A DNA stretch of 64,000 nt. It comes from Kordia aestuariivivens (GTDB taxonomy: Bacteria > Bacteroidota > Bacteroidia > Flavobacteriales > Flavobacteriaceae). The position numbers were made by a program, and so were the translations under genes. The stretch is from positions 558,001 to 622,000 of the forward strand of contig NZ_JACGWS010000001.1 of assembly GCF_014397005.1 (NCBI RefSeq). Direction: 5' to 3'. The notes below the pieces were generated by a model that saw nothing but the letters and a program-made list of their open reading frames with translations, did no database searches and was not told where the DNA came from. Shown here in pieces: positions 1 to 64,000 of the stretch; within the stretch, counting starts at the first letter, position 1, and each line of letters begins with the position of its first letter.

Positions 1-397
1 TGACAGCTTTCTTTTGATCAATAGAAACTTTAAATTCTTTGATGTGTTTTTCAGCCAATTGCATTTCTAACTCTTGGAATTCAACTTCTTTAGATAAAGC
101 GTTGTATTCTCTGTTGTTACGAACATTCTTTTGTTGCTCTGTATATTTTTTGATTAAGGCTTTAGCCTCTTCAATAATATTCTTTTTACTTTTAATGTCT
201 ACATCAACTTGATCAAGATCACCATTGAACTTTTCAAGTCTTGTATTTAATCCAGCTACTTCGTCTTCTAAATCTTCTACTTCTAAAGGAAGTTCTCCTC
301 TTACATTTTTAATCTCGTCTACACGAGAGTCAATTAACTGTAAATCAAAAAGCGCGCGTAATTTTTCTTCGACCGTAACTTCTTTCTTCTTTGCCAT
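1..397 (-). CDS. C4-type zinc ribbon protein, N-terminal part (gene runs off the left edge)
   Basis: Partial gene: 132 codons are visible from an ATG at 395-397 and the frame stays open to the window edge. The translation begins MAKKKEVTVEEKLRALFDLQ and continues as a highly charged, heptad-rich coiled coil (many E, K, L, D). This is the N-terminal half of the DUF164/HP0958-like family, in which a long coiled coil is followed by a C-terminal zinc ribbon; the ribbon itself lies outside the window. It is transcribed with the Nif3-like gene, which ends 2 bases upstream, a pairing familiar in flavobacteria. In this family the coiled coil is thought to mediate protein or nucleic-acid contacts; the role here is unknown. 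Family call is by coiled-coil character and neighbourhood. Confidence 0.8.
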   Translation of the reverse strand, partial: MAKKKEVTVEEKLRALFDLQLIDSRVDEIKNVRGELPLEVEDLEDEVAGLNTRLEKFNGDLDQVDVDIKSKKNIIEEAKALIKKYTEQQKNVRNNREYNALSKEVEFQELEMQLAEKHIKEFKVSIDQKKAV

Positions 398-399
398 AT

Positions 400-1494
400 C
401 TATGAATACTTGATTGGATTTGTATTTTCTGCTGATAAAATGAACGCAAAATTAGGAATTTTTTTCGTAAGATACTCAAATAAAAGATTTTTTGTATACT
501 GCTCGCTTTCATAATGTCCAATATCAGCTAAAATTAACTGTCCTTCTGCCTTATAAAAATCATGGTATTTCAAGTCTGCCGTGACATACGCGTCTACGCC
601 TGCACGTTTGGCATGTTCAATGGCAAAGCTGCCGCTTCCACCCAAAACAGCCACTTTTTGAATCATTTTTCCTGATAAAGCCGAATGTCTTACTACCGGA
701 ACGTTCATTTTTGTCTTTAACAACGTCATGAAATGCATTTCAGTGATTGGTTTTTTTAGCGAACCAATCATGCCCATACCAATATGTTGATTGGTGTTTT
801 CTAAGGTTGTAATCTCATACGCAACTTCTTCATACGGATGATTTTCATGAAGTGTTCGGATAATAGTACCTTCTAAATGTTTCGCAAACGTGATTCCTAA
901 TTGAATTTCTTCTTCAAAATGTGTTTTACCTTTTGTGCCAACTGTCGGATTTGAAGCTTCATTTCCTTGAAAACTTCCCAAACCTTCTATATTAAAGCTA
1001 CAATGATCGTAGTTTCCGATACTTCCTCCGCCAACGGCAAATAAAGCATTGCGCAGCGTTTCAGCATCTTTCTTTGGTACAAACGTAATGAGTTTTTTAA
1101 TCGTTCCTTTTTGTGGAATTAAAATTGATTTATCGGTCAAGCCTAATTCATCACAGATACGATCGCTGACACCATTCCACGAATTGTCAAGCGCTGTGTG
1201 CATCGCGTAAATAGCAATGTCGTTTTTAATCGCTTTCAACACCACACGTTCCACATAGGTTTTTCCAGTAATCTTTTTTAAACCAGAAAATATAATTGGA
1301 TGAAAACTCACAATCATATTGCACTTATTTTTAATAGCTTCATCCACCACATTTTCAAGTGTATCCAATGAAATCAATACGCCCGAAACTTCTTGCGTGT
1401 TTGAACCAACCAGCAAACCTACATTGTCAAAATCTTCCGCGTAGGCGAGTGGACATAATTCTTCAATGTGTGAAATAATATCTTGAACGATCAT
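400..1494 (-). CDS. Nif3-like dinuclear metal-centre protein (YbgI/NIF3 family)
   Basis: 364 aa, the long form of the family with an inserted middle domain. The N-terminus has the typical ENVGLLVGS-like motif (here FDNVGLLVGSN, about residues 23-33). Metal-binding histidines are seen in SFHPIIFSGLKKI and AMHTALDN, and the C-terminal half has VTADLKYHDF and ADIGHYESE, which supply the remaining ligands in this fold. The central HENHPYEEVAYEI segment is typical of the inserted CutA/PII-like domain. The family forms toroidal hexamers with a di-iron or di-zinc site; its biochemical role is poorly defined (GTP cyclohydrolase-like activity was proposed for some members). It is probably co-transcribed with the downstream zinc-ribbon gene (2-base gap). 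Family call firm, function open. Confidence 0.93.
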   Translation of the reverse strand: MIVQDIISHIEELCPLAYAEDFDNVGLLVGSNTQEVSGVLISLDTLENVVDEAIKNKCNMIVSFHPIIFSGLKKITGKTYVERVVLKAIKNDIAIYAMHTALDNSWNGVSDRICDELGLTDKSILIPQKGTIKKLITFVPKKDAETLRNALFAVGGGSIGNYDHCSFNIEGLGSFQGNEASNPTVGTKGKTHFEEEIQLGITFAKHLEGTIIRTLHENHPYEEVAYEITTLENTNQHIGMGMIGSLKKPITEMHFMTLLKTKMNVPVVRHSALSGKMIQKVAVLGGSGSFAIEHAKRAGVDAYVTADLKYHDFYKAEGQLILADIGHYESEQYTKNLLFEYLTKKIPNFAFILSAENTNPIKYS

Positions 1495-1669
1495 TTTTTG
1501 CGCTTTTATTCAAATATAAAAATTCAGATCAGAAAAACAGGTCATAAACATAGAAAAGCACACTTTTTATAACGCTTACGAATTTATTTTGACGCTTACG
1601 AACTATTTTATGGAAGTTAGCGATTGATGTCTTAATTTGAATGGATAAACCAATTAATTATATCAAATT

Positions 1670-2101
1670 ATGAACACAAACATACTTACGTTGCTATTTT
1701 TACTGTTTAATTTTTTTGCTTTTGCGCAGTCGCGAAACGGATTGATTTCGATTGAAGATGAACGCCTATTTAAAGTTGTTTTGGAAATTAATGAAAACAA
1801 TGTATTATCAAGAAGCAACGAATATTTTAGAATGCAAGCCATTAAAGTGGTTAGTGATGAACGTGTGAGCGACGACGACGAAATTCAAGCGTTTAAGAGC
1901 TTTTATTATATTGTAATTGCGGATTTTGAAGAATCGCCACAAGGAAAATTATACCAAACCGAAAATTTAATTTCGCCCCAAATTTCAGTATTCCCTGATA
2001 GTTATAAGTTTTTTAAAATCTTGATTACACATGGCGAGCAACAAGAAAAACAATTGATGTTATTTGCATCTAATGATAAGGTCTACATTAAAAAGGAATA
2101 A
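1670..2101 (+). CDS. Hypothetical secreted protein
   Basis: 143 aa, starting with a clear signal peptide (MNTNILTLLFLLFNFFAFAQ, cleavage probably after FAQ). The mature part is about 120 residues, acidic, with alternating strand-like segments (YYIVIADFEE, FKILITHGEQQEKQLMLFAS) and no cysteines or recognisable catalytic motif. It sits upstream of lpxK on the same strand with a 43-base gap, so the two could share a transcript. I do not recognise a family; it resembles many short periplasmic proteins of flavobacteria. Confidence 0.7.
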   Translation: MNTNILTLLFLLFNFFAFAQSRNGLISIEDERLFKVVLEINENNVLSRSNEYFRMQAIKVVSDERVSDDDEIQAFKSFYYIVIADFEESPQGKLYQTENLISPQISVFPDSYKFFKILITHGEQQEKQLMLFASNDKVYIKKE

Positions 2102-2144
2102 CTTTTAGCGTTTCAATTCCTCAAAAAATTATACTTTCGCTTCT

Positions 2145-3167
2145 ATGCGACAACTTCGATTCATATTATTGCCTTTCTCTTTGCTTTATGGAGCGATTGT
2201 ATTTGTGCGTAATTGGATGTTTACGAAAGGTTGGTTGAAATCTACTTCATATAGTTTTCCCGTGATTTGTGTTGGAAACTTAAGTGTTGGCGGCACAGGA
2301 AAGTCACCAATGATTGAATATTTAATCCGATTGACCAAAGACGATTATAAAGTGGCAACATTGAGTAGAGGTTACAAACGGAAAACGACAGGTTTTTTAG
2401 TCGCGAATGAAACAACAACCGCTTCTGATATTGGCGATGAACCACTACAGTTTTACAGTAAATTCAAAGATGAAATTGTAGTTTCGGTTGAAACACAACG
2501 GACAGTTGGAATTGAAGCATTGCGAAATTTGGCAAATCCTCCAGAAGTAATATTGCTAGATGATGCTTTTCAACATCGAAAAGTTACTGCTGGTTTCAAT
2601 ATTTTATTAACGCCGTATCACGATTTGTATGTAAACGATTTTATGTTGCCTGCGGGAAATCTTCGTGAGCCTATTTCGGGTGCAAAACGCGCCGATGTGA
2701 TTGTGGTGACCAAATGTCCAACAGAAGTTTCGGAAAGCAAGATGCTTCAAATTGTGCAAAAATTACGTCCGAAAGCGAATCAAGCAGTATTCTTTACCAC
2801 CATTGCGTATGCAGAAACTATTCAGAATGAAACAGAAAAACTTCCGTTGATTTCACTGAAACAACAACCGTTTGTATTGATTACAGGAATTGCCAATCCG
2901 ACACCATTGTTGCGACATTTAAACGATCAAGGATTGTCGTATGTACATTTGAAATATCCGGATCATCACCATTTCAGCGAAAGCGAGATTAATAGTATCA
3001 AACAAAAAGCAGGAAGTAAGCGTATTTTGACAACAGAGAAGGATTTTATGCGTTTGCTAGGAAGTTTGGATGCGTTGTATTATTTGCCAATTACGGTTGC
3101 GTTTTTAGCGGAAGAAGTATCTTTTCAAGAGAAAGTGAAAACCTTTATAAACAAGAAAGGCGAGTAA
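2145..3167 (+). CDS. lpxK: Tetraacyldisaccharide 4'-kinase
   Basis: 340 aa, normal length for LpxK, which phosphorylates the 4' position of the lipid A disaccharide precursor at the inner membrane. A hydrophobic N-terminal segment (RFILLPFSLLYGAIVFV) is followed by FPVICVGNLSVGGTGKSP, with the Walker A loop at about residues 49-55, and by the family motif LLDDAFQHRKV (about residues 134-144). The C-terminal ILTTEKDFMRL is also typical. The last codons and stop lie inside a 23-bp repeat found again at 17511 and 50205, so this gene's 3' end appears to be the island's integration site; the reading frame is kept intact. A 280-bp second copy of its tail is at 17250-17529. Confidence 0.96.
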   Translation: MRQLRFILLPFSLLYGAIVFVRNWMFTKGWLKSTSYSFPVICVGNLSVGGTGKSPMIEYLIRLTKDDYKVATLSRGYKRKTTGFLVANETTTASDIGDEPLQFYSKFKDEIVVSVETQRTVGIEALRNLANPPEVILLDDAFQHRKVTAGFNILLTPYHDLYVNDFMLPAGNLREPISGAKRADVIVVTKCPTEVSESKMLQIVQKLRPKANQAVFFTTIAYAETIQNETEKLPLISLKQQPFVLITGIANPTPLLRHLNDQGLSYVHLKYPDHHHFSESEINSIKQKAGSKRILTTEKDFMRLLGSLDALYYLPITVAFLAEEVSFQEKVKTFINKKGE

Positions 3168-3171
3168 CCAA
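3149..3171 (+). repeat. Putative attL: direct repeat spanning the lpxK stop codon
   Basis: A 23-bp sequence containing AAGAAAGGCGAGTAACC is found exactly at 3149-3171, 17511-17533 and 50205-50227, all on the plus strand. It contains the lpxK stop codon. With an integrase next to the right copy, this is the expected picture of a site-specific insertion at a gene's 3' end. Assignment as an attachment site is inference. Confidence 0.75.
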
Positions 3172-3294
3172 TTTGCGAGTGATAATTTTTAGTGCTGATT
3201 ATCAATTAGTTATATTTTTTGAAATTTCAATTTTTAGCTAAATCGTATTCAGAATCGTATTCAGTTTCTGAGTTAATAATGAAGCTAATTTAAT

Positions 3295-3335
3295 AAAAAA
3301 AAAGGTCTTTGCCATAATTTGCAAAGACCTTTTTA
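3295..3335. terminator. Bidirectional intrinsic terminator
   Basis: An A-run leads into the stem AAGGTCTTTGC / GCAAAGACCTT with a short AT-rich loop, followed by a T-run. It lies between lpxK and the convergent 3414-3986 gene and can serve both. The same hairpin is repeated at 17655-17698. Bases 3364-3386 downstream still match the last codons of the lipoprotein gene at 17725, a fossil of a duplication. Nothing else is seen in 3168-3413. Confidence 0.85.
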
Positions 3336-3413
3336 TAGGTATTGAATATTTAGCGGAAAAATTTTATTTTGTGATTGTAAAGATTTTTTACGCAATTATT
3401 AAACGTACCAAAA

Positions 3414-3986
3414 TTATAACTCATTTATTTTTTTATAGATTTCATTCACATTGTCCAGCAGTCGCTTTGTAGTGTGTCTTATAGATGAATATGCACTATC
3501 ATAAAAAATGACTTCCTCTGTATTTGTTTCAATTAGTAACACTTCCATTTTAGAAGCACTCGTCACTAGAAATGAACTATTTACAAGCGTAAATTTTGGT
3601 TTTAAATAAATTATCATCACATAATCTTCTTTACTGTCTTTAAGGAGTGACTTAAAATTAGTTGTGAAGTCAATTTTTTGATTGTTTCTATGTGCATTAA
3701 ATATATTTTGAATATCAACATCATGTAACGCATTTGAAGATACTTTTTTTGATATTTTATATTTAGTTGCTTCTACTGAAAATAGTGAATCAATTTTGTT
3801 ATTTGAATACTTTTTAAATTTTTTAAAAGCTTTGGTGTTTTTTAAATTTTCAGTATACTCATATACAGGAGCTACATACCCTAACTTATCTATATTTTGT
3901 AGTTTCTCTTTGTTGTATATTGTATGCACTGATTTGCAACTTACAAGGAATAAGAGAGAAACAATTAGTATCGTTATTTTTTTCAT
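3414..3986 (-). CDS. Hypothetical lipoprotein
   Basis: 190 aa with a lipoprotein signal: ITILIVSLLFLVSC, with the lipobox cysteine at residue 17. The mature part is lysine-rich and predicted to mix helices and strands (DYVMIIYLKPKFTLVNSSF, MEVLLIETNTEEVIFYDSAY), ending in helix. No family is recognised. It is the last gene of the cassette formed by the TPR-AraC regulator, the short GG peptide and the subtilase, all on the minus strand. It takes the same position as the unrelated 174-aa lipoprotein at 17725-18249 that closes the second cassette, so a role at the cell surface linked to the peptide is possible but unproven. Confidence 0.7.
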   Translation of the reverse strand: MKKITILIVSLLFLVSCKSVHTIYNKEKLQNIDKLGYVAPVYEYTENLKNTKAFKKFKKYSNNKIDSLFSVEATKYKISKKVSSNALHDVDIQNIFNAHRNNQKIDFTTNFKSLLKDSKEDYVMIIYLKPKFTLVNSSFLVTSASKMEVLLIETNTEEVIFYDSAYSSIRHTTKRLLDNVNEIYKKINEL

Positions 3987-3987
3987 G

Positions 3988-4042
3988 ATTTCTTCCCGAG
4001 AAAGCGGGAAACTTATTTATTTCTCGTGAAAACGGGAATCTT
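3988..4042. repeat. Pair of short palindromic repeats (TCCCG...CGGGA type)
   Basis: Two adjacent small hairpin units, TTCCCGAGAAAGCGGGAA and CTCGTGAAAACGGGAAT, lie between the lipoprotein and the subtilase gene. The same CCCG(N)CGGG palindrome recurs at 16831, 16871, 17092, 19093, 29580, 30600, 30640 and 30862, always between genes. This is a dispersed extragenic palindrome family. Confidence 0.7.
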
Positions 4043-4109
4043 TTTTATTTCCTAGCGCAGTTATTGAATATATCGAAATATAGTTGCTAAGCTTGCCGAA
4101 GTAGGAATG

Positions 4110-5786
4110 TTATTTATGTTTTTTCTTCTTTTTTGATACTTCTTCTGCCATGAGTAATGCATTATACGCATTCACTACTTTACCTGATTTGGAGAGTGAG
4201 CTGAAAGGAACCAATTCTTTTTCTTTTTCGTAAGAAGGTTTGCTAACCATTAAGTCAAAAGTGACTCCCGATTCCATGATAATTTGTTTTACTTCTGATG
4301 CTGTTAAGTTTGGATAGTAAGAACGAATAAGTGCGGCTACTCCAGAAACAACTGCACAAGAAAGTGATGTGCCCGAATCTTCATCTGTACTTTCTCTAGT
4401 TAAAACTTTTATATTCTCACCAGGAGCAAATATATCAACTGTATTTTGTCCATAGTTAGAATAATTAGAAACTAAACGATCAGTATTGTTAGAAGAACTT
4501 ACTACAATAAAATTGTTTGAAATTTCATTTTTGTTTTCATCCATATCGTTAGGGTAGTAATATGTGTTTACATCGTCTAGATCAACCCATTCATTTCCTG
4601 CAGCAGAAATTAGTAACACATCTTTAGCTTCTGCATATTTAATCGCTTCTGTAATCCATTCTTTGTTCATTGAAAAATCTTTACCAATACTCATATTGAT
4701 AATTTTAGCTCCATTATCTACGGCATAACGTATACCTAAGGCTATATCTTTATCATATTCACTTCCATTCGCAGAAACTATAATAGGCATTAACTTAACA
4801 TTGTTAGCAATTCCATCAACTCCGTAATTATTATTTCTAATAGCACCTATTACTCCTGAAACCTTTGTGCCGTGACTCATTTTATTGGTACCTAAAACGT
4901 TATTATTTCCATAAAATTTATCATTAATATCCAAAGGATTGTCCAAAGTAATTCTGTCAAAATAATCTAAATTAAACTTTTTCCTTTTATTAGCTTCATG
5001 TTGCTTTATTATATCATCAATGTAGGATTCATCTATCTTTCTCTCTACACAATATTTTGTTTTGATTATTTTTGTTTTGATTATTGAATCTTTAGATATC
5101 ATTTCCAAAGAATCTAACATATTTAAGGTATAATCTTTAGTTTTAAATAAAATATTCATTGTATCAATTAACTTTATGTAGCGCTCTTTGAAGCCCTTAA
5201 AAAAAACAATATTGGCATCAGCATCTTTTAAATTGTCTTCTAAATTTTTAACCGCTCTCTTATAAAGGTTATATTTTCTTATTTCAGACTCATGAATATC
5301 TGTAATTTCTTTTTCTTTAAATTTTTCTTGAAATGTTCGAACTATCCTTGTGGACTCTGCTGTTTGATATAATATTGAATCTTTATTTGTAGTTCCTAAA
5401 AAGTTCCAACCATGAATGTCATCTATATAACCATTACCATCATCGTCTTTATTATTGTTTGGTATCTCATTTTTGTTTACCCATATTTTATTCTGTAAAT
5501 CTGGATGTTTAATATTAACCTCCAAATCAAGAACTGCAACAATTACAGTTACCTCTTTTTTCTTTGGCAAAAGATCATATACAGCTTCACTACTAATTCC
5601 CATGATACTATCACTAACAATACTTTTATGATGCCAGTTTTTAAATTCTGTTTCAGTTAGTTTTTTGTTTTCAACTACTTTTTTAAAATCACTTATTAAA
5701 ACCTCGAACTCTAAACTCTGAGAATTACATGACTTCATCAAGATTAAAAAAAATAAAATGAAAACTTTTTTATTATAAATCAGCAT
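4110..5786 (-). CDS. S8 family serine peptidase (subtilase), lipoprotein-like, cassette 1
   Basis: 558 aa. Starts with a hydrophobic segment ending in LMKSC (Cys20), so probably an anchored lipoprotein. The subtilisin triad can be read: Asp87 in VAVLDLEVNIKHPDL, His305 in MSHGTKVSGV, the oxyanion Asn398 in SAAGNEW, and Ser474 in SGTSLSCAVVSGV. Asp and His are about 218 residues apart instead of the usual 30-60, because of a Lys/Glu-rich helical insertion at about 135-285. The usual DTG after the catalytic Asp is DLE here. The C-terminus (VPFSSLSKSGK, NAYNALLMAEE, then a poly-Lys tail) is shared with the subtilases at 19139 and 22211. It follows the short GG peptide, so it may process that peptide (compare LanP); this is inference. 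Confidence 0.9.
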   Translation of the reverse strand: MLIYNKKVFILFFLILMKSCNSQSLEFEVLISDFKKVVENKKLTETEFKNWHHKSIVSDSIMGISSEAVYDLLPKKKEVTVIVAVLDLEVNIKHPDLQNKIWVNKNEIPNNNKDDDGNGYIDDIHGWNFLGTTNKDSILYQTAESTRIVRTFQEKFKEKEITDIHESEIRKYNLYKRAVKNLEDNLKDADANIVFFKGFKERYIKLIDTMNILFKTKDYTLNMLDSLEMISKDSIIKTKIIKTKYCVERKIDESYIDDIIKQHEANKRKKFNLDYFDRITLDNPLDINDKFYGNNNVLGTNKMSHGTKVSGVIGAIRNNNYGVDGIANNVKLMPIIVSANGSEYDKDIALGIRYAVDNGAKIINMSIGKDFSMNKEWITEAIKYAEAKDVLLISAAGNEWVDLDDVNTYYYPNDMDENKNEISNNFIVVSSSNNTDRLVSNYSNYGQNTVDIFAPGENIKVLTRESTDEDSGTSLSCAVVSGVAALIRSYYPNLTASEVKQIIMESGVTFDLMVSKPSYEKEKELVPFSSLSKSGKVVNAYNALLMAEEVSKKKKKHK

Positions 5787-5803
5787 ATGTTATTAGTATT
5801 ATA

Positions 5804-5838
5804 AACATAGATGGTATTATGTTTATACCATCTATGTT
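5804..5838. promoter_or_regulatory. Perfect 14-bp hairpin between peptide gene and subtilase gene
   Basis: AACATAGATGGTAT and its exact complement flank a 7-base loop. It lies in the 74-base gap between the GG-peptide stop and the subtilase start. No T-run follows in the direction of transcription, so it looks more like an attenuator or mRNA-stability hairpin that lets the peptide be made in excess of the protease. Confidence 0.6.
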
Positions 5839-5860
5839 AATATTGATATCTCATTTTTTT

Positions 5861-6019
5861 TTATAGACATAGACAACCTGGTTCCCCTGATGTCATGCAT
5901 GCCATTTTACCAGATGTTGTTGTTTTACCATCACCTCCATAAATACTATTGCTTAGTTTACAAATTTTAAACTTAACAAATCTTAATTTTTGTGTTTCTT
6001 GTTTTCCTTGTGTTTTCAT
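5861..6019 (-). CDS. Short GG-leader cysteine-containing peptide (putative RiPP precursor)
   Basis: 52 aa. The leader-like part contains KLRFVKFKICKLSNSIYGG, which fits the flavobacterial class I lanthipeptide-type leader pattern (K-L-x-x-x-K-F-x-I-x-K-L, then GG at residues 28-29). The putative core after GG is short and rich in Thr, Ser, Gly and Cys (DGKTTTSGKMAC, then EPGCLCL with three cysteines overall). The start ATG is at 6017-6019. It is placed between the TPR-AraC regulator and the subtilase, exactly as the 73-aa GG peptide at 23927-24148. No LanB/LanC or radical SAM enzyme lies beside it, so whether it is modified is unknown; it could also be a secreted signalling or toxin peptide. 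Confidence 0.75.
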   Translation of the reverse strand: MKTQGKQETQKLRFVKFKICKLSNSIYGGDGKTTTSGKMACMTSGEPGCLCL

Positions 6020-6094
6020 TTTTTATAGATTTAAATTTATAACTGTAAATTAAAAGGTTATTTCATTCAAAACCTTGAAAACCCTGAATTAACC

Positions 6095-6119
6095 ACCCAA
6101 TTTTCATGGAAAGTTGGGT
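6095..6119. promoter_or_regulatory. Candidate operator upstream of the GG peptide
   Basis: An interrupted palindrome: ACCCAATTTT on the left and GAAAGTTGGGT on the right (6109-6119). The 11-mer GAAAGTTGGGT recurs exactly at 7926-7936 and 8014-8024 upstream of the TPR-AraC regulator, all in the same orientation. This suggests one regulator controlling both its own gene and the peptide gene. Confidence 0.5.
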
Positions 6120-6140
6120 AAATTTTCACAAAATGAATAG

Positions 6141-7838
6141 TTAGCCCTGAACATTTTTAACTTTTTTTATAAAATAAGAAGTATGAATCCCCGTCCTTTT
6201 ATAAAATGCCTTAGCATATGATTCACTATTAGAAAAACCTACCTCATCTGCAATTGCTCTGATAGTATAATTTCTAAATACTCCATCAGACTTTATTTTT
6301 TTTACTGTATAATCTATGCGAAGATCATTCACATAACTTCTAAATGTTTTTTCTTTATATATATTTATTACTTTAGATAGGTACTTAGAATTTGTATTAC
6401 ATTGCTTTGCTAATAAAGCTACATTTAGTCCTTTTTGAATATAATGATTGTCTTTTTCAAACTCTTCTAATTTGTTAAGGATACTATCAACTACTTCTTG
6501 GTCAATATCCAAATTTTGTTTTTTATTCTCAATAACTTTAACTTTTTTTACATTTAATTCATCGGGTGTATTTTCATTCTCTAACTTTTTCAGTAATTCT
6601 TCAAACTTTATTTTTTGTTTATTATTCCTACTGAAGTTAAAGTATAATATAATGCTAATGATTGTGATAATTAATACAAAAAGAATAGTGCTATAAAGTG
6701 ATTTTTTTTTGGAATTCCCTAGGCTAATTTCCAATTTATTTTTTTCTTGAACCAAGTTCTTCCTGTCAAATTCTTTATATATATTTTTACTTATTTTTCT
6801 AAATCTGTTATTAATTAAACTATCAACAATTAATAACTTATTTACATAATACAATTGCTGTTTAATATCATTTTTATTTTTATAAAATTTAATAATATAT
6901 TCATACGAAGGTCGTACTTCATGATATACATAATTGGTCTCATCAAAAATACTATCAACTTTTTTAAAGTAATTTATCATTTTTATTTTATTACCTTCTT
7001 CTCGATATACTTTTCCTAAATAAAAGTATGCAATTGACAAGTTCTGTAAATCATCAGACTCTTTTAAATAATTTAGTGACTTGTAAAGACTATCTTTAGC
7101 CGCTATGAAATTTCCTTTTAAAAATTGGTTATTACCTTCTATATATGTAAAACGAAAGTAACTTGAATCGTTAATAGAACGAGAAAACATATACCCTTCT
7201 TTAGCGTGTTTTGAAGCCAAATCGTACTCTTTCAAATTAATATGAGCTACTGATAACCCATAAAGAGTCTCGATAAAATCATAATCATTACCCTGAATTT
7301 GTGATAAATAATGTTCATAACATTTTTTGAAAATAGCTAAAGCCTCCTTGGTTTCTTCTATGTCCAACTTAATAACACCAATATTATATAATATTTTATA
7401 GTATATTTCTTTTTCTCTATCAACAAATTTTCTTGCTTTAAGAAAATCGTTTATAGCTTTCTCATCCTTACCATATCGGTAGAAAAGATTCCCTCTAAGA
7501 AAATATCCTTCTGCCAGTAAATCATTATGTTTATATTTTATTGATGTAACAATACTACTATCTAAAAAAAGTTTACCTTTTTCTAAATCATTATAATAAG
7601 TTGCATACAATCTAATATAGCTATTAGAAATTGCTCTAGTATTATTATTTTTAGTTGCTTTATTTAAAGTATAAAGAGCAATGTTTCTGGAAACCGTTTT
7701 ATCATCAATATTTTCATAAAATAATTGTTTCAACTCATCAAAATTTTTATTTGACAATGAGTCTACATATTGCTTAGAATATAATGTGTTAAAAAACAGA
7801 AGAAAAAGAAAAAATACTAGGGAATTACAGTGATTCAT
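6141..7838 (-). CDS. Membrane-spanning TPR-AraC family transcriptional regulator, cassette 1
   Basis: 565 aa. Order of parts: signal peptide or first TM (NSLVFFLFLLFFNTLYS), about 350 residues of helical TPR-type repeats (for example NDLAEGYFLRGNLFYRYGKDEKAINDFLKAR), one membrane segment (STILFVLIITIISIILYF) near residue 385, a linker, and a C-terminal AraC-type double helix-turn-helix (NSKYLSKVINIYKEKTFRSYVNDLR, IRAIADEVGFSNSESYAKAFYKRTG). This layout, periplasmic TPR sensor plus cytoplasmic AraC domain, is common in Bacteroidetes. It lies immediately upstream of the GG peptide on the same strand and has a full-length paralog at 24264-25964 in the second cassette. It probably senses an extracellular cue or the peptide itself and activates the cassette (inference). 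Confidence 0.9.
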   Translation of the reverse strand: MNHCNSLVFFLFLLFFNTLYSKQYVDSLSNKNFDELKQLFYENIDDKTVSRNIALYTLNKATKNNNTRAISNSYIRLYATYYNDLEKGKLFLDSSIVTSIKYKHNDLLAEGYFLRGNLFYRYGKDEKAINDFLKARKFVDREKEIYYKILYNIGVIKLDIEETKEALAIFKKCYEHYLSQIQGNDYDFIETLYGLSVAHINLKEYDLASKHAKEGYMFSRSINDSSYFRFTYIEGNNQFLKGNFIAAKDSLYKSLNYLKESDDLQNLSIAYFYLGKVYREEGNKIKMINYFKKVDSIFDETNYVYHEVRPSYEYIIKFYKNKNDIKQQLYYVNKLLIVDSLINNRFRKISKNIYKEFDRKNLVQEKNKLEISLGNSKKKSLYSTILFVLIITIISIILYFNFSRNNKQKIKFEELLKKLENENTPDELNVKKVKVIENKKQNLDIDQEVVDSILNKLEEFEKDNHYIQKGLNVALLAKQCNTNSKYLSKVINIYKEKTFRSYVNDLRIDYTVKKIKSDGVFRNYTIRAIADEVGFSNSESYAKAFYKRTGIHTSYFIKKVKNVQG

Positions 7839-7925
7839 TTTTTAATTTATGCATGTTATACGTATTTAAACCAACAATTTAAAAAAATAATTAATTTCTT
7901 ACACTACAATTACTCTATTTTCTAT

Positions 7926-8024
7926 GAAAGTTGGGTAAGTATGAGAAACAATCAATAATAAATTAATTGTCTGTTTTTCAGGTTTTTGTGTTTTTAGTTG
8001 AATAATATTCACAGAAAGTTGGGT
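7926..8024. promoter_or_regulatory. Two copies of GAAAGTTGGGT upstream of the regulator
   Basis: Exact 11-mers at 7926-7936 and 8014-8024 (88 bases apart) precede the TPR-AraC gene; a third copy is upstream of the peptide at 6109-6119. Probably operator or activator sites. The rest of 7839-8032 is AT-rich and empty. Confidence 0.45.
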
Positions 8025-8032
8025 GATATAAT

Positions 8033-8221
8033 TTGACATGTAGCCATATACACCATTACATTTACATCATCAAAAAAATGAATGCGCATCATTTTGACAA
8101 TGAAATCATAATTTTTAAAAACAGCAAACATGAGATTAGAATACTAAGTCAATTTGAATTTTCGGAATATTTAATCGTAAGGAATGTAAACACTGATGAA
8201 CAAAAAGAAACGGATGTATGA
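8033..8221 (+). CDS. Small ORF preceding the HTH-like pseudogene (degenerate)
   Basis: 62 aa if started at the first ATG; an internal ATG at 8078 is also possible. The end (NTDEQKETDV, stop overlapping the next ATG as ATGA) matches the end of the 37-codon ORF at 26233-26346 (STDEQTGV), and a 23-base stretch of upstream DNA is identical between the two loci. Relative to the second locus the start region appears frameshifted, so this copy is probably decayed. The function is unknown; it may simply be a translational lead-in for the following gene. Confidence 0.35.
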   Translation: MTCSHIHHYIYIIKKMNAHHFDNEIIIFKNSKHEIRILSQFEFSEYLIVRNVNTDEQKETDV

Positions 8222-8483
8222 TACACAAAGAGCAACGGAAAAGGCTAAAAGAAGTATTAGGACACAACTATACAGATAAAGTGTTGAAATTTTAAAGGAG
8301 CAAAAAGTAACCAATAGAAGGGGAACGGCGTATGGAACTTCTATGATACGGAATGTACTCAATGGACTCAACGAAAACAAAGCTATTGAAAACGCCATCC
8401 TAGAACTGTATACCCGAAGTATAGAGAAAACTGAAAAAACGGAGTTACTTAAAAACCAATTATTGGGTATATCCGATTCATAA
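8218..8483 (+). pseudogene. Frameshifted copy of the small HTH-like protein found at 26343
   Basis: The reading frame starts MIHKEQRKRLKEVLGHNYT and aligns codon by codon with the intact 94-aa gene at 26343-26627. After GTG TTG AAA one A is missing, which leads to an immediate TAA. Restoring that base gives a continuous frame (LKEQKVTNRRGTAYGTSMIR, then NVLNGLNENKAIENAILELY) to the TAA at 8481-8483. So this is a single-base frameshift of a small, probably DNA-binding protein. It lies directly upstream of the RiPP operon, in the same order as the intact copy lies upstream of the lipoprotein gene at 27087, and may once have regulated that operon. Confidence 0.75.
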
Positions 8484-8548
8484 AACAGTAATTATATATA
8501 GTTCGTCAACCTCTAAAAAATGTTTTTGAATAAATAAAGACACAAAAA

Positions 8549-8567
8549 ACTCCCGTGAAACGGGAGT
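8549..8567. terminator. Short hairpin terminator
   Basis: ACTCCCG / CGGGAGT with a 5-base loop, after an A-run. It separates the pseudogene from the leader of the RiPP operon. A different hairpin holds the same position at 26902-26929. Confidence 0.6.
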
Positions 8568-8572
8568 CTATA

Positions 8573-8805
8573 ATAAACAAATAAACATTTGCCTATATGA
8601 TGTCGAAAATCAAAGATACATATTTTTTTAAATAGTATCACGGCAAATGTTTATAGAAGGAATGCTTTCCTTTTTATAGTAAATGGTAGTTAGTATTGAG
8701 ATAAGAGATTGAAAAATATCTAAATACTAATATCTCACTACTCATTTCTATGTAACAAGCCGTGGAAACCGAAAAACGTACGAGTAGGTTATACTTAAAT
8801 TAATT
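8573..8805 (+). ncRNA. Conserved structured leader (candidate cis-regulatory RNA), copy a
   Basis: The 230 bases before the GG-peptide gene share blocks with 26927-27083: AATAAACAAATAA, ATCAAAGATA, TATTTTTTTAA, ATCACGGCAAATGTTTAT, and a block near the gene with GAAACCGAAAAACG and GAGTAGG. ATAAACATTTGCC and GGCAAATGTTTAT within the leader are exact complements, and ATCACGG can pair with CCGTGG further on. Two unrelated downstream genes share it, which argues for a regulatory RNA or DNA element and not for a coding relic. No known riboswitch class was recognised. Confidence 0.4.
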
Positions 8806-8809
8806 TAAA

Positions 8810-9037
8810 ATGAGTAAATTATCATTTGAAGCACTTCAACAAAGAGCTGACGAAGTAGTTTCACAAGAACTATTAAATTCTATTTCAGGTGGAACTGAAA
8901 ACGCATGTCATGACGATCCACCACCACCGCCACCACCAGCAGATGATGGTTGTCAACAATGTCAACAAGACGTTGTAACATCACAAGGGACTCATACTCC
9001 ATTGGGAACTTGGTTGGTACATCAGATATATCATTAA
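8810..9037 (+). CDS. GG-leader bacteriocin-like precursor peptide with Asp/Pro-rich core
   Basis: 75 aa. The leader SFEALQQRADEVVSQELLNS ends in ISGG (Gly27-Gly28), the classic site cut by C39 peptidases of exporting ABC transporters, one of which is encoded 3.2 kb downstream. The core (29-75) has three Cys (33, 48, 51), His34-Asp35-Asp36, seven prolines in a row (37-43), Ala-Asp-Asp (44-46) and the tail THTPLGTWLVHQIYH. It is the first gene of an operon-like series with a CPBP protease, an HExxH-type putative peptide hydroxylase, an amidohydrolase and an exporter. The Asp pairs would suit a peptide aspartate hydroxylase (inference). It lies behind a conserved leader. Precursor role confident; product class unknown. 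Confidence 0.88.
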   Translation: MSKLSFEALQQRADEVVSQELLNSISGGTENACHDDPPPPPPPADDGCQQCQQDVVTSQGTHTPLGTWLVHQIYH

Positions 9038-9090
9038 TCTAATGTGAAATGGTGTTCAGTTAGAGAACACCATTTCTAATATTTTTAAGT

Positions 9091-9852
9091 ATGAAAGTAA
9101 CGTTGTTTTTTAAAATATTTTTTTTATTTCTACTATTATTGTTTTTACAATTTTTGATAACACTGAGTCTAGTCAAAATTTTCAGTATTAGTATCAATTA
9201 TGCTAGTGAGGTTACCTTTTTTAGTATAGACCTATCTTTTTTGATTGTCATCATTATTATGATTAAAATGTGGGGAATAGATATTCGGAAACTATTTAAA
9301 ATAGTGAGCGTAAAACATATTCTGTATCTAATAGTAATTGGATTATTAATTACATTACTATATCCAATATTTAATATTCCGAATTTACTTAATGGATTTT
9401 CTGTAAATAAAACAGGTTTGATGATGCCAATAACAAACGTTTTTGAACAAAAAGGCATAAGCTTTTATTATGTAATTAGAACGCTACTACTCATACCATT
9501 CTTAGAAGAAACACTATACAGAGGTATTATACAAAACAAGCTAAAAGAAAAATTTTCAGCAACATGGGCAATTGTAATTTCAAGTTTGTTTTTTGCCGTT
9601 GGACATATGGCTTTTGAACAATCGATCACAGTATTCTTTAGTAGTCTTTTAATAGGGTACATATATCATAAAAGCAATAATTTATCAATAGTAGTATTGT
9701 TACACAGTTTTATAAACCTTGGTTTTTTATTTTTAAAAATTGAATATACTGATACCATAAGTGTTTCCATATTGCTGTATCATTTTGCCTTAATAGCCTT
9801 GTTACTTTTTATATCTAAAAAATATCCTAAAAAGGATTCGCATGGAAATTAA
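9091..9852 (+). CDS. CPBP family intramembrane protease
   Basis: 253 aa with about seven to eight membrane segments. The CPBP (Abi, CAAX-like) motifs are all present: EETLYRG (EExxxR) near residue 139, FFAVGHMAFE (FxxxH) near 170 and LLHSFINLGF (HxxxN) near 204. Members near bacteriocin genes act in self-immunity or in trimming exported peptides. Its position directly after the precursor gene and the overlap of its 3' end with the next gene (11 bases) put it in the same translational unit. Either immunity or processing fits; the sequence alone does not decide. Confidence 0.9.
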   Translation: MKVTLFFKIFFLFLLLLFLQFLITLSLVKIFSISINYASEVTFFSIDLSFLIVIIIMIKMWGIDIRKLFKIVSVKHILYLIVIGLLITLLYPIFNIPNLLNGFSVNKTGLMMPITNVFEQKGISFYYVIRTLLLIPFLEETLYRGIIQNKLKEKFSATWAIVISSLFFAVGHMAFEQSITVFFSSLLIGYIYHKSNNLSIVVLLHSFINLGFLFLKIEYTDTISVSILLYHFALIALLLFISKKYPKKDSHGN

Positions 9853-10981
9853 AAAAACCATTCACGAAAATCAAGAAGAAATTGTTAACACCATTAAGTT
9901 GTTAATTTATGGCGAATTTCCAAATTTGCTTAAACGTATTGATTTTGATGATGATGCTATTTATTTGGATTCTTTACTATTTGCTTATTTTAATAGTAAA
10001 AAAGATAAGCCGTTACCTAAAGAACTTTTAGAAGAAATTCTGCAAGGGTATTTCTTAGAAAAAACAACTATAAAAACGAACTATTCATATAACAAAAATA
10101 ACATAGCTTATATACCTAAGATTGGATATTTCAAAAAAGACCAACATAGCTTATATGAACCCATTTTAGAGAAAGATGATTTTGAAATAGTAAAAGAAGT
10201 TCATCCAACGCATGAAAAATATTTTGTAGTGGTAGAAAAAGGACACATTGTTAACCAAAACCCAACACATCATTCTGTATGGAATGCGCATTATGAAGAA
10301 GTATTTGTTGCAATAGATATCATACGAGAATATTTGCCGAAATTCTACAAAGAATTAACGTTTGCCAACAAAAAAATATACTTGCATGATAATTCTAATA
10401 TATTAAATTTTACTTCTGTTGAAACGCTTGGAATGCTCTATTTTTATGTAATAGGAGCTAATAATCTTATCTATTTTATAGAAGAACTCATTCATCAAGG
10501 TTCACACAATTATTTGTATTATATCGTACACAAAAGAAAAGACTTTTTTAAAATTGATGTAGATACTATTGTTATGCGCGAATATACCGAACAAGTGTGG
10601 GATTATAGAACTATTTACGGTGCTTTTCATGGTTTATTTACGGTCACACAACGCTTGAGAAACTTTGACAAACTGTTATCTCAAAATGTATTTTCTGGGC
10701 GGAATAAGCATGAGTTATTAGGTAGGTTAACAGATCAGTTTTCACGCTTTCGGACAGGATTAGAATTACTAGACCAAGACACCGTTTTCACAAAACAAGG
10801 TGCAGCATTTTATAAACTGTTAGATGATACATGTGAAGCCATTTTGAAGAAATACAATTCACTAAACTATGTATTTGACCTCAGTAATAGAGAGGTTGAT
10901 TTTAGATATGATGATTTTTGCAAACTCAATTCTTTTGATGATTTTTTGAAAAAAGAACAAAAAGGATTTTTTAAATTTTAA
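9842..10981 (+). CDS. HExxH-like putative peptide hydroxylase, with an HQxxH variant motif
   Basis: 379 aa, no signal peptide, cytoplasmic. The central part reads like the aKG-HExxH-type peptide beta-hydroxylase domain seen in RiPP clusters: a membrane-like helix YFIEELIHQGSHNYLYYIV carrying His218-Gln-x-x-His222, then WDYRTIYGAFHGLFTV, whose His263 is placed like the third metal ligand (family pattern D-R-P-x-x-G-x-x-H-G). The normal Glu of HExxH is Gln here. If right, it would hydroxylate residues, perhaps Asp, of the 8810-9037 core before export. The N-terminal 120 residues have no recognisable domain. Placement between the CPBP gene (11-base overlap) and the amidohydrolase (2-base gap) supports a role in maturation. 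The family call is by motif and context only. Confidence 0.6.
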   Translation: MEIKKTIHENQEEIVNTIKLLIYGEFPNLLKRIDFDDDAIYLDSLLFAYFNSKKDKPLPKELLEEILQGYFLEKTTIKTNYSYNKNNIAYIPKIGYFKKDQHSLYEPILEKDDFEIVKEVHPTHEKYFVVVEKGHIVNQNPTHHSVWNAHYEEVFVAIDIIREYLPKFYKELTFANKKIYLHDNSNILNFTSVETLGMLYFYVIGANNLIYFIEELIHQGSHNYLYYIVHKRKDFFKIDVDTIVMREYTEQVWDYRTIYGAFHGLFTVTQRLRNFDKLLSQNVFSGRNKHELLGRLTDQFSRFRTGLELLDQDTVFTKQGAAFYKLLDDTCEAILKKYNSLNYVFDLSNREVDFRYDDFCKLNSFDDFLKKEQKGFFKF

Positions 10982-10983
10982 TT

Positions 10984-12258
10984 ATGAAGAAGATATTATT
11001 ACTAATTGTAGTATTAATTACACAAAATGTATACGCTCAAAAAGAGGTTGATGCAGACTACGCTTTCACAAATGTTTCCGTCATTACAATGACTGAAAAT
11101 AAAGTGCTAAGAAACAAAAATGTACTGGTAAAAGACGGAAAAATTATCGCCATTACAGATGCCAACTCAAGTGCTCTAAAAGCAAAAAATACCATTAATT
11201 TAAAAGGCAAATATATCATACCTTCACTATCGGATGCACATGTACATTTACCTAAAGATGAATCGGAACTACGAAAATTTTTTATACTAAATCTCATAAA
11301 TGGAGTAACAAAAGTACGCTCTATGCGAGGAAATTGGAATCATGTCACATGGAGAAAAACGTATAATACGGAAACCTCATTCTATCCAAAACTTTACATA
11401 TCATCGCCACCAATATCATGGAAATATAATTTTGATGATACCCAATTAGCAGAGTATATGAATAGTGCTAAAAAATTCGATTTCATCAAAATCTTAAGTA
11501 TTAAAGATGAAGCTACTTTTAGAAAACTAAATGCTGCTTGTGTATCACAGAATATATCATTAGCGGGACACTTTCCTAAAAACGTTTCAGATAATTTCTT
11601 ATTTGAATCTAACTATACATCATTTGAACATTTGGGCGGTTTAATTGGAAGACCTTCTTTACTAAATGACAGATTACAAAAAATTAAAGAAAAAAATATT
11701 TTTATATGCCCTACACTTAGTTGGTACAGCGTGGGTTCGGGACGCTATTCGTATGAAGAATTACGCAATCAAGCGGGAATGAAATTTATCCCAACAACGA
11801 CGATCGATTCCTGGATTGAAAAAACAACAGTATATAGAGAAAAAATAGGGAATGAAGCCTACAAGGAAGAAGTAAAAAAAGAATTAAAAACCCTAGATGA
11901 AAAATACAAAGTCATAAAACAAATGCATGAATTGGGAATAAAAATGTTGCTAAGTCCCGATAGTTCTTCCAAGTATATGGTTAATGGTTTTGGTGTTGTT
12001 GGCGAAATGAAATTATTGAAAAATGCAGGGCTAAATAATTATCAAATTTTAGAAATGACTACACGTAATTTTGCAGACTTTTTTAATGGAAATTACGGCA
12101 CGATACAAAAAGGTAAAGACGCTGATTTTTTAATTTTAAACGATAATCCGTTAGAAAAATTAGAAACACTACATGCTATTGAAGCACTCTTTTTCAATAA
12201 CAATTATTTAGATAGAGAAACCATCAATAAACTATCAAAAGAAATACTTCCTAAGTAA
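10984..12258 (+). CDS. Secreted amidohydrolase family protein
   Basis: 424 aa with a signal peptide (KKILLLIVVLITQNVYAQ), so periplasmic or exported. Amidohydrolase metal-site motifs are visible: SDAHVHL (HxH), AGHFPKN, SFEHLGG, and SPDSSS supplying the Asp; the C-terminal GTIQKGKDADFLILNDNPLE is the typical end of the composite beta-sandwich in imidazolonepropionase- and dipeptidase-like members. The usual substrates are cyclic amides or dipeptides. It sits between the hydroxylase-like gene and the exporter, 2 and 7 bases from its neighbours. It could trim or deactivate the exported peptide outside the inner membrane; the substrate is not predictable from sequence. Confidence 0.85.
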   Translation: MKKILLLIVVLITQNVYAQKEVDADYAFTNVSVITMTENKVLRNKNVLVKDGKIIAITDANSSALKAKNTINLKGKYIIPSLSDAHVHLPKDESELRKFFILNLINGVTKVRSMRGNWNHVTWRKTYNTETSFYPKLYISSPPISWKYNFDDTQLAEYMNSAKKFDFIKILSIKDEATFRKLNAACVSQNISLAGHFPKNVSDNFLFESNYTSFEHLGGLIGRPSLLNDRLQKIKEKNIFICPTLSWYSVGSGRYSYEELRNQAGMKFIPTTTIDSWIEKTTVYREKIGNEAYKEEVKKELKTLDEKYKVIKQMHELGIKMLLSPDSSSKYMVNGFGVVGEMKLLKNAGLNNYQILEMTTRNFADFFNGNYGTIQKGKDADFLILNDNPLEKLETLHAIEALFFNNNYLDRETINKLSKEILPK

Positions 12259-12265
12259 ACTTTTA

Positions 12266-14458
12266 ATGACTACATATAAATTTCCTTTTTTTCGACAATT
12301 AGACTATCGTGATTGTGGACCAACTTGCTTGCGCATGATTGCCAAATTTCATGGGAAAAATTTTTCAAGAGAATTCCTAAGAAACAAGGCAAGTATAACG
12401 CGAGAAGGTGTGACCATGGCGGGGATTGCAGATGCCGCAGAAATCATAGAAATGCGAACGCTAGGCATGCGTATTTCGTTGGAAAGTTTAGTCAATGAAG
12501 CACCAACACCTTTTATAGTTCCGTGGCGACAAAAACATTTTGTTATCGTTTACAAAACATCTAAATCAAAAATTTATGTAGCTGATCCTGCGCAAGGACT
12601 TTTACAGTATTCGCATGAAGATTTTCAAAAGGCTTGGTCAACTTCAACCGACGGTACTGGCTTTGTATTGATACTAGAGCCAAATACTCATTTTCATAGT
12701 TTAGAAGAAGATAAAACGAAGAAGAAAGGATTTTCATTTTTATATCCATACATAAAAACACATAAGAAATTAATATACCAACTCTTTATAGGGTTACTTG
12801 TTGGAACGGTCATCCAATTTATTACTCCGTTCTTAATGCAGTCTATTGTTGATGTTGGAGTAAATACACAAAACATTCCTTTTATCTACTTAATACTAAT
12901 TGCACAACTGATTCTATTTATATCACAAACCTTAGTCCGCATATTTAGAGAATGGTTATTAATTCATATTACAAGTAGATTTCATATAAAAATGGTTTCT
13001 GACTTCCTGTATAAAATGTTGAAGCTTCCTGTTACTTTTTTTGAAACACGAAATACAGGAGAGCATTTACAACGAATTCAAGATCATTCAAGAGTTCAGA
13101 ACTTTGTTTCTTCTTCCACGTTTGGAATGATTTATTCGAGTGTCTTATTTGTCGTTTTCAGTTTTGTATTAGCTTTTTATAATCTGACAATATTTGCTGT
13201 TTTCTTTATTGGTGCAGTTCTCTATGTTGGTTGGACGTTCTTTTTCCTGAAAAAAAGAGCCGAATTAGATTTTAAAAGATTTGATGAACGGGCGCAAAGT
13301 CAAACATCATTGGTGCAGATCGTTAATGGTGTTAAGGAAATAAAGATCAACAATTCACAACGAAAGAACCGTTGGAAATGGGAACAAATACAAATAAGCT
13401 TATTCAAAACGTCAATAAGTTCGCTGGCACTTGGTCAATACCAATCAATAGGTTCGGGTTTTATCAATGAATTAAAGAATATCATCATTACTTTTTTATC
13501 TGCAACAGCAGTCGTAAACGGAGACATAACACTTGGTATGATGTTATCCATTCAATATATCGTAGGACAGCTTAATTCGCCACTTAGAAGCTTTATTAGC
13601 TTTATACAAGTATGGCAAGATGCTAAGATAAGTTTAGAACGTTTAATGCAAGTACATACTAAAAAAGACGAAGACGAGTCAAAACACAAAAAAGTAAAAG
13701 AATTACCAAAAAACAAAGATATCGTTATCAAAGATTTATCATTTCGATATGGAGGTAAATCAACACCGTACGTTTTGAAAAATATTAATTGCGTGCTTCC
13801 CGAAGGAAAAACAACAGCTATTGTTGGCGCAAGTGGTAGCGGGAAAACAACCTTGATAAAATTACTTTTAAAGTTTCATGAACCCACGAAAGGTGCTATT
13901 CAGATTGATACTAATAATCTGAATGGTATAAATAATGATTATTGGCGAATGAATTGTGGCGCGGTAATGCAAGATACATTCATCTTTAATGATACCATTG
14001 CGGGAAATATTTCTGAATCTGAACAGAATGAAATCATTGATCGGGAAAAACTGAAAAAAGCATCCTTCATTTCAAATTCAGAAGAATTTATAGAAAGACT
14101 TCCTAATAAATATAATACAGAACTAGGTACTTCGGGAATTAGGTTAAGTGGCGGACAAGAGCAACGCATTATGATTGCTAGATCTGTATATAAAAATCCG
14201 TTTTTCGTCTTTTTCGATGAAGCAACAAGTGCTTTAGATGCCAACAATGAAAAAACGATTATGGAAAACTTAAATGGTTTTATACAAGATAGAACCTCAG
14301 TAATTGTAGCACATCGATTGAGTACCGTAAAAAATGCAGATAATATCATCGTTTTAGAGAATGGTAAAATTGTAGAAGAAGGAAATCACGAACAACTTAC
14401 TATCAAAAAAGGAAAATACTTTGAATTGGTAAAAAATCAACTAGAGTTAGGCACATAA
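12266..14458 (+). CDS. Peptidase-containing ABC transporter (C39 + TM + ATPase)
   Basis: 730 aa, the full length of a bacteriocin exporter. Residues 1-140: C39 double-glycine peptidase, with Gln8 and Cys15 in FRQLDYRDCGPTCLRMIAKFHG, His in KHFVIVYK and Asp in YVADPAQG. Residues 165-450: six-helix membrane domain. Residues 490-725: ATPase with Walker A GASGSGKTTL, signature LSGGQEQR, Walker B FFVFFDEATSALD and the H-loop in VIVAHRLS. It would cut the 8810-9037 peptide after Gly-Gly and export it across the inner membrane together with the HlyD protein encoded one base downstream. All catalytic residues are present, so it should be active. It might also export the GG peptides at 5861 and 23927, which have no exporter of their own in this window. 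Confidence 0.97.
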   Translation: MTTYKFPFFRQLDYRDCGPTCLRMIAKFHGKNFSREFLRNKASITREGVTMAGIADAAEIIEMRTLGMRISLESLVNEAPTPFIVPWRQKHFVIVYKTSKSKIYVADPAQGLLQYSHEDFQKAWSTSTDGTGFVLILEPNTHFHSLEEDKTKKKGFSFLYPYIKTHKKLIYQLFIGLLVGTVIQFITPFLMQSIVDVGVNTQNIPFIYLILIAQLILFISQTLVRIFREWLLIHITSRFHIKMVSDFLYKMLKLPVTFFETRNTGEHLQRIQDHSRVQNFVSSSTFGMIYSSVLFVVFSFVLAFYNLTIFAVFFIGAVLYVGWTFFFLKKRAELDFKRFDERAQSQTSLVQIVNGVKEIKINNSQRKNRWKWEQIQISLFKTSISSLALGQYQSIGSGFINELKNIIITFLSATAVVNGDITLGMMLSIQYIVGQLNSPLRSFISFIQVWQDAKISLERLMQVHTKKDEDESKHKKVKELPKNKDIVIKDLSFRYGGKSTPYVLKNINCVLPEGKTTAIVGASGSGKTTLIKLLLKFHEPTKGAIQIDTNNLNGINNDYWRMNCGAVMQDTFIFNDTIAGNISESEQNEIIDREKLKKASFISNSEEFIERLPNKYNTELGTSGIRLSGGQEQRIMIARSVYKNPFFVFFDEATSALDANNEKTIMENLNGFIQDRTSVIVAHRLSTVKNADNIIVLENGKIVEEGNHEQLTIKKGKYFELVKNQLELGT

Positions 14459-14459
14459 T

Positions 14460-15749
14460 ATGGAAGGTTTAAACGAAGAATTAAATATATACAGCGAAGA
14501 AGTAAAAGATGTACTTTCAGATCCACCTAAAATGATTTTTAGGTTTGGAAATGTATTGTTGCTAGTCTTTATCATTGTGATATTGATACTTTCTTATTTA
14601 ATAAAGTACCCCGACATTGTGACTTCACAAGCAGTTTTGACAACAGAAATTCCACCTCAAAAAGAATATGCAAGAGTTTCGGGAAAAATAGATTCGCTAT
14701 TTGTGTCAAATTATCAAGAAGTCACCGAAAATATGCCGTTAGGACTAATTGAAAATACAGCTAACTACGCAGATATTATACACTTAAAATCAATTATAGA
14801 TACTATTCATATCAAAAAAGATTCGTTCTACTTTCCGTTAGATGAATTGCCTATCCTTTTTTTAGGCGACATAGAAAATGAATTTTCTGTGTTTGAAAAT
14901 AACTATGTTCAGTATATGTTGAACAAAGAATCTCAATCTTTTTTCAATACCAATGTAGCCAACACATATTCGCTTTCACAATTAAAATATAGACTACAAA
15001 CGCTTATCAATCAAAGACAATTAAATAAAGAAGAACTGGTGTTCAAACAGAAGGGTTTAACCCGAACTCAAAACCTATTTGACAAAGGAATCATTTCAGC
15101 ACAAGAATATGAAAACAAGAAATTAGAATTTTTACAAGCTGAAAGAAGTTATAAAAACATGAGTGTTTCTATATCTCAAATTCGCGAAAATATCAGTAAT
15201 GCAGACAACGTGAAAAAGCAAACACGCATTGATAATACAAGAGAAGAAATTAATCTTTTGAAAAGTGTAATCCAATCGTTTTATCAGTTAAAAACAGCCA
15301 TTAAACAATGGGAATTGACCTATTTATTCAAATCAAAAATTAATGGAACAGTTTCATTTATGAAAGTTTGGAACAAGCATCAATCTGTGAATAGTGGAGA
15401 TTTCATCTTTACAATAGTTCCAAAAGAACACGCTTCCTATATATGTAAAATACAAGCGCCAGCTCTGAATTCTGGAAAAGTAAAGATTGGGCAAGAAGTT
15501 AATGTTAAACTCAGTAGTTATCCCGAAAATGAATATGGAGTGCTCAAGGGAAAAATAAAGGATATTTCTTTAGTTCCAAATAGTGAAGGGTTTTACTTGT
15601 TAGATGTTGAATTCCCTAAAACATTAATCACAACGTACAATAAAGAAATAGCGTTTAAACAAGAAATGCAAGGAGTCGCGGAAATCATCACTGAAGACTT
15701 GAGACTCATAGAACGCATATTTTATCAATTTAAAGAAATTATAAAATAA
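14460..15749 (+). CDS. HlyD family secretion adaptor
   Basis: 429 aa. One N-terminal membrane segment (NVLLLVFIIVILILSYLI, about 31-48), then a lipoyl-like half motif (REFERRED as the strand pair around SGKIDSLFVSNYQEV), a long coiled-coil hairpin at about 165-290 (rich in Q, N, E, K) and the second half (KINGTVSFMKVWNKHQSVNSG), then a beta-barrel region. This is the periplasmic adaptor partner of bacteriocin ABC exporters in Gram-negative bacteria. It starts one base after the ABC gene stop (ATAATATG), so translation is surely coupled. No dedicated TolC gene is nearby; a chromosomal one is presumably used. Confidence 0.95.
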   Translation: MEGLNEELNIYSEEVKDVLSDPPKMIFRFGNVLLLVFIIVILILSYLIKYPDIVTSQAVLTTEIPPQKEYARVSGKIDSLFVSNYQEVTENMPLGLIENTANYADIIHLKSIIDTIHIKKDSFYFPLDELPILFLGDIENEFSVFENNYVQYMLNKESQSFFNTNVANTYSLSQLKYRLQTLINQRQLNKEELVFKQKGLTRTQNLFDKGIISAQEYENKKLEFLQAERSYKNMSVSISQIRENISNADNVKKQTRIDNTREEINLLKSVIQSFYQLKTAIKQWELTYLFKSKINGTVSFMKVWNKHQSVNSGDFIFTIVPKEHASYICKIQAPALNSGKVKIGQEVNVKLSSYPENEYGVLKGKIKDISLVPNSEGFYLLDVEFPKTLITTYNKEIAFKQEMQGVAEIITEDLRLIERIFYQFKEIIK

Positions 15750-15806
15750 AGAGTGTGTCATGCTAAAATTCAATTCTTTAGAAATTAAACTGTAATACAT
15801 TTTACA

Positions 15807-16541
15807 ATGAAACGTATACATATCATAATTTATATACTGTGCTTTTGTGTTGCAAGCCTCGCCAAGTTACATGCAGCTGAACAGCATACTGCCAAGTCAC
15901 TTGAAGTAGCGTTGGTAAAAATAAACAATCAAACTACGGATAGTATTCAAACAAGAGAAACACACGAAAAATTGGTGGTAGCATTGCAAGAAAAGCAACA
16001 AGCATTTGAAATACGAGTGTATGTATTGGCTGGCATATTATTGTTGTTGGTATTAGTATTTGGTGTTTTGTGTTTTTTGAACAAACGAGGTGATAAGCGA
16101 CTTGAAAAGATTGTTTCGCTACTAGAAAAAAATAGCAGTCAACAAAAAGATAGCGGGGAAAAGAATGCCAAAATTGATGAAGCAATTGTTGCTGCCATTT
16201 TAGAAAATTTGCAAGCATTTGAAAAAGAAAGAGGGTTTTTGATGTCAAAAATAACACTATATGAATTTGCCAAACAATTACAAACGAACACCAAATATTT
16301 ATCGAGAGTGATTAATACACATAAGCTAAAATCCTTTCGGAATTATATCAACGATTTACGCGTTCAGTACAGCATTCAAAAATTAGAGAATAATGCGAGT
16401 TACCGAAAGTACACCATAAAGGCAATGGCGAAAGAGGCAGGTTTTACAACCGCCGAATCGTTCACAAAAGCATTTCAGAAGAAAACTGGCGAAACCGTTT
16501 CGAGTTTTTTAAGGCAAACGAATGAATTACTAAGCGAATAA
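15807..16541 (+). CDS. Membrane-anchored AraC-type regulator without TPR sensor, copy 1
   Basis: 244 aa. Signal-like N-terminus (IIIYILCFCVASLAKLHA), a short periplasmic stretch, one membrane segment (VYVLAGILLLLVLVFGVLCFL, about 72-92), a linker and a C-terminal AraC double HTH (NTKYLSRVINTHKLKSFRNY; MAKEAGFTTAESFTKAFQKK). It looks like the C-terminal half of the TPR-AraC regulators at 6141 and 24264 with the sensor removed. The same gene, nearly identical after the first 50 codons, is at 29631-30356. It follows the RiPP operon by 57 bases on the same strand and may regulate it; whether it is a functional regulator or a trimmed relic is unclear. Confidence 0.85.
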   Translation: MKRIHIIIYILCFCVASLAKLHAAEQHTAKSLEVALVKINNQTTDSIQTRETHEKLVVALQEKQQAFEIRVYVLAGILLLLVLVFGVLCFLNKRGDKRLEKIVSLLEKNSSQQKDSGEKNAKIDEAIVAAILENLQAFEKERGFLMSKITLYEFAKQLQTNTKYLSRVINTHKLKSFRNYINDLRVQYSIQKLENNASYRKYTIKAMAKEAGFTTAESFTKAFQKKTGETVSSFLRQTNELLSE

Positions 16542-16551
16542 ATTAGATACA

Positions 16552-16710
16552 ATGAATAACACCATGCATGATTTTAGTTGGCTATTATTTTTAGCGCAAT
16601 TACTTCCAATTTTAAAAATTATTTTTTGGATTGTAGTTGGGTATTACACTATTAAACTTTACAAAGCTATTTTACGATATGTAACACGTTTTGATAGCGA
16701 TACAGAATAA
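16552..16710 (+). CDS. Small membrane protein, copy 1
   Basis: 52 aa, starting MNNTMHDFSWLLFLAQ and containing one hydrophobic span (LLPILKIIFWIVVGYYTI) followed by a basic/charged tail ending FDSDTE. An almost unchanged copy is at 30367-30525; the nucleotide changes between them that I can see are silent, which supports a real gene. It follows the AraC-type gene by 10 bases and is likely co-transcribed. No family recognised. Confidence 0.55.
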   Translation: MNNTMHDFSWLLFLAQLLPILKIIFWIVVGYYTIKLYKAILRYVTRFDSDTE

Positions 16711-17131
16711 GTTGGATTGCTGTTTTTTTAGACAGGCAAGGCGGTATGAGGTAAAGTAAGGTTGACCTAGCCGCCTTGTTGTTTAAAACTGGACTCTCAT
16801 ATTTATAGGAATTTAAAAAAATAATTAATAAGATTCCCGTCTTCACGGGAATGACAAAAATTGATTAATAAGATTCCCGTTTTCATGGGAAATAAATACG
16901 TCTAAACGAAATCAGTTTGGGGAAGCTGAAGTAATGAGTACATAAAATCAAGAAACTAATGTCAAAACGACTTTGAATTAAGTATAGTGGATTCAATAAT
17001 TTGAATTTTCTTGACGTATGTATGATTTGCTATTTAGACAGGAGTAGGGTAGTCTTAAGTTGTAAGGCTGCTTTGCTTTTTTTAAAACTAAGATTCCCGC
17101 CTGTTGCTGAGTTTATCGAAGTACGCGGGAA
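16711..17131. other. Intergenic region: two hairpin terminators and palindromic repeats
   Basis: No gene seen. Contents: stem CAAGGCGG / CCGCCTTG (16737-16784); two CCCG...CGGG palindromes (16831-16857, 16871-16896); and a 15-bp G-U-rich stem, AGTAGGGTAGTCTTA with TAAGGCTGCTTTGCT, followed by seven T (17043-17084), a good intrinsic terminator. The whole stretch is repeated at 30526-30906. Confidence 0.75.
17043..17084 (+). terminator. Intrinsic terminator (15-bp stem, T-run)
   Basis: AGTAGGGTAGTCTTA pairs fully (with G-U pairs) with TAAGGCTGCTTTGCT across a 5-base loop and is followed by a T-run. Same structure at 30812-30853. Confidence 0.75.
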
Positions 17132-17137
17132 ATGAAT

Positions 17138-17251
17138 ATGAACGCTAAAAGAATATTATTTATCAAAGGGTTTGTCTACGGGTTTCTATCCGCAGCAATA
17201 TTCTTTGCAATATTTGTTTTAGTAGGGATCTATTTTTTTGTAAAACCTTAA
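17138..17251 (+). CDS. Tiny membrane peptide, copy 1
   Basis: 37 aa from the ATG at 17138 (39 from 17132): MNAKRILFIKGFVYGF, then one hydrophobic span (LSAAIFFAIFVLVGIYFFV). The copy at 30907-31020 differs at several residues but keeps the pattern (basic N-terminus plus one TM), so the frame seems to be under selection. The stop codon coincides with the junction to the duplicated lpxK tail. Function unknown. Confidence 0.45.
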   Translation: MNAKRILFIKGFVYGFLSAAIFFAIFVLVGIYFFVKP

Positions 17252-17529
17252 TTGCCAATCCGACACCATTGTTGCAACATTTAAACGATCAAGGATTGTC
17301 GTATGTGCATTTAAAATATCTGGATCATCACCATTTCAGCGAAAGCGAAATTACAACCATTAAACAAAAAGCAGGAAGTAAGCGTATTTTGACAACAGAG
17401 AAGGATTTTATGCGTTTGCAAGGAAGTTTGGATGCCTTGTATTATTTGCCAATTACCGTTGCGTTTTTAGCGGAAGAAGTATCTTTTCAAGAGAAAATAA
17501 AAACCTTTATAAACAAGAAAGGCGAGTAA
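17250..17529 (+). pseudogene. lpxK: Displaced 3' fragment of lpxK
   Basis: Encodes about the last 90 codons of LpxK without a start: LNDQGLSYVHLKYLDHHHFS, then ILTTEKDFMRLQGSLDALYY, ending FINKKGE. It differs from the intact gene at roughly seven residues over 86. The match to the lpxK locus starts at 2888 and continues past the stop through the terminator to 3385. The fragment cannot make a kinase. It is most simply a lpxK tail carried or displaced by an earlier integration event; see the 23-bp repeats. Confidence 0.9.
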
Positions 17530-17533
17530 CCAA
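17511..17533 (+). repeat. Internal att-like direct repeat (middle copy)
   Basis: Exact copy of the 23-bp repeat at 3149-3171 and 50205-50227, at the end of the lpxK fragment. Suggests two elements inserted in tandem (14.4 kb and 32.7 kb). Confidence 0.7.
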
Positions 17534-17654
17534 TTTGGGAGCGATAATTTTAAGCACTGATTATCAATTAGTTAACTTTTTTAAAATTTCAATTTTTAGC
17601 TAAATCGTATTCAGAATCGTATTCAGTTTCTGAGTTAATAATGAAGCTAATTTA

Positions 17655-17698
17655 ATAAAAAAAAAGGTCTTTGCTATAATTTGCAAAGACCTTTTTTG
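17655..17698. terminator. Bidirectional terminator (copy of 3295-3335)
   Basis: Stem AAGGTCTTTGC / GCAAAGACCTT with flanking A- and T-runs. It ends the long minus-strand operon that begins with the GG peptide at 24148. Confidence 0.85.
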
Positions 17699-17724
17699 GA
17701 TATTGAATGTTTAGTGGGAAAATT

Positions 17725-18249
17725 TTATTTTGTGATTGTAAATGTTTCCATCATGTGAATGGCATCATTGACAAAAAAATCAAAGAATTTTGACTTGGCA
17801 GAGAAACTAACTCCATAAAGAGTGTTATTATATATATAGAATTGTCTTATTGCTTTGTATTCAATATTATTAATAACAGAAGTATATATGACAACAATAC
17901 TTTCTCCATACTTGGTTTGCTCTTTTACCTTTTTAAGCTTACTAATTTCATAATAAGACTTTCGTTCGCTTATGAACTCATCAACAATAGATTGTAAGGT
18001 TTCATTTTTTAGTTGACGCTTATAAGCTGTAATACCATTATAAATACGTTCATAACCTACATTCATCAAATCAGTAGGTGTATAATTTAAAACACCGTGA
18101 AAGCCATGAAACGTCCAATTGGGAAGTTTTTGGATTATAAAACCATTGGAAAGCTTTTCAAATAGTTCTTTTTCTGAAAGTTTAGTTGTTTGTTTTGTAG
18201 TGGTGCAACCTATAAATACAATAATGAGAAGTAAACTATATTTTTTCAT
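17725..18249 (-). CDS. Hypothetical lipoprotein closing cassette 2
   Basis: 174 aa with a lipoprotein signal (KKYSLLLIIVFIGC, lipobox Cys15). The mature domain has alternating strands (ESIVVIYTSVINNIEYKAIRQFY, NTLYGVSFSA) typical of small alpha/beta periplasmic domains; no family recognised. It starts 16 bases after the M23 gene and is the last gene of the minus-strand series peptide, subtilase, M23, membrane protein, subtilase, M23, lipoprotein. Its final codons (KxFTITK) remain as a fossil at 3364-3386 behind lpxK, so a copy once existed there as well. Confidence 0.7.
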   Translation of the reverse strand: MKKYSLLLIIVFIGCTTTKQTTKLSEKELFEKLSNGFIIQKLPNWTFHGFHGVLNYTPTDLMNVGYERIYNGITAYKRQLKNETLQSIVDEFISERKSYYEISKLKKVKEQTKYGESIVVIYTSVINNIEYKAIRQFYIYNNTLYGVSFSAKSKFFDFFVNDAIHMMETFTITK

Positions 18250-18265
18250 TCTTCAATAGAATACT

Positions 18266-19087
18266 TTATTGTTTTACGTAACTATCTCCTTTTTTAAGTT
18301 CAATAGCTGTTGAATTGTCAACATTAAATTTAATTGGAATCGTTATTCTTTCTCCATTAACTTGATTAATGAATACTCCCATGTGTAAATGCGGTGCTTG
18401 TGAGAATCCTGTATTACCACTAAATGCAATTTTTTGTCCTTTCTTAACTCGATTTCCTAACTTCAAAGCTGTACCTCTATACCTCAGATGCACATATTCT
18501 GCAATTGTTCCATCATCATGCTCTATCCAAATATAGTTGCCATCATCCACACAGGATATCGTTGGACATCCTTTTCTTGAATCTTTTTTCACTTTTATAA
18601 CGATGCCGTCTCTAATGGCGTGAATAGGTGTGTTTACAGGCATTGTAAAATCTAAGAAATTTTGTCCTTTGTGCGAGAAAGAGCCATTGTAGCCTTGATT
18701 AACACTAAATGAACTTCCCTTTGCATACGGCAAATCATATACATACTTGTCATTGTGTTTCGCATTAACATTTCCAACTACATAAGTAAAACTTGTACTA
18801 AAATCACTCTTTTTCTTAGTTGATCTAGTAACTGTAACTAACAATTTTTGTTCCTTGGGCGCAAGAACTGTTAACAGAGGTGTTTCTTTATCTTTTTCAT
18901 AGTTATATCCGCTATGGATATTTAATTCTGCACTATAATTTACATTTGTATTGTTTTTGAGATGTATATATACAATATTCTCCTTGTATATTTTTACAAC
19001 TTCAACTGCCTTCTTTTGAGCATTTGTATTAATGCTTAACAAAAGAAATAAGAATCCAACAACTAATTTCATGTATAATATTTTCAT
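18266..19087 (-). CDS. M23 family metallopeptidase (LytM-like), copy a
   Basis: 273 aa with a signal peptide (LVVGFLFLLLSINTNAQ). Residues 20-120 form a beta-rich N-terminal domain; the peptidase domain follows with the LytM zinc ligands His and Asp in SHKGQNFLDFTMP and the HxH motif in APHLHMGVF; YVHL and GNTG also fit. An inserted Cys pair (KGCPTISCVDDG) may form a disulfide. M23 enzymes usually cut peptidoglycan cross-bridges. The gene is almost identical to 21375-22196; each copy follows a subtilase gene, so a subtilase + M23 unit was duplicated. Its role beside a GG peptide is unknown (wall remodelling, lysis or peptide processing are all possible). Confidence 0.93.
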   Translation of the reverse strand: MKILYMKLVVGFLFLLLSINTNAQKKAVEVVKIYKENIVYIHLKNNTNVNYSAELNIHSGYNYEKDKETPLLTVLAPKEQKLLVTVTRSTKKKSDFSTSFTYVVGNVNAKHNDKYVYDLPYAKGSSFSVNQGYNGSFSHKGQNFLDFTMPVNTPIHAIRDGIVIKVKKDSRKGCPTISCVDDGNYIWIEHDDGTIAEYVHLRYRGTALKLGNRVKKGQKIAFSGNTGFSQAPHLHMGVFINQVNGERITIPIKFNVDNSTAIELKKGDSYVKQ

Positions 19088-19092
19088 ATTTT

Positions 19093-19137
19093 ATTTCCCG
19101 TGAAAACGGGAATCTTATTTATTTCCCATACGGGAAT
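19093..19137. repeat. Palindromic repeats between M23 and subtilase genes
   Basis: TTCCCGTGAAAACGGGAA and TTCCCATACGGGAA, two units of the dispersed CCCG/CGGG palindrome family. Confidence 0.65.
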
Positions 19138-19138
19138 G

Positions 19139-20818
19139 TTACTTACTTTTTTTCTTCTTTTTTGAAACTTCTTCTGCCATAAGTAATGCGTTATAGGCAT
19201 TCACTATTTTACCCGATTTGGAAAGAGAACTAAACGGAACCAATTCTTTTTCTTTGTTTGTAGATGGCTTATTTACCATAATATCATATGAAACACCTGA
19301 TTCCATAATGATTTGTTTTACTTCTGACGCTGATAGGTTTGGGTAGTAAGAGCGGATGAGTGCGGCAATTCCAGATACAATTGGTGTGGCATAAGAAGTT
19401 CCATCAATAAAAAGATATTTATTGTTTGTTGTAGAAGTATAGATATTTTCACCAGGAGCAAAAATATCTACGTTGCTATTTCCATAATTTGAAAAATCAC
19501 TTACTAAATTTTCTATTTTATACTGAGAAGCACCGACTACAATGAAATTATCAACAAAATCTTCGTTATTCTCAATTTGATCATTAGGATAATTGAAAAT
19601 AATATCACTATTGGACTCTTCATTTCCAGCAGCAATAACAAGCACTACATCTTTACTTTCCGCATATTTAATAGCATCGTCTACCCATTCCCTGTGAATA
19701 GAAAAATCATTCCTAAAACTCATATTAATGACTTTTGCGCCATTATCAACTGCGTAACGTATTGCCAAAGCAATATCTTTATCTCGTTCTGAACCCATAG
19801 CCGCTAATCGTATAGGCATTATTTTCACTAGGTTAGTAATTCCTTTTATACCCATGTTATCATTTCGGTTTCCTGCCAAAACTCCCGTTACTTGTGTGCT
19901 ATGATATTGAGTATCTTCATCTCCTTCAACTTTATTATTTCCATAATCGGTGTTAGTAATGTCATTAGGGTCATCACCGATAATATCACTCTCGTTATAT
20001 CCACTAACTCCTAAATGTTTTTCGTAACGTATGGTTGCCCATTTAATTTTGTATGAAATCCAATCTCTTGTTATATTATACTTTATACACTTTTTCATTT
20101 CCTCAACGTAATACTTCAATGAATCATCTTCAGTTTTTATTACATTCAGTTTTTCTATTGTAAAGTTTTCATTTGGAAAGTATGGCTTTAAGGTAGTTAT
20201 AGATTTTTCATATTCCTTTAGGAGTGATGTAAAGTTTTCTAAAGCTTGTTTTGCACTTTCAAGCTTCTTATTATACTTGATTAGAGCACTTTTGTATTGC
20301 TTAAATAAAAGCGTATCCTTTCCATAAAAATCTTCCTTACTTTTATTTTTGAATACTGAATCATAAAGTCTCACAAATCTCACACATTCATAATTTGTAA
20401 TTGAAATATTAACGCCTTTATTATTTCCCAAAAAATTCCAACCGTGCAGATCATCTATAAAGCCATTTTTATCATCATCAATACCATTATTTGGAATCTC
20501 TTTTTTATTTTTCCATAAAATATTTTCGAATTCTTTATGATTAATATCTAACCCTGTGTCTAAAACAGCCACAATGATTGTATCACTTTTTTTGTCTTTC
20601 AAAAAATCATACGCTTTGTCAAGACTAATTCCAGGAATAGAATCTTCGTAGATGTCTTTAAAATGCCAGTTTTGTTTTTCCGTTTCGGTCAATGCTTGCT
20701 TTTTAGCGAAAGCTGCGGTAACTATTGTTGGTTTTGTTGTTGTACTTTTGAGTGAAGTACAGGCAATGATGCAACAGCAACTCAATACTTTGATGATAAA
20801 TGGTTTGAGAGATTTCAA
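19139..20818 (-). CDS. S8 family serine peptidase (subtilase), cassette 2, second copy
   Basis: 559 aa. The N-terminus is hydrophobic with cysteines (VLSCCCIIACTSLK), probably a lipoprotein signal. Catalytic motifs: Asp87 in VAVLDTGLDINH, His in QYHSTQVTGVLAG (HST, not the usual HGT), Asn in IAAGNEE and Ser in DGTSYATPIVSGIAAL. A charged helical insertion of roughly 190 residues separates Asp and His, as in the other two subtilases of this window. The C-terminal ELVPFSSLSKSGKIVNAYN, with a following Lys tail, is shared by all three. It lies between the 166-aa membrane protein and M23 copy a. All triad residues are kept, so activity is expected. Confidence 0.92.
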   Translation of the reverse strand: MKSLKPFIIKVLSCCCIIACTSLKSTTTKPTIVTAAFAKKQALTETEKQNWHFKDIYEDSIPGISLDKAYDFLKDKKSDTIIVAVLDTGLDINHKEFENILWKNKKEIPNNGIDDDKNGFIDDLHGWNFLGNNKGVNISITNYECVRFVRLYDSVFKNKSKEDFYGKDTLLFKQYKSALIKYNKKLESAKQALENFTSLLKEYEKSITTLKPYFPNENFTIEKLNVIKTEDDSLKYYVEEMKKCIKYNITRDWISYKIKWATIRYEKHLGVSGYNESDIIGDDPNDITNTDYGNNKVEGDEDTQYHSTQVTGVLAGNRNDNMGIKGITNLVKIMPIRLAAMGSERDKDIALAIRYAVDNGAKVINMSFRNDFSIHREWVDDAIKYAESKDVVLVIAAGNEESNSDIIFNYPNDQIENNEDFVDNFIVVGASQYKIENLVSDFSNYGNSNVDIFAPGENIYTSTTNNKYLFIDGTSYATPIVSGIAALIRSYYPNLSASEVKQIIMESGVSYDIMVNKPSTNKEKELVPFSSLSKSGKIVNAYNALLMAEEVSKKKKKSK

Positions 20819-20856
20819 GCGGTTTTATTTTTTAAGTAATATAAATGCTTTGTCGG

Positions 20857-21357
20857 TTATTCCAAAGTTCCTTTGAAAGTTTTACTTTGCGTGTATACTT
20901 TTATTCCGAATAGATACCAATGCATTGCACCGCTCATTTGGTAGGTATAGGTTCCATCTTCCTGTTTGTCGACATCAACATACGTAACTTCCCAATCGTG
21001 TCCATTTGTGAACCCTGACATATTGCTATGGCTATTACTTGCAACCAACTCACCTTTATCATTTTTCTTAAACAATACGGTAAGGTGTAATGTAAATGGA
21101 ATCGTTTCTTCTATATGTGCATCAAGTGATGTAACATTGTTCCCTTTTAAATTTTTAGCATTGTGAAACGAATATTGATTGTCAAAGTCTCTTTCTTTTG
21201 CGCCTAACATGCCAATAACTCCCAAAACAAACACCAGAATAATGGCATTGCCGTATTTGTTATTGAATAGCTGCTTTCCTTTTGTAAAAAGGGTCAATAC
21301 CAACCCAAAAAATAGGAGTACAAAAGCGCTGTTTATGAGTACCCAGATGAGGTGCAT
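20857..21357 (-). CDS. Hypothetical membrane-anchored protein
   Basis: 166 aa. Two N-terminal membrane segments (LIWVLINSAFVLLFFGLVLTLF and AIILVFVLGVIGML) are followed by a soluble, strand-rich domain of about 110 residues (FTLHLTVLFKKNDKGELVA, WEVTYVDVDKQEDGTYTY, YLFGIKVYTQSKTF). No family recognised. It is inserted between M23 copy b (17 bases upstream) and the second subtilase (38 bases downstream) on the same strand, so part of the cassette 2 operon. There is no counterpart in cassette 1. A chaperone, inhibitor or immunity role for the exported hydrolases is conceivable but unsupported. Confidence 0.7.
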   Translation of the reverse strand: MHLIWVLINSAFVLLFFGLVLTLFTKGKQLFNNKYGNAIILVFVLGVIGMLGAKERDFDNQYSFHNAKNLKGNNVTSLDAHIEETIPFTLHLTVLFKKNDKGELVASNSHSNMSGFTNGHDWEVTYVDVDKQEDGTYTYQMSGAMHWYLFGIKVYTQSKTFKGTLE

Positions 21358-21374
21358 GGTTTTTTTAAATTATT

Positions 21375-22196
21375 CTAAGGTTTAATATAGTTATCTCCTT
21401 TTTTAAGTTCAATAGCTTCTGTATTATCAACATTAAATTTAATTGGAATAGTTATTCTTTCTCCATTAACTTGATTAATGAATACTCCCATGTGCAAATG
21501 CGGTGCTTGTGAGAATCCTGTATTGCCACTAAATGCAATTTTTTGTCCTTTCTTAACTCGATTTCCTAACTTCAAAGCTGTACCTCTATACCTCAGATGC
21601 ACATATTCTGCAATTGTTCCATCATCATGCTCTATCCAAATATAGTTGCCATCATCCACACAGGATATCGTCGGGCATCCTTTTTTTGAATCCTTTTTCA
21701 CTTTTATAACTATGCCGTCTCTAATGGCGTGAATAGGGGTGTTTATTGGCATTGTAAAATCTAAGAAGTTTTGTCCTTTGTGCGAGAAAGAGCCATCATA
21801 ACCTTGATTAACACTAAATGAACTGCCTTTGGCATAAGGCAAATCATATACATAGTTGTCATTGTGTTTTGCATTTATGTTTCCAACTACATAAGTAAAA
21901 CTTGTACTAAAATCACTCTTTTTCTTAGTTGATCTAGTAACCGTAACTAACAGTTTTTGTTCCTTGGGAGCAAGAACTGTTAACAGAGGTGTTTCTTTAT
22001 CTTTTTCATAGTTATATCCGCTATGGATATTTAATTCTGCACTATAATTTACATCGGTATTATTTTTAAGATGTATATATACAATATTCTCCTTGTATAT
22101 TTTTACAACTTCAACAGCCTTCTTTTGAGCATTTGTATTAATGCTTAACAAAAGAAATAAGAATCCAACAACTAATTTCATGTGTAATATTTTCAT
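21375..22196 (-). CDS. M23 family metallopeptidase (LytM-like), copy b
   Basis: 273 aa, differing from copy a (18266-19087) at only about ten residues, with the same signal peptide, the SHKGQNFLDF and HLHMGVF zinc motifs and the same Cys pair. It starts 14 bases after the first subtilase of cassette 2. The high identity between the two copies, also at the DNA level, points to a recent tandem duplication or gene conversion. Confidence 0.93.
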   Translation of the reverse strand: MKILHMKLVVGFLFLLLSINTNAQKKAVEVVKIYKENIVYIHLKNNTDVNYSAELNIHSGYNYEKDKETPLLTVLAPKEQKLLVTVTRSTKKKSDFSTSFTYVVGNINAKHNDNYVYDLPYAKGSSFSVNQGYDGSFSHKGQNFLDFTMPINTPIHAIRDGIVIKVKKDSKKGCPTISCVDDGNYIWIEHDDGTIAEYVHLRYRGTALKLGNRVKKGQKIAFSGNTGFSQAPHLHMGVFINQVNGERITIPIKFNVDNTEAIELKKGDNYIKP

Positions 22197-22210
22197 TTTT
22201 AAGAGACTAT

Positions 22211-23902
22211 TTATTTTTTCTTCTTTTTAGAAACTTCTTCTGCCATAAGTAATGCGTTATAAGCATTGACTATTTTACCCGATTTGGAGAGTGAACTGAA
22301 AGGGACTTTCTTTGGGTCTTTTTTTTCTCCATCAGGAAAAGGTTTAAACACTAATACATCTAATTCAATACCTGATTTAAGTATTATCTCTTTTACTTCT
22401 GCTGCAGATAAATTTGGATAATACGCACGAATTAATGCTGCTATACCTGTTACTATTGGTGTTGAATAAGATGTTCCAGAAGTAAAACTTGGATTTGATC
22501 TTGTATTTGTATAAATAGCTGTTCCAGGAGCAAAAACATCTACTTCTTTTTTTCCATAATTAGAATAATTATTTACGAGAGTACTATCTAATTTATAAGA
22601 TATACTACCCACCTTTATAAAATTAGTTATAAACTCTTTTGAGTCATAAGAATCATTTGGGTAATTAGTCTTTTCATCAAGATTATATCCATTATTACCC
22701 GCTGATGTGATTATTAAAACATCCTTACTCGCTGCATATTTCATTGCGTCATCTACCCATTCAGGATATAGTGATAATTCTCTACCTATACTCATATTGA
22801 TAATTGTAGCTCCATTGTCAACCGCATAACGAATCGCTAAAGCTATATCCTTATCAAACTCATCTCCAGCTGCTGTAACACCTAGTGACATTATTTTTAT
22901 ACTATCAATAATACCATCTATTCCAATATTGTTACCTCTCGATGCCCCTAAAATACTAGCTACTTTAGTCGCATGTTTAAGTTTTCTAGTTCCTTGAATA
23001 TTATTATTTCCATAAGATATATCTTGTAAATTATATGGATCATCATTTGTTGTTGATCTGTCATTATAATCAAAACTAAGTAATGTATTAATTGCTTTAG
23101 TCTGATAAATAATTTGATTATTTAACCAATTTGGATTATAATCATACTTCAAATAATAATGCATATTGTTGGCATGATCATAAGTCTTCTCTTTTTTATC
23201 TGAGACATTTTTTAAAGAATCTAATTGTTTTAATGAATAATTACCTTTGAAAACTGAATCCAAAAACTTATCAGCGGCATTATGTTTTTTAATCATGCGA
23301 TTATACATTGCAATATCATCATTCCTAATTTTCATCTCCAAATTATAGATTCTTAACGCATCAAGATATTTTTTATAATGTTTTATATCTTTTGAATCAA
23401 TTTTTTCGATGGGTAAATCTTTAAACTTAGATTTATATTTTTTGATAATTCTTGTTGAACTAAGACTAGTATATGGGACTTCATCTTTTAGATTGGTGCC
23501 TATATAATTCCAACCATTTATATCATCAACATAACCATTTTCATCGTCATCAATACCATTGTTTGGAATTTCGTTTTTATTGAACCAAATTTGATTTTTT
23601 AAATCTTCGTGATCAATATCCAATTCGCTATCAATCAATGCTACTACAATTTTTTTCTTTTCTTTTTTATTTGATAATAATTTCTCATACGCTTTTTCAA
23701 TACTTATACCAGGGATAGTATCTTTCATAATATCTTTATGATGCCAATTTTCTAAATTTGCATCTGTAAATTTATTTTTTTTGGAAATAACAGAATCAAC
23801 AAATATTAGCTTTTCAGTGTAATTCTGCTTTGTAAGTTTTGAATTTACACATCCAAAAAAACAGATTAAAAAAATAAGAAGATAAGGTCTTGATAAAAAC
23901 AT
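22211..23902 (-). CDS. S8 family serine peptidase (subtilase), cassette 2, first copy
   Basis: 563 aa with a lipoprotein-type start (YLLIFLICFFGC, Cys18). Catalytic motifs: Asp in VALIDSELDIDHEDL (DSE in place of DTG), His in LKHATKVASILGA (HAT), Asn in SAGNNG and Ser in SGTSYSTPIVTGIAAL. A long Lys/Asp-rich helical insertion separates Asp and His (about 125-315), and the shared C-terminal FSSLSKSGKIVNAYNALLM plus Lys tail is present. It follows the Cys-rich GG peptide by 24 bases, the same order as in cassette 1, which makes it the best candidate for that peptide's leader or maturation protease (LanP enzymes of class I lanthipeptides are also subtilases). Inference only. Confidence 0.92.
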   Translation of the reverse strand: MFLSRPYLLIFLICFFGCVNSKLTKQNYTEKLIFVDSVISKKNKFTDANLENWHHKDIMKDTIPGISIEKAYEKLLSNKKEKKKIVVALIDSELDIDHEDLKNQIWFNKNEIPNNGIDDDENGYVDDINGWNYIGTNLKDEVPYTSLSSTRIIKKYKSKFKDLPIEKIDSKDIKHYKKYLDALRIYNLEMKIRNDDIAMYNRMIKKHNAADKFLDSVFKGNYSLKQLDSLKNVSDKKEKTYDHANNMHYYLKYDYNPNWLNNQIIYQTKAINTLLSFDYNDRSTTNDDPYNLQDISYGNNNIQGTRKLKHATKVASILGASRGNNIGIDGIIDSIKIMSLGVTAAGDEFDKDIALAIRYAVDNGATIINMSIGRELSLYPEWVDDAMKYAASKDVLIITSAGNNGYNLDEKTNYPNDSYDSKEFITNFIKVGSISYKLDSTLVNNYSNYGKKEVDVFAPGTAIYTNTRSNPSFTSGTSYSTPIVTGIAALIRAYYPNLSAAEVKEIILKSGIELDVLVFKPFPDGEKKDPKKVPFSSLSKSGKIVNAYNALLMAEEVSKKKKK

Positions 23903-23926
23903 GTGAGAAATTATTATAAGAATTAA

Positions 23927-24148
23927 TTAACAAGTAGCACCTTGCCTACTAGGACAATTTGTATCTCGCCTTGATTTTTCACCATTTCCTACATCTGGTA
24001 TATCACAACCAGGAGGACAAGTAGCTTTACATGTTTCGGCACATGTATTTTCATCCTTTGTTCTGCCTTCTCCGCCAGTAATACTTGAAGATGTTAAATG
24101 TGCAATCTTAAAAATCTTTAAGTCTAATTTTCTTTTTTTGTTTTTCAT
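23927..24148 (-). CDS. Cys-rich GG-leader peptide, class I lanthipeptide-like precursor
   Basis: 73 aa. The leader KRKLDLKIFKIAHLTSSSIT ends in GG (residues 25-26) and follows closely the flavobacterial class I lanthipeptide leader pattern (K-L-x-L-K-x-x-x-I-A-x-L...I-x-GG). The core contains six cysteines with many Thr/Ser (NTCAETCKATCPPGCDIP, then RDTNCPSRQGATC), spacing suited to thioether or disulfide rings. No lanthionine synthetase gene is in the window; enzymes would have to act in trans, or the cysteines form disulfides. It is preceded by a TPR-AraC regulator and followed by a subtilase, as is the 52-aa peptide at 5861. Precursor nature likely; modification unknown. Confidence 0.82.
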   Translation of the reverse strand: MKNKKRKLDLKIFKIAHLTSSSITGGEGRTKDENTCAETCKATCPPGCDIPDVGNGEKSRRDTNCPSRQGATC

Positions 24149-24198
24149 TGTTTAATTTGTTTTAAATTCGGACTTAAAAGTATATTTAATTATTTGTA

Positions 24199-24220
24199 AT
24201 AGAAATAAATGTATTTCTAT
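24199..24220. promoter_or_regulatory. Palindrome upstream of the Cys-rich peptide
   Basis: ATAGAAATA / TATTTCTAT with a 4-base centre, plus another ATAGAAA at 24232-24238. ATAGAAA/TTTCTAT are also the outer arms of the large palindrome in front of the cassette 2 regulator (26013-26060). Candidate operator. Confidence 0.4.
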
Positions 24221-24263
24221 CATCACGAAATATAGAAAGATAAAGGTTGTAAGTTGCTACATG

Positions 24264-25964
24264 TCAGTTATTTATTTTTTTTATAAAATAAGAAACATTT
24301 AAGGTTGTTTTTTTACGAAATGCTTTTGTAAAAGATTCTGTGTTGGTAAAACCCACCTCTTCTGCAATTGCCTTTATGGTGTAATTTCGAAATTTTTTAT
24401 CATTTTGCAGTTTATGTATTGCATAATCAACTCTTAAATCGTTTATATAATTTTGAACATTTTTATTTTTTTCATGATTGATTACTTTAGACACATACCT
24501 ACTATTTATTTCTATTCTTTTAGCTAGATCATTTAATGTTAATTTAGGTGCTAAATATCCTTTTTCTCTCTCAAAAATATCAAGACCTTTTAATACTATA
24601 TCAATAATTTCCTTATCAATACCTAGTGATTCATTATTCGTTTTTTTAATTGCGTTTTTAGGATCTTTATTTTGTTGCTCTAATGATGAAATAATTTCTA
24701 AATATCGCTGCTCATTCTTCTTTTTTCTATTGATAATTAATAATGTAACTATTAATAAAATAATAGAAAAAATTATTACTAATAAAATAATGTATTTGTA
24801 AGAATTATTTTTTCTACCTAATGCATCTATTATTTCCTTTTTTTCTTCAATCAGCTTTGGAGTATCATACTCCTTATGAAATGTATTTAAAAGACCTTTG
24901 TGTTCCAAATCCAAAATACTGTCAACCTTTAAAAGTCTGTTCAAGTAGTATAATTGTTCTTTTAGATTATTCTTTTTTTTGTAGTACTTTATAAGACTTT
25001 CATAAGCAGATCTAGGCTTATTAAGAACATATTCTGTATTAGTATAAATACTATCTACTTTTTTGAAGTAGCTAATAGCTTTATCTGTGTTATTATTAAT
25101 TTCGGATATCCTTCCTAAAAAAAAGTAGACAATAGATAAATTAATATCCTTTTTTTCCCTTAAAAAAGGAATTGTTTTTAAAAGGCTATCTTTTGATGCA
25201 CTATAATTATTTCTGTAAAAATGATTACCACCTTCTAGTTGCGTAAAATATAATTCATTAAATCTTTCATTTTCTCTAGCAAGAAGATATCCTTCTTCAT
25301 TGGCTATTGAAGCTAAATCATTCATTCCGTTAGCTACATAAACAATAGACAAATCATGTAATGAGATTATGTAACTAAGTTTATTATTTTCTTCATTAAT
25401 ATTCTCTTTCTCGTAGGCAAAACTTTCTTTTATAATTTTGAGAGCATCTTCATGATTTCCAACTCTCAATTTTAGCATACCTATTATATGGCGAACAGAC
25501 ATATATGATTTCTCATCATCCAATATTGTATACAATTCATCAGATTTTATATAGTATTTTAAAGCATCGTCATATAATTTATGATCTTTAAAAAGTTGTG
25601 CCTTAAAAAAGTATCCCTCAGCTTCCAAGTTTAAATTATCAATCATTTTTGATAAAACAATACAACTATCTATATCAGATAACCCATTTTCTAAACCTCT
25701 CTGATTTGACCTACATAATCGTATATAACTATTTATAATAGCAACCGTATCCTTATCTTTTCTTGCCTTACTTAAAGTGTAATTTGCTATAATATTTGCT
25801 TTAGTCAAATCCCCTTTATCAAACGAATTATAGAAAATGGATTTTAAATCTGCATGATTTTTCCCTTTTAAAATACTGTCAATAACTAACGTGTTCTCTT
25901 GAGCTGAAGAGTTTGAAAAAACCAGTAGAGAAATAAGAATAAGAAAAAGTCTATAATTACCCAT
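24264..25964 (-). CDS. Membrane-spanning TPR-AraC family transcriptional regulator, cassette 2
   Basis: 566 aa with the same plan as 6141-7838: signal peptide (YRLFLILISLLVFSNSSAQ), helical TPR-like region to about residue 375 (for example AEGYFFKAQLFKDHKLYDDALKYYIK), one membrane span (YIILLVIIFSIILLIVTLLII), linker, and a C-terminal AraC double HTH (NSRYVSKVINHEKNKNVQNY; IRAI-type second helix seen as IKAIAEEVGFTNTESFTKAF). It lies 115 bases upstream of the Cys-rich peptide on the same strand. The sensor region differs more from the 6141 copy than the HTH does, in line with a different ligand for each cassette. Likely activator of the 24148-17725 operon. Confidence 0.9.
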   Translation of the reverse strand: MGNYRLFLILISLLVFSNSSAQENTLVIDSILKGKNHADLKSIFYNSFDKGDLTKANIIANYTLSKARKDKDTVAIINSYIRLCRSNQRGLENGLSDIDSCIVLSKMIDNLNLEAEGYFFKAQLFKDHKLYDDALKYYIKSDELYTILDDEKSYMSVRHIIGMLKLRVGNHEDALKIIKESFAYEKENINEENNKLSYIISLHDLSIVYVANGMNDLASIANEEGYLLARENERFNELYFTQLEGGNHFYRNNYSASKDSLLKTIPFLREKKDINLSIVYFFLGRISEINNNTDKAISYFKKVDSIYTNTEYVLNKPRSAYESLIKYYKKKNNLKEQLYYLNRLLKVDSILDLEHKGLLNTFHKEYDTPKLIEEKKEIIDALGRKNNSYKYIILLVIIFSIILLIVTLLIINRKKKNEQRYLEIISSLEQQNKDPKNAIKKTNNESLGIDKEIIDIVLKGLDIFEREKGYLAPKLTLNDLAKRIEINSRYVSKVINHEKNKNVQNYINDLRVDYAIHKLQNDKKFRNYTIKAIAEEVGFTNTESFTKAFRKKTTLNVSYFIKKINN

Positions 25965-26012
25965 AATAATATTTAAACGAGGTCTGATAAATAAATCATT
26001 TTAGGAAAAGCA

Positions 26013-26060
26013 TTTCTATAATTCATGAATATAGCTTTCTATATTCATGAATTATAGAAA
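26013..26060. promoter_or_regulatory. Perfect 22-bp inverted repeat upstream of the cassette 2 regulator
   Basis: Left arm 26013-26034 begins TTTCTATAATTCATG; the right arm 26039-26060 is its exact complement, separated by 4 bases. It lies 49 bases before the regulator's start codon. As RNA it would be a very stable hairpin in the 5' UTR; as DNA a large dyad. No T-run follows. The rest of 25965-26232 shows no gene. Confidence 0.6.
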
Positions 26061-26232
26061 CACACTACTTGATTTGCTAAATTTCCTAACTTACATTTAC
26101 ATCATCAAAAAAATCTGACAACTAAAATAGGAGTTTAAATTTAACAAGCGAAATCTTATAATAAAAACTTCTGCCTACAAAACTCAGATTTATAACATAA
26201 AGCATAACACTAATTTAAAAAAAACAGCTAAC

Positions 26233-26346
26233 ATGTCATTAGAAAGTTTAATCAATATTGAATTTACAAGATATATAAAAGTACTATTTAGTAGAACTGC
26301 TAGAACTGCTAGAACTGCTAGCACCGACGAACAAACGGGCGTATGA
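26233..26346 (+). CDS. Small ORF ahead of the HTH-like gene
   Basis: 37 codons from the ATG at 26233: MSLESLINIEFTRYIKVLFS, then RTARTARTAS from a 9-bp tandem repeat (AGAACTGCT, 26293-26321), ending TDEQTGV. Its TGA overlaps the start of the next gene (GTATGA), and the end matches the ORF at 8033-8221. Possibly a translational coupler; as a protein it is poorly supported. Confidence 0.35.
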   Translation: MSLESLINIEFTRYIKVLFSRTARTARTASTDEQTGV

Positions 26347-26627
26347 TACACAAGGAACAACGCAAAAAGCTCAAAAAGGTGTTGGGATATCACTACACAA
26401 AAGGTGTGCTAAAAATTTTAAAAGAGAAAAAGATAACCACTAGAAAAGGTACACCTTATGGATCTTCAATGATTCGGAATGTATTTACGGGTCTTAACGA
26501 AAATAAAGACATTGAAAATGCAATAATGGAACTTTTTATTCAAACTCAAGAAGACACTAAAAAAACCTTTGAAAAAAGAAACCAAATACTAGGTTTAGCG
26601 GGTTCAGAAAACAATACTAGCGGTTAA
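26343..26627 (+). CDS. Small HTH-like DNA-binding protein
   Basis: 94 aa, basic N-terminal half: KLKKVLGYHYTKGVLKILKE, then a second helix pair SSMIRNVFTGLNENKDIENA. The layout (helix, turn, recognition-like helix with R-N-V-F-x-G) is like small phage-type repressors; the family name is unknown to me. A frameshifted copy is at 8218-8483. Both copies precede a hairpin, a conserved leader and an exported-protein gene. The gene's last codons already fall in register with the 21-bp repeat array (GGTT at 26601 and 26622), so array and gene overlap. It may bind the array or the leader; this is inference. Confidence 0.7.
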   Translation: MIHKEQRKKLKKVLGYHYTKGVLKILKEKKITTRKGTPYGSSMIRNVFTGLNENKDIENAIMELFIQTQEDTKKTFEKRNQILGLAGSENNTSG

Positions 26628-26887
26628 ATATAGTTGACTTGGGGTTGTACAAAGAATGTTTCGGGTTAGATAAAGAATATTTGGGGTTGATTATAGAAAT
26701 TATGAGGTTCGGTAAGGGCTAATACCCCCCTAAACAACCCCAAATATTAGTTACTGAACCCCAAATATTGGTTACTGAACCTAAAATATGCTTCAATGAA
26801 TCAAAAAGAGATACTTGTAAATGGGGTACATTATATTATTGAACCGTCTTTTATGATAATTCAACCGAAAAGAGATATTACTGAACC
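26601..26887. repeat. Opposed 21-bp-phased GGTT/AACC repeat array
   Basis: GGTT starts at 26601, 26622, 26643, 26664, 26685 and 26706 (exact 21-base steps). After a centre with CGGTAAGGGCTAATACCC the motif flips: AACC (or AATC/AATG) at 26736, 26757, 26778, 26799, 26820, 26842, 26863 and 26884. Between anchors the sequence is AT-rich and only loosely conserved (CAAATATTRGTTACTG). The spacing equals two helical turns, so all anchors face one side of the DNA. A second array of the same design is at 57075-57318. No known element class recognised. Confidence 0.8.
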
Positions 26888-26901
26888 CGAAAAGACATAA
26901 A

Positions 26902-26929
26902 AAAGCTTCTACTAGAAATAGAAGCTTTA
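26902..26929. terminator. Hairpin terminator
   Basis: AAAGCTTCTA / TAGAAGCTTT with a short loop after an A-run, between the repeat array and the conserved leader. Confidence 0.6.
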
Positions 26930-27083
26930 AATAAACAAATAAGCATTCGCCTACTTGAAGTGGAAATCAAAGATAAGTATTTTTTTAATACGCATCACGG
27001 CAAATGTTTATGGAGTGTGCTAATCACTTTAAAACAGTCGTGGAAGCCGAAAGACGAATGAGTAGGCAGATATTAAAAATTAA
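26927..27083 (+). ncRNA. Conserved structured leader (candidate cis-regulatory RNA), copy b
   Basis: Shares with 8573-8805 the ordered blocks AATAAACAAATAA, ATCAAAGATA, TATTTTTTTAA, ATCACGGCAAATGTTTAT, and GAAGCCGAAAGACG with GAGTAGG before the start codon. GCCTACTT and GAGTAGGC inside the leader can pair. It precedes the lipoprotein gene at 27087. Confidence 0.4.
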
Positions 27084-27086
27084 CCA

Positions 27087-29006
27087 ATGATGAAACAACA
27101 AAAAATAATTTTTAAACTACTAATGTTATTAACGTTAGTTTTAACTTTCTATAATTGTGAAAAAGACACTATTGTAGAAGTTAACGATGAAGCCATCATC
27201 GAAAATATCAATCAAGAATCATTATTCTCATTGAGGCTTGTATATGATGATGTAATACAAGATGATCTACTTTTAACGGACGCTTTAAGAAAGTTTTCAG
27301 AAAGGAGAACAAATAGTTTTTCTGAGAATGTAAATAATTCCCAATATGATTTTACGATCAACACCGAAGTAGCAAAATATGCAGAAAAAACCGACGGAAG
27401 CCTTTATTCTTACACATTCAGAGTTCATAGTGAAAATGATGATGTAAACATATTAAAAAACTTGGTTGTTTCAGTAAACACAGAGACTTCAGAAGTAAAT
27501 ACGGTTTTAATAACGTATCATTTTTCAGAAACACAAAGAAAAGAGTTTTTATACTTTGGTCACGTTAGTACACCTTATGATAAAACGGTTGAATCATTAG
27601 AAGGAGATTTTTCAGATATTTTACCCGAAAATGTAGTACCTCTCCCATGCACATTTGATGTTACGGTATATCATATTACTCCAGACACAGGCGAATCGTT
27701 TATTTTAGAAGATGGCGATACATGTCAACATATTAATCACGAAACAGGAGACTCGGGATGTGAAGTATATATTTATATTCATGTAGATTGTCCTGACACT
27801 AGTGGAAGTGGGAGTGGCACTGATTCTAATGGTTCAGATACTTCATCAGATCCATATAATCCAAACAATACAAGTGGAGGCTCTCAAAACACTACAAATA
27901 ATACTAGAGATGATTCTGATGTTTTAACAACACCTATATTAACTCCATCACAAGTTATTTCAGATTGCATGAATGGAAATTCATTTAATCCACGCTTATC
28001 TGAAGCAGTTTTAACTTGGTTAGAAGAAAATAAACTAGCTACTTTGCCAATAACTGAATATTTAAAAAACGTAGGCTGTAATGAACAAGCTATGGATTTT
28101 ATAGAAGACGCTATTGAAGCAATGATGGGTGATCCTAATTTAACTTTTGAAGACTATATTAGAGAACGAGTTGAAGAAATTTTAGAGGATAGACCTTTTG
28201 GGCTTATTGAAACACCTTGCTCGGAATTACAAAAATGGCAAGCCTTAGCGTTACATAATCCACCACCAAGTGTAATTAACAGAGTGCATGCAATAGATAA
28301 TCAACACACTACCTACTTTACTGATTATGCTATACAGACATTAGAAAATGCTCAAGGACATTTGGTTAACATGGATTATTTTCCTGTTGAAATAACATCA
28401 TTTCCTATTAATCCTTCAACAAATTTACCTTATACACCCGAAGAATTTTTAGCCTATTTTAGATTAAATATAAATTCATTTGTCGATAATAGTTGGGCTA
28501 GATTTGATCCTGTTGTATATCAAGATGGTAGCTTTTCTATTGACGATACGGGTTTATGGAATTCAAATAATCCTTTGACAGCTCTTTTGACACTTGATAT
28601 ACCAGTAGATGAAGGTACTGTAATCGTCAGTGATTATTCTAATTCTAATTTTACTGTGATAACATTAGAAACCCCATGGGATAGTGAACACCCTGTTTCT
28701 GGAGTTAGAGATTTTGGGTTTACACAAACTAATTGGGGAAGTTATGTTTTCTATACAAGAGCAGTAGATAGAATGGCGGATGGTTTGGATTATGCCATAG
28801 CAAATTCACCAATTCCTAACGATGTTGCGTTTTTTGGTTCAGATGCACTTTGGGAAAGTTTTCAAGAAAAATTAAGCACCTTTGTTAATCTTAATGGAGG
28901 AAGTGCAGAAATAGACTATGTAGAAACCTACCGACCAACTTGGGAAAAAATCAAAAAAGTATTGAGGGGAGAAATCTCAATTGATGAGTTAGACTGCTTA
29001 AATTAA
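27087..29006 (+). CDS. Large hypothetical lipoprotein with low-complexity linker
   Basis: 639 aa. Lipoprotein signal (LLMLLTLVLTFYNC, Cys25). Residues 30-230: strand-rich domain. Residues about 235-275: Ser/Gly/Asn/Asp-rich linker (SGSGSGTDSNGSDTSS). Residues 285-385 are helical (SEAVLTWLEENKLATLPITE) and 386-639 form a separate domain with Trp/Tyr/Pro-rich strands, ending EKIKKVLRGEISIDELDCLN. The order lipoprotein anchor, linker, helical region, variable C-terminal domain resembles flavobacterial surface polymorphic toxins, and the next gene encodes a small four-TM protein that could be the immunity partner. No catalytic motif was recognised, so the toxin idea stays speculative. Confidence 0.75.
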   Translation: MMKQQKIIFKLLMLLTLVLTFYNCEKDTIVEVNDEAIIENINQESLFSLRLVYDDVIQDDLLLTDALRKFSERRTNSFSENVNNSQYDFTINTEVAKYAEKTDGSLYSYTFRVHSENDDVNILKNLVVSVNTETSEVNTVLITYHFSETQRKEFLYFGHVSTPYDKTVESLEGDFSDILPENVVPLPCTFDVTVYHITPDTGESFILEDGDTCQHINHETGDSGCEVYIYIHVDCPDTSGSGSGTDSNGSDTSSDPYNPNNTSGGSQNTTNNTRDDSDVLTTPILTPSQVISDCMNGNSFNPRLSEAVLTWLEENKLATLPITEYLKNVGCNEQAMDFIEDAIEAMMGDPNLTFEDYIRERVEEILEDRPFGLIETPCSELQKWQALALHNPPPSVINRVHAIDNQHTTYFTDYAIQTLENAQGHLVNMDYFPVEITSFPINPSTNLPYTPEEFLAYFRLNINSFVDNSWARFDPVVYQDGSFSIDDTGLWNSNNPLTALLTLDIPVDEGTVIVSDYSNSNFTVITLETPWDSEHPVSGVRDFGFTQTNWGSYVFYTRAVDRMADGLDYAIANSPIPNDVAFFGSDALWESFQEKLSTFVNLNGGSAEIDYVETYRPTWEKIKKVLRGEISIDELDCLN

Positions 29007-29023
29007 CAATTAAATTATATGAT

Positions 29024-29446
29024 ATGATAAAAAGTGCAATCCAAATTTTGAAAGTTTCAACACTAATGGGGCTTTTGACTAACATACTAAATGTAACACT
29101 ATTTTCACTATATCCTAAATATTTAGCTAGAGAAGAAATGAATATTGCTACATTAGAAAACGAGTTTGTTTCTGATCTTTTAAATGTAAAATACATCTTG
29201 TTTTATTTAGTATTGTGGATCGTAATTTCGGGGCTATATTATCTAATGGCAAAATTGAGAGTCATTAAACTATATCGTACCATTATTTTGTCAGTATTAT
29301 TTGTTGCTCTAATTGCGGGAACTACTAGCGTGGGTTACATGTTGCATTTATTGGGGTATGTGCTTTTTGTTATTTTTTCTGCGGTAACATTTACAGCTTT
29401 TTATCTATTAATCGAAAAGGAGATTTCAAAAGCTTCTTTTGATTAA
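29024..29446 (+). CDS. Four-TM hypothetical membrane protein (possible immunity partner)
   Basis: 140 aa with four hydrophobic spans (ILKVSTLMGLLTNILNVTLF, ILFYLVLWIVISGLYYLM, TIILSVLFVALIAGTTSVGY, HLLGYVLFVIFSAVTFTAFY) joined by short loops. No motif recognised. It starts 17 bases after the large lipoprotein gene and is followed by a strong terminator, so the two genes form a two-gene transcript. Size, topology and position resemble immunity proteins of secreted toxins, but no direct evidence supports this. Confidence 0.7.
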   Translation: MIKSAIQILKVSTLMGLLTNILNVTLFSLYPKYLAREEMNIATLENEFVSDLLNVKYILFYLVLWIVISGLYYLMAKLRVIKLYRTIILSVLFVALIAGTTSVGYMLHLLGYVLFVIFSAVTFTAFYLLIEKEISKASFD

Positions 29447-29486
29447 GTAAACAACACTAAACAGTTCACTTTTTTTCATGATTACC

Positions 29487-29537
29487 TTAAAAAGCCATGC
29501 TTCTCATAGCATAGCCTGCTATACGCATGGCTTTTTT
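29487..29537 (+). terminator. Strong intrinsic terminator
   Basis: AAAAAGCCATGC and GCATGGCTTTTTTT form the stem, with an inner TAGCA/TGCTA pair in the loop. Ends the lipoprotein/membrane protein transcript. Confidence 0.85.
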
Positions 29538-29579
29538 TAACAACAGATTGCCATTTTTTATTTGAAATAGTAAAAGATA

Positions 29580-29606
29580 GATTCCCGCCTACGCGGGAAT
29601 GACAAA
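29580..29606. repeat. Palindromic repeat unit
   Basis: GATTCCCGCCTACGCGGGAA, the best-formed unit of the dispersed CCCG/CGGG palindrome family. Confidence 0.7.
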
Positions 29607-29630
29607 AAATAATGATAAATACATTTTACA

Positions 29631-30356
29631 ATGAAATTTATATATAATAGCATTCTTATAGTATGTATCTGTGCCATGGGAAATCTACATGCTACTGAAG
29701 ATAATACTCCAAAGACGCTTGAAGTAGCTTTAACGACAGCTAATCAAACTATGGATAGTATTCAAGTTGAAGAAACACACGAAAAATTGGTGGTAGCATT
29801 GCAAGAAAAGCAACAAGCATTTGAAATACGAGTGTATGTATTGGCTGGCATATTATTGTTGTTGGTATTTATATTTGGCATCCTGTGTTTTTTGAATAAA
29901 CGAGGCGACAAACGACTTGAAAAGATTGTTTCGTTACTAGAGAAAAATAAAAGTCAACAAAAAGATAGTGGAGAAAAGAATGCCAAAATTGATGAAGCAA
30001 TTGTTGCTGCCATTTTAGAAAATTTGCAAGCATTTGAAAAAGAAAGAGGGTTTTTAGTTTCAAAAATAACACTGTATGAATTTGCAAAACAACTGCAAAC
30101 GAATACGAAGTATTTATCGAGAGTGATTAATACACATAAGTTAAAATCCTTTCGGAATTATATCAACGATTTACGCGTTCAGTACAGCATTCAAAAATTA
30201 GAGAATAATGCTAATTACCGAAAGTACACGGTAAAAGCCATGGCAAAAGAAGCTGGTTTTACAACCGCCGAATCGTTTACAAAAGCATTTCAGAAGAAAA
30301 CTGGCGAAACCGTTTCGAGTTTTTTAAGGCAAACGAATGAATTACTAAGCGAATAA
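29631..30356 (+). CDS. Membrane-anchored AraC-type regulator without TPR sensor, copy 2
   Basis: 241 aa, paralog of 15807-16541: signal-like start (NSILIVCICAMGNLHA), one membrane span (VYVLAGILLLLVFIFGILCFL) and the same AraC double HTH (NTKYLSRVINTHKLKSFRNY; MAKEAGFTTAESFTKAFQKK). The first 50 codons diverge from copy 1 while the rest is nearly identical, so the DNA-binding specificity should be the same. It lies after the lipoprotein/membrane pair and before the same two tiny membrane proteins as copy 1. Confidence 0.85.
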   Translation: MKFIYNSILIVCICAMGNLHATEDNTPKTLEVALTTANQTMDSIQVEETHEKLVVALQEKQQAFEIRVYVLAGILLLLVFIFGILCFLNKRGDKRLEKIVSLLEKNKSQQKDSGEKNAKIDEAIVAAILENLQAFEKERGFLVSKITLYEFAKQLQTNTKYLSRVINTHKLKSFRNYINDLRVQYSIQKLENNANYRKYTVKAMAKEAGFTTAESFTKAFQKKTGETVSSFLRQTNELLSE

Positions 30357-30366
30357 ATTAGATACA

Positions 30367-30525
30367 ATGAATAACACCATGCATGATTTTAGTTGGCTAT
30401 TATTTTTAGCGCAATTACTCCCAATTTTAAAAATTATTTTTTGGATCGTAGTTGGGTATTACACTATTAAACTTTACAAAGCTATTTTACGATATGTAAC
30501 ACGTTTTGATAGCGATACAGAATAA
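30367..30525 (+). CDS. Small membrane protein, copy 2
   Basis: 52 aa, same protein as 16552-16710 as far as can be read (MNNTMHDFSWLLFLAQ, one TM span, acidic end FDSDTE). It follows the AraC-type gene by 10 bases. Confidence 0.55.
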   Translation: MNNTMHDFSWLLFLAQLLPILKIIFWIVVGYYTIKLYKAILRYVTRFDSDTE

Positions 30526-30906
30526 GTTGGATTGCTGTTTTTTTAGACAGGCAAGGCGGTATGAGGTAAGGTAAGGTTGACCTAGCCGCCTTGTTGTTTA
30601 GATTTCCGTCTTCACGGGAATGACAAAAATCGATTAATAAGATTCCCGTATGCACGGGAAATAAATACGTCTAAACGAAATCAGTTTGGGGAAGCTGAAG
30701 TAATGAGTACATAAAATCAAGAAACTAATGTCAAAACGACTTTGAATTAAGTATAGTGGATTCAATGATTTGAATTTTCTTTATATATGTATGATTTGCT
30801 ATTTAGACAGGAGTAGGGTAGTCTTACGTTGTAAGGCTGCTTTGCTTTTTTTAAAACTAAGATTCCCGCCTGTTGCTGAGTTTATAGAAGTAAGCGGGAA
30901 ATAAAT
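30526..30906. other. Intergenic region: hairpins and palindromic repeats (copy of 16711-17131)
   Basis: No gene. CAAGGCGG / CCGCCTTG stem at 30552-30593, CCCG...CGGG palindromes near 30604-30622, 30640-30662 and 30862-30902, and a 15-bp stem terminator with T-run at 30812-30853. Confidence 0.75.
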
Positions 30907-31020
30907 ATGGAAACAAAACGAATAGTATTCATCAGAGGGTTTGTTGTTGGGTTTTTATCCGCAGCGATATTCTTTGCAGTATTTGTTTTAGTAGGTATCT
31001 TTGTTTTTGTAAAACACTAA
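30907..31020 (+). CDS. Tiny membrane peptide, copy 2
   Basis: 37 aa: METKRIVFIRGFVVGF, then LSAAIFFAVFVLVGIFVFV and KH. Homolog of 17138-17251 with conservative changes only (basic N-terminus, one TM). Probably real but function unknown. Confidence 0.45.
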   Translation: METKRIVFIRGFVVGFLSAAIFFAVFVLVGIFVFVKH

Positions 31021-31099
31021 ATTTGGAACTGTAATAAACCTAGTTTCTGAAACTTCACCACAGAATAAGGTAGGTTGTTAAAATTTAAAAAACTGAATA

Positions 31100-31582
31100 A
31101 TGAAATATCTATTTATTACAATTTGTTCTATACTATTTTTTTCATGCTCACAAAGAATTGATAATTCGCAGGAGTTAATTGAAAATTTTGTAAACAATAT
31201 TTACATGAAAGAGAATGTAAATATAGAAGCAATTCATAAACACATGACAAAAGAATTTATAGAGAAATATAATTCTTTATCAATAGAAAATAAAAAGATT
31301 CATGAGCAATACATAACGGGATTTGCAAAAAAGGTTAGAAAAATTTTATCCAATAATAATAATGAATTTGAGATAATGAGTTTAGAAGAACTCGAAAAAT
31401 CTAAACTTGACTATAAAAAAATAAGTTATATGGGAAATGGTGAAGTATATGGATTCGCTAGTGGAGGTATAAATTTATTTTTTTTCATAATCGAGGGAGA
31501 CAAGATTCATTCTTTTTGTACTGATATATATTTATCCAATAAAGAAGAATTGATTCCATATTTTTTCTTTGAAAAAACATAA
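31100..31582 (+). CDS. Hypothetical lipoprotein
   Basis: 160 aa with a lipoprotein signal (YLFITICSILFFSC, Cys16). The mature domain resembles the NTF2-like fold in outline (a helix-rich N-terminal half with ENFVNNIY and MTKEFIEKY, then strands EVYGFASGGINLFFFIIEGD), but no family is certain. Monocistronic: flanked by an 80-base gap upstream and a terminator at 31688 downstream. Confidence 0.65.
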   Translation: MKYLFITICSILFFSCSQRIDNSQELIENFVNNIYMKENVNIEAIHKHMTKEFIEKYNSLSIENKKIHEQYITGFAKKVRKILSNNNNEFEIMSLEELEKSKLDYKKISYMGNGEVYGFASGGINLFFFIIEGDKIHSFCTDIYLSNKEELIPYFFFEKT

Positions 31583-31687
31583 AAGTGAATCATAAATAAA
31601 AAAATCACTTTAATGAAAGCCTTTATTATAAACAGAGTAATTACCTAGAAACCCTAATAATCGTAAAGCTAAAATTATGCTGAAAGA

Positions 31688-31716
31688 GAAAACCTCGAAT
31701 TAATTTTCGAGGTTTT
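31688..31716. terminator. Bidirectional terminator
   Basis: AAAACCTCGAA / TTCGAGGTTTT with a 6-base loop, between convergent genes (31100-31582 plus, 31815-32492 minus). The rest of 31583-31814 holds TTGTTGCA repeats only. Confidence 0.8.
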
Positions 31717-31814
31717 TGATTTTGTTGCAGTAGTAATGTTCTTTTGTTGCAAGTTGTTGCGTTTTATTGCAAAGTGTTTGTCATCTTATGACAAGAGAAA
31801 GGTTTTGAATTCAA

Positions 31815-32492
31815 TTATTCTTTTTCATATACTATGGTCTGTTCTCCATGTTTAAAATTAATAATAGAAATAAGTTCTCCTGTTTCATTGTAGTATTTGT
31901 AATCTCCATCTTCATATCCTTCAACAACTTTGCCCTCTGATTTAATAGTGCCGTTTGGATGATATGCACTAAAGTTTCCGTTCTCAAGAGTATCTTTATA
32001 TTTTACAATATAGTCTAAAGTACCATCTATATGATACCTTTTTTCGACACCTATTTTTTTCCCATTCAAAACATCACAAATAGTGAAAATTTGTCCATTG
32101 TCATGATAAAATATTTCTTTGGTTAAGTTGCCTTTTTTATAGACTGTTGTACAAATAAGATAGTTGTCCGTCGAATAAGATTTCCAGATACCTTCTTTTT
32201 TTCCGTCATCATATTTGCCTGTTAAATAAACCTTACCATTATGCTGAAAATAAGTTGTCCACTTTCCATTTTTGTTTCCATTATGATTGTATGCTCCAGA
32301 ATCTTTAATGGTTTTATTGATTCTAGTTTTATTTAAGGAAACCACGGAATCTGTCTTAATAGATTCAAAATTGAAATTTGGGATAGTAGTTGGTAGATTG
32401 TTTTGACTGTTTCTTCTTGTCTTAATAATAAAATTAGTCAAAATCAAAACTCCAGCAATTGACACTAAAATCCATTGATATTTTTTTTTCAT
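31815..32492 (-). CDS. YwqK/MORN-repeat protein
   Basis: About 225 aa from the ATG at 32490-32492 (an upstream TTG at 32510 is less likely). One N-terminal membrane span (WILVSIAGVLILTNFII) and then a series of about six MORN-type repeats of the form YHPNGTIKSEGKVVEGYEDG (also HNGKVYLTGKYDDGKKEGIW, YHIDGTLDYIVKY). Such repeats define the family annotated as YwqK-like antitoxins, but most Bacteroidetes members are envelope proteins of unknown role, and no toxin gene is adjacent. It lies downstream of hsdM on the same strand, separated by a 17-bp hairpin. Confidence 0.8.
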   Translation of the reverse strand: MKKKYQWILVSIAGVLILTNFIIKTRRNSQNNLPTTIPNFNFESIKTDSVVSLNKTRINKTIKDSGAYNHNGNKNGKWTTYFQHNGKVYLTGKYDDGKKEGIWKSYSTDNYLICTTVYKKGNLTKEIFYHDNGQIFTICDVLNGKKIGVEKRYHIDGTLDYIVKYKDTLENGNFSAYHPNGTIKSEGKVVEGYEDGDYKYYNETGELISIINFKHGEQTIVYEKE

Positions 32493-32506
32493 CACTATAT
32501 GCGTTA

Positions 32507-32543
32507 GCAACAGTTTGCAACAAGAGTTGTTGCAAACTGTTGC
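32507..32543. repeat. Perfect 17-bp hairpin with TTGTTGCA units
   Basis: GCAACAGTTTGCAACAA and its complement are separated by GAG. It lies between hsdM (stop 32572) and the YwqK-like gene. TTGTTGCA octamers recur at 31722, 31744, 32547, 46095, 46117 and 46127, on both sides of the cargo block. Confidence 0.65.
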
Positions 32544-32571
32544 ATTTTGTTGCAGAAATTTCTATTAAACG

Positions 32572-34098
32572 TTATTTCTCCGTTTCTGCATTAATCGTTT
32601 CCATGATTTCTCTGAAACTATTCAATCCAGCTTCTATGTTTTCAATGATTTCGTTTGCTAAAATGTCAGGATCAGGTAAGTTGTCTAAATCAGTTAGACT
32701 TTTATCTTTTAACCAAAAAATATCCAAACTCGTTTTGTCTCTCGCTATGATTTCATCGTAGCTGTATTTTTTCCAACGTCCATCTTGGTTTTCTTCACTC
32801 CAAGTTTCTTTTCGTTTGTGAATATTTTTACCATTATACAACTCTATAAACTCGTTTAAGTTTTCTTGACGCATTGGATTTTTCTTTGGGGTATGATGTA
32901 CGTTTGTTCTGTAATCGTAAAACCAAATTTCTTTTGTCCAGGCTTCTTTACTTGCAGGCTTGTTTTTGAAGAATAACACATTTGCTTTCACTCCTTGCGC
33001 ATAAAAGATTCCCGTTGGCAATCTTAAAATGGTATGTAATTCGGTAGTTTTTAATAGTTGCTTTCTAACTTCTTCGCCAGCGCCACCTTCAAACAGAATA
33101 TTATCGGGAAGTACAACCGCAGCTTCACCATTTATTCTTAGCTGTGTTTTGATGTGCTGCAAAAAGTTTAATTGCTTGTTAGAAGTCGTTTCCCAAAAGT
33201 CTTGACGATTGTAACTTAAATCTTCTTTTACAATGTCACCTTGTTCATTGGTAAAAGTCATACTGCTCTTTTTACCAAAAGGCGGATTTGCCAATACATA
33301 ATCATAGCGTTTTCCATCATCAGCGATTAAGGCATCATTTGGATTGATGAACGATTCGCCATCTATTTCGCCAATATTATGCAAATACATATTCATTAAG
33401 CACATTCTACGCGTGTTGGCAACAATTTCGTTTCCGTAAAAGGTTTTATTTTTTAAAAACTCTTTTTCTTCTCGGTCTAGTTTATTGTTGTCTACAATCC
33501 AATCGTAGGCTGCCAAAAAGAAACCACCAGTTCCACATGCAGGATCTGAAATACTTTTCATTGGTTTTGGTTGTACGCACGCTACCATTGTTTTGATTAA
33601 GGAACGTGGCGTAAAATATTGTCCAGCACCACTTTTGGTGTCTTCTGCATTTTTTTCTAACAGTCCTTCGTAGATTTTTCCTTTGATATCTGCGCCCATG
33701 AGTGACCAATCTTCTTTATCGATCAAATTGATGACTTTCAACAATTTCGCAGGATCTTGTATTTTATTCTGACTCTTGGTAAATATTTGTCCTAATGTTC
33801 CTTTTTCAGTAGAAAGTGTCCGCAGTAATTGACTGTAAAACGATTCTAATTCTGCACCACGTTTGCTTGAAAGTGTTTCCCAATTGGCAATTTCGCTGTC
33901 TGCAATTTCGTTGCCTTCTACATCTTTTAGTTTCGGAAAAACCAAGCCTTTGTTATAAGGTGGCTTGTTGAGTTCGTCTGCCATTTTTAAGAATAGCAAA
34001 TAGGTAATTTGTTCCAAATAGTCTCCGTAACCAACACCATCATCACGAAGTACGTTGGCTAGGTTCCATATTTTTGATATGATGTTTGAATCTGTCAT
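32572..34098 (-). CDS. hsdM: Type I restriction-modification system methyltransferase subunit
   Basis: 508 aa, normal for HsdM. The helical N-terminal domain (SKIWNLANVLRDDGVGYGDY) is followed by the methyltransferase with the SAM-binding motif SDPACGTGGFFLAAY and the catalytic NPPF in LANPPFGKKSS, typical of N6-adenine methylation. It is the last gene of a minus-strand operon hsdR, hsdS, nuclease, MBL protein, hsdM, starting one base after the MBL gene. HsdM with HsdS forms the methylase that protects host DNA and joins HsdR for restriction. Confidence 0.96.
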   Translation of the reverse strand: MTDSNIISKIWNLANVLRDDGVGYGDYLEQITYLLFLKMADELNKPPYNKGLVFPKLKDVEGNEIADSEIANWETLSSKRGAELESFYSQLLRTLSTEKGTLGQIFTKSQNKIQDPAKLLKVINLIDKEDWSLMGADIKGKIYEGLLEKNAEDTKSGAGQYFTPRSLIKTMVACVQPKPMKSISDPACGTGGFFLAAYDWIVDNNKLDREEKEFLKNKTFYGNEIVANTRRMCLMNMYLHNIGEIDGESFINPNDALIADDGKRYDYVLANPPFGKKSSMTFTNEQGDIVKEDLSYNRQDFWETTSNKQLNFLQHIKTQLRINGEAAVVLPDNILFEGGAGEEVRKQLLKTTELHTILRLPTGIFYAQGVKANVLFFKNKPASKEAWTKEIWFYDYRTNVHHTPKKNPMRQENLNEFIELYNGKNIHKRKETWSEENQDGRWKKYSYDEIIARDKTSLDIFWLKDKSLTDLDNLPDPDILANEIIENIEAGLNSFREIMETINAETEK

Positions 34099-34099
34099 T

Positions 34100-35311
34100 T
34101 TATAAATTTATTATTATATCACCTATACTAGAAGTAGTCGTTGTTGTTACTTTGAAATCTGATTTCAAAGCATTAACATAGTAAGGTATAGGATGACCAT
34201 ACTTATTTTTTCCAACTGATATGATTGCGTTATCAAAAAAAACTTTTCCTGGATTATTATATTCATATTTACCTCCTTTTCCTCCATGATGTGGTACTAT
34301 TAAATTATGATTATGTTTGTAGTTTAAATCAGGTAAGATGCATTGCGATATCTGAGAATAATGAGCGTCTCCTGAAAAAATGACACTTGATTTTGCAGTT
34401 TTTAAAGATATAAATATTCCAGAAATATTTCTGTCTTTGTGATATTGAGAATTATAGATTACTAATTGTTTTTTTATATTATTAAGAGGTCTTAAGAAAG
34501 TCATGCCACCTCTTGAGCTTCTTGTATCTGCGGGAATCGAATATAGATTATTAGAAGGAATCAAGCTTCTTATTCTACTGTATAATTTTCTACTAGTTAT
34601 GTTGGGAACATTATCTCTGCAAATAAAATTTGAAAACGATGATAGCTCTGCATCTGTCATTCCTATCAAGCAATGGTAATGATCTTTATCCCAATGAGAT
34701 AAAAATAGACTAGGCTTATCTTTGATATAATCGTGACTTCTAGTATTTATTAGTGCTCTAACATCTACTTTTTTTGCATTCATAAATGTACCACAGTCAT
34801 AAACAATACTATATGAATCATCATTTAAAATCTCATTCCAATTACCCTGCCCTATGTTCCTAACAATAACACTTAGTTTACCGCTCAGATCAAAATCTAA
34901 GTCTTCAATATCTCTTTTCCCATACATTAAATGATTAAAACTGAAGGGATCATTTAGAGAAACTGAATGCATAAAAACTTCTTCAAAATCATATTCAGAC
35001 ATGTCAATTGTAAAACCAATTAAGAACGAATCTTCAGTTTGAACTACCAAATTATTTTCTCTCCAATAAACAACGGTTTCTCTTTTAATTGAATAATAAG
35101 TATTTTCTCGGATTGTCCTTTTGTTGTAATTAACTATGCGTACCATTGTTGCTTGGTTTAAGTCATAGTCATTATCTAATGTTGATGAAAATGCTTCAAA
35201 TTCATTGGAGTCGTAAAAATCAAATAAAACATAATGGTCTTCTTTGTTAAACTCTTCAATGTAAATAAGTATATCTTCTGGAAATCTTGCTTTATGGTAT
35301 TTTAGATACAT
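34100..35311 (-). CDS. MBL-fold (ComEC-like) metallohydrolase in the restriction operon
   Basis: 403 aa. The N-terminal 140 residues have no recognisable fold. Then comes a metallo-beta-lactamase domain: SVIVRNIGQGNWNEIL with YDCGT, the metal motif LFLSHWDKDHYHCL (His206-x-Asp208-x-Asp210-His211), FSGDAH and VPHHGGKGG supplying later ligands. The order of motifs matches the ComEC/competence-type MBL branch that includes nucleases. No signal peptide. It is packed between the nuclease-like gene and hsdM (0-1 base gaps), so it is translated with the restriction system. A nuclease or phosphodiesterase accessory role in defence is likely but unproven. Confidence 0.85.
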   Translation of the reverse strand: MYLKYHKARFPEDILIYIEEFNKEDHYVLFDFYDSNEFEAFSSTLDNDYDLNQATMVRIVNYNKRTIRENTYYSIKRETVVYWRENNLVVQTEDSFLIGFTIDMSEYDFEEVFMHSVSLNDPFSFNHLMYGKRDIEDLDFDLSGKLSVIVRNIGQGNWNEILNDDSYSIVYDCGTFMNAKKVDVRALINTRSHDYIKDKPSLFLSHWDKDHYHCLIGMTDAELSSFSNFICRDNVPNITSRKLYSRIRSLIPSNNLYSIPADTRSSRGGMTFLRPLNNIKKQLVIYNSQYHKDRNISGIFISLKTAKSSVIFSGDAHYSQISQCILPDLNYKHNHNLIVPHHGGKGGKYEYNNPGKVFFDNAIISVGKNKYGHPIPYYVNALKSDFKVTTTTTSSIGDIIINL

Positions 35312-37159
35312 TTAGAATTTTTGAAATTTATTAGACATTTTTTTTTCTTCAAACGAGTAAGACCAGTATTGCAATGGTAACTTTAACTGTTCTTTCAGAT
35401 TTTGAAAATAAACTAAATCTCTTTCATTAGGTATTGCAGGTCCTATGATTATTAACTTATTTACATTTAAAGAAGTGTCCAAAAGAGCATATTCTATTAT
35501 TTGTCCTAATGCTTGACGTATGTTTGTTAAAACAGAATTCGTAGTTTTCACTTCAAACAAAATATATTCGTCTTCGCTTTTAGCAGCACAATCTACAAGA
35601 TTATTACCAACTCTAGTCTTTTCTGTTGAAATCTCAAATTTTTTATAAACTTTAGAATTTGTGAGATATTCGTGTAAATCATTAGTAATATCTGCATGTG
35701 TACGATTTACATTTCTCTTACCACCACTTATACTTTGAGAATATGAGTTTGATCCTGTCCCGTTTCCAGATTCAAACTTTATTTTTGGTTTTTTAAATGA
35801 AGTCTCAATTTCGTTTATAGCTAATTCAATTTCATCCTTTATTTTATTGGGAATGAATCTATGAATTTTAAGTAAATCTTGATTTAATAATATGGGTTCT
35901 TCATAAATAATGGCTCTGTTTAAATCAAAAGACATATTAGGTCTTAATTCTAAGGTTTTTAAAAACTTAGTATCTGCATTTACTTGTTTAAGTTCATCAA
36001 GCATTAGATCTCTGTTATTCTCAAAGGTTGATAAAATCAGTTCGTCAATTATTTCTTCTTCTCGATAAATTTCGACATCAAATAGTTTAGCTATTAAAAA
36101 TTGTTGTTTTGTTTTAGGATGCAAACTATACAAGTACAATTCGTCAATAAAATAACTAGTTTCAGGCATCGTATCTATTCCTCTAACGTATCCGTACTGT
36201 GTGCCTTCAATTAAGTAGCGATTATTAAAAAGCCATTCCTCAGAACCGAAACCATATTGTTCGTGATGCGCTTTATCTGTTCTTCCTTGCCAATTTTTGT
36301 TCCAATATCTGGAGATAGGAAACTTCCAATTTTTATCATTCCATACTAAACGCATTAGACGCCTTTCTGGCCAAAAATGAGAAGATATTTGGTCTGTGAT
36401 AGTTAATTTGTCTGTGAAATAAGCATCAGTTTTTCTGATTAGAGTAGACCAATTTTCGTGTTCTATATCTTCTTTTTTTATAACAGCATACTTTGTATCT
36501 TCTTCAATCATTGAATTCATTAATGAATCGAATTCTCTAATTCTGTTATTTTGCTTAAAAAAATCATCATTACGTTTAATATCTATTTTATAATATAGAT
36601 TTCCATCTCCTCCAACTCCAAGAGTAAAAAAAATCAATTTCTTTATGTTATTGTTGGGAAAAACTTTAAACCAAGTATAATCTCTGTATATATTCCCTTT
36701 TTCTGATTTACTTTGTATTTGCCAACTGTATCTATTATTATCTTTAAACCAATCTAACTCTAGTAATTTTTCTCTCCAAATTTTTGTCTTTTCCCAAATA
36801 ACTTTTGAAATAAACTCTCCAATATTTTTATCAACAGGACTATTCTTGTCGTAATACTTATTTTTAACTAAAACCTCAAATGAGTTTAATTCTTTTTTAC
36901 TGAAAAAGGAATCTTGAACAGATGTGTCAACAATTGGGAAACCTAAATTTAAAAGTACTTTCTGTGCTTCGCTAGTATCAAAAGAGTTTCTATCAATAGG
37001 TTTTCCAATTAGCTCATAATGTTTAGAAATGACACCTGAAGGTGAGACTAATTTCCCTTTCCACCAAATAGCATATTTTGACGCATAAGTTCGATCACCT
37101 TTGAGATATGCCTTGATAGCTTCTACAATATTTTCCTGAGTTATTTCTGAGAATTTCAT
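35312..37159 (-). CDS. PD-(D/E)XK nuclease-domain protein in the restriction operon
   Basis: 615 aa. C-terminal nuclease-like motif: Asp523 in NLVDCAAK, Glu536-x-Lys538 in YILFEVKT, then a Gln in RQALGQIIEYA, the pattern of PD-(D/E)XK enzymes. The N-terminal 60 residues (YASKYAIWWKGKLVSPSGVI, then FDTSEAQKVLLNLGFPIVD) look like the head domain on McrA-type restriction proteins, though this is by eye. The middle is large and unrecognised. It overlaps hsdS by 4 bases and abuts the MBL gene. Together with that gene it forms an extra two-gene module within a type I system, perhaps a second restriction activity. Confidence 0.7.
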   Translation of the reverse strand: MKFSEITQENIVEAIKAYLKGDRTYASKYAIWWKGKLVSPSGVISKHYELIGKPIDRNSFDTSEAQKVLLNLGFPIVDTSVQDSFFSKKELNSFEVLVKNKYYDKNSPVDKNIGEFISKVIWEKTKIWREKLLELDWFKDNNRYSWQIQSKSEKGNIYRDYTWFKVFPNNNIKKLIFFTLGVGGDGNLYYKIDIKRNDDFFKQNNRIREFDSLMNSMIEEDTKYAVIKKEDIEHENWSTLIRKTDAYFTDKLTITDQISSHFWPERRLMRLVWNDKNWKFPISRYWNKNWQGRTDKAHHEQYGFGSEEWLFNNRYLIEGTQYGYVRGIDTMPETSYFIDELYLYSLHPKTKQQFLIAKLFDVEIYREEEIIDELILSTFENNRDLMLDELKQVNADTKFLKTLELRPNMSFDLNRAIIYEEPILLNQDLLKIHRFIPNKIKDEIELAINEIETSFKKPKIKFESGNGTGSNSYSQSISGGKRNVNRTHADITNDLHEYLTNSKVYKKFEISTEKTRVGNNLVDCAAKSEDEYILFEVKTTNSVLTNIRQALGQIIEYALLDTSLNVNKLIIIGPAIPNERDLVYFQNLKEQLKLPLQYWSYSFEEKKMSNKFQKF

Positions 37160-38442
37160 GCTTTTTTGGCTTTTATTTTCTCCAACAAAACACTAGCAGG
37201 CTCATACTCCTTATCCGCTTTGCATTTCGCAATTTCTGCGGCACTTAACAACTTGCCTTCAAAAGCTTTTTTAAGAATGCTTTGACGTAAAGCTTGGGCT
37301 TTTTGCAAACTTTCTTTGATGCTTTCTTCTACCTTATCACAAACTGATAATCGACTTTCTATTTCTCGGACGATTTGAAGTTGTTGTTTCTTATTAACAT
37401 AAGGAATTTCTAATTTTAAAAATACCTTTTGAGTTAAATTTAAACCACTATCACTACTGCCAGATTTCATTACTTCAATTTTACTTAAAATTTCAGGTGA
37501 ATTCAATGCATATTCGAAGTATTCTCCATCTATTAGTTTTTTATTTAATTCAAGGCGGTAAACTTTATCACAATTAATAAGTTTTGGTCTTGTTTTTCTA
37601 ACTAAACAACAAATACCTACTCTTACTCTTGGTCCAGCTCTAGTAATTAAAATATCTCCTTTTTTTATTTCGTGTTGTTCTCTTGGTTCTAAATTATCTG
37701 GCAAAATTTTATTTTCAAATTCTACAAATCTACCTGATTGAATTGCAGAAGTTTTAATAACCGCCCATTGGCTTGAATCAGTAGAGGCTTGATTAATACA
37801 TTTTGGACTCCAACCTTGACTTAAATTCTCTACTAATTCAGAAATTTCAATTTTCTTTTTTTTAGGAAAACTTGAAGATAGTACAGCTTGTCTATACACA
37901 ACCAATTGGTCTTGCGCTTTTTTTAAATCGGCAATACCGCTATCTAAACTGCTAAAGAGTTCTTCTATTTTTTTGACAATGGCTTTTTGTTCGACAAGTG
38001 GAGAAACAGGAATATTTAATTTTTTCAATATGGTTTGGCTAATATTTGGTTGTGCTCCGCCAATACCTTGTTGTATTAGAAAATTTTTTCGAAAAAATAG
38101 ATAATGATATAAAAAGTCAGAATTAAAAACGGAACTTTTATAAATTCCACAAATAGCTTGATTTGTAGCCGCATCAACCCCAAGAGTAGCCATTTTCCCT
38201 ATTGTTGCACCATACAAAGCAAAAAGTAATGTGCCTTTTGGAAATATCTTAGCACTTGATTTTTTTATTGCTTCTTCGGAAATGTGTTCTTCTGAATCAT
38301 AAATTACACCTTTGTCTAGTTCCCCAGATTTTACCCAAGGAATAGTACCATTATAAAAAGCTTTATTTTGTCTGCTTGGTGTTCCACCTGAAGTAGTAAA
38401 GCAAACTTCTCCCAATGTACATTCAATCCAATCTTCTCTCAT
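37156..38442 (-). CDS. hsdS: Type I restriction-modification specificity subunit
   Basis: 428 aa with two target-recognition halves. Each ends in a helical spacer: VEQKAIVKKIEELFSSLDSG for the first and LQIVREIESRLSVCDKVEES for the second; the first half opens with EDWIECTLGEVCFTTSGGTP and the second with SELVENLSQGWSPKC. The C-terminal LRQSILKKAFEGKL is typical. HsdS sets the DNA sequence read by both the methylase and the restriction complex. It overlaps hsdR by one base and the nuclease gene by four. Confidence 0.95.
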   Translation of the reverse strand: MREDWIECTLGEVCFTTSGGTPSRQNKAFYNGTIPWVKSGELDKGVIYDSEEHISEEAIKKSSAKIFPKGTLLFALYGATIGKMATLGVDAATNQAICGIYKSSVFNSDFLYHYLFFRKNFLIQQGIGGAQPNISQTILKKLNIPVSPLVEQKAIVKKIEELFSSLDSGIADLKKAQDQLVVYRQAVLSSSFPKKKKIEISELVENLSQGWSPKCINQASTDSSQWAVIKTSAIQSGRFVEFENKILPDNLEPREQHEIKKGDILITRAGPRVRVGICCLVRKTRPKLINCDKVYRLELNKKLIDGEYFEYALNSPEILSKIEVMKSGSSDSGLNLTQKVFLKLEIPYVNKKQQLQIVREIESRLSVCDKVEESIKESLQKAQALRQSILKKAFEGKLLSAAEIAKCKADKEYEPASVLLEKIKAKKA

Positions 38443-41255
38443 TATGCTGCTAGTACTTCGTTGAGTTCGTTTATAATTTCATTCATTTGGTCGCCAAAGA
38501 GTTGGTACATTTTTCCTTTTCCGCCTTTGGCATCAAAAGGTGTATATGCTAAATCGTCGAGTTCTATGTGATAACTGCTCACAACATGGTCTTTTATCAT
38601 GCGTAACCAGTCTAATTGTTCCGGTGTAAAACGGTTGTGTTGCCCTGTATGCTGTTTAAAAATCCATTTGTTATAGTTGGCTTCAATAGTACTGTCGTAG
38701 GCTTTTAATTCACTGTCTATACCACAAGTGCGTCTTATCAAAGATATCAACGCTGTTAATTCATCTTTTGGTTGTTTGCTTTTTACTTTTTCTAAAGTTA
38801 CGTACGCATCCCACACATAATCAGGAGCTAACAATGGTTTTTCTAGTTGCAGTTTTTCCATCACCTCTTTTATCATGGTAAAGGTAATGTTTCTGCGGTT
38901 ATACGGTTGGTTATAAAAGATACTTAACGCTTTTATTTCGTCTTTGTTCGCTTCTAAATATTCCGTAAAATCTTTTACTATTTGGGAAGCTTTGTCCACC
39001 GAAGTCGTATCCCATTCACTTTTAGTAATGGTATCTATATTTACACTATCTATAATTTGATCGTGTTGTTTGCGGACATTTTCAAGATAGGTGTTTAATT
39101 CGCCATTAAACGTTTTGCTGGCTTCTAAGATTAATTGTGCTTGCGCTTCATTTTTTGCATTTGCTATCAAGTCAGGCGTACTGTCCAATTTTGGAATTTG
39201 ATCAATGGCTGGTTGCGCTAGATTATCTATAACATCTTGGTCGTACGCCGTAATCAATTCTTTGGTAATTTGTTTTAAATTTTTACCACCTGAAAACTCT
39301 AATAGTCTGTCTTTTTCCTTATCTGTGAGTTGCTTTTCCAAACGAATTAAACGATTTGCTAAGGACAGAAATAAATCTTCGTCTGCAACTCCCATAGTAA
39401 CTGCGCCCAATAAATCTTTCATGAGAACGCTTGGTTTGCGTTCCAAAGGTCTACTATCGGTCTTTTTCGATTTGGTTGCGCCAACGGCATCTACAATGAC
39501 AAAATGGGTTTTGTTTTTTGCCGTTTTAGAAACCAATTGTAAGGTATCACTATTGATGGTTCGCGTACCACGACCTTTCATTTGTTCAAAGTAGTTGATA
39601 CTTTTTACATCACGCATAAACAACAACACTTCCAAAGGTTTTACATCTGTTCCCGTGGCAATCATATCAACCGTAACAGCAATACGTGGATAATAGGAAT
39701 TCCGAAAACGGTTTAATACCGATTTTGGGTCTTCTTCAATTTTATAGGTTACTTTTTTACAGAAGTCGTTTCCTTCATCAAATTCTTCCCGAATTATTTT
39801 TATGATATCGTCTGCATGACTGTCAGTTTTTGCAAACACTAAGGTTTTTGGCACTTCATATTCGCCATTCTCGTCGATACGTTTTGGGTAAATCGTTGTT
39901 TTTAATGCTTTTTTGTATTCACGAATGATATTTCTAATTTGGCTCGGATTGACTACTTTTTTATCTAAATCGTTGCGTTGGTAATTGGTGTCTTCATCTT
40001 CTTGTTGCCAACGTTTTTTACGAGTAAGTTTGTCTCGTCTGTCTACAAACCAACCTGCTTTTATTGTTTCGCCATTTTGAGAGATTTCAGTTTCAATCGT
40101 ATATACATCATACGGAACATTTACACCATCCGTTACCGATTCTTCATAGGTATATTGACTCACTACGTTTTCATTGAAAAAACCAAAAGTTCTTTTGTCA
40201 GGCGTTGCCGTTAAACCAATGAGGAAGGCATCAAAATAATCCAACACTTGTTTCCAAAGATTATAGATGGAACGATGCGCTTCATCTATGACAATAAAAT
40301 CAAACTGTTCAATGGGTACTTTTGGAGTGTATTCGACAGGAACTGCCTGTTTTTGCGACATTTTTTTCTGTAACCACGAATTTTCGTTTGGATTATCCTG
40401 TTCCGCACTTTCGTCGAGTTCTTCGCCTTTTAAAATAGCGTAGAGGCGTTGTATCGTCGAGATACACACTTGACTATCAGAAGCAATGTAGCTCGATGAT
40501 AAACGCTGTACATTGTATAATTCTGTAAATTTTCGGTTGTCGTCAGTTGGCTGAAAGGTCATAAACTCTTGTTCTGCCTGTTCGCCCAAGTTTTTTGTGT
40601 CAACCAAAAACAGCACACGTTTTGCATCTGCGTGTTTTAGTAAACGATATACAAATGTAGCAGCTGTAAATGTTTTTCCAGCACCAGTTGCCATTTGAAT
40701 TAAGGCTTTTGGTCTGTTTTTTTTGAACGAATGTTCTAAGTTATTGATGGCTATAATTTGCGCAGGACGCAATCCCGTTTCATCTAATGCTGGAATCGAT
40801 AATAATCGTTCTCGAAGCGATTGTCCTTGTTTTAGCCATTCGGCAATGGTTTCTGGTTTGTGAAAACTAAAAACGTTTCTACCTCTTGGTTTTGGATCTC
40901 GATAATCTGTAAATCGTGTGATTGTTCCTGTGCTTTCGTAGACGAAAGGCAACGGATCATTGTTTAGGTATTTTAATTTTGCTTTTGCATAGCTTAGTGA
41001 TTGTTCTTCTACAACGGTCAATCGATGTCCTTCATCTTCTCGCTTCGCTTCTATAATTCCGACAGGTTTTCGGTCTACAAACAACACATAATCGGCAGGA
41101 CCAACATCTGTTTGGTATTCTCTAACGGCAACGCCTTTGCTTGCTGATAAATCAACTTTCTTTTTAGACTGAACTAACCATCCAGCTTCACGTAGCATTT
41201 CGTCTATTTTGTCTCGTGCTATTTGTTCTGGGTTTTGGTTGCTTTTTGTGGTCAT
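38442..41255 (-). CDS. hsdR: Type I restriction enzyme, R subunit (EcoEI/EcoR124-like motor)
   Basis: 937 aa. N-terminal nuclease domain with ADYVLFVDRKPVGIIEAKRE (Asp...Glu-x-Lys), then a superfamily 2 motor: ALIQMATGAGKTFTAA (Walker A), FIVIDEAHRSIY (DEAH), GLTATPDKRTFG (motif III), and QMKGRGTRTIN (motif VI). The C-terminal third is helical and contacts HsdM in this family. It is the first gene of the five-gene operon; 216 bases with no gene separate it from the EamA gene upstream. Confidence 0.96.
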   Translation of the reverse strand: MTTKSNQNPEQIARDKIDEMLREAGWLVQSKKKVDLSASKGVAVREYQTDVGPADYVLFVDRKPVGIIEAKREDEGHRLTVVEEQSLSYAKAKLKYLNNDPLPFVYESTGTITRFTDYRDPKPRGRNVFSFHKPETIAEWLKQGQSLRERLLSIPALDETGLRPAQIIAINNLEHSFKKNRPKALIQMATGAGKTFTAATFVYRLLKHADAKRVLFLVDTKNLGEQAEQEFMTFQPTDDNRKFTELYNVQRLSSSYIASDSQVCISTIQRLYAILKGEELDESAEQDNPNENSWLQKKMSQKQAVPVEYTPKVPIEQFDFIVIDEAHRSIYNLWKQVLDYFDAFLIGLTATPDKRTFGFFNENVVSQYTYEESVTDGVNVPYDVYTIETEISQNGETIKAGWFVDRRDKLTRKKRWQQEDEDTNYQRNDLDKKVVNPSQIRNIIREYKKALKTTIYPKRIDENGEYEVPKTLVFAKTDSHADDIIKIIREEFDEGNDFCKKVTYKIEEDPKSVLNRFRNSYYPRIAVTVDMIATGTDVKPLEVLLFMRDVKSINYFEQMKGRGTRTINSDTLQLVSKTAKNKTHFVIVDAVGATKSKKTDSRPLERKPSVLMKDLLGAVTMGVADEDLFLSLANRLIRLEKQLTDKEKDRLLEFSGGKNLKQITKELITAYDQDVIDNLAQPAIDQIPKLDSTPDLIANAKNEAQAQLILEASKTFNGELNTYLENVRKQHDQIIDSVNIDTITKSEWDTTSVDKASQIVKDFTEYLEANKDEIKALSIFYNQPYNRRNITFTMIKEVMEKLQLEKPLLAPDYVWDAYVTLEKVKSKQPKDELTALISLIRRTCGIDSELKAYDSTIEANYNKWIFKQHTGQHNRFTPEQLDWLRMIKDHVVSSYHIELDDLAYTPFDAKGGKGKMYQLFGDQMNEIINELNEVLAA

Positions 41256-41471
41256 TAAATTGGTTGTTTTTCCTAAAACCTTTCAAATACGTTTTGTTTT
41301 AGAGGTAAGCTAGTGAACTAAAATAGTTAAGTTAGCCGAGTTCTCTCTAAATTATATGTAAAAAACATATTTTTAATTCTTCTTAGTTTTGATAAAAATA
41401 AGATAAAGATTACAATTTAGTAATGAGGTTTTAAATAATAAAAATTAAATATATTTTTTACGTTTGGTAAA

Positions 41472-42464
41472 TTAATAATTCTTCTGATTTTGAATTGAAT
41501 TATTTTGTCTCTTAATATTTTTTAAATAGAAAAGTCCCATGCCTAATGTTAATAAGATTAAACCAATCCAGCCAGATAAGTTGGGTAATTGTTCATTAAA
41601 AAGAATAAAACCCCAAAATAATGCTAGAGGAGATTCAATGGACTGAGTTCCATCAGCAAATGCTAAAGCAGTTCCATCTTTATTGGCGATTTTACGTGCC
41701 TTATACAAGAAATATGTCGCTATTACACCTGTAAGAATAGCAATAATAAAAATGTATTTTAATTGATAGATAGTTGGTTGAGTTGGATTTACTATAAATC
41801 CAACTATAAATATTAGTGGAAGTGCTCCCAATACCATGATAAGTATTTGATTTAAAGGGTCTTTGGATATACCGTACTTGTGGATACTTATTTTTTCATA
41901 CTTACCTTCACAGGCAAACTTACATAGTGTGTTACCTAAAGGATATGAAAATGCAGCAATTAAAATAGGAATTATAGAATTAAAAAAAGCATCGTCAATA
42001 GTTTTAAACGCATAATTATTTATAAGTAATACTCCTATAAACATAACAATAAGGTATAATACTCCGTGAAGTTTTATTCTTTCTTTAAGTAAAAATAAAA
42101 CTACGGGTGTAAATAATATTGTGGTTTGCCAAGTTGAAGCTAGAACCCATCCATCTGAATAACTTGCTGCATAGCATAGGCATAAATAAAAAATTCCAAA
42201 CCCAATACCACCTGCCATATTCCAAAATAAAATATTTTGAAAGTAACATTTATAAGTTCTTAACAGACTATAACTACCATTTTTTATTAATATAATAATA
42301 TTTATTAGTAAGAAGACATAGATATATCTCAATGAGGCAGTCCAATACCAATGTCCAAGCATTTCAACGTTTAGCCATTTGTTTATTGCAAAAGTACTAG
42401 AAAAGAATAATGCGGCTAAGAATCCGTACAATAGGATTTTACTATAAATCGTATCTATTTTCAT
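41472..42464 (-). CDS. EamA/DMT-family transporter
   Basis: 330 aa with about ten membrane spans in two homologous halves, for example FLAALFFSSTFAINKWL at the start and GVIATYFLYKARKIANKDGT, FADGTQSIESPLALFWGFIL in the second half. This is the 10-TM drug/metabolite exporter fold. Its start overlaps the radical SAM gene by 23 bases, so the two are translated together. The exported substrate might be the product of that enzyme (inference). Confidence 0.85.
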   Translation of the reverse strand: MKIDTIYSKILLYGFLAALFFSSTFAINKWLNVEMLGHWYWTASLRYIYVFLLINIIILIKNGSYSLLRTYKCYFQNILFWNMAGGIGFGIFYLCLCYAASYSDGWVLASTWQTTILFTPVVLFLLKERIKLHGVLYLIVMFIGVLLINNYAFKTIDDAFFNSIIPILIAAFSYPLGNTLCKFACEGKYEKISIHKYGISKDPLNQILIMVLGALPLIFIVGFIVNPTQPTIYQLKYIFIIAILTGVIATYFLYKARKIANKDGTALAFADGTQSIESPLALFWGFILFNEQLPNLSGWIGLILLTLGMGLFYLKNIKRQNNSIQNQKNY

Positions 42465-43836
42465 TAAATTTTGTTATTTTTATTTGTTCTTCAATAGGTA
42501 AGTTATAATCAACAGGTTTAGTGTATTTTGTAAGTGATTTTGGTAATTCACATATTTTTATATAATATTCTGAAACTATTTTCCTAAAATCATCATCTGG
42601 GTGAGTAATTTCTGAAGGTAGAGTTGTAAAGTCTAAATGTTGAAATAATCTAATATCATTATAAAATTGCTCAATTATATTTTTATTCATCTTCATGTTC
42701 CATCCATCATTTCCTGGAACGATATCCTTGGAAATGTGAGGTCGTGGAAGAGAATTATATTTTAAAAGCATATCTTTACAGAAATTAAAGGCTTTAATTA
42801 AAGAATCTCGGTCTTCTTTGTTATTATGACCAAATACCATTAAAGTCTCAGGTGTTATAGAATATTCACTAGTTAGACGTATTGCATCTAAACACATTCG
42901 TGCAGTTTGTGGTTTTCTAGTTTTTTTATAAACATTTGCAGTAGCCCCATCAATACCGTATCCTACTCTAATCAGTCCAATTTTTTTTAATAAAATAATT
43001 AATTTATGATTGTTGTTATGAAGTTTTAAAAATGAAGCAACAGTTGCTAGTCCTCGAAATTCTATTTGAATCCTATACTTGCTTAATAGTTGATCCACTT
43101 TTGATGCGAACTCCTTTAATTCCTTAGGACTTTGGAATAAATCTAAATTAGATAAATAAATTTTTAATTTATTAATTTTAAAAAATAATGCTTTTTCTAA
43201 AATGAATTCTAAATCTTTTATTGCAATACTTATGTCCCTATATTCTTCCTTGACAAGATGTTTGACACCATCTATTGTTTTGGTTCTTATAGCAGAACAA
43301 AATGTACATGAGTATTTGCAACCTTGTGATAAATAAAATGAAAACTCACTCTTTAAGTACATTCGTAAATGTTTATCTGGGATCAGCTCATAAGTAGAAA
43401 TTTGAGAAATTTCCAATAAATTAATATTCGGTATTGGTATATCAAAAAAGATAAAAATATTCTTGAAGATGTTACCATTTATTGTTCTTTTTGAAAAAAG
43501 ATTTTCAAAATCTATATCAGTCAAGCCATTTACAATCTGACCTCCAATAAATAATGTATAATTATTATTGTACTTAAATTGCAGCCTCTCCTCAAATTCA
43601 CGAACAACTGCTAAGTAAGGGGCTCCTAGTAAATTAATTCCTACTATATCAGATAATTCATAATCAGGTGTAATGTTTTCATCAATTATCGATACTTCAA
43701 TACCTCCCTTTTTCAAAATTGAGGCAGCAGTAATAAGAGATGTCGGTAGATATATATGCCCATAGATATTTTCATTACTAGCTGGGGCATATATATGCCT
43801 TGGTTGAATTAGTTGAATTTTTTTAGTCAATTTCAT
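42442..43836 (-). CDS. Radical SAM protein with B12-binding-like N-terminus
   Basis: 464 aa. Residues 1-110 resemble a cobalamin-binding Rossmann domain (SLITAASILKKGGIEVSIID, LFIGGQIVNGLTD). The radical SAM cluster motif is SQGCKYSCTFCSA (Cys-x3-Cys-x2-Cys), and the rest follows the TIM-barrel pattern (IRVGYGIDGATANVYKKTRK, TPETLMVFGH). B12-dependent members do methylations or ring rearrangements. It overlaps the binding-protein gene upstream (14 bases) and the transporter gene downstream (23 bases), forming a compact three-gene accessory unit. Its substrate is unknown; no peptide precursor is visible beside it. Confidence 0.88.
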   Translation of the reverse strand: MKLTKKIQLIQPRHIYAPASNENIYGHIYLPTSLITAASILKKGGIEVSIIDENITPDYELSDIVGINLLGAPYLAVVREFEERLQFKYNNNYTLFIGGQIVNGLTDIDFENLFSKRTINGNIFKNIFIFFDIPIPNINLLEISQISTYELIPDKHLRMYLKSEFSFYLSQGCKYSCTFCSAIRTKTIDGVKHLVKEEYRDISIAIKDLEFILEKALFFKINKLKIYLSNLDLFQSPKELKEFASKVDQLLSKYRIQIEFRGLATVASFLKLHNNNHKLIILLKKIGLIRVGYGIDGATANVYKKTRKPQTARMCLDAIRLTSEYSITPETLMVFGHNNKEDRDSLIKAFNFCKDMLLKYNSLPRPHISKDIVPGNDGWNMKMNKNIIEQFYNDIRLFQHLDFTTLPSEITHPDDDFRKIVSEYYIKICELPKSLTKYTKPVDYNLPIEEQIKITKFNENRYDL

Positions 43837-45046
43837 AATCTAATTCTAATTCTCCGTCAATATAGTGATATAGCTTCCAGTTCATCTCAGTGTTTTCTCC
43901 TTTATCATCAAATGAATATTTTCCCGATTTTCCATCATCTAATACCATAGTTTGTTTCTTTCTAATTTCATGAACATAATCATTGACACTACTTCTAGTA
44001 ATAATACCCTTAGTTCCTTTTAATATAGCAGTGGCAAGATCTTTTGCATCCTGACCTACTGTTTGATATGTAGTTGTTGCATTTCCGTTAAAATATTTTT
44101 CTACGGCAGAAACAAAATAGTGATTACTGTTGTTTACTGATTTTTTCATTAAGGATTCAACAGTACAACCATCAGTAAAAACTACAGGAATTTTTATATT
44201 CAAATTATTAACTTCTTCCATTAAAAGGCTTCCGTTAGTTGAAATACCTACAAATATTATCATGTCAGGCATCAAATTATTATCCACTAGTAATTTATAA
44301 TCATTAATAAATCTATTAGAATTACCATAATTTTTTTTGAGAACAACAGTCCCTTTACCCTTTATGGTTTTGTCGGCAATTTGTTGTGAAAGGTTTTCTG
44401 AATAAGTTAAATTATCTTCATCAACATAAATTAAGACTTTAGGGTTATCAGGTTTTTTCTTAAAAATGAAGTTTTTGATAGTAATAGCTTGTTCTTCATT
44501 GTTCGGCATCATCCTTAAAATCCCTTGATAATTTTGATCTTTAGCTTTATCCGTTATATTGTCAGCTGTTGCGATCGGCAAAATAAAACTAGGCTTCTCT
44601 TTATCTGTTGATAATATTTTATTTAAAGTCACTTCAGTCAATGTGCTTGTTGAATTACCTATTATTAATACACAATTTAAATCTTCAACGTATTTGCTGG
44701 CTAATAATTCTGCTTGCGAAACAGAAAGAGCATCATCGTCTTTTATAAACTTGATATTCTGGTCTGTATTATCAGATTTATAACTAATATTACTTCCAAA
44801 ACCGATTCTAAACTCTTGAGGAATAGTAAATGATTCATCACTTTTATTGGTAATAATAACAGCCACATATTTTTCTTCTTCTTTCGCAAATGTCTCGTCA
44901 TACCACAATGTGAATTTATTGCCAATAAAACTAGCTAACACACCAGCAAAAAGAATTACTAAAATTAAATATTTGATAATCTTATAACTAAGTTTTGAGT
45001 TATTATTTGAATGCCATACTTCCATCTTTTTCCAAAATTTTTTCAT
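43823..45046 (-). CDS. Membrane-anchored periplasmic-binding-protein-like protein
   Basis: 407 aa. After a short cytoplasmic stretch comes one membrane span (IIKYLILVILFAGVLASFIG), then a two-lobed type I periplasmic-binding fold: YVAVIITNK, LNCVLIIGNSTSTLTEVT, PKVLIYVDEDNLTYSENLSQ, MPDMIIFVGISTNGSLLMEE, IPVVFTDGCT. This is the Leu/Ile/Val-binding or ANF-receptor type. A transporter permease is not encoded nearby, so it looks like a membrane-tethered sensor or ligand-binding component for the radical SAM/EamA unit that follows. The pairing is unusual. Domain call good, function open. Confidence 0.75.
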   Translation of the reverse strand: MKKFWKKMEVWHSNNNSKLSYKIIKYLILVILFAGVLASFIGNKFTLWYDETFAKEEEKYVAVIITNKSDESFTIPQEFRIGFGSNISYKSDNTDQNIKFIKDDDALSVSQAELLASKYVEDLNCVLIIGNSTSTLTEVTLNKILSTDKEKPSFILPIATADNITDKAKDQNYQGILRMMPNNEEQAITIKNFIFKKKPDNPKVLIYVDEDNLTYSENLSQQIADKTIKGKGTVVLKKNYGNSNRFINDYKLLVDNNLMPDMIIFVGISTNGSLLMEEVNNLNIKIPVVFTDGCTVESLMKKSVNNSNHYFVSAVEKYFNGNATTTYQTVGQDAKDLATAILKGTKGIITRSSVNDYVHEIRKKQTMVLDDGKSGKYSFDDKGENTEMNWKLYHYIDGELELDYEID

Positions 45047-45599
45047 GATGCAAAACAGTTTTAATTTAAAAAATCGTTATAAATATAAGTTAAAAATATT
45101 AAACAATGTAGTTTTAATCTTTGATTGTTAGTGGTCTTTTAATTACTTTAATTGTGTCAACATCTACCTTTTTTGAATCTACCTTTATTAATATTTAGTA
45201 ATTTTTCAGGGCACACAAGTAATTCTACAAGGGATAATTTTTAATTTCAATCAAATAATTTACATAATATTGAGCTTTTTATTATTTAAAAATAAAGCTT
45301 TATTTATTTCTAATAATACGGTTATCCTCAATTGTAGCATATTTAACTAATTATAGAGAGAATTAAATGTGAGACTATCCTATTTGGGTTAAAATACTTT
45401 TTTGTTGGACACTAATAATTTATAACATTGTTTTGGTTGAGATCGATTTAAAATTTTGATTGGTAAAGGTTAATTCTTATTTATTTTTGGAATTCTTGAT
45501 TGAAAGAGTTTTAATATTCAGTTGGAAAGTATTGATTTCCATTGATTTTAGTTGAAGACAATCGATTTACATCCAATCTTCATTGATAAACAGTTTATC
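45047..45599. other. Intergenic region without recognisable gene
   Basis: About 550 AT-rich bases. Several short frames are interrupted; no hairpin with T-run, tRNA or repeat stands out. It may hold decayed genes. Confidence 0.5.
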
Positions 45600-45767
45600 T
45601 TATACATAAAGCTTTATTGATCCCCATTGAGAAGTGTTGATTTTATGTTGATTTTTTGTAACAGAAATATCAGTATTAACAACTTGAATTTCTTGTTTAT
45701 CTTCAGAGTAACCATTAACAATAAGTAATAGACTTGTTATTAAAAAAATAGAGTAGTATTTTATCAT
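45600..45767 (-). CDS. Short secreted peptide or gene remnant
   Basis: 55 codons: a signal peptide (KYYSIFLITSLLLIVNGYS) followed by a 36-residue polar tail ending QWGSIKLYV. No Cys or GG motif. Could be a real exported peptide or the start of a truncated gene; weak support. Confidence 0.3.
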   Translation of the reverse strand: MIKYYSIFLITSLLLIVNGYSEDKQEIQVVNTDISVTKNQHKINTSQWGSIKLYV

Positions 45768-45871
45768 GATCGATTATTTTTTTAAAAGTAAGTTAAATCG
45801 AGAATGAATAATTGAGGTTTTCCTTAATCCAATTAAAATAATTACAAAAAAAGGTATTTAGTGTTTTAATT

Positions 45872-46087
45872 TTATTCAACCTCAAACCCAAAATAATCAA
45901 GTACTTTAAGTACCTCGTGCCTCAATACCATTTTCTTTTTCTTAGCTTCTGTTTCAGAAATCTTACGATTCTCTGCAATAATTGTATTGATTGCATTTCG
46001 GGCGTGTTCTCTGCCTACACCGTGAATTAATTCCATTAATTGTGATTTCCCCATTGTTTTTATTTCATCTCTTTTTATCATAGTCAA
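45872..46087 (-). CDS. Small hypothetical protein of the mobile element
   Basis: 71 aa, highly charged and helical (MGKSQLMELIHGVGREHARN, then a KKKK stretch and LRHEVLKVLDYFGFEVE). No family recognised. It follows the replication-like gene by 66 bases on the same strand, with TTGTTGCA repeats in the gap. Probably part of the element core. Confidence 0.55.
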   Translation of the reverse strand: MTMIKRDEIKTMGKSQLMELIHGVGREHARNAINTIIAENRKISETEAKKKKMVLRHEVLKVLDYFGFEVE

Positions 46088-46094
46088 GTATGTT

Positions 46095-46154
46095 TTGTTG
46101 CACTTGTTTTTATCTTTTGTTGCATCTTGTTGCAGCTGTATATCTTTTTGTTGC
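46095..46154. repeat. TTGTTGCA repeat cluster
   Basis: TTGTTGCA at 46095-46102, 46117-46124 and 46127-46134, and TTGTTGCT at 46147. The same octamer clusters at 31722-31760 and 32527-32554, so the clusters bracket the cargo (YwqK, restriction operon, radical SAM unit). Confidence 0.5.
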
Positions 46155-47806
46155 TAGTCATATAAATCAAATTCTTTGTTAGTTAATAAATTTAGTAGTC
46201 TTGGCACTTCGGCTATGAAATAATTCGGAATGCCTTTATTGGTTTCTATATAAGTATACACTTGTGGCAATGCAATCGTACCTTTTATAAACAGTTTTAT
46301 TTGATCTCTTACTTTTTCTTCGTTGGTTTTCTGTCTGCGTCTTGCACCAGCTTTGCCCGCGTTTTGTTGCTTCCTTGTTGCTCGTAAATCTTGGTACTTT
46401 TGATATTGTTTGAGCCATTGTGCCGTATATGAAAATCCACCTTCACTTGGTTGTTTTCTTGTTGCATCAAAATAAATACATGGAAAATGGATGATATACT
46501 GTTTTTTACTTTTAAAGAAACGTTTTGCGCGACCTATTCGGTAGACTAAAAAGCCAAACTTGTACAACAATGTTTCTTTTCTTGGAATGCTTCCATTGGG
46601 ATTCCGTAAATACTCATCATCAATTTGAATATAGGCTGTGTGCCAACTTCCGTAATACACATTCATACCTTTCCAAATAGGCGCTGCTATTTTGATAAAT
46701 AGCTGTAACAACAATTCTCGAAATTCTTCTTTAGACATCGCGCCATGAATAGATTCCGTGTCCAAACGCCTGGTCATATTCGATGCTGAAAAGCTATACG
46801 TGTCGTAATGATGCTCGGTTAGTGTGTTTAGAAAAACGGTTTTGTATAAAATTTGACCTCGTAAATATTCGGACAATTCATTTTTCGGGAAATTTTCGCC
46901 GCCGCCTAGTTTGCCTGCGTTGTGATTGGAATTTTTTTGTGGTTTATCCTCTTTGGTGTTCTTGTAAGAGTTCTTGTTTTTGCTGCTATTTTCAGCAGCA
47001 TAAGAAAATGCTTCCGCTTTTTGGGAATGGTTATCAACATTCCCTACTTTTTTTATTATTTCTTTAGTAAATGTTCTTGTATCTACACTAAAGTCCAGTG
47101 GTTTTCCGTTATTAAAAGGCTTAACTTGTTGATTATCAGTAAATCCTTTTCGCTTGTCTCTAAAGACAAAAATTACTCCATTTATAAAGTTATTAACAGG
47201 CAAACTTTTGCCTTTAAATTGATATTGAACAAATACGCCAGCTTTACGTAATTGGTGTACATGTTCACGAATTGTATCACGTTTTAACAGCATTCTTTTT
47301 TCACCATTTTTTGTGAAATTGCAAACTTGGGTAGAGGTAACTTGTATTTTTGGAAAAGACACTTTTACACTGCTTCCAAGCTGTTGTAACTGTTTTCTAA
47401 GCTTGATAAGCTGTTGCGCATATAACCAAACTATAATTTCAAAAGTACCTAATTGAGCTTGTCTAACAGGAAGGTGTTTTTGCTTCTTTAGTAAGAGCTT
47501 GTTTCCGTTAGTTTTTTCTATTTGCTCATTATATTCAAGCGTAGATAACCATTTGTTTTGTATGCCATTCACTTCGATGTCTTCAAACTCTTGTTGTGCA
47601 ACAACAGCTTGTTGCTTTCTTTTGTTGCGCTCTATATAGGCTAAAAAACTGTTATTATATTGCTTTACTTCTTTATTTAAACGTGTAATGGCTGCATTGT
47701 ACGCATTTATAAAAATGCGATAGCATTGCATCGTCTCTATTTTGTCTTCCGTTAGGAAATATGGACATTGAATATAACTCGGTATGTGATTAATCATTAA
47801 CTGCAT
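46154..47806 (-). CDS. Large mobile-element protein, replication-initiator-like
   Basis: 550 aa, basic, no signal peptide. The N-terminal half is helical with a winged-helix-like stretch (LLKRDTIREHVHQLRKAG, then QYQFKGKSLPVNNFINGVIF). A low-complexity Asn/Lys/Ser linker (NSSKNKNSYKNTKEDK) precedes a C-terminal domain with LSEYLRGQILYKTVFLNTL and RKQQNAGKAGARRRQKTNEE. Proteins of this size and position, between an integrase/HTH module and cargo, are typical of flavobacterial integrative elements and may act in replication or mobilisation. I cannot assign a family from sequence. Its upstream region contains a degenerate version of the conserved leader. Confidence 0.5.
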   Translation of the reverse strand: MQLMINHIPSYIQCPYFLTEDKIETMQCYRIFINAYNAAITRLNKEVKQYNNSFLAYIERNKRKQQAVVAQQEFEDIEVNGIQNKWLSTLEYNEQIEKTNGNKLLLKKQKHLPVRQAQLGTFEIIVWLYAQQLIKLRKQLQQLGSSVKVSFPKIQVTSTQVCNFTKNGEKRMLLKRDTIREHVHQLRKAGVFVQYQFKGKSLPVNNFINGVIFVFRDKRKGFTDNQQVKPFNNGKPLDFSVDTRTFTKEIIKKVGNVDNHSQKAEAFSYAAENSSKNKNSYKNTKEDKPQKNSNHNAGKLGGGENFPKNELSEYLRGQILYKTVFLNTLTEHHYDTYSFSASNMTRRLDTESIHGAMSKEEFRELLLQLFIKIAAPIWKGMNVYYGSWHTAYIQIDDEYLRNPNGSIPRKETLLYKFGFLVYRIGRAKRFFKSKKQYIIHFPCIYFDATRKQPSEGGFSYTAQWLKQYQKYQDLRATRKQQNAGKAGARRRQKTNEEKVRDQIKLFIKGTIALPQVYTYIETNKGIPNYFIAEVPRLLNLLTNKEFDLYD

Positions 47807-47936
47807 TAAGCAAAGTGATTTTTATGCATAGTAGCATTTGCTGTGTGTATTTTTAATTTGTTTATTGTCATATCTTGAAATTAACTCAGTAGGCGAACTA
47901 ATCATCATTTGTGGCTCTTTTCAAAATTATTTATAT

Positions 47937-48137
47937 TTATTTATGAGATTTTCTCACATTAAAAACGGTGGCTCTTAAATAGTCCTCAGCCGAAGCTTTT
48001 GATAACAGTTTTTCCTTTTTTAATGGTTTTATAATTTCTTTTTCAGTAGAAATATTGATGCCTAACATTTTATATAACATAGGGAGTTCTTCCTTTGGAA
48101 GTGCCTGTATTACATTATATGCTGTTGCTGCTTTCAA
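47937..48137 (-). CDS. Small hypothetical protein of the mobile element
   Basis: 66 aa: KAATAYNVIQALPKEELPML, then a Lys-rich middle and an end SKASAEDYLRATVFNVRKS. This pattern (TAYNV...LPKEE... followed by a second short helix) recurs in flavobacterial mobile elements as I know them, without assigned function. It is divergent from the HTH gene at 48328 and shares its intergenic operator-like region. Confidence 0.55.
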   Translation of the reverse strand: MKAATAYNVIQALPKEELPMLYKMLGINISTEKEIIKPLKKEKLLSKASAEDYLRATVFNVRKSHK

Positions 48138-48197
48138 CTGAATTCATTTACTATGCACTAATCTGCAATCATTTAATTAGTGTAGGATTTGACTTAT

Positions 48198-48312
48198 TTT
48201 TATTCTATTTTCTATTTAAAAAGCTATATTTGTATTGATTTAACGAATTAAAGTAGAATTAATTATTCAAATATAGAATAAATTAGAATTAAATAGAATA
48301 TTTATTCTTAAT
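48198..48312. promoter_or_regulatory. Cluster of TAGAAT-type sites in the divergent promoter region
   Basis: TAGAATTAA, TAGAATAAA, TAGAATTAAATAGAATA and reverse copies (TATTCTATTTTCTATTT) fill the gap before the HTH gene. A TATATTTG at 48225-48232 fits the Bacteroidetes -7 box TAnnTTTG. Probably the operator of the HTH regulator controlling both directions. Confidence 0.4.
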
Positions 48313-48327
48313 TTAACATTTCCCCGT

Positions 48328-48744
48328 ATGATAGAATTTAAAGAAGCATTGGAATATTTAAAAAAGCGTGAAGTAACTGCGAATGAACTCGCAAATCATT
48401 CAGAACTGAGCGCAGGTTCGCTTTTTTTGGTTTTAAATGGTACGACAAAAAATCCTAGAAGAAATACGAAAGATGCTGTCATTGCATACGCTAGGGTTTT
48501 AATGGAAAAGAATAAAGAAGGGTTTGATGGTGATATTGTATTTAGCAAAGACGAGAATTTACTCGATAAGAAAGATAAAAATTACATTAAAAAGTTAGCC
48601 TTAGAAATTCGCGCCAACAAAGATGCATTGTTGCAAGAGCAATCCTTTAAAGACATGATCTACATTGAAGCTTTAAAAATGGCATTACTCGCTAAAGAAG
48701 GCAATAGCATCAGCATGGAAAAATTAATTAGTTTGAACAACTAA
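48328..48744 (+). CDS. HTH transcriptional regulator of the mobile element
   Basis: 138 aa. Residues 5-60 form a phage-repressor-like HTH (LKKREVTANELANHSELSAG, then SLFLVLNGTTKNPRRNTKDA); the C-terminal half is helical and charged. It is the only plus-strand gene of the element core, divergent from the 66-aa protein and convergent with the integrase. The location and TAGAAT sites suggest a control gene for the element. Confidence 0.75.
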   Translation: MIEFKEALEYLKKREVTANELANHSELSAGSLFLVLNGTTKNPRRNTKDAVIAYARVLMEKNKEGFDGDIVFSKDENLLDKKDKNYIKKLALEIRANKDALLQEQSFKDMIYIEALKMALLAKEGNSISMEKLISLNN

Positions 48745-48793
48745 TATTTTATTCTTTTCACACTGTCTTAATTCTCCAAATTTTATAATGTCT

Positions 48794-50131
48794 TTAAAAT
48801 TCAATCGAATACATATCTGAATAATCTTTTGGAAGTGTAGCACCAATTTCACGTAAATAGTTTCTAAGTCCCGATTTAGATTTGTGACGAGTTATTTGCA
48901 TCAATTGCATAAGCGCACCTTCTTCTGATTTCCCTTGTGTTAATAAATGATTGTAGATGTTTGTTGCAGCAGTATGTCTTATAGAATACAAGGTGTATTC
49001 ATTACTCAAATTCAATGCTTTTTTGACAACTCTAAATTTATTAGAAAAATAATTGGTTTTGTTACCTTCGTCTATATCCCATATCGCAGGTTGCTCAAAT
49101 CGAGTAATTACAAAATCATCGGGTGCATAATTTTCAAGCTTCATTTTACGAATGACATTTTCTAAATCTCCAATAATAGGAACAACCGCTAAAGGTGCTG
49201 TTTTAGAACGTACATACAGTCGTTTCGATTCCAAATCGATATCCTTTACTTGTAGTCTACATACTTCTACATTTCGTAAAAAAGCATACGACATAAATTG
49301 GATGAAGGTTCTGAGGTACGGGTCATTTTTATCAAGGTAATTTCGGATGTCTATGATTTGCTCTTTTGAAAATGGTTTGTTTTTCTTTGGAGTACTTTTG
49401 ACTTGTCTAATTTTAGCAATAAAGTTGTTATCGATAATTTCATCGTCTTCAAGTTGTGCAAATAAAAGTGATAGCGTTGCTCTAAAGTTATTTCTTGTTT
49501 TTAGACTTATTGTCTCAAGTTCTTTGCCTTGTAATATTTCTTTTTTAGTTTGTGCTTTTTTGATCGTGTTTAGGAAAAGAGAAATGTCTCTTTTTTTAAG
49601 ATCTTTTATGTCATTATCTAATAGCTTGTTTTCTTCAAGCCATTTCATAAATTTTTTGTAATGTCCCGTTAGCGTACTTGCCGTTTTCTTTTTCCAACTA
49701 GGTTTTCTTTGTGATAGTGCAAACTCAAGAGCTTCCTTAACGGTGTATTGTTTTCTTTGACTAGCGACTAGCTCTTTTTTAGCAATACTTGGTTTTCTTT
49801 TCTTCTTTTGAGATTCAAGACGTTTGTCAGTAGCTTCTGCATCTTCATACGGACTATATCCCTTTTTTAGCATACTACTTAAAACTACTTTGATCGTGGT
49901 CAAATATTCTAGCCTTGCCGTCTTAGTTTTGAGTTTATTGGCTTCTTTGTAGATGGGAGGTTGCCGTTTCAGCTTTCCTGTTTCGGGATTTCGGTATGAA
50001 AAATAGACATACCAGCGCTTAGAAATATCGCCATTAGCGGTATAAACTTTAGGTTCAGAATAGTGTTTTAAATTACTCAAATCGTATTCATTTTCGTATT
50101 CATTTTTCAATAGTAGTTCAAATATACGCAT
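48794..50131 (-). CDS. Tyrosine-type site-specific recombinase (integrase)
   Basis: 445 aa. N-terminal SAM-like core-binding region (TVKEALEFALSQRKPSWKKK), then the catalytic domain with Arg in AFLRNVEVCRLQVKDID, His-Arg box variant in YSIRHTAATNIY, the second His in ITRHKSKSGLRNYL and a Tyr (RNYLRE or DMY) at the C-terminus. All tetrad positions have plausible residues. It is the outermost gene of the island, 74 bases from the right direct repeat (50205-50227) that matches the lpxK 3' end, and presumably made that insertion. Confidence 0.92.
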   Translation of the reverse strand: MRIFELLLKNEYENEYDLSNLKHYSEPKVYTANGDISKRWYVYFSYRNPETGKLKRQPPIYKEANKLKTKTARLEYLTTIKVVLSSMLKKGYSPYEDAEATDKRLESQKKKRKPSIAKKELVASQRKQYTVKEALEFALSQRKPSWKKKTASTLTGHYKKFMKWLEENKLLDNDIKDLKKRDISLFLNTIKKAQTKKEILQGKELETISLKTRNNFRATLSLLFAQLEDDEIIDNNFIAKIRQVKSTPKKNKPFSKEQIIDIRNYLDKNDPYLRTFIQFMSYAFLRNVEVCRLQVKDIDLESKRLYVRSKTAPLAVVPIIGDLENVIRKMKLENYAPDDFVITRFEQPAIWDIDEGNKTNYFSNKFRVVKKALNLSNEYTLYSIRHTAATNIYNHLLTQGKSEEGALMQLMQITRHKSKSGLRNYLREIGATLPKDYSDMYSIEF

Positions 50132-50204
50132 AAAAAAAGGTTTATAAAAGACTGAAAACCCTTGTAAATACTATGATTTTGACTGTAAAAGTGAAAATTT
50201 AAAA

Positions 50205-50227
50205 AAACAAGAAAGGCGAGTAACCAA
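50205..50227 (+). repeat. Putative attR: direct repeat of the lpxK 3' end
   Basis: Third exact copy of the 23-bp repeat. Here the GGCGAGT arm is followed by ACTCGCC and a T-run, so this side retains the complete terminator expected behind lpxK before the insertion. Confidence 0.75.
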
Positions 50228-50239
50228 CTCGCCTTTTTC
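50211..50239 (+). terminator. Terminator, probably the original lpxK terminator
   Basis: GGCGAGT / ACTCGCC with a 5-base loop and T-run. At the lpxK copy the right arm is replaced by island DNA (ATTTGCGAG). The rest of 50240-50506 shows no gene. Confidence 0.8.
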
Positions 50240-50506
50240 TTTAACTAACCAATCCAAATTTATGTGAAATGAAAACAAAGCGTGATCGCTTTTTTTTGCT
50301 TTCAAATTAGTGTGTACAAACCGTGTGCCAAAAGCTGCATTTGTAATTTTTTGGAGTGCTAAATGTTTGTTAATGATTTTCATCAATTTGAATAGAAAAA
50401 CTTCGATTTGATGTGTGAAAAGGAAAGTTAAGTACTTCTCGATACAAATTTTCTTCGAAATTTCACTTGAAGTTACGTGTAGTGATTGAAGATATATTGT
50501 TTATGT

Positions 50507-52711
50507 TTATGAAAGTATGTGTGAAATCTTTTTGTAGAAAACTTCAGGATCAAAAGGTTTTGAAATTACCTCGTTGAAACCATCTTTTAAGAAATCGTCT
50601 TTGTTATCGTCAAGCGAGATTGCTGTTAACGCAATGATTGGCGTAGAAACATCAAACTTTCTAATTTCCTTTGTCGCTTCAATTCCGCTAATTCCGGGCA
50701 TGTGAATGTCCATCAAAATAAAGTCATACCGATTGCTGCGTGCATAATCAATAGCTTGATAACCATCATCAGCAATGTCACAAGTCATGTTTTGTTTGGC
50801 AATTATTTTCTTGGTAATCACTTGGTTTATTTTGTTGTCTTCTACCAACAACACTTTAAATCCTCTGCTTTTAAGATCTGTTTTTTCTTCGTCCACAATT
50901 TCCGCATCGCTGATCGTTTCTGGTTCCATCTTATTTAATACCAGCGAAAAACAGAACGTAGAACCTACGCCTAGTTTACTTTTTAGTTGAATATCACTTT
51001 CTAATAATTCCAATAAACTTTTTACAATAGTCAGTCCTAAACCAGTTCCGCCATATTTACGGTTGATTTGCACAGAACCCTGCGAAAAACTATCAAATAT
51101 ATTTTCCTGCATTACTTGAGAAATCCCGATTCCGTTATCTTTTATTTCAAACTGAATGGTTTGTTCTGTATCATTTTCTTCGATAATAACTGCTGAAATA
51201 TTTACAATACCATCTTTCGTAAATTTCAATGCATTACTGATGAGGTTGATAAATACTTGCGACATTTTTAAATAATCGCCAATTAATTTCTCAGGAATGC
51301 CTTCATCTATATCTAATACAATTTTATTGTTATTTTCTTTAGATGTTTGCGTAAGCGAATTCACAACATCATTCAATATCTTTTTAAGATTTAATGGTGC
51401 TCTTTCAACGGCTAATTTTCGTGCTTCAATTTTATTCACTTGAAGAATATCGTTGATAAACGTTAGCAAGTAATCTCCAGAAAATTTTAAAGATTTTAAG
51501 TGTTCTTTTTGGCTTTCGCTAGGATTTTCTTCTAAGAGTAAATGTGTCAAACCCGTTACGGCATATAGCGGCGTCCGCAGTTCGTGCGTTACCGTAGAGA
51601 GGAATTGAGCTTTGGCTTTCATCGCTTTTTCAGCATTGTCTTTTGCCAACTGTAATTCGGAGTTTTTCTTCAGTAATAAGTTGTTTGTTTTTACTTTAAT
51701 TTGATTGTTTCGGTAGAGTGAAATTGTCAATAATGAAATAATGATCAATAGTGCCGAACTCAATATAGAGGTTAACTTATTTCGTTTTCCTTTTTGTGAT
51801 TCTACATTATTATCTCGTTCAAGCTCTTCAATGTGACGCTTTTGAAATTCGTTGTCAAAATAGGCATTTGCTTCTGCCATACTTTGCATACGTTCAGCAT
51901 TATAGATAGAATCTTTAATTTTAATATAGCTGTTTTGAAAATTATAAGCATTTTCTAAATCGTTCAAACCTGCATACGTATCACTAACAATAAGTGTACT
52001 TTCAAGCTTAATGATTGGGAAATTATATGAGTTTCCAATCTTCAAGGCTGTTTCCGCATTCAGTTTGGCATCTTTGTATTGCTTGATGTTTTTGTATGCT
52101 TTCGCAAGATTCAAATGTACTTTGGCGCGTAAATAATTTGGCTGATAAGGATCGTTAATTGGTAATGAATTTTCAAAACGTTCAATGGCGCGTCCATTAA
52201 TTCCTTGACTCAAATAAAATAAACCGCGATAATATTTTAATTTGTTGATATCATCCGTAGATTGGTATTTGTCAAAAATAATTTCTGCATCACTAAAATG
52301 CTTATCGGCATTGCTGTATGAAGTGTTTCGAGTTGCTGTTAAAGCCTGTAAAACATAGTTGTAGCCAAGTCCAAGCGAGTCATTAATTTCTATTTGAATT
52401 TCCTCTGCTCTTTTTAAATAACTTTTTATTTTTTGGGGATCGAAGCTTTTGTAGTTTTCCTCAATGCTCAATTCGGCACGAAGCATATACGCTTTTGCTT
52501 TGCTTTTTTTATCTTGAATACTGTCAGATAAATCTAAAATATTCGTCAGCTTTTCTAGCGCACGATTCATTTTAGCTTTCTTTTTGTATTCATATACGTC
52601 CATGAAAGAGCGTTCTATACTGTCCTTAATAGTTTCATTAGACTGAGCTTGGGACAATATCGAAAATAAAGCAAACAATAAAAATAAAATGTGTCTTACT
52701 TTACACACCAT
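50507..52711 (-). CDS. TPR hybrid sensor histidine kinase
   Basis: 734 aa. Signal peptide (HILFLLFALFSILSQAQ), TPR-like periplasmic region to about 300 (YYRGLFYLSQGINGRAIERF), one membrane span (LTSILSSALLIIISLLTISL), HisKA with the phospho-His in STVTHELRTPLYAVTGL, HATPase with NLISNALKFTKDG, DNGIGI and GGTGLGLTIV, and a C-terminal receiver with VLLVEDNKINQ, the Asp in FILMDIHMPG and the Lys in ISKPFD. No output domain, so phosphate must pass on to another protein. It lies 26 bases downstream of gap on the same strand. Confidence 0.94.
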   Translation of the reverse strand: MVCKVRHILFLLFALFSILSQAQSNETIKDSIERSFMDVYEYKKKAKMNRALEKLTNILDLSDSIQDKKSKAKAYMLRAELSIEENYKSFDPQKIKSYLKRAEEIQIEINDSLGLGYNYVLQALTATRNTSYSNADKHFSDAEIIFDKYQSTDDINKLKYYRGLFYLSQGINGRAIERFENSLPINDPYQPNYLRAKVHLNLAKAYKNIKQYKDAKLNAETALKIGNSYNFPIIKLESTLIVSDTYAGLNDLENAYNFQNSYIKIKDSIYNAERMQSMAEANAYFDNEFQKRHIEELERDNNVESQKGKRNKLTSILSSALLIIISLLTISLYRNNQIKVKTNNLLLKKNSELQLAKDNAEKAMKAKAQFLSTVTHELRTPLYAVTGLTHLLLEENPSESQKEHLKSLKFSGDYLLTFINDILQVNKIEARKLAVERAPLNLKKILNDVVNSLTQTSKENNNKIVLDIDEGIPEKLIGDYLKMSQVFINLISNALKFTKDGIVNISAVIIEENDTEQTIQFEIKDNGIGISQVMQENIFDSFSQGSVQINRKYGGTGLGLTIVKSLLELLESDIQLKSKLGVGSTFCFSLVLNKMEPETISDAEIVDEEKTDLKSRGFKVLLVEDNKINQVITKKIIAKQNMTCDIADDGYQAIDYARSNRYDFILMDIHMPGISGIEATKEIRKFDVSTPIIALTAISLDDNKDDFLKDGFNEVISKPFDPEVFYKKISHILS

Positions 52712-52737
52712 GAAGTGATGAATTTATTCAAAAATAC

Positions 52738-53733
52738 TTATTTATTTGAAATATATAGAATTAAATCAATTAATCTGTTACAATACGCAATTTCATTATC
52801 ATACCAACCAATGATTTTGACCATTTTTCCGATGACGGACGTCATTAAAGAATCAAACGTACACGAATACGGATTATTGATAACATCGACAGAAACAATT
52901 GGATCTTCTGTATAGGAAAGAATTCCTTTTAAATTGGTTTCAGATGCTTTTTTAAATGCCGCATTAATTGCTGAAATAGAAGTTTCTTTTTTCACGTTAA
53001 ACGTGATATCTGTCAACGAACCATCTGGAACAGGTACACGAATTCCACAGCCACCAATAACCTCAGAAAACTCTGGAAATATCTTGGTCAATGCTTTCGC
53101 AGCTCCTGTGGTTGTTGGTACAATGCTTTGACTTGCGCCACGCGCACGACGTAAATCGCGATGCGGCTGATCGTGTAAACTTTGATCGGTTGTATAGGAA
53201 TGTATAGTGGTAATATATGCTTGTTCAATTCCGCATAACTCGTTGATTACTTTAATCATTGGCGCGGCATTATTTGTCGTACACGAAGCATTTGAAATAA
53301 TGGTTTCCGAACCATCTAAAATATGTTCATTCACACCTAAAACGACCATTTTAATGTTTTCATCTTGTGGCGGAACAGCTAAAATTACTTTTTTTGCTCC
53401 GTTGGTGATGTGATGTTGTAAAAGTGATTGCGTTTTGAATTTCCCCGTAGCTTCAATGACAAAATCTACATTATGTGATTGCCAATTGATTTGAGTAATG
53501 TCGGGAATATTCGTGAGCGCATAGCCTTTACCATCAACCGTGATTTCTGTGTCTGTATGACCAATATTCTGCGGTAATACACCGTGAATACTATCGTATT
53601 TTAGTAAATGACTCAACGTGCGTGTGTCGGCTAAATCATTAATCACAACAACTTCAATCATTGGATGATTCAATAACAGGCGAAAGAAGTTTCGACCAAT
53701 TCTTCCAAAACCATTAATGGCAACTCTAATCAT
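52738..53733 (-). CDS. gap: Type I glyceraldehyde-3-phosphate dehydrogenase
   Basis: 331 aa, normal length. NAD-binding start IRVAINGFGRIGRNFFRLLL, catalytic Cys in ISNASCTTNNAAPMIKVI, His in TTIHSYTTDQ, substrate-binding RRARGASQSIVPTTTGAAKA and the end WYDNEIAYCNRLIDLI are all present. It oxidises glyceraldehyde 3-phosphate to 1,3-bisphosphoglycerate. The adenine-side Asp in VVINDLAD suggests NAD preference. It precedes the histidine kinase gene and may share its transcript; the pairing is odd but the gap is short. Confidence 0.96.
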   Translation of the reverse strand: MIRVAINGFGRIGRNFFRLLLNHPMIEVVVINDLADTRTLSHLLKYDSIHGVLPQNIGHTDTEITVDGKGYALTNIPDITQINWQSHNVDFVIEATGKFKTQSLLQHHITNGAKKVILAVPPQDENIKMVVLGVNEHILDGSETIISNASCTTNNAAPMIKVINELCGIEQAYITTIHSYTTDQSLHDQPHRDLRRARGASQSIVPTTTGAAKALTKIFPEFSEVIGGCGIRVPVPDGSLTDITFNVKKETSISAINAAFKKASETNLKGILSYTEDPIVSVDVINNPYSCTFDSLMTSVIGKMVKIIGWYDNEIAYCNRLIDLILYISNK

Positions 53734-54002
53734 ACGGATTCTTTATTTGAGAAGGACAAAATTACGGTTTTTTGTGTGAAATAGAGGTGTTAGATTTTTG
53801 GACTTAATTAGATTACTAGAAATGTTGGTTTTCTTGGACTTTTTTTAAAGTGTCTTTGCGAACATTATTGAAATTAAAATATATTTTGATTGAAAATACT
53901 TAGCGAAGCTACAAAGCAATCTGTTCATTTAAAAAGATTACTTCGGCAAAGCTGAGCACAAGTACTTCGTCGTTTCCTCCTTGTGATGATGTAAACAAAT
54001 CA

Positions 54003-56915
54003 TTAAATATCCTTCATAACCTTCTCAACAATCTTCGTCAATTGCTCATCCAAAATTCCTTTTCTTTTCGCTTCTTTAAGATTAATAATATACTCTTCTA
54101 GATTACTTGTAGTTTCATTCTTTTCTTTGTGATACGAAGCATATTGAAAAGAGGCAAGTTTTAAAATACTCTTCTGTTTAGAATTCATAGTTGATTCATC
54201 AAAATTCTCCAAACCAGGAAACTTACTAACAATCACACAAAGCACTTTTTTAGGAGAACCTTCTGCAATTGCATTCATCGTATTAATGACTTCTTTGTCT
54301 AATATATATTGTGAATTAAAAAAATTAATCGACAACATAAAAATGACCAAATCACTTTCTTCCAATTCCTTTTGAATCTGATCGTGCCATTTGCCAATCG
54401 TAATATCTTCACAACTCCAATTATCGGCAACATCAAAGATTTTAAGCATATTTAAGTGCTTTCGCAATTCGTCTTTATATTCCACATCTTTTCGCGAATA
54501 GGAAATAAATATCTTCTTCATCTTTTTAATGTTTTTATTGTTGGTAAAATTGCGGTATTTGTAACTGCGTTGTGTTCTTCCTGCGGTTTTGTCCAAATCA
54601 ATTTGATTTTCCTTCATTGGAAATGCTTGAATCTGTTCCTGTGTTTTTTCGGAATTATCTAAGGTATTATAATGCACAAAGTGTTCTCCATCAGTGGAAA
54701 GGTATAAGTCTTCGGGTTTTTTTAGATTATTGAATTCATCTCGTAAAGTATTTTCAGTAATCCTTTCTTTTTTCTTTTTAAATAAAGAATCTTCATTTCT
54801 ATGATCTACTTCTTTATTTTTATCTTGGATTTTTTCATGCAAAGTCCTTCCCCAATACAACAAAATAATCTCCATGAAAATTGTACGAATACAATCGTTC
54901 AGTGTTGGATCTTTTGTAGTTTGCGGGTTGATGGAAACTGAAATGGTTAGTTTAGAAAAATCCAATTGAATCCAAACTTTAAAGCGATCATTTAAGGTGA
55001 AAATCAACTGATCTCGCCAATAGTGTTTCTTATCAGGATTCTGTCCATAATGACAAATCAATTGATTGATCAAACCAAACGGAATAAAGCGTTCAAATTT
55101 TAAAACAAATGTAGGTTTGTTAAAATCAAACTTCAATAAATCATAAACTTCAGCATCTTCACTTGTTAATGGTAAATAGTTGGGAATGATATATTCATCA
55201 TTTCCTTTATCAAAAAACAACACTTTCTCGTTACGTAATAAGCGTTCTATTTTGTTTGGAATATCTAACTTTTGAAATTCTTTTGTAGTGAGTTTTCCTT
55301 TGTATTCTTCGATGTTTTCTTTGTTTAAAATTGTGTCATGAATCTTAGCAACAGTTGCGGCAGGATTTAGCCAAGCAACATCATTTAAGTCTTCATCATT
55401 TTTATAATATAATAGCATTCCTTTACGTGCCAATTGCTCCAAATCTTCTCTTAAATATTTTTTTCTTTCAGCTAAAGAAAGTTCTTCTCTTTTATAGTAT
55501 TTCACAATTGTATCTAATGAAATAGCATCGTCATTTTTTTTATTGAGAATATAACTCAAAAATTCTGGATACCATTTCGGAACTTCTTTTTTGGAAGATT
55601 GATTTTCTACAACATCCCAAAATGTAGCTGTCAAATACTGTAAAGAGGCTGTGTTTCGGGACGTTTTAGAATCAGCGTTTAATGAAACATGAAATTCATC
55701 GACTACATTATTTTCATTAAAAGCTTCGTTCCAATTATGTTTTGCTTTGTTTTCATCTGCATGTGTTTGTATTAATAGTAATGGATCATCGTATTTTTCG
55801 AGCGTATCAAATCTTTTTAGAAACGAATATTGTAATTGAGCGAGCCAATACATACGGTTGTAATTTCGTGTAGGCAGCTTGTTACTATCGCTTTCTAATA
55901 ATATATTGGAATCACTTTTTGGATTCCAAACCAATAGATTAAATGCTTCGTTCGTAAAAAAAGCTTGATAGATGCCATGATAATAATCTTGCCCACCAAA
56001 GTCATAATAAATTGCTTTTGGTAATTCATAATTTATAGTTTTCTTTGAATGTTGAACCGACAACACATGCGTGCTCGAGTTTTTGTTTTTGTCAATTTTA
56101 GTGCATTGTTTTGTTTGTAGATACTTTAATAAGGTAGATTTTCCTGAAAAATGGTTCCCTAATAACATCACTTTTACTGGAAGTTGTATGGATGTTTGTT
56201 GCTCTTGTAGTTTTTGCAATTCACTTTTAATGATTGCTAAATTATTGTTATTTGGTTTTAAATTTAAATCAAGTTCTGCCGCAAAGGGGTTTCCTCCAAT
56301 GTATAGAGATCTTAAATTCTTATTTTTTAAAAAAAATGCAATATGTTGGATTTTAAAAATTTTATTATTCCCAATATTTAGATGAGAATTAGTAGTCAAA
56401 AAATCTAAGTTTTCAATTTTTGAAATCTGATTATTGAGAAGTATTAAATTTGAAAGATTAGTTAATTTTTCAAGGTTTTCAATTTTCGAAATTTGGTTAT
56501 TATTTAAATATAATTTTGTTAGACTAGTTAATTTCTCAAGATTTTCAATTTTCGAAATTTTATTATGAGAAACACTTAACTCAATAAGATTTATGAGATT
56601 TTCAAGGTTTTCAATTTTCGAGATTTGATTATATGAAATATCTAATTCAGAAAGATTAGTTAGTTTTTCAAGGTTTTCAATTTTAGTAATTCGATTATGG
56701 GCAAGAGATAATTTTTCTAATTGTGTAAACTTTTCAAGGCTTTTTATTTCTGAAATTCCATTTTCTCTGAGATTAAGTCCAATTACTTGCGCATTCGCAT
56801 TTAAAAGATATAGATTTTTTTTATCCCAATGAGTTATATATCTTTCTTCTTTCGTTTCCGTTAGTGAAATATTATAAACTTTCTCTAACTCTAAAATCTC
56901 TTGTGGTTTGCTCAT
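54003..56915 (-). CDS. LRR-Roc-COR-type GTPase with C-terminal TIR domain
   Basis: 970 aa. Residues 40-215: seven leucine-rich repeats of the 22-residue form LEKLTNLSELDISYNQISKI. Residues 246-430: Roc GTPase with P-loop GNHFSGKST (253-261), DFGGQ (305-309) and LIQTHADE as the G4-like motif. Residues 430-760: COR-like region. Residues 799-930: TIR domain (KKIFISYSRKDVEYKDELRK, ITIGKWHDQIQKELEESDLVIFM), in which Glu residues are present as in TIR NADases. Such fusions are bacterial relatives of LRRK2-type proteins; TIR domains in bacteria often act in immunity or NAD consumption. No partner gene is adjacent. Domain reading is firm, function inferred. Confidence 0.85.
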   Translation of the reverse strand: MSKPQEILELEKVYNISLTETKEERYITHWDKKNLYLLNANAQVIGLNLRENGISEIKSLEKFTQLEKLSLAHNRITKIENLEKLTNLSELDISYNQISKIENLENLINLIELSVSHNKISKIENLEKLTSLTKLYLNNNQISKIENLEKLTNLSNLILLNNQISKIENLDFLTTNSHLNIGNNKIFKIQHIAFFLKNKNLRSLYIGGNPFAAELDLNLKPNNNNLAIIKSELQKLQEQQTSIQLPVKVMLLGNHFSGKSTLLKYLQTKQCTKIDKNKNSSTHVLSVQHSKKTINYELPKAIYYDFGGQDYYHGIYQAFFTNEAFNLLVWNPKSDSNILLESDSNKLPTRNYNRMYWLAQLQYSFLKRFDTLEKYDDPLLLIQTHADENKAKHNWNEAFNENNVVDEFHVSLNADSKTSRNTASLQYLTATFWDVVENQSSKKEVPKWYPEFLSYILNKKNDDAISLDTIVKYYKREELSLAERKKYLREDLEQLARKGMLLYYKNDEDLNDVAWLNPAATVAKIHDTILNKENIEEYKGKLTTKEFQKLDIPNKIERLLRNEKVLFFDKGNDEYIIPNYLPLTSEDAEVYDLLKFDFNKPTFVLKFERFIPFGLINQLICHYGQNPDKKHYWRDQLIFTLNDRFKVWIQLDFSKLTISVSINPQTTKDPTLNDCIRTIFMEIILLYWGRTLHEKIQDKNKEVDHRNEDSLFKKKKERITENTLRDEFNNLKKPEDLYLSTDGEHFVHYNTLDNSEKTQEQIQAFPMKENQIDLDKTAGRTQRSYKYRNFTNNKNIKKMKKIFISYSRKDVEYKDELRKHLNMLKIFDVADNWSCEDITIGKWHDQIQKELEESDLVIFMLSINFFNSQYILDKEVINTMNAIAEGSPKKVLCVIVSKFPGLENFDESTMNSKQKSILKLASFQYASYHKEKNETTSNLEEYIINLKEAKRKGILDEQLTKIVEKVMKDI

Positions 56916-57074
56916 TCGTAGTGTAATTGTAATTGTGTTGTGTACGCTTTTTTGTGTACGAATACAATATACGAATTTGTAAGAAAGAAACGATTAACGA
57001 TTAACGATTGCTGATTTTAGATATAAGATGTACGCCAAACAATACAACAAAGCGGTGCAGTAAACATTATTTGA

Positions 57075-57318
57075 CGTTGATTAATCACTCTTTTAGGTTG
57101 GTTCATCATTCGTTGTGGTTATTGAAATAATTCTTTTCGGTTGTTTGCTCAATTTTTTCGGTTGTTTGTCCTTTATTTTAGGTTCCGTAAGGGGTAAAAG
57201 CGGTTGGTGAACCCCATAATTTCTATAATCAACCGAAAGTATTCTTTATGCAACCCTAAATATTCTATATATAACCATAAGGATGTTATAGACAACGTCA
57301 ATATTTCTATAATGAACG
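57075..57318. repeat. Opposed 21-bp-phased GGTT/AACC repeat array, second copy
   Basis: (C/G)GTT at 57075, 57096, 57117, 57139, 57160 and 57181, a centre with CCGTAAGGGGTAA, then AACC (or AACG) at 57210, 57231, 57252, 57273, 57294 and 57315; steps of 21 with a single 22. Same design and centre as 26601-26887. It lies outside the island, between the TIR protein gene and lipA. Nothing else is seen in 56916-57345. Confidence 0.8.
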
Positions 57319-57345
57319 TCAACGATCTTTTAAAGGGCGTTATGA

Positions 57346-57406
57346 ATTGTATCGAGAAGTACTTTTAAACATTCTGGAAGTAAATGTTTCTCGATACAAT
57401 TTTTTC
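57346..57406. terminator. Long hairpin with T-run
   Basis: ATTGTATCGAGAA / TTCTCGATACAAT separated by 29 bases and followed by TTTTTT. It is in the plus-strand orientation although no plus-strand gene ends here; possibly a terminator for array transcription or a repeat relic. Confidence 0.5.
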
Positions 57407-57565
57407 ATTTTGCTTCGCAATGAAAAAACCACTCGAAATGACGGTTTGGAATCAAACAAAAAAGGCTAAAAGCAAGAAGCTAATAGCCTTAAAATATAAA
57501 TTATATAATGAGATGCTGTACTTCGATAAACTCAGCATATTGAGTGCACTGAGGCACTCGAAGTG

Positions 57566-58441
57566 TTACAATATATGTTTATGCGCTTTATAAGACGAAC
57601 GTACCAACGCGCCACTTTCCACATGACGGAAACCTAATTCTAAACCAATCTCACGGTATTTGTCAAACTGAGCTGGTGTAATAAATTCTTGTACTGGTAA
57701 ATGCTTCTTACTAGGTTGTAAATATTGTCCAAGTGTAACTACATCCACATTTACTGCGCTTAAATCGTGCAGTGTCTGAATCACTTCATCTTCTGTTTCA
57801 CCCAAACCTAGCATAATACCCGATTTTGTACGATTTATTCCTTGGTCTTTCAAATACTTCAACACACCCAAACTACGATCGTATTTCGCTTGTATGCGTA
57901 CTTCACGCGTCAAACGACGAACGGTTTCCATATTATGTGAGACCACTTCTGGAGCTACTTCTACAATTCTGTCTAAATGACGTTCAATTCCTTGGAAATC
58001 TGGAATCAAGGTTTCCAACGTTGTGGTAGGATTCATTCGGCGTACAGCTTTCACTGTTTCTGCCCAAATAATAGTTCCCATATCTTTCAAATCATCACGA
58101 TCCACCGAAGTCAAAACCGCGTGTTTAATTTGCATAATCTTTATAGAACGCGCTACTTTCTCAGGTTCGTCCCAAGCAACCGTTTCTGGTCGTCCGGTTT
58201 TCACACCACAAAATCCGCAAGAACGTGTACAAACGTTTCCTAAAATCATAAACGTTGCCGTTCCTTCACCCCAACATTCGCCCATATTTGGACAACTTCC
58301 CGACGCACAAATCGTATTTAATTTGTATTTATCTACCAATCCACGAAGTTCTGTATATTTCTTTCCTGTTGGAAGTTTCACCCGAAGCCATTTCGGTTTT
58401 CCTTTTGGTGGCAATACACTTGCAGTTGTGTCTGTACTCAT
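57566..58441 (-). CDS. lipA: Lipoyl synthase
   Basis: 291 aa. The N-terminal cysteines of the auxiliary cluster are in [20 protein letters not shown], the radical SAM cluster in [13 protein letters not shown], and the C-terminal RSSY motif in [10 protein letters not shown]; all are diagnostic. LipA inserts two sulfur atoms into octanoyl groups on lipoyl domains of dehydrogenase complexes. Start chosen at the ATG giving [20 protein letters not shown], the family's usual beginning. Confidence 0.97.
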
Positions 58442-58636
58442 AAGCGTTTTCTATTCAAAATGAAATGAAGTGCAAAGATACGAAGAATCTGTTTAAAAAA
58501 AATGGTTGTTGGTTGTTGGTTTTCAGTTGTTGGTTATGAGTTTTCGGTTAACTGTTATCAGTTGTCAGTAGAATATTGATAATCTTAATAAAAGTTTTGT
58601 GAATTTGTTTTTTTGCTATCAAATTAAAATAATTTT

Positions 58637-58712
58637 CTCACAACTCACAACTCACAACTCACAACTCACAACTCACAACTCACAACTCACAACTCACAAC
58701 TCACAACTCACA
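58637..58712. repeat. Tandem CTCACAA heptamer repeat (about 11 copies)
   Basis: Nearly perfect 7-bp repeat that runs into the stop codon of the Nramp gene (58708-58710). The rest of 58442-58636 has GGTTGTTGG-type low-complexity sequence and no gene. Confidence 0.9.
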
Positions 58713-59925
58713 TAGTGACTAGATACCAAACCGAAAACCCAGTTAAGAAAAGTATTCCCATCCAACTCAAAACGCGCAATCCATGTTTAGGTTGCCATTC
58801 TTTTGGTGTGTGTTTGCTTGTGATGAGAATGTAGTTTGAAATTGCATAAAAAGGCGCAGTTACAAACGATAAAACCGTCGCAAGTTTGATTAAAGCGGAC
58901 ATTTCGGTTAAGAATTGTGTTAGAATCAACACGGTTCCTAAGACAAGAATCAACATCCAAAAAATATAACTATGCTTGATGATTTTCCCGAATAACAATT
59001 GACTTGCTTTTGCCATCGCTCTTGGCGAAGCGTCTAAGGTTGTCAAAGTCGTGCTAAACATCGTGGTAAATGCTGCAATTGCAATAATGATATACGTTCC
59101 ACTTCCTAAGTTTTGGGTGTATAAATTAATAAGTTGTTTCGCGAAGTCACCACCTTTCTGCGAAAATACCGTTCCAGAGTTGAACATCACGTACGCACCC
59201 AAAGCCATAAAACAAATTCCAAGAATAATCGTGATGATGTACCCAAAATTGAAATCAAACAACGCACTTTTTGGTGTAAAGCTTGCTGTTTCTTGTTTCT
59301 TCTCAATTGCCCAAAGTGAATGCCAAATTGAAATATCTAACGGAGCTGGCATCCATCCCATAAAAACAATTAATAACGTAATTCCACCTAATTCGGTTGG
59401 GAAAATTTGTCCGGCTGATAATGCTTCATTTCCGTTCGACATGGCAAAGAAAACAGCAATCACCGTACTTATAGTTAGGGTAATGATGATGATTTTCATC
59501 AACTTATCTAAAATATTATAACGTCCAATGGCTAAGATTCCTAAACAAATTGCGGTGATAATAGTACTCCAAACGGCTAATGAAAGTTCAAATCCAAAAA
59601 GCTGTGAAGCTAATCCTGCGGTGACAATGGTTACGGCAGTTTGAATTGTAAACATCGTCGCGAATGATAATATGAAATATGTAACTAATAAACCTTTGCT
59701 GAGTTTTTTATAACCATCCAACAAACTTTCGCCAGTTGCGGCGGCATATCGTGGTCCGAATTGAAAGAAAGGATATTTAAACAAATTGACTAATAACAAT
59801 GCCCACAATAATCCGAAGCCAAATTCAGCACCAACTTTCGTTGAATTTACCAAATGCGAAACACCAATTGCTGCGCCTGCAAATAATAATCCTGGACCGA
59901 GTTTTTTTACAAAAGAAGCGCTCAT
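58708..59925 (-). CDS. Nramp-family transporter with non-canonical metal-site motifs
   Basis: 405 aa, 11 membrane spans. The overall pattern is Nramp: SFVKKLGPGLLFAGAAIG, TKVGAEFGFGLLWALLLVNL, FQFGPRYAAATGESLLDGY. The diagnostic TM1 motif DPGN is replaced (AAIGVSHLVNSTKVG) and TM6 reads MGWMPAPLDISIWHS where MPH is usual, so the substrate may not be Mn/Fe; divergent branches are known to carry Mg2+ or other cargo. Its start overlaps the stop of the ECF sigma gene (ATGA), so they are translated together. The stop lies inside a heptamer repeat. Confidence 0.85.
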   Translation of the reverse strand: MSASFVKKLGPGLLFAGAAIGVSHLVNSTKVGAEFGFGLLWALLLVNLFKYPFFQFGPRYAAATGESLLDGYKKLSKGLLVTYFILSFATMFTIQTAVTIVTAGLASQLFGFELSLAVWSTIITAICLGILAIGRYNILDKLMKIIIITLTISTVIAVFFAMSNGNEALSAGQIFPTELGGITLLIVFMGWMPAPLDISIWHSLWAIEKKQETASFTPKSALFDFNFGYIITIILGICFMALGAYVMFNSGTVFSQKGGDFAKQLINLYTQNLGSGTYIIIAIAAFTTMFSTTLTTLDASPRAMAKASQLLFGKIIKHSYIFWMLILVLGTVLILTQFLTEMSALIKLATVLSFVTAPFYAISNYILITSKHTPKEWQPKHGLRVLSWMGILFLTGFSVWYLVTM

Positions 59926-60479
59926 TGTTTCTGAATAATTTCTGCCAATAGTTTCTTAGCACGTAATAATTTTACCTTTACATTATTCATTGGTTCTTGC
60001 AATTGTTCCGAGATTTCTTTATAACTCAATTCTTGAAAATACCGCAAATTAATGACTTCTTGATAATGTGGTTTTAGCTTTTTGATGTCGCGTAAAAGCT
60101 TCGCTAAATTTTGCTCTGTGATAATTTTATCTTCAGGCGTTGGTCCATCATCAATAATGCGATAGACTTCTTCTTCCTGATCTTTTGTAGTTTCAATCGA
60201 TGTTTTTTTCTTGCGAAGAAAATCAATATGTACGTTTTTGGAAATCGTGATCAACCACGTTTTAAACTTGTAATTTTCGTCGAAAGTATCAATCTTATCA
60301 AATGCTTTTGAAAACGTTTGAATCGTAATATCTTCCGCATCATTTTCATTATGAGTACGTTTCAGTTGAAAGCCATATACATCATTCCAAAAAGAATTCA
60401 GTAGAAAGTTAAAAGCTACTTGATCGCCCAATTTTGCTTTTTGTATGCTTGCTTTCAGAATCGTATCTGCTATTTCCAA
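59922..60479 (-). CDS. ECF-type RNA polymerase sigma factor
   Basis: 185 aa. Sigma-2 region: FLLNSFWNDVYGFQLKRTHN, AEDITIQTFSKAFDKIDTFD and FKTWLITISKNVHIDFLRKK; sigma-4 region: LKPHYQEVINLRYFQELSYK, EISEQLQEPMNNVKVKLLRA. Typical sigma-70 ECF protein without anti-sigma neighbour. It overlaps the glycosyltransferase gene by 10 bases and the Nramp gene by 4, an operon in which the sigma factor is the middle cistron. Confidence 0.95.
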   Translation of the reverse strand: MEIADTILKASIQKAKLGDQVAFNFLLNSFWNDVYGFQLKRTHNENDAEDITIQTFSKAFDKIDTFDENYKFKTWLITISKNVHIDFLRKKKTSIETTKDQEEEVYRIIDDGPTPEDKIITEQNLAKLLRDIKKLKPHYQEVINLRYFQELSYKEISEQLQEPMNNVKVKLLRAKKLLAEIIQKQ

Positions 60480-61570
60480 TGCGTTGGTTTTGAAGTCATA
60501 TTAGCTATAAAGATACCAAAATGAATGATAATTAAAAAGATTTCGAGAATCGGCAGCAAATAGAGCGTGTCTTGTTCTTTCAATTTACTTGCTGCAAAAC
60601 CGAGTATGAAATATTGAATGATGATTCTAAAACCTAAAACAATAAGTGCATATTGCCATGCTGAAGTGCATAGAAGTATAATAGCAAGAATCCAAAATAG
60701 CAACTGCGTTGTAAAGAAGGTTCCGAGTAAAAATTTATGAATGAATTTATAGTGTGATGACGTACTTACGTGTCTTCTTTTTTGTTGAAACCAGGTGCCA
60801 AAACTTGTTTTTGACTTTGAAATGGTAAAACTATTTTTAGCGAAACAAATGGCTGTGTTTTTACCAGAAGCCGCATCTTTAATGAACAAATCATCATCAC
60901 CAGATCGTATTTTCATGTGATTGATGAAACCGCTAACTTTGTAAAATTCATCTCTGTGATACGCTAAGTTTCGCCCAACTGCCGTATACGGAATGCCTAT
61001 TTTTGCATAACTAAACGCTTGAATAGCTGCCATTAAAGTTTCAAACCGAATCAAAAGGTTTAGAAACGAATATTTTTTCTTCGCGTAAGCGCCATACCCA
61101 ATAATAATTTTCTTCTTACTCGAAAAACGTTGCGCCATTTCAGTCAACCAATGTTTTGTGGCTGGCACGCAATCTGCATCTGTAAAGACAAGGAAGTCGT
61201 TTGTTGCGGCTTTAATTCCGAGTGTTAAGGCGTATTTTTTATTTCCCCAAAAAGCTTCATTATTTTCAACATCGACAACTTTTATATTGTTGTTTTCTTT
61301 TTGAAATTGTTCCATGACTTCCAATGTTTCATCAGATGAAGCATCATTAATCAATACAATTTCGAAGTTTTTATACGATTGTTGTAAAAGTTGGGGAAGT
61401 AACTGTTGAAGGTTTTCTACTTCGTTTTTGGCACAAACAATGACAGAAACAGGAATGTCGTACTGTTTACTTTTTTTATCCTTCGCGAAAGCAAAAGCAC
61501 CAAAAGTTAAAAAATAAATGATTTGAATAGCTGCAATGGCTATGAAAACGTAGAGTAGGAGTAAAATCAT
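60470..61570 (-). CDS. Membrane-bound family 2 glycosyltransferase
   Basis: 366 aa. One N-terminal span, then GT-A domain: IPVSVIVCAKNEVENLQQLL, IVLINDASSDETLEVM, DFLVFTDADCVPATKHW (DxD), and SGDDDLFIKDAASGK, QQKRRHVSTSSHY (QxxRW-like). Two to three C-terminal spans follow (LLFWILAIILLCTSAWQYAL). Transfers an unknown sugar at the membrane, probably in surface polysaccharide or glycolipid synthesis. First gene of the operon with the sigma factor and Nramp gene. Confidence 0.92.
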   Translation of the reverse strand: MILLLLYVFIAIAAIQIIYFLTFGAFAFAKDKKSKQYDIPVSVIVCAKNEVENLQQLLPQLLQQSYKNFEIVLINDASSDETLEVMEQFQKENNNIKVVDVENNEAFWGNKKYALTLGIKAATNDFLVFTDADCVPATKHWLTEMAQRFSSKKKIIIGYGAYAKKKYSFLNLLIRFETLMAAIQAFSYAKIGIPYTAVGRNLAYHRDEFYKVSGFINHMKIRSGDDDLFIKDAASGKNTAICFAKNSFTISKSKTSFGTWFQQKRRHVSTSSHYKFIHKFLLGTFFTTQLLFWILAIILLCTSAWQYALIVLGFRIIIQYFILGFAASKLKEQDTLYLLPILEIFLIIIHFGIFIANMTSKPTHWK

Positions 61571-61587
61571 AAAAGGGGCGAAGCTAC

Positions 61588-61794
61588 TTACTGATGTTGA
61601 GGTTCAGCACAAGATTCAAACTCTTCTGGTAGTTTTCCGCAAAATCCACAGGCATCACCATCTTTATTTAACATAGGATTTTGACTTGCACAGGTTCCTG
61701 CAAATTTACCATCTTTCTGTGCCCAAATTTTAATTGCAATTCCTGCAACGCCAACTAGTAGTAAACCAATTGTTAATAATACAAGTTTTATCAT
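61588..61794 (-). CDS. Small membrane-anchored Cys-rich protein
   Basis: 68 aa from the Met at 61792-61794 (a longer frame to 61851 exists but its extra N-terminus is polar and the TM then lies inside). One span (KLVLLTIGLLLVGVAGIAIK) and a periplasmic tail with four cysteines (GTCASQNP, DACGFCGKLPEEFESC), which could bind metal or form disulfides. Common in flavobacteria next to envelope genes; function unknown. Confidence 0.7.
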   Translation of the reverse strand: MIKLVLLTIGLLLVGVAGIAIKIWAQKDGKFAGTCASQNPMLNKDGDACGFCGKLPEEFESCAEPQHQ

Positions 61795-62040
61795 CTGAAT
61801 GAATTTTTCTGTCCTCAATAAATCTGGCGCAAAGATACGGTTTTTTTGCAAGATTCATAAGTGAGAATGGGCGAATAACATATTAACAATTACAAATATT
61901 CTGAATAATAAGCTACAAGTGATAAATAGGGAGGTAAAGATAAAATATGCTTTTCAGACATCTAATTGTTAGTAAGTTATCATTTTTTATGAAGGTTTTT
62001 TCTTTATATTGAAATTGCTAATCATTAAAATATAACAATT

Positions 62041-62718
62041 ATGAAGAAGTATTTCGCTGAAATTTTTGGAACATTCTGGCTTGTATTTGGCGGTTGCGGA
62101 AGCGCAATTTTTGCTGCTACTGTAGATTACGGAATTGGATATGCAGGCGTAGCATTGGCTTTTGGTTTAACCGTATTGACAATGGCGTATGCTGTTGGAC
62201 ATATTTCGGGCGGACATTTTAATCCCGCAGTTTCCATAGGACTTTGGGCAGGAGGAAAGTTTTCTGGTAAAGATTTGCCAGGTTACATTGTTTCTCAACT
62301 CGTTGGCGCAATTTTAGCCGCAGGTGCATTGTATTTAATTCTTACGAGTTCAGATAAAGCAATTGGAGGTTTTGCCGCCAATGGATATGATAGTTTATCG
62401 CCTGATGGATATAGTATGATGTCTGCGTTTATTGCTGAATTTTTACTGACCGCTTTTTTCTTACTTGTGATTTTAGGAAGTACCAGCGAAAAAGCTCCAA
62501 AAGGATTTGCACCTATTGCTATTGGATTGTGTTTAACGTTGATTCACTTAATCAGTATTCCGATTACAAACACTTCTGTAAATCCAGCACGATCTACAAG
62601 TCAAGCATTATTTGCTGGAGGCGATTATTTGCCACAAACCTGGTTGTTTTGGGTTGCGCCAATATTAGGAGCAATCGTAGCAGGGTTTATTTACAAAGCA
62701 TTATTTAATAAAGCATAA
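62041..62718 (+). CDS. aqpZ: Aquaporin Z-type MIP channel
   Basis: 225 aa, six spans. Both NPA loops: [20 protein letters not shown] and [20 protein letters not shown]. Selectivity-filter residues fit water channels (His in [10 protein letters not shown], Arg after the second NPA). The start [20 protein letters not shown] is characteristic of AqpZ. Monocistronic with a terminator at 62741. Confidence 0.97.
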
Positions 62719-62740
62719 CTAACATAATTGAAACACTAAA

Positions 62741-62772
62741 GAATCCTGTTTTCCCATGAAACAGGATTTTTT
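62741..62772 (+). terminator. Intrinsic terminator behind aqpZ
   Basis: AATCCTGTTTT / AAACAGGATT stem with T-run. Confidence 0.85.
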
Positions 62773-62817
62773 ATGGAATAATTATTGCTATCTTGTAGTA
62801 GGTTTTTTTAATGAAAA

Positions 62818-63348
62818 ATGAACGCTATGAAATATTTAGGAATGCTATTCGTACTCATGCTTTTTGTAGCATGTAACGCGCCAAGAGTTGTATATGATTA
62901 TGATAAGAACATGGATTTTACAACGTATAAAACGTATAATTTTTTCCCAAATATTGAAACAGGTTTAAGTGAACTTGATGACAAACGCTTGTTTCGCCAA
63001 ACGGATTCCATTTTACAATCGCGCGGATTTGTGCGAACGGCAACGCCCGATTTTTATATCAATGTAGAAGTAAATGCTTTTGAACCAGATCAAAATAGTG
63101 CAGTTGGCGTAGGCGTTGGCGGTGGCGGACGTAATGTAGGTGGCGGAATTTCTATTGGATTGCCGATTGGAAATACAAAACTAAATCAACAATTAGTATT
63201 TGACTTTGTCGATGTTCGAAAAGATGAATTGTATTGGCAAGCTGTCGCAGAAGGTTATTACAAAGAAAAAGCAACACCACAAGAACGCGAAACGTATTTT
63301 AGAACTGTTTTGTTGAAAGTGTTGGAGAAGTATCCACCGAAAAGATAG
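62818..63348 (+). CDS. DUF4136 domain lipoprotein
   Basis: 176 aa. Lipoprotein signal (YLGMLFVLMLFVAC, Cys19). The mature part starts with the family pattern VVYDYDKNMDFTTYKTYNFF and ends KATPQERETYFRTVLLKVLE; a Gly-rich loop (VGVGVGGGGRNVGGGISIG) lies in the middle. The start ATG may be at 62818 or at 62827 (MKYLGM). DUF4136 proteins are outer-membrane-associated with unknown function. Confidence 0.9.
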   Translation: MNAMKYLGMLFVLMLFVACNAPRVVYDYDKNMDFTTYKTYNFFPNIETGLSELDDKRLFRQTDSILQSRGFVRTATPDFYINVEVNAFEPDQNSAVGVGVGGGGRNVGGGISIGLPIGNTKLNQQLVFDFVDVRKDELYWQAVAEGYYKEKATPQERETYFRTVLLKVLEKYPPKR

Positions 63349-63394
63349 TTGTTAGTATTGAGAATTGAAATTTTTAATTTTTAATTTTTAATTT

Positions 63395-63458
63395 TGAAAA
63401 CTGAAAACTGAAAACTGAAAACTGAAAACTGAAAACTGAAAACTGAAAACTGAAAACT
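63395..63458. repeat. Tandem GAAAACT heptamer repeat (about nine copies)
   Basis: 7-bp unit repeated between the lipoprotein gene and the murB stop, preceded by TTTTTAATTTTTAATTTT. Similar in unit length to 58637-58712. Confidence 0.9.
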
Positions 63459-64000
63459 AGATCACATTCACTTCTGCTTCAATCGCTATGTTGAATTTTT
63501 CTAAAACAGTTTCTTGAATTTTTTTCGCTAAGGCGAGAATTTCCGCGCCAGTTGCATTGTCGTAATTCACCAAAACCAATGCCTGATTTTTATGCACGCC
63601 AGCATCTCCATATCGTTTCCCTTTGAAACCACATTGCTCAATGAGCCAACCTGCCGGAACTTTAATTTCGGTGTCTGAAATTACATAATGCGGTATCGTT
63701 GAGTGAGAAGCTTCAAGCGTATCAAAATCAGCTTTTGAAATCACAGGGTTTTTAAAGAAACTTCCACTATTTCCAATCTCTTTTGGGTTTGGTAATTTAC
63801 GTTCGCGAATTGCAATGACCGCATCGCTTACATTTTTAATCGTAGGATTTGTGATGTTATTATGTGCCAATTCTTCCTGAATAGCACCATACGAAGTATT
63901 TAGTTTGTGATTTTTATGCGTTAACTTGAAAACAACAGAAGTGATGATGTATTTTCCTTTCGCTTCATTCTTGAAGATTGAATTTCGATAGCCAAAATTA
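63457..64000 (-). CDS. murB: UDP-N-acetylenolpyruvoylglucosamine reductase, C-terminal part
   Basis: Partial; the frame is open to the right window edge (FGYRNSIFKNEAKGKYIITS upstream of any Met, so the gene starts outside). The C-terminal MurB domain is clear: SVVFKLTHKNHKLNTSYG, then IRERKLPNPKEIGNSGSFFK (with the catalytic Ser), PAGWLIEQCGFKGKRYGDAG and HKNQALVLVNYDNATGAEIL. MurB reduces the enolpyruvyl group to form UDP-MurNAc. Confidence 0.96.
   Translation of the reverse strand, partial: NFGYRNSIFKNEAKGKYIITSVVFKLTHKNHKLNTSYGAIQEELAHNNITNPTIKNVSDAVIAIRERKLPNPKEIGNSGSFFKNPVISKADFDTLEASHSTIPHYVISDTEIKVPAGWLIEQCGFKGKRYGDAGVHKNQALVLVNYDNATGAEILALAKKIQETVLEKFNIAIEAEVNVI

Follow-up and report, generated by a model that had tools for sequence, protein, structure and literature searches.

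The locus described here raises a simple question: what is served by a series of GGTT tetranucleotides, repeated every 21 bp, that meets an oppositely oriented series of AACC tetranucleotides across a common centre? By 'the window' we mean the whole stretch of Kordia DNA that was analysed, 64,000 nucleotides in length; the coordinates of its features are collected in Table 1. The six GGTT anchors that the original prediction placed in the left arm were recovered in five exact 21-bp steps, with starts at 26601, 26622, 26643, 26664, 26685 and 26706. The right arm had been read as eight AACC-type anchors, and this held for six exact copies of AACC, starting at 26736, 26757, 26778, 26842, 26863 and 26884; the two mid-arm positions at 26799 and 26820 read AATC and AATG and are anchor-less, and the single 22-bp step of the arm is located there. 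The G/C-rich centre reads GGTTCGGTAAGGGCTAATACCCCCCTAAACAACC.

Table 1. Positions of the arrays and associated genes within the 64,000-nucleotide window.
Feature	Coordinates	Strand
Gene B pseudogene copy; no array seen behind it	8218..8483	+
Gene A deletion remnant, 37 aa	26233..26346	+
Gene B, 94 aa; overlaps stop of gene A remnant	26343..26627	+
Left arm, six GGTT units of 21 bp	26601..26726	+
Centre, imperfect palindrome GGTT ... AAGGG ... CCCCCC ... AACC	26706..26739	.
Right arm, AACC units at 21 bp (six exact)	26736..26887	-
GGGG at skipped right-arm position	26823..26826	+
LRR-Roc-COR-TIR protein, 970 aa; adjoins second array	54003..56915	-
Second array, six GGTT and four AACC, without gene A or gene B	57096..57276	+

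The 21-bp phase starts, as had been noted, within the 3' end of a small ORF, here called gene B, which holds the first two anchors. The pattern stands well clear of a shuffled-sequence control: the window array has a chain score of 6, and no score above 2.4 arose when the entire 64-kb window was shuffled 100 times with its dinucleotides preserved. Nor is the design confined to this position, because a second array is present in the window and two more elsewhere in the genome (C2 and C43). We agree that the array is not a CRISPR: it has no constant repeat, its 21-bp units share 4-bp anchors with the rest partly conserved, and its arms are opposed. Among the ORFs listed around both window arrays no cas genes were seen by eye. 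A period of 21 bp corresponds to two turns of B-DNA; it also corresponds to seven codons, and the array might therefore encode a heptapeptide-repeat protein. Some arrays are indeed open in one frame with 7-residue repeats (ORFs in L259, L261, L263, L269 and L272), but for the window arrays coding of this kind was rejected, as both contain stops in all six frames and have opposed arms. Elsewhere the frame is broken by 22-, 43- and 44-bp steps, and the open frames lie on either strand, so that we regard a coding function as very improbable.

We then searched 11 Kordia genomes for three consecutive GGTT at 21-bp spacing. The resulting catalogue contains 25 arrays in eight of the 11 genomes (four each in G000, G002 and G003, three each in G004, G006 and G010, and two each in G005 and G009), and is a biased sample because its members were found by pattern. 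Heptamer runs and apparently coding or single-arm matches were dropped by eye (both matches in G001; 1959464 and 2218274 in G002; C165 in G003; C7 in G006; C2, L088, in G008; and C6, L066, in G000). A central GGTT...AACC pair is present in all 25 arrays, with a length of 25 or 26 nt in 24 of them and 24 nt in the other, within the range of 24–27 nt covered by the script; support for the pair from phased neighbours is weak in one array (G2_2763). This spacing is constrained in part because the units themselves have the dyad form GGTT-N3/4-AACC. Both arms share one unit consensus, about GGTT(C/G/A)NNTAANGATTNWWWGC. The fourth right anchor is skipped and the series then resumed in 14 of the 25 arrays, and is present in six; in five no later anchor follows. 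Within the right-arm gap an AGGG(G)-TA(A) site was often seen by eye, and in several copies its place corresponds.

Opposed arms are mainly a Kordia feature. A search of the family matched 11 of 397 genomes, nine of them outside Kordia; of these nine, G383 alone was judged real from its sequence. The centre pattern occurs in 44 stretches of the genome contigs, and the six that pass the chain test (L162, L171, L178, L181, L188 and L190) are all from Kordia, the remainder being treated as chance or other repeats. Among 15 four-anchor stretches in viral contigs only L197 and L202 pass the chain test, and these we take for coding repeats because they lie inside ORFs with no gene A (see below) nearby.

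Could the arrays be passive minisatellites, slippage-prone and functionless, that grow in 21-bp units behind one gene family? Slippage homogenizes tandem arrays, and either slippage or hairpins could yield dyad-symmetric tandem units; unit sequence also turns over quickly, even inside Kordia (L304 and L308). However, in homologous arrays the anchors are 95% identical (437/458), compared with 71% (1935/2718) for other positions, in counts drawn from six homologous pairs, each counted both ways and with one array in two pairs. The skipped-unit layout described above recurs, a period near 21 and the dyads persist across different unit sequences, and the arrays are tied to one gene family across the phylum. 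We therefore consider a passive origin improbable.

That gene family, gene A, is represented beside the window array by a remnant in which an internal deletion has fused the beginning of a 162-aa protein (MSLESLINIEFT) to its end (KVLFSRTARTA...). An intact 162-aa gene A is present in the same genome (G000:C43; L007:7620-8108), where it is followed by gene B and then by an array. Within the remnant we also observed a 9-bp tandem repeat, TAGAACTGC, of 3.3 copies (window 26292-26321). Proteins of the gene A family are about 160 aa long and acidic (pI 4.6-6.9), and are not typical DNA binders; an all-helical structure with one 55-residue helix is predicted (AF2 mean pLDDT 85.2). Pfam gave weak scattered matches in one to three of 14 members (best E 0.0016), PHROG one match to a family of unassigned function (E 0.0014), and sequence and fold searches of the PDB no significant match; one intact protein that was scanned had no match in NCBIfam (E<=0.1) or PADLOC (E<=0.01). 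A single-sequence search recovered gene A from nine of 397 genomes in the family, and a profile search, patchily, from 29 of 355 Bacteroidota genomes. Phage or plasmid origin was rejected, as genes A and B have no match in phage and plasmid collections, and gene A was likewise not recovered from viral contigs when these were searched by pattern. Tandem pairs of gene A occur twice (L211 and L259, the latter being one locus with L298, so that there are two pairs and not three), and in both the array follows the second gene only. In two genomes of one genus (g280; L270 and L271) gene A lies between ORFs that look to us like cas2/cas1 on the one side and cas4 on the other.

Gene A and a 3' 21-bp array tend to recur together across the Bacteroidota. 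We measured the z-score of the 21-bp autocorrelation in the 350 bp behind gene A, or behind the last gene of a tandem, for 45 flanks from 20 genomes. The score exceeded 3 in 25 of the 45 gene A flanks, leaving 20 that did not; among 60 control flanks it did so in five (Fisher P 1.5e-7). The control set excludes flanks near gene A matches and often enters coding sequence. Among its five positives are L228, whose array looks genuine, and two loci in which gene A is either broken or without a clean ORF (L277 and L269). A smaller earlier count gave 17/32 compared with 3/20, those 20 controls containing a second tandem gene A. The top period was 21, 22, 42, 43 or 44 in 33/45 gene A flanks and 18/60 controls, although top period by itself is a weak sign because 129 of 1275 windows across the whole 64-kb window have a top period of 21 or 42. 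Nine Kordia copies of gene A have enough flank for this measurement, and in seven of them the 21-bp period follows the gene at z>=4.9; of the remaining two, one is divergent and one broken, and five further loci were too short. In another genus, G383 has a gene A homologue of 33% identity with a GGTTNNNAACCCCAAATTTGG-type array immediately after it, and in a third, G261 (L212) has a weaker array with a AGGGGGTAAAT centre.

The units differ between loci, between genera and even between paralogues within one genome, and in some lineages the period is 43 or 22/44 bp. Of 20 arrays examined for dyad symmetry of the folded units, 15 nevertheless showed it (P<=0.03) and five did not at that level. 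What recurs behind gene A is thus the period and the symmetry, each locus having its own unit sequence.

Gene B encodes a protein that is basic (pI 9.9) and HTH-like, with an all-helical AF2 prediction (mean pLDDT 90.5; helices 4-14, 18-28, 41-49 and 55-82), belongs to no Pfam family, and gave no significant match in a PDB fold search. It was found in all 11 Kordia genomes. Because its profile has no match in G383 (76% complete) or G261, which belong to other genera and have arrays, we ruled it out as an obligatory array partner in general. At L228:781-1010, from another genus, a 21-bp array of the TAAAAAACGCACGAGGAGCCG type does have a homologue of gene B nearby, and the 3-kb locus contains no gene A. 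Gene B is a possible binder of the array in Kordia only.

Several further features were observed near the arrays. A sequence like the DUF805b RNA motif (RF02914) is located at window 27037-27068, where its 27 bits (E 1.8e-5) fall short of the 35.6 set for gathering; the same conserved sequence is present at window 8761-8788 and at several gene A/B cassette loci, and in the cassette loci viewed it precedes lipoprotein genes. Directly behind the array, on the minus strand of window 26896-26960, is a promoter-like sequence, which we take to be a TANNTTTG-type motif, followed by a hairpin and a T-run; this block would be predicted to produce a short minus-strand RNA, and similar blocks were seen by eye in L002, L029 and window 8545-8630. 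Window 23927-24148 (-) and about 8811-9038 (+) hold small ORFs that have GG-type leaders (ITGG, ISGG) and resemble precursors of ribosomally made peptides; nearby are TPR-AraC genes (Pfam HTH_18, TPR) and genes that we assume encode S8-like peptidases.

Does the array act as RNA or as DNA? Locus-specific repeats that adjoin a small protein gene are reminiscent of type III toxin-antitoxin systems, in which the repeats form an RNA, and the array could be transcribed as a structured repeat RNA, for example one with hairpins in tandem to which protein A would bind. No terminator separates gene B from the window array that immediately follows it, and in 31 arrays the folding energies were below those of dinucleotide shuffles. 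The folding z was, however, the same on the two strands (-3.26 compared with -3.37), and although the raw folding energy was lower on the plus strand (P=0.036), this difference was gone after the control for composition. A long hairpin formed by both arms was also rejected, since pairing of spacers between the arms was no better in register (0.480) than out of register (0.474; P=0.33). Of 47 deduplicated gene A flanks, 26 have a terminator-like hairpin no more than 130 bp behind the gene, as do 40 of 235 shuffles. Such hairpins are present in 13 of the 25 periodic flanks (z>3), so that in a fair share of the lineages the array is not co-transcribed with gene A. Within the window there were no Rfam 15 matches at gathering score. 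We judge an RNA role to be improbable, if slightly less so than a passive minisatellite. Strand-equal folding, spacers that do not pair in register and the two-turn period together favour double-stranded DNA with a dimeric protein.

We then considered which genes adjoin the Kordia arrays. Ten of the 25 arrays are in the gene A/B cassette or its lipoprotein context, six adjoin LRR-Roc-TIR genes, two NACHT genes (one orthologous site), one an NB-ARC-TPR gene and one a HEPN/GmrSD pair; one lies in a nucleotidyltransferase and radical-SAM neighbourhood, the nucleotidyltransferase being below the Pfam cut-off, and four are beside other genes. Pfam was run on ten neighbour proteins. The arrays are linked to LRR-Roc-TIR genes: six of the 11 homologues found in Kordia have an adjoining array, on the 3' side in five and on the 5' side in the window, this being the one association that was counted against the homologues found in the genus. 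The L078 copy is outside this count, having been found via its array; in L118 the LRR-Roc-TIR gene is broken and the array assignment rests on the chain test, and in L127 one side ends at a contig end. The 970-aa protein beside the second window array matches Pfam LRR_4, Roc and TIR_2 above cut-off and COR-A below it, and its PADLOC match is a ThsB-like TIR. The second array is located between its gene and a gene at 57566-58441 (-) that we take to be lipA; an ORF at 48794-50131 looks recombinase-like. In Kordia, the stretch between the flanking genes, by our assumption GAPDH-like and lipA-like, varies (L116-L123, L080 and L083), containing a two-component-like operon, LRR-Roc-TIR or other genes, and it also holds other dispersed repeats.

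These neighbourhoods are what might be expected of a recombination or insertion site, recognized by its structure at the 3' end of gene cassettes and used for capture or exchange, like attC or the end arrays of transposons. Arrays lie 3' of gene A and of five of the six LRR-Roc-TIR genes that adjoin catalogued arrays, orthologous positions hold different genes (a CutC-like neighbourhood in L065/L069, and the lipA-like side), gene A is patchy (29/355 genomes), and symmetry persists through sequence change. Yet no clean insertion boundary was evident by eye, and in the arrays viewed neither transposon-end or MITE termini nor target-site duplications were seen; on the lipA side the borders are blurred because the array-free regions are full of other repeats. 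The anchors, moreover, stay in place between orthologues, and with up to 14 phased units the arrays are far larger than attC or a simple terminal repeat. We think such a role unlikely, though less so than transcription of the array as an RNA.

The reading that we favour, at about an even chance of being right, is that Bacteroidota carry a two-part unit whose non-coding half, the array, acts as protein-bound double-stranded DNA. The unit would consist of gene A, encoding a small, acidic and helical protein, and a 3' array with largely dyad-symmetric units in two-turn phasing, each locus having a unit sequence of its own and only period and symmetry recurring. A dimeric protein matched to the local unit would occupy one face of the helix at intervals of two turns, and cooperative assembly would then produce a nucleoprotein segment; in the Kordia form two such assemblies would be opposed across the G/C-rich centre. 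The array at 26601-26887 would be a site of this type at which gene A has been cut to a remnant and gene B may be the local binder; in Kordia, free copies have come to adjoin immune-type genes. We infer the protein binding and the assembly from the pattern of the sequence. One-face assembly of a protein had been proposed from the phasing of the window array; it accommodates the persistence of phasing despite sequence change, the dyads, the conserved anchors and the equal folding of the two strands, and the binder itself, like any loop or wrap of the DNA, is putative.

Because free copies lie beside immune-type genes, we suppose, from their position alone, that the nucleoprotein segment may insulate or silence adjacent genes, or mark them. 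A bolder reading would make the whole a kind of chromosomal element new to the Bacteroidota. Here each gene A would be matched to an array of its own, the DNA being read by geometry (two-turn phasing and dyad symmetry), with a sequence private to each locus as if to prevent cross-reaction between paralogues; the Kordia array would have been freed and would organize immune-gene loci. This is offered tentatively, and we think it somewhat more likely to be wrong than right.

How does such an element compare with known systems, of which partition or replication iterons and transposon-end arrays come nearest in design? Partition centromeres (ParR/parC, omega/parS) and replication iterons are short phased sites in tandem or opposed arrangement that diverge rapidly and lie beside a small protein gene. 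The helically phased short repeats described here, with their putative binding protein, are similar, whereas the present arrays are chromosomal, occur in several copies per genome and lie beside immune-type genes; around the 25 Kordia arrays and the gene A loci we found by eye no gene for a partition ATPase/NTPase or for replication. The end arrays of Tn7 consist of protein-binding TnsB repeats of ~21-22 bp in opposite orientation. Repeated and opposed units are common to both, but here the arms abut at one centre and flank no cargo, and no bounded element was seen. In the attC sites of integrons symmetry is conserved above sequence, 3' of variable genes, in one folded site. The arrays share the symmetry over sequence and the 3' position, but have up to 14 units at 21 bp, and no cassette boundaries were found, the lipA-side comparison being blurred by other repeats. 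Type III toxin-antitoxin repeat RNAs are likewise locus-specific tandem repeats beside a small protein gene; unlike them, the arrays lie behind the gene, often behind a terminator, and show no strand-specific folding.

A further parallel is with PARCELs, palindromic amphipathic repeat coding elements, whose 75-nt units code for 25-residue repeats (PMC2996958). PARCELs and the arrays are both tandem imperfect palindromes that are dispersed and diverge in sequence, but the window arrays have 21-bp units and are non-coding (PMC2996958). We found no description of such arrays in the literature, in a search for which subscription papers were mostly outside the scope, so that absence from print is unproven. 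The combination of a gene family with a two-turn period and symmetry without conserved sequence was rated as categorically new, its function being putative.

If the protein-bound DNA reading is correct, the arrays would be a phylum-wide class of non-coding element tied to an unnamed protein family. Because the class would be defined by period and symmetry instead of sequence, it would escape similarity searches. It would also provide a natural system in which to follow the co-evolution of helical phasing and dimeric specificity. In Kordia, the arrays would mark the neighbourhoods of NLR-like genes (LRR-Roc-TIR, NACHT and NB-ARC), and may thereby offer a handle on the regulation or exchange of such genes.
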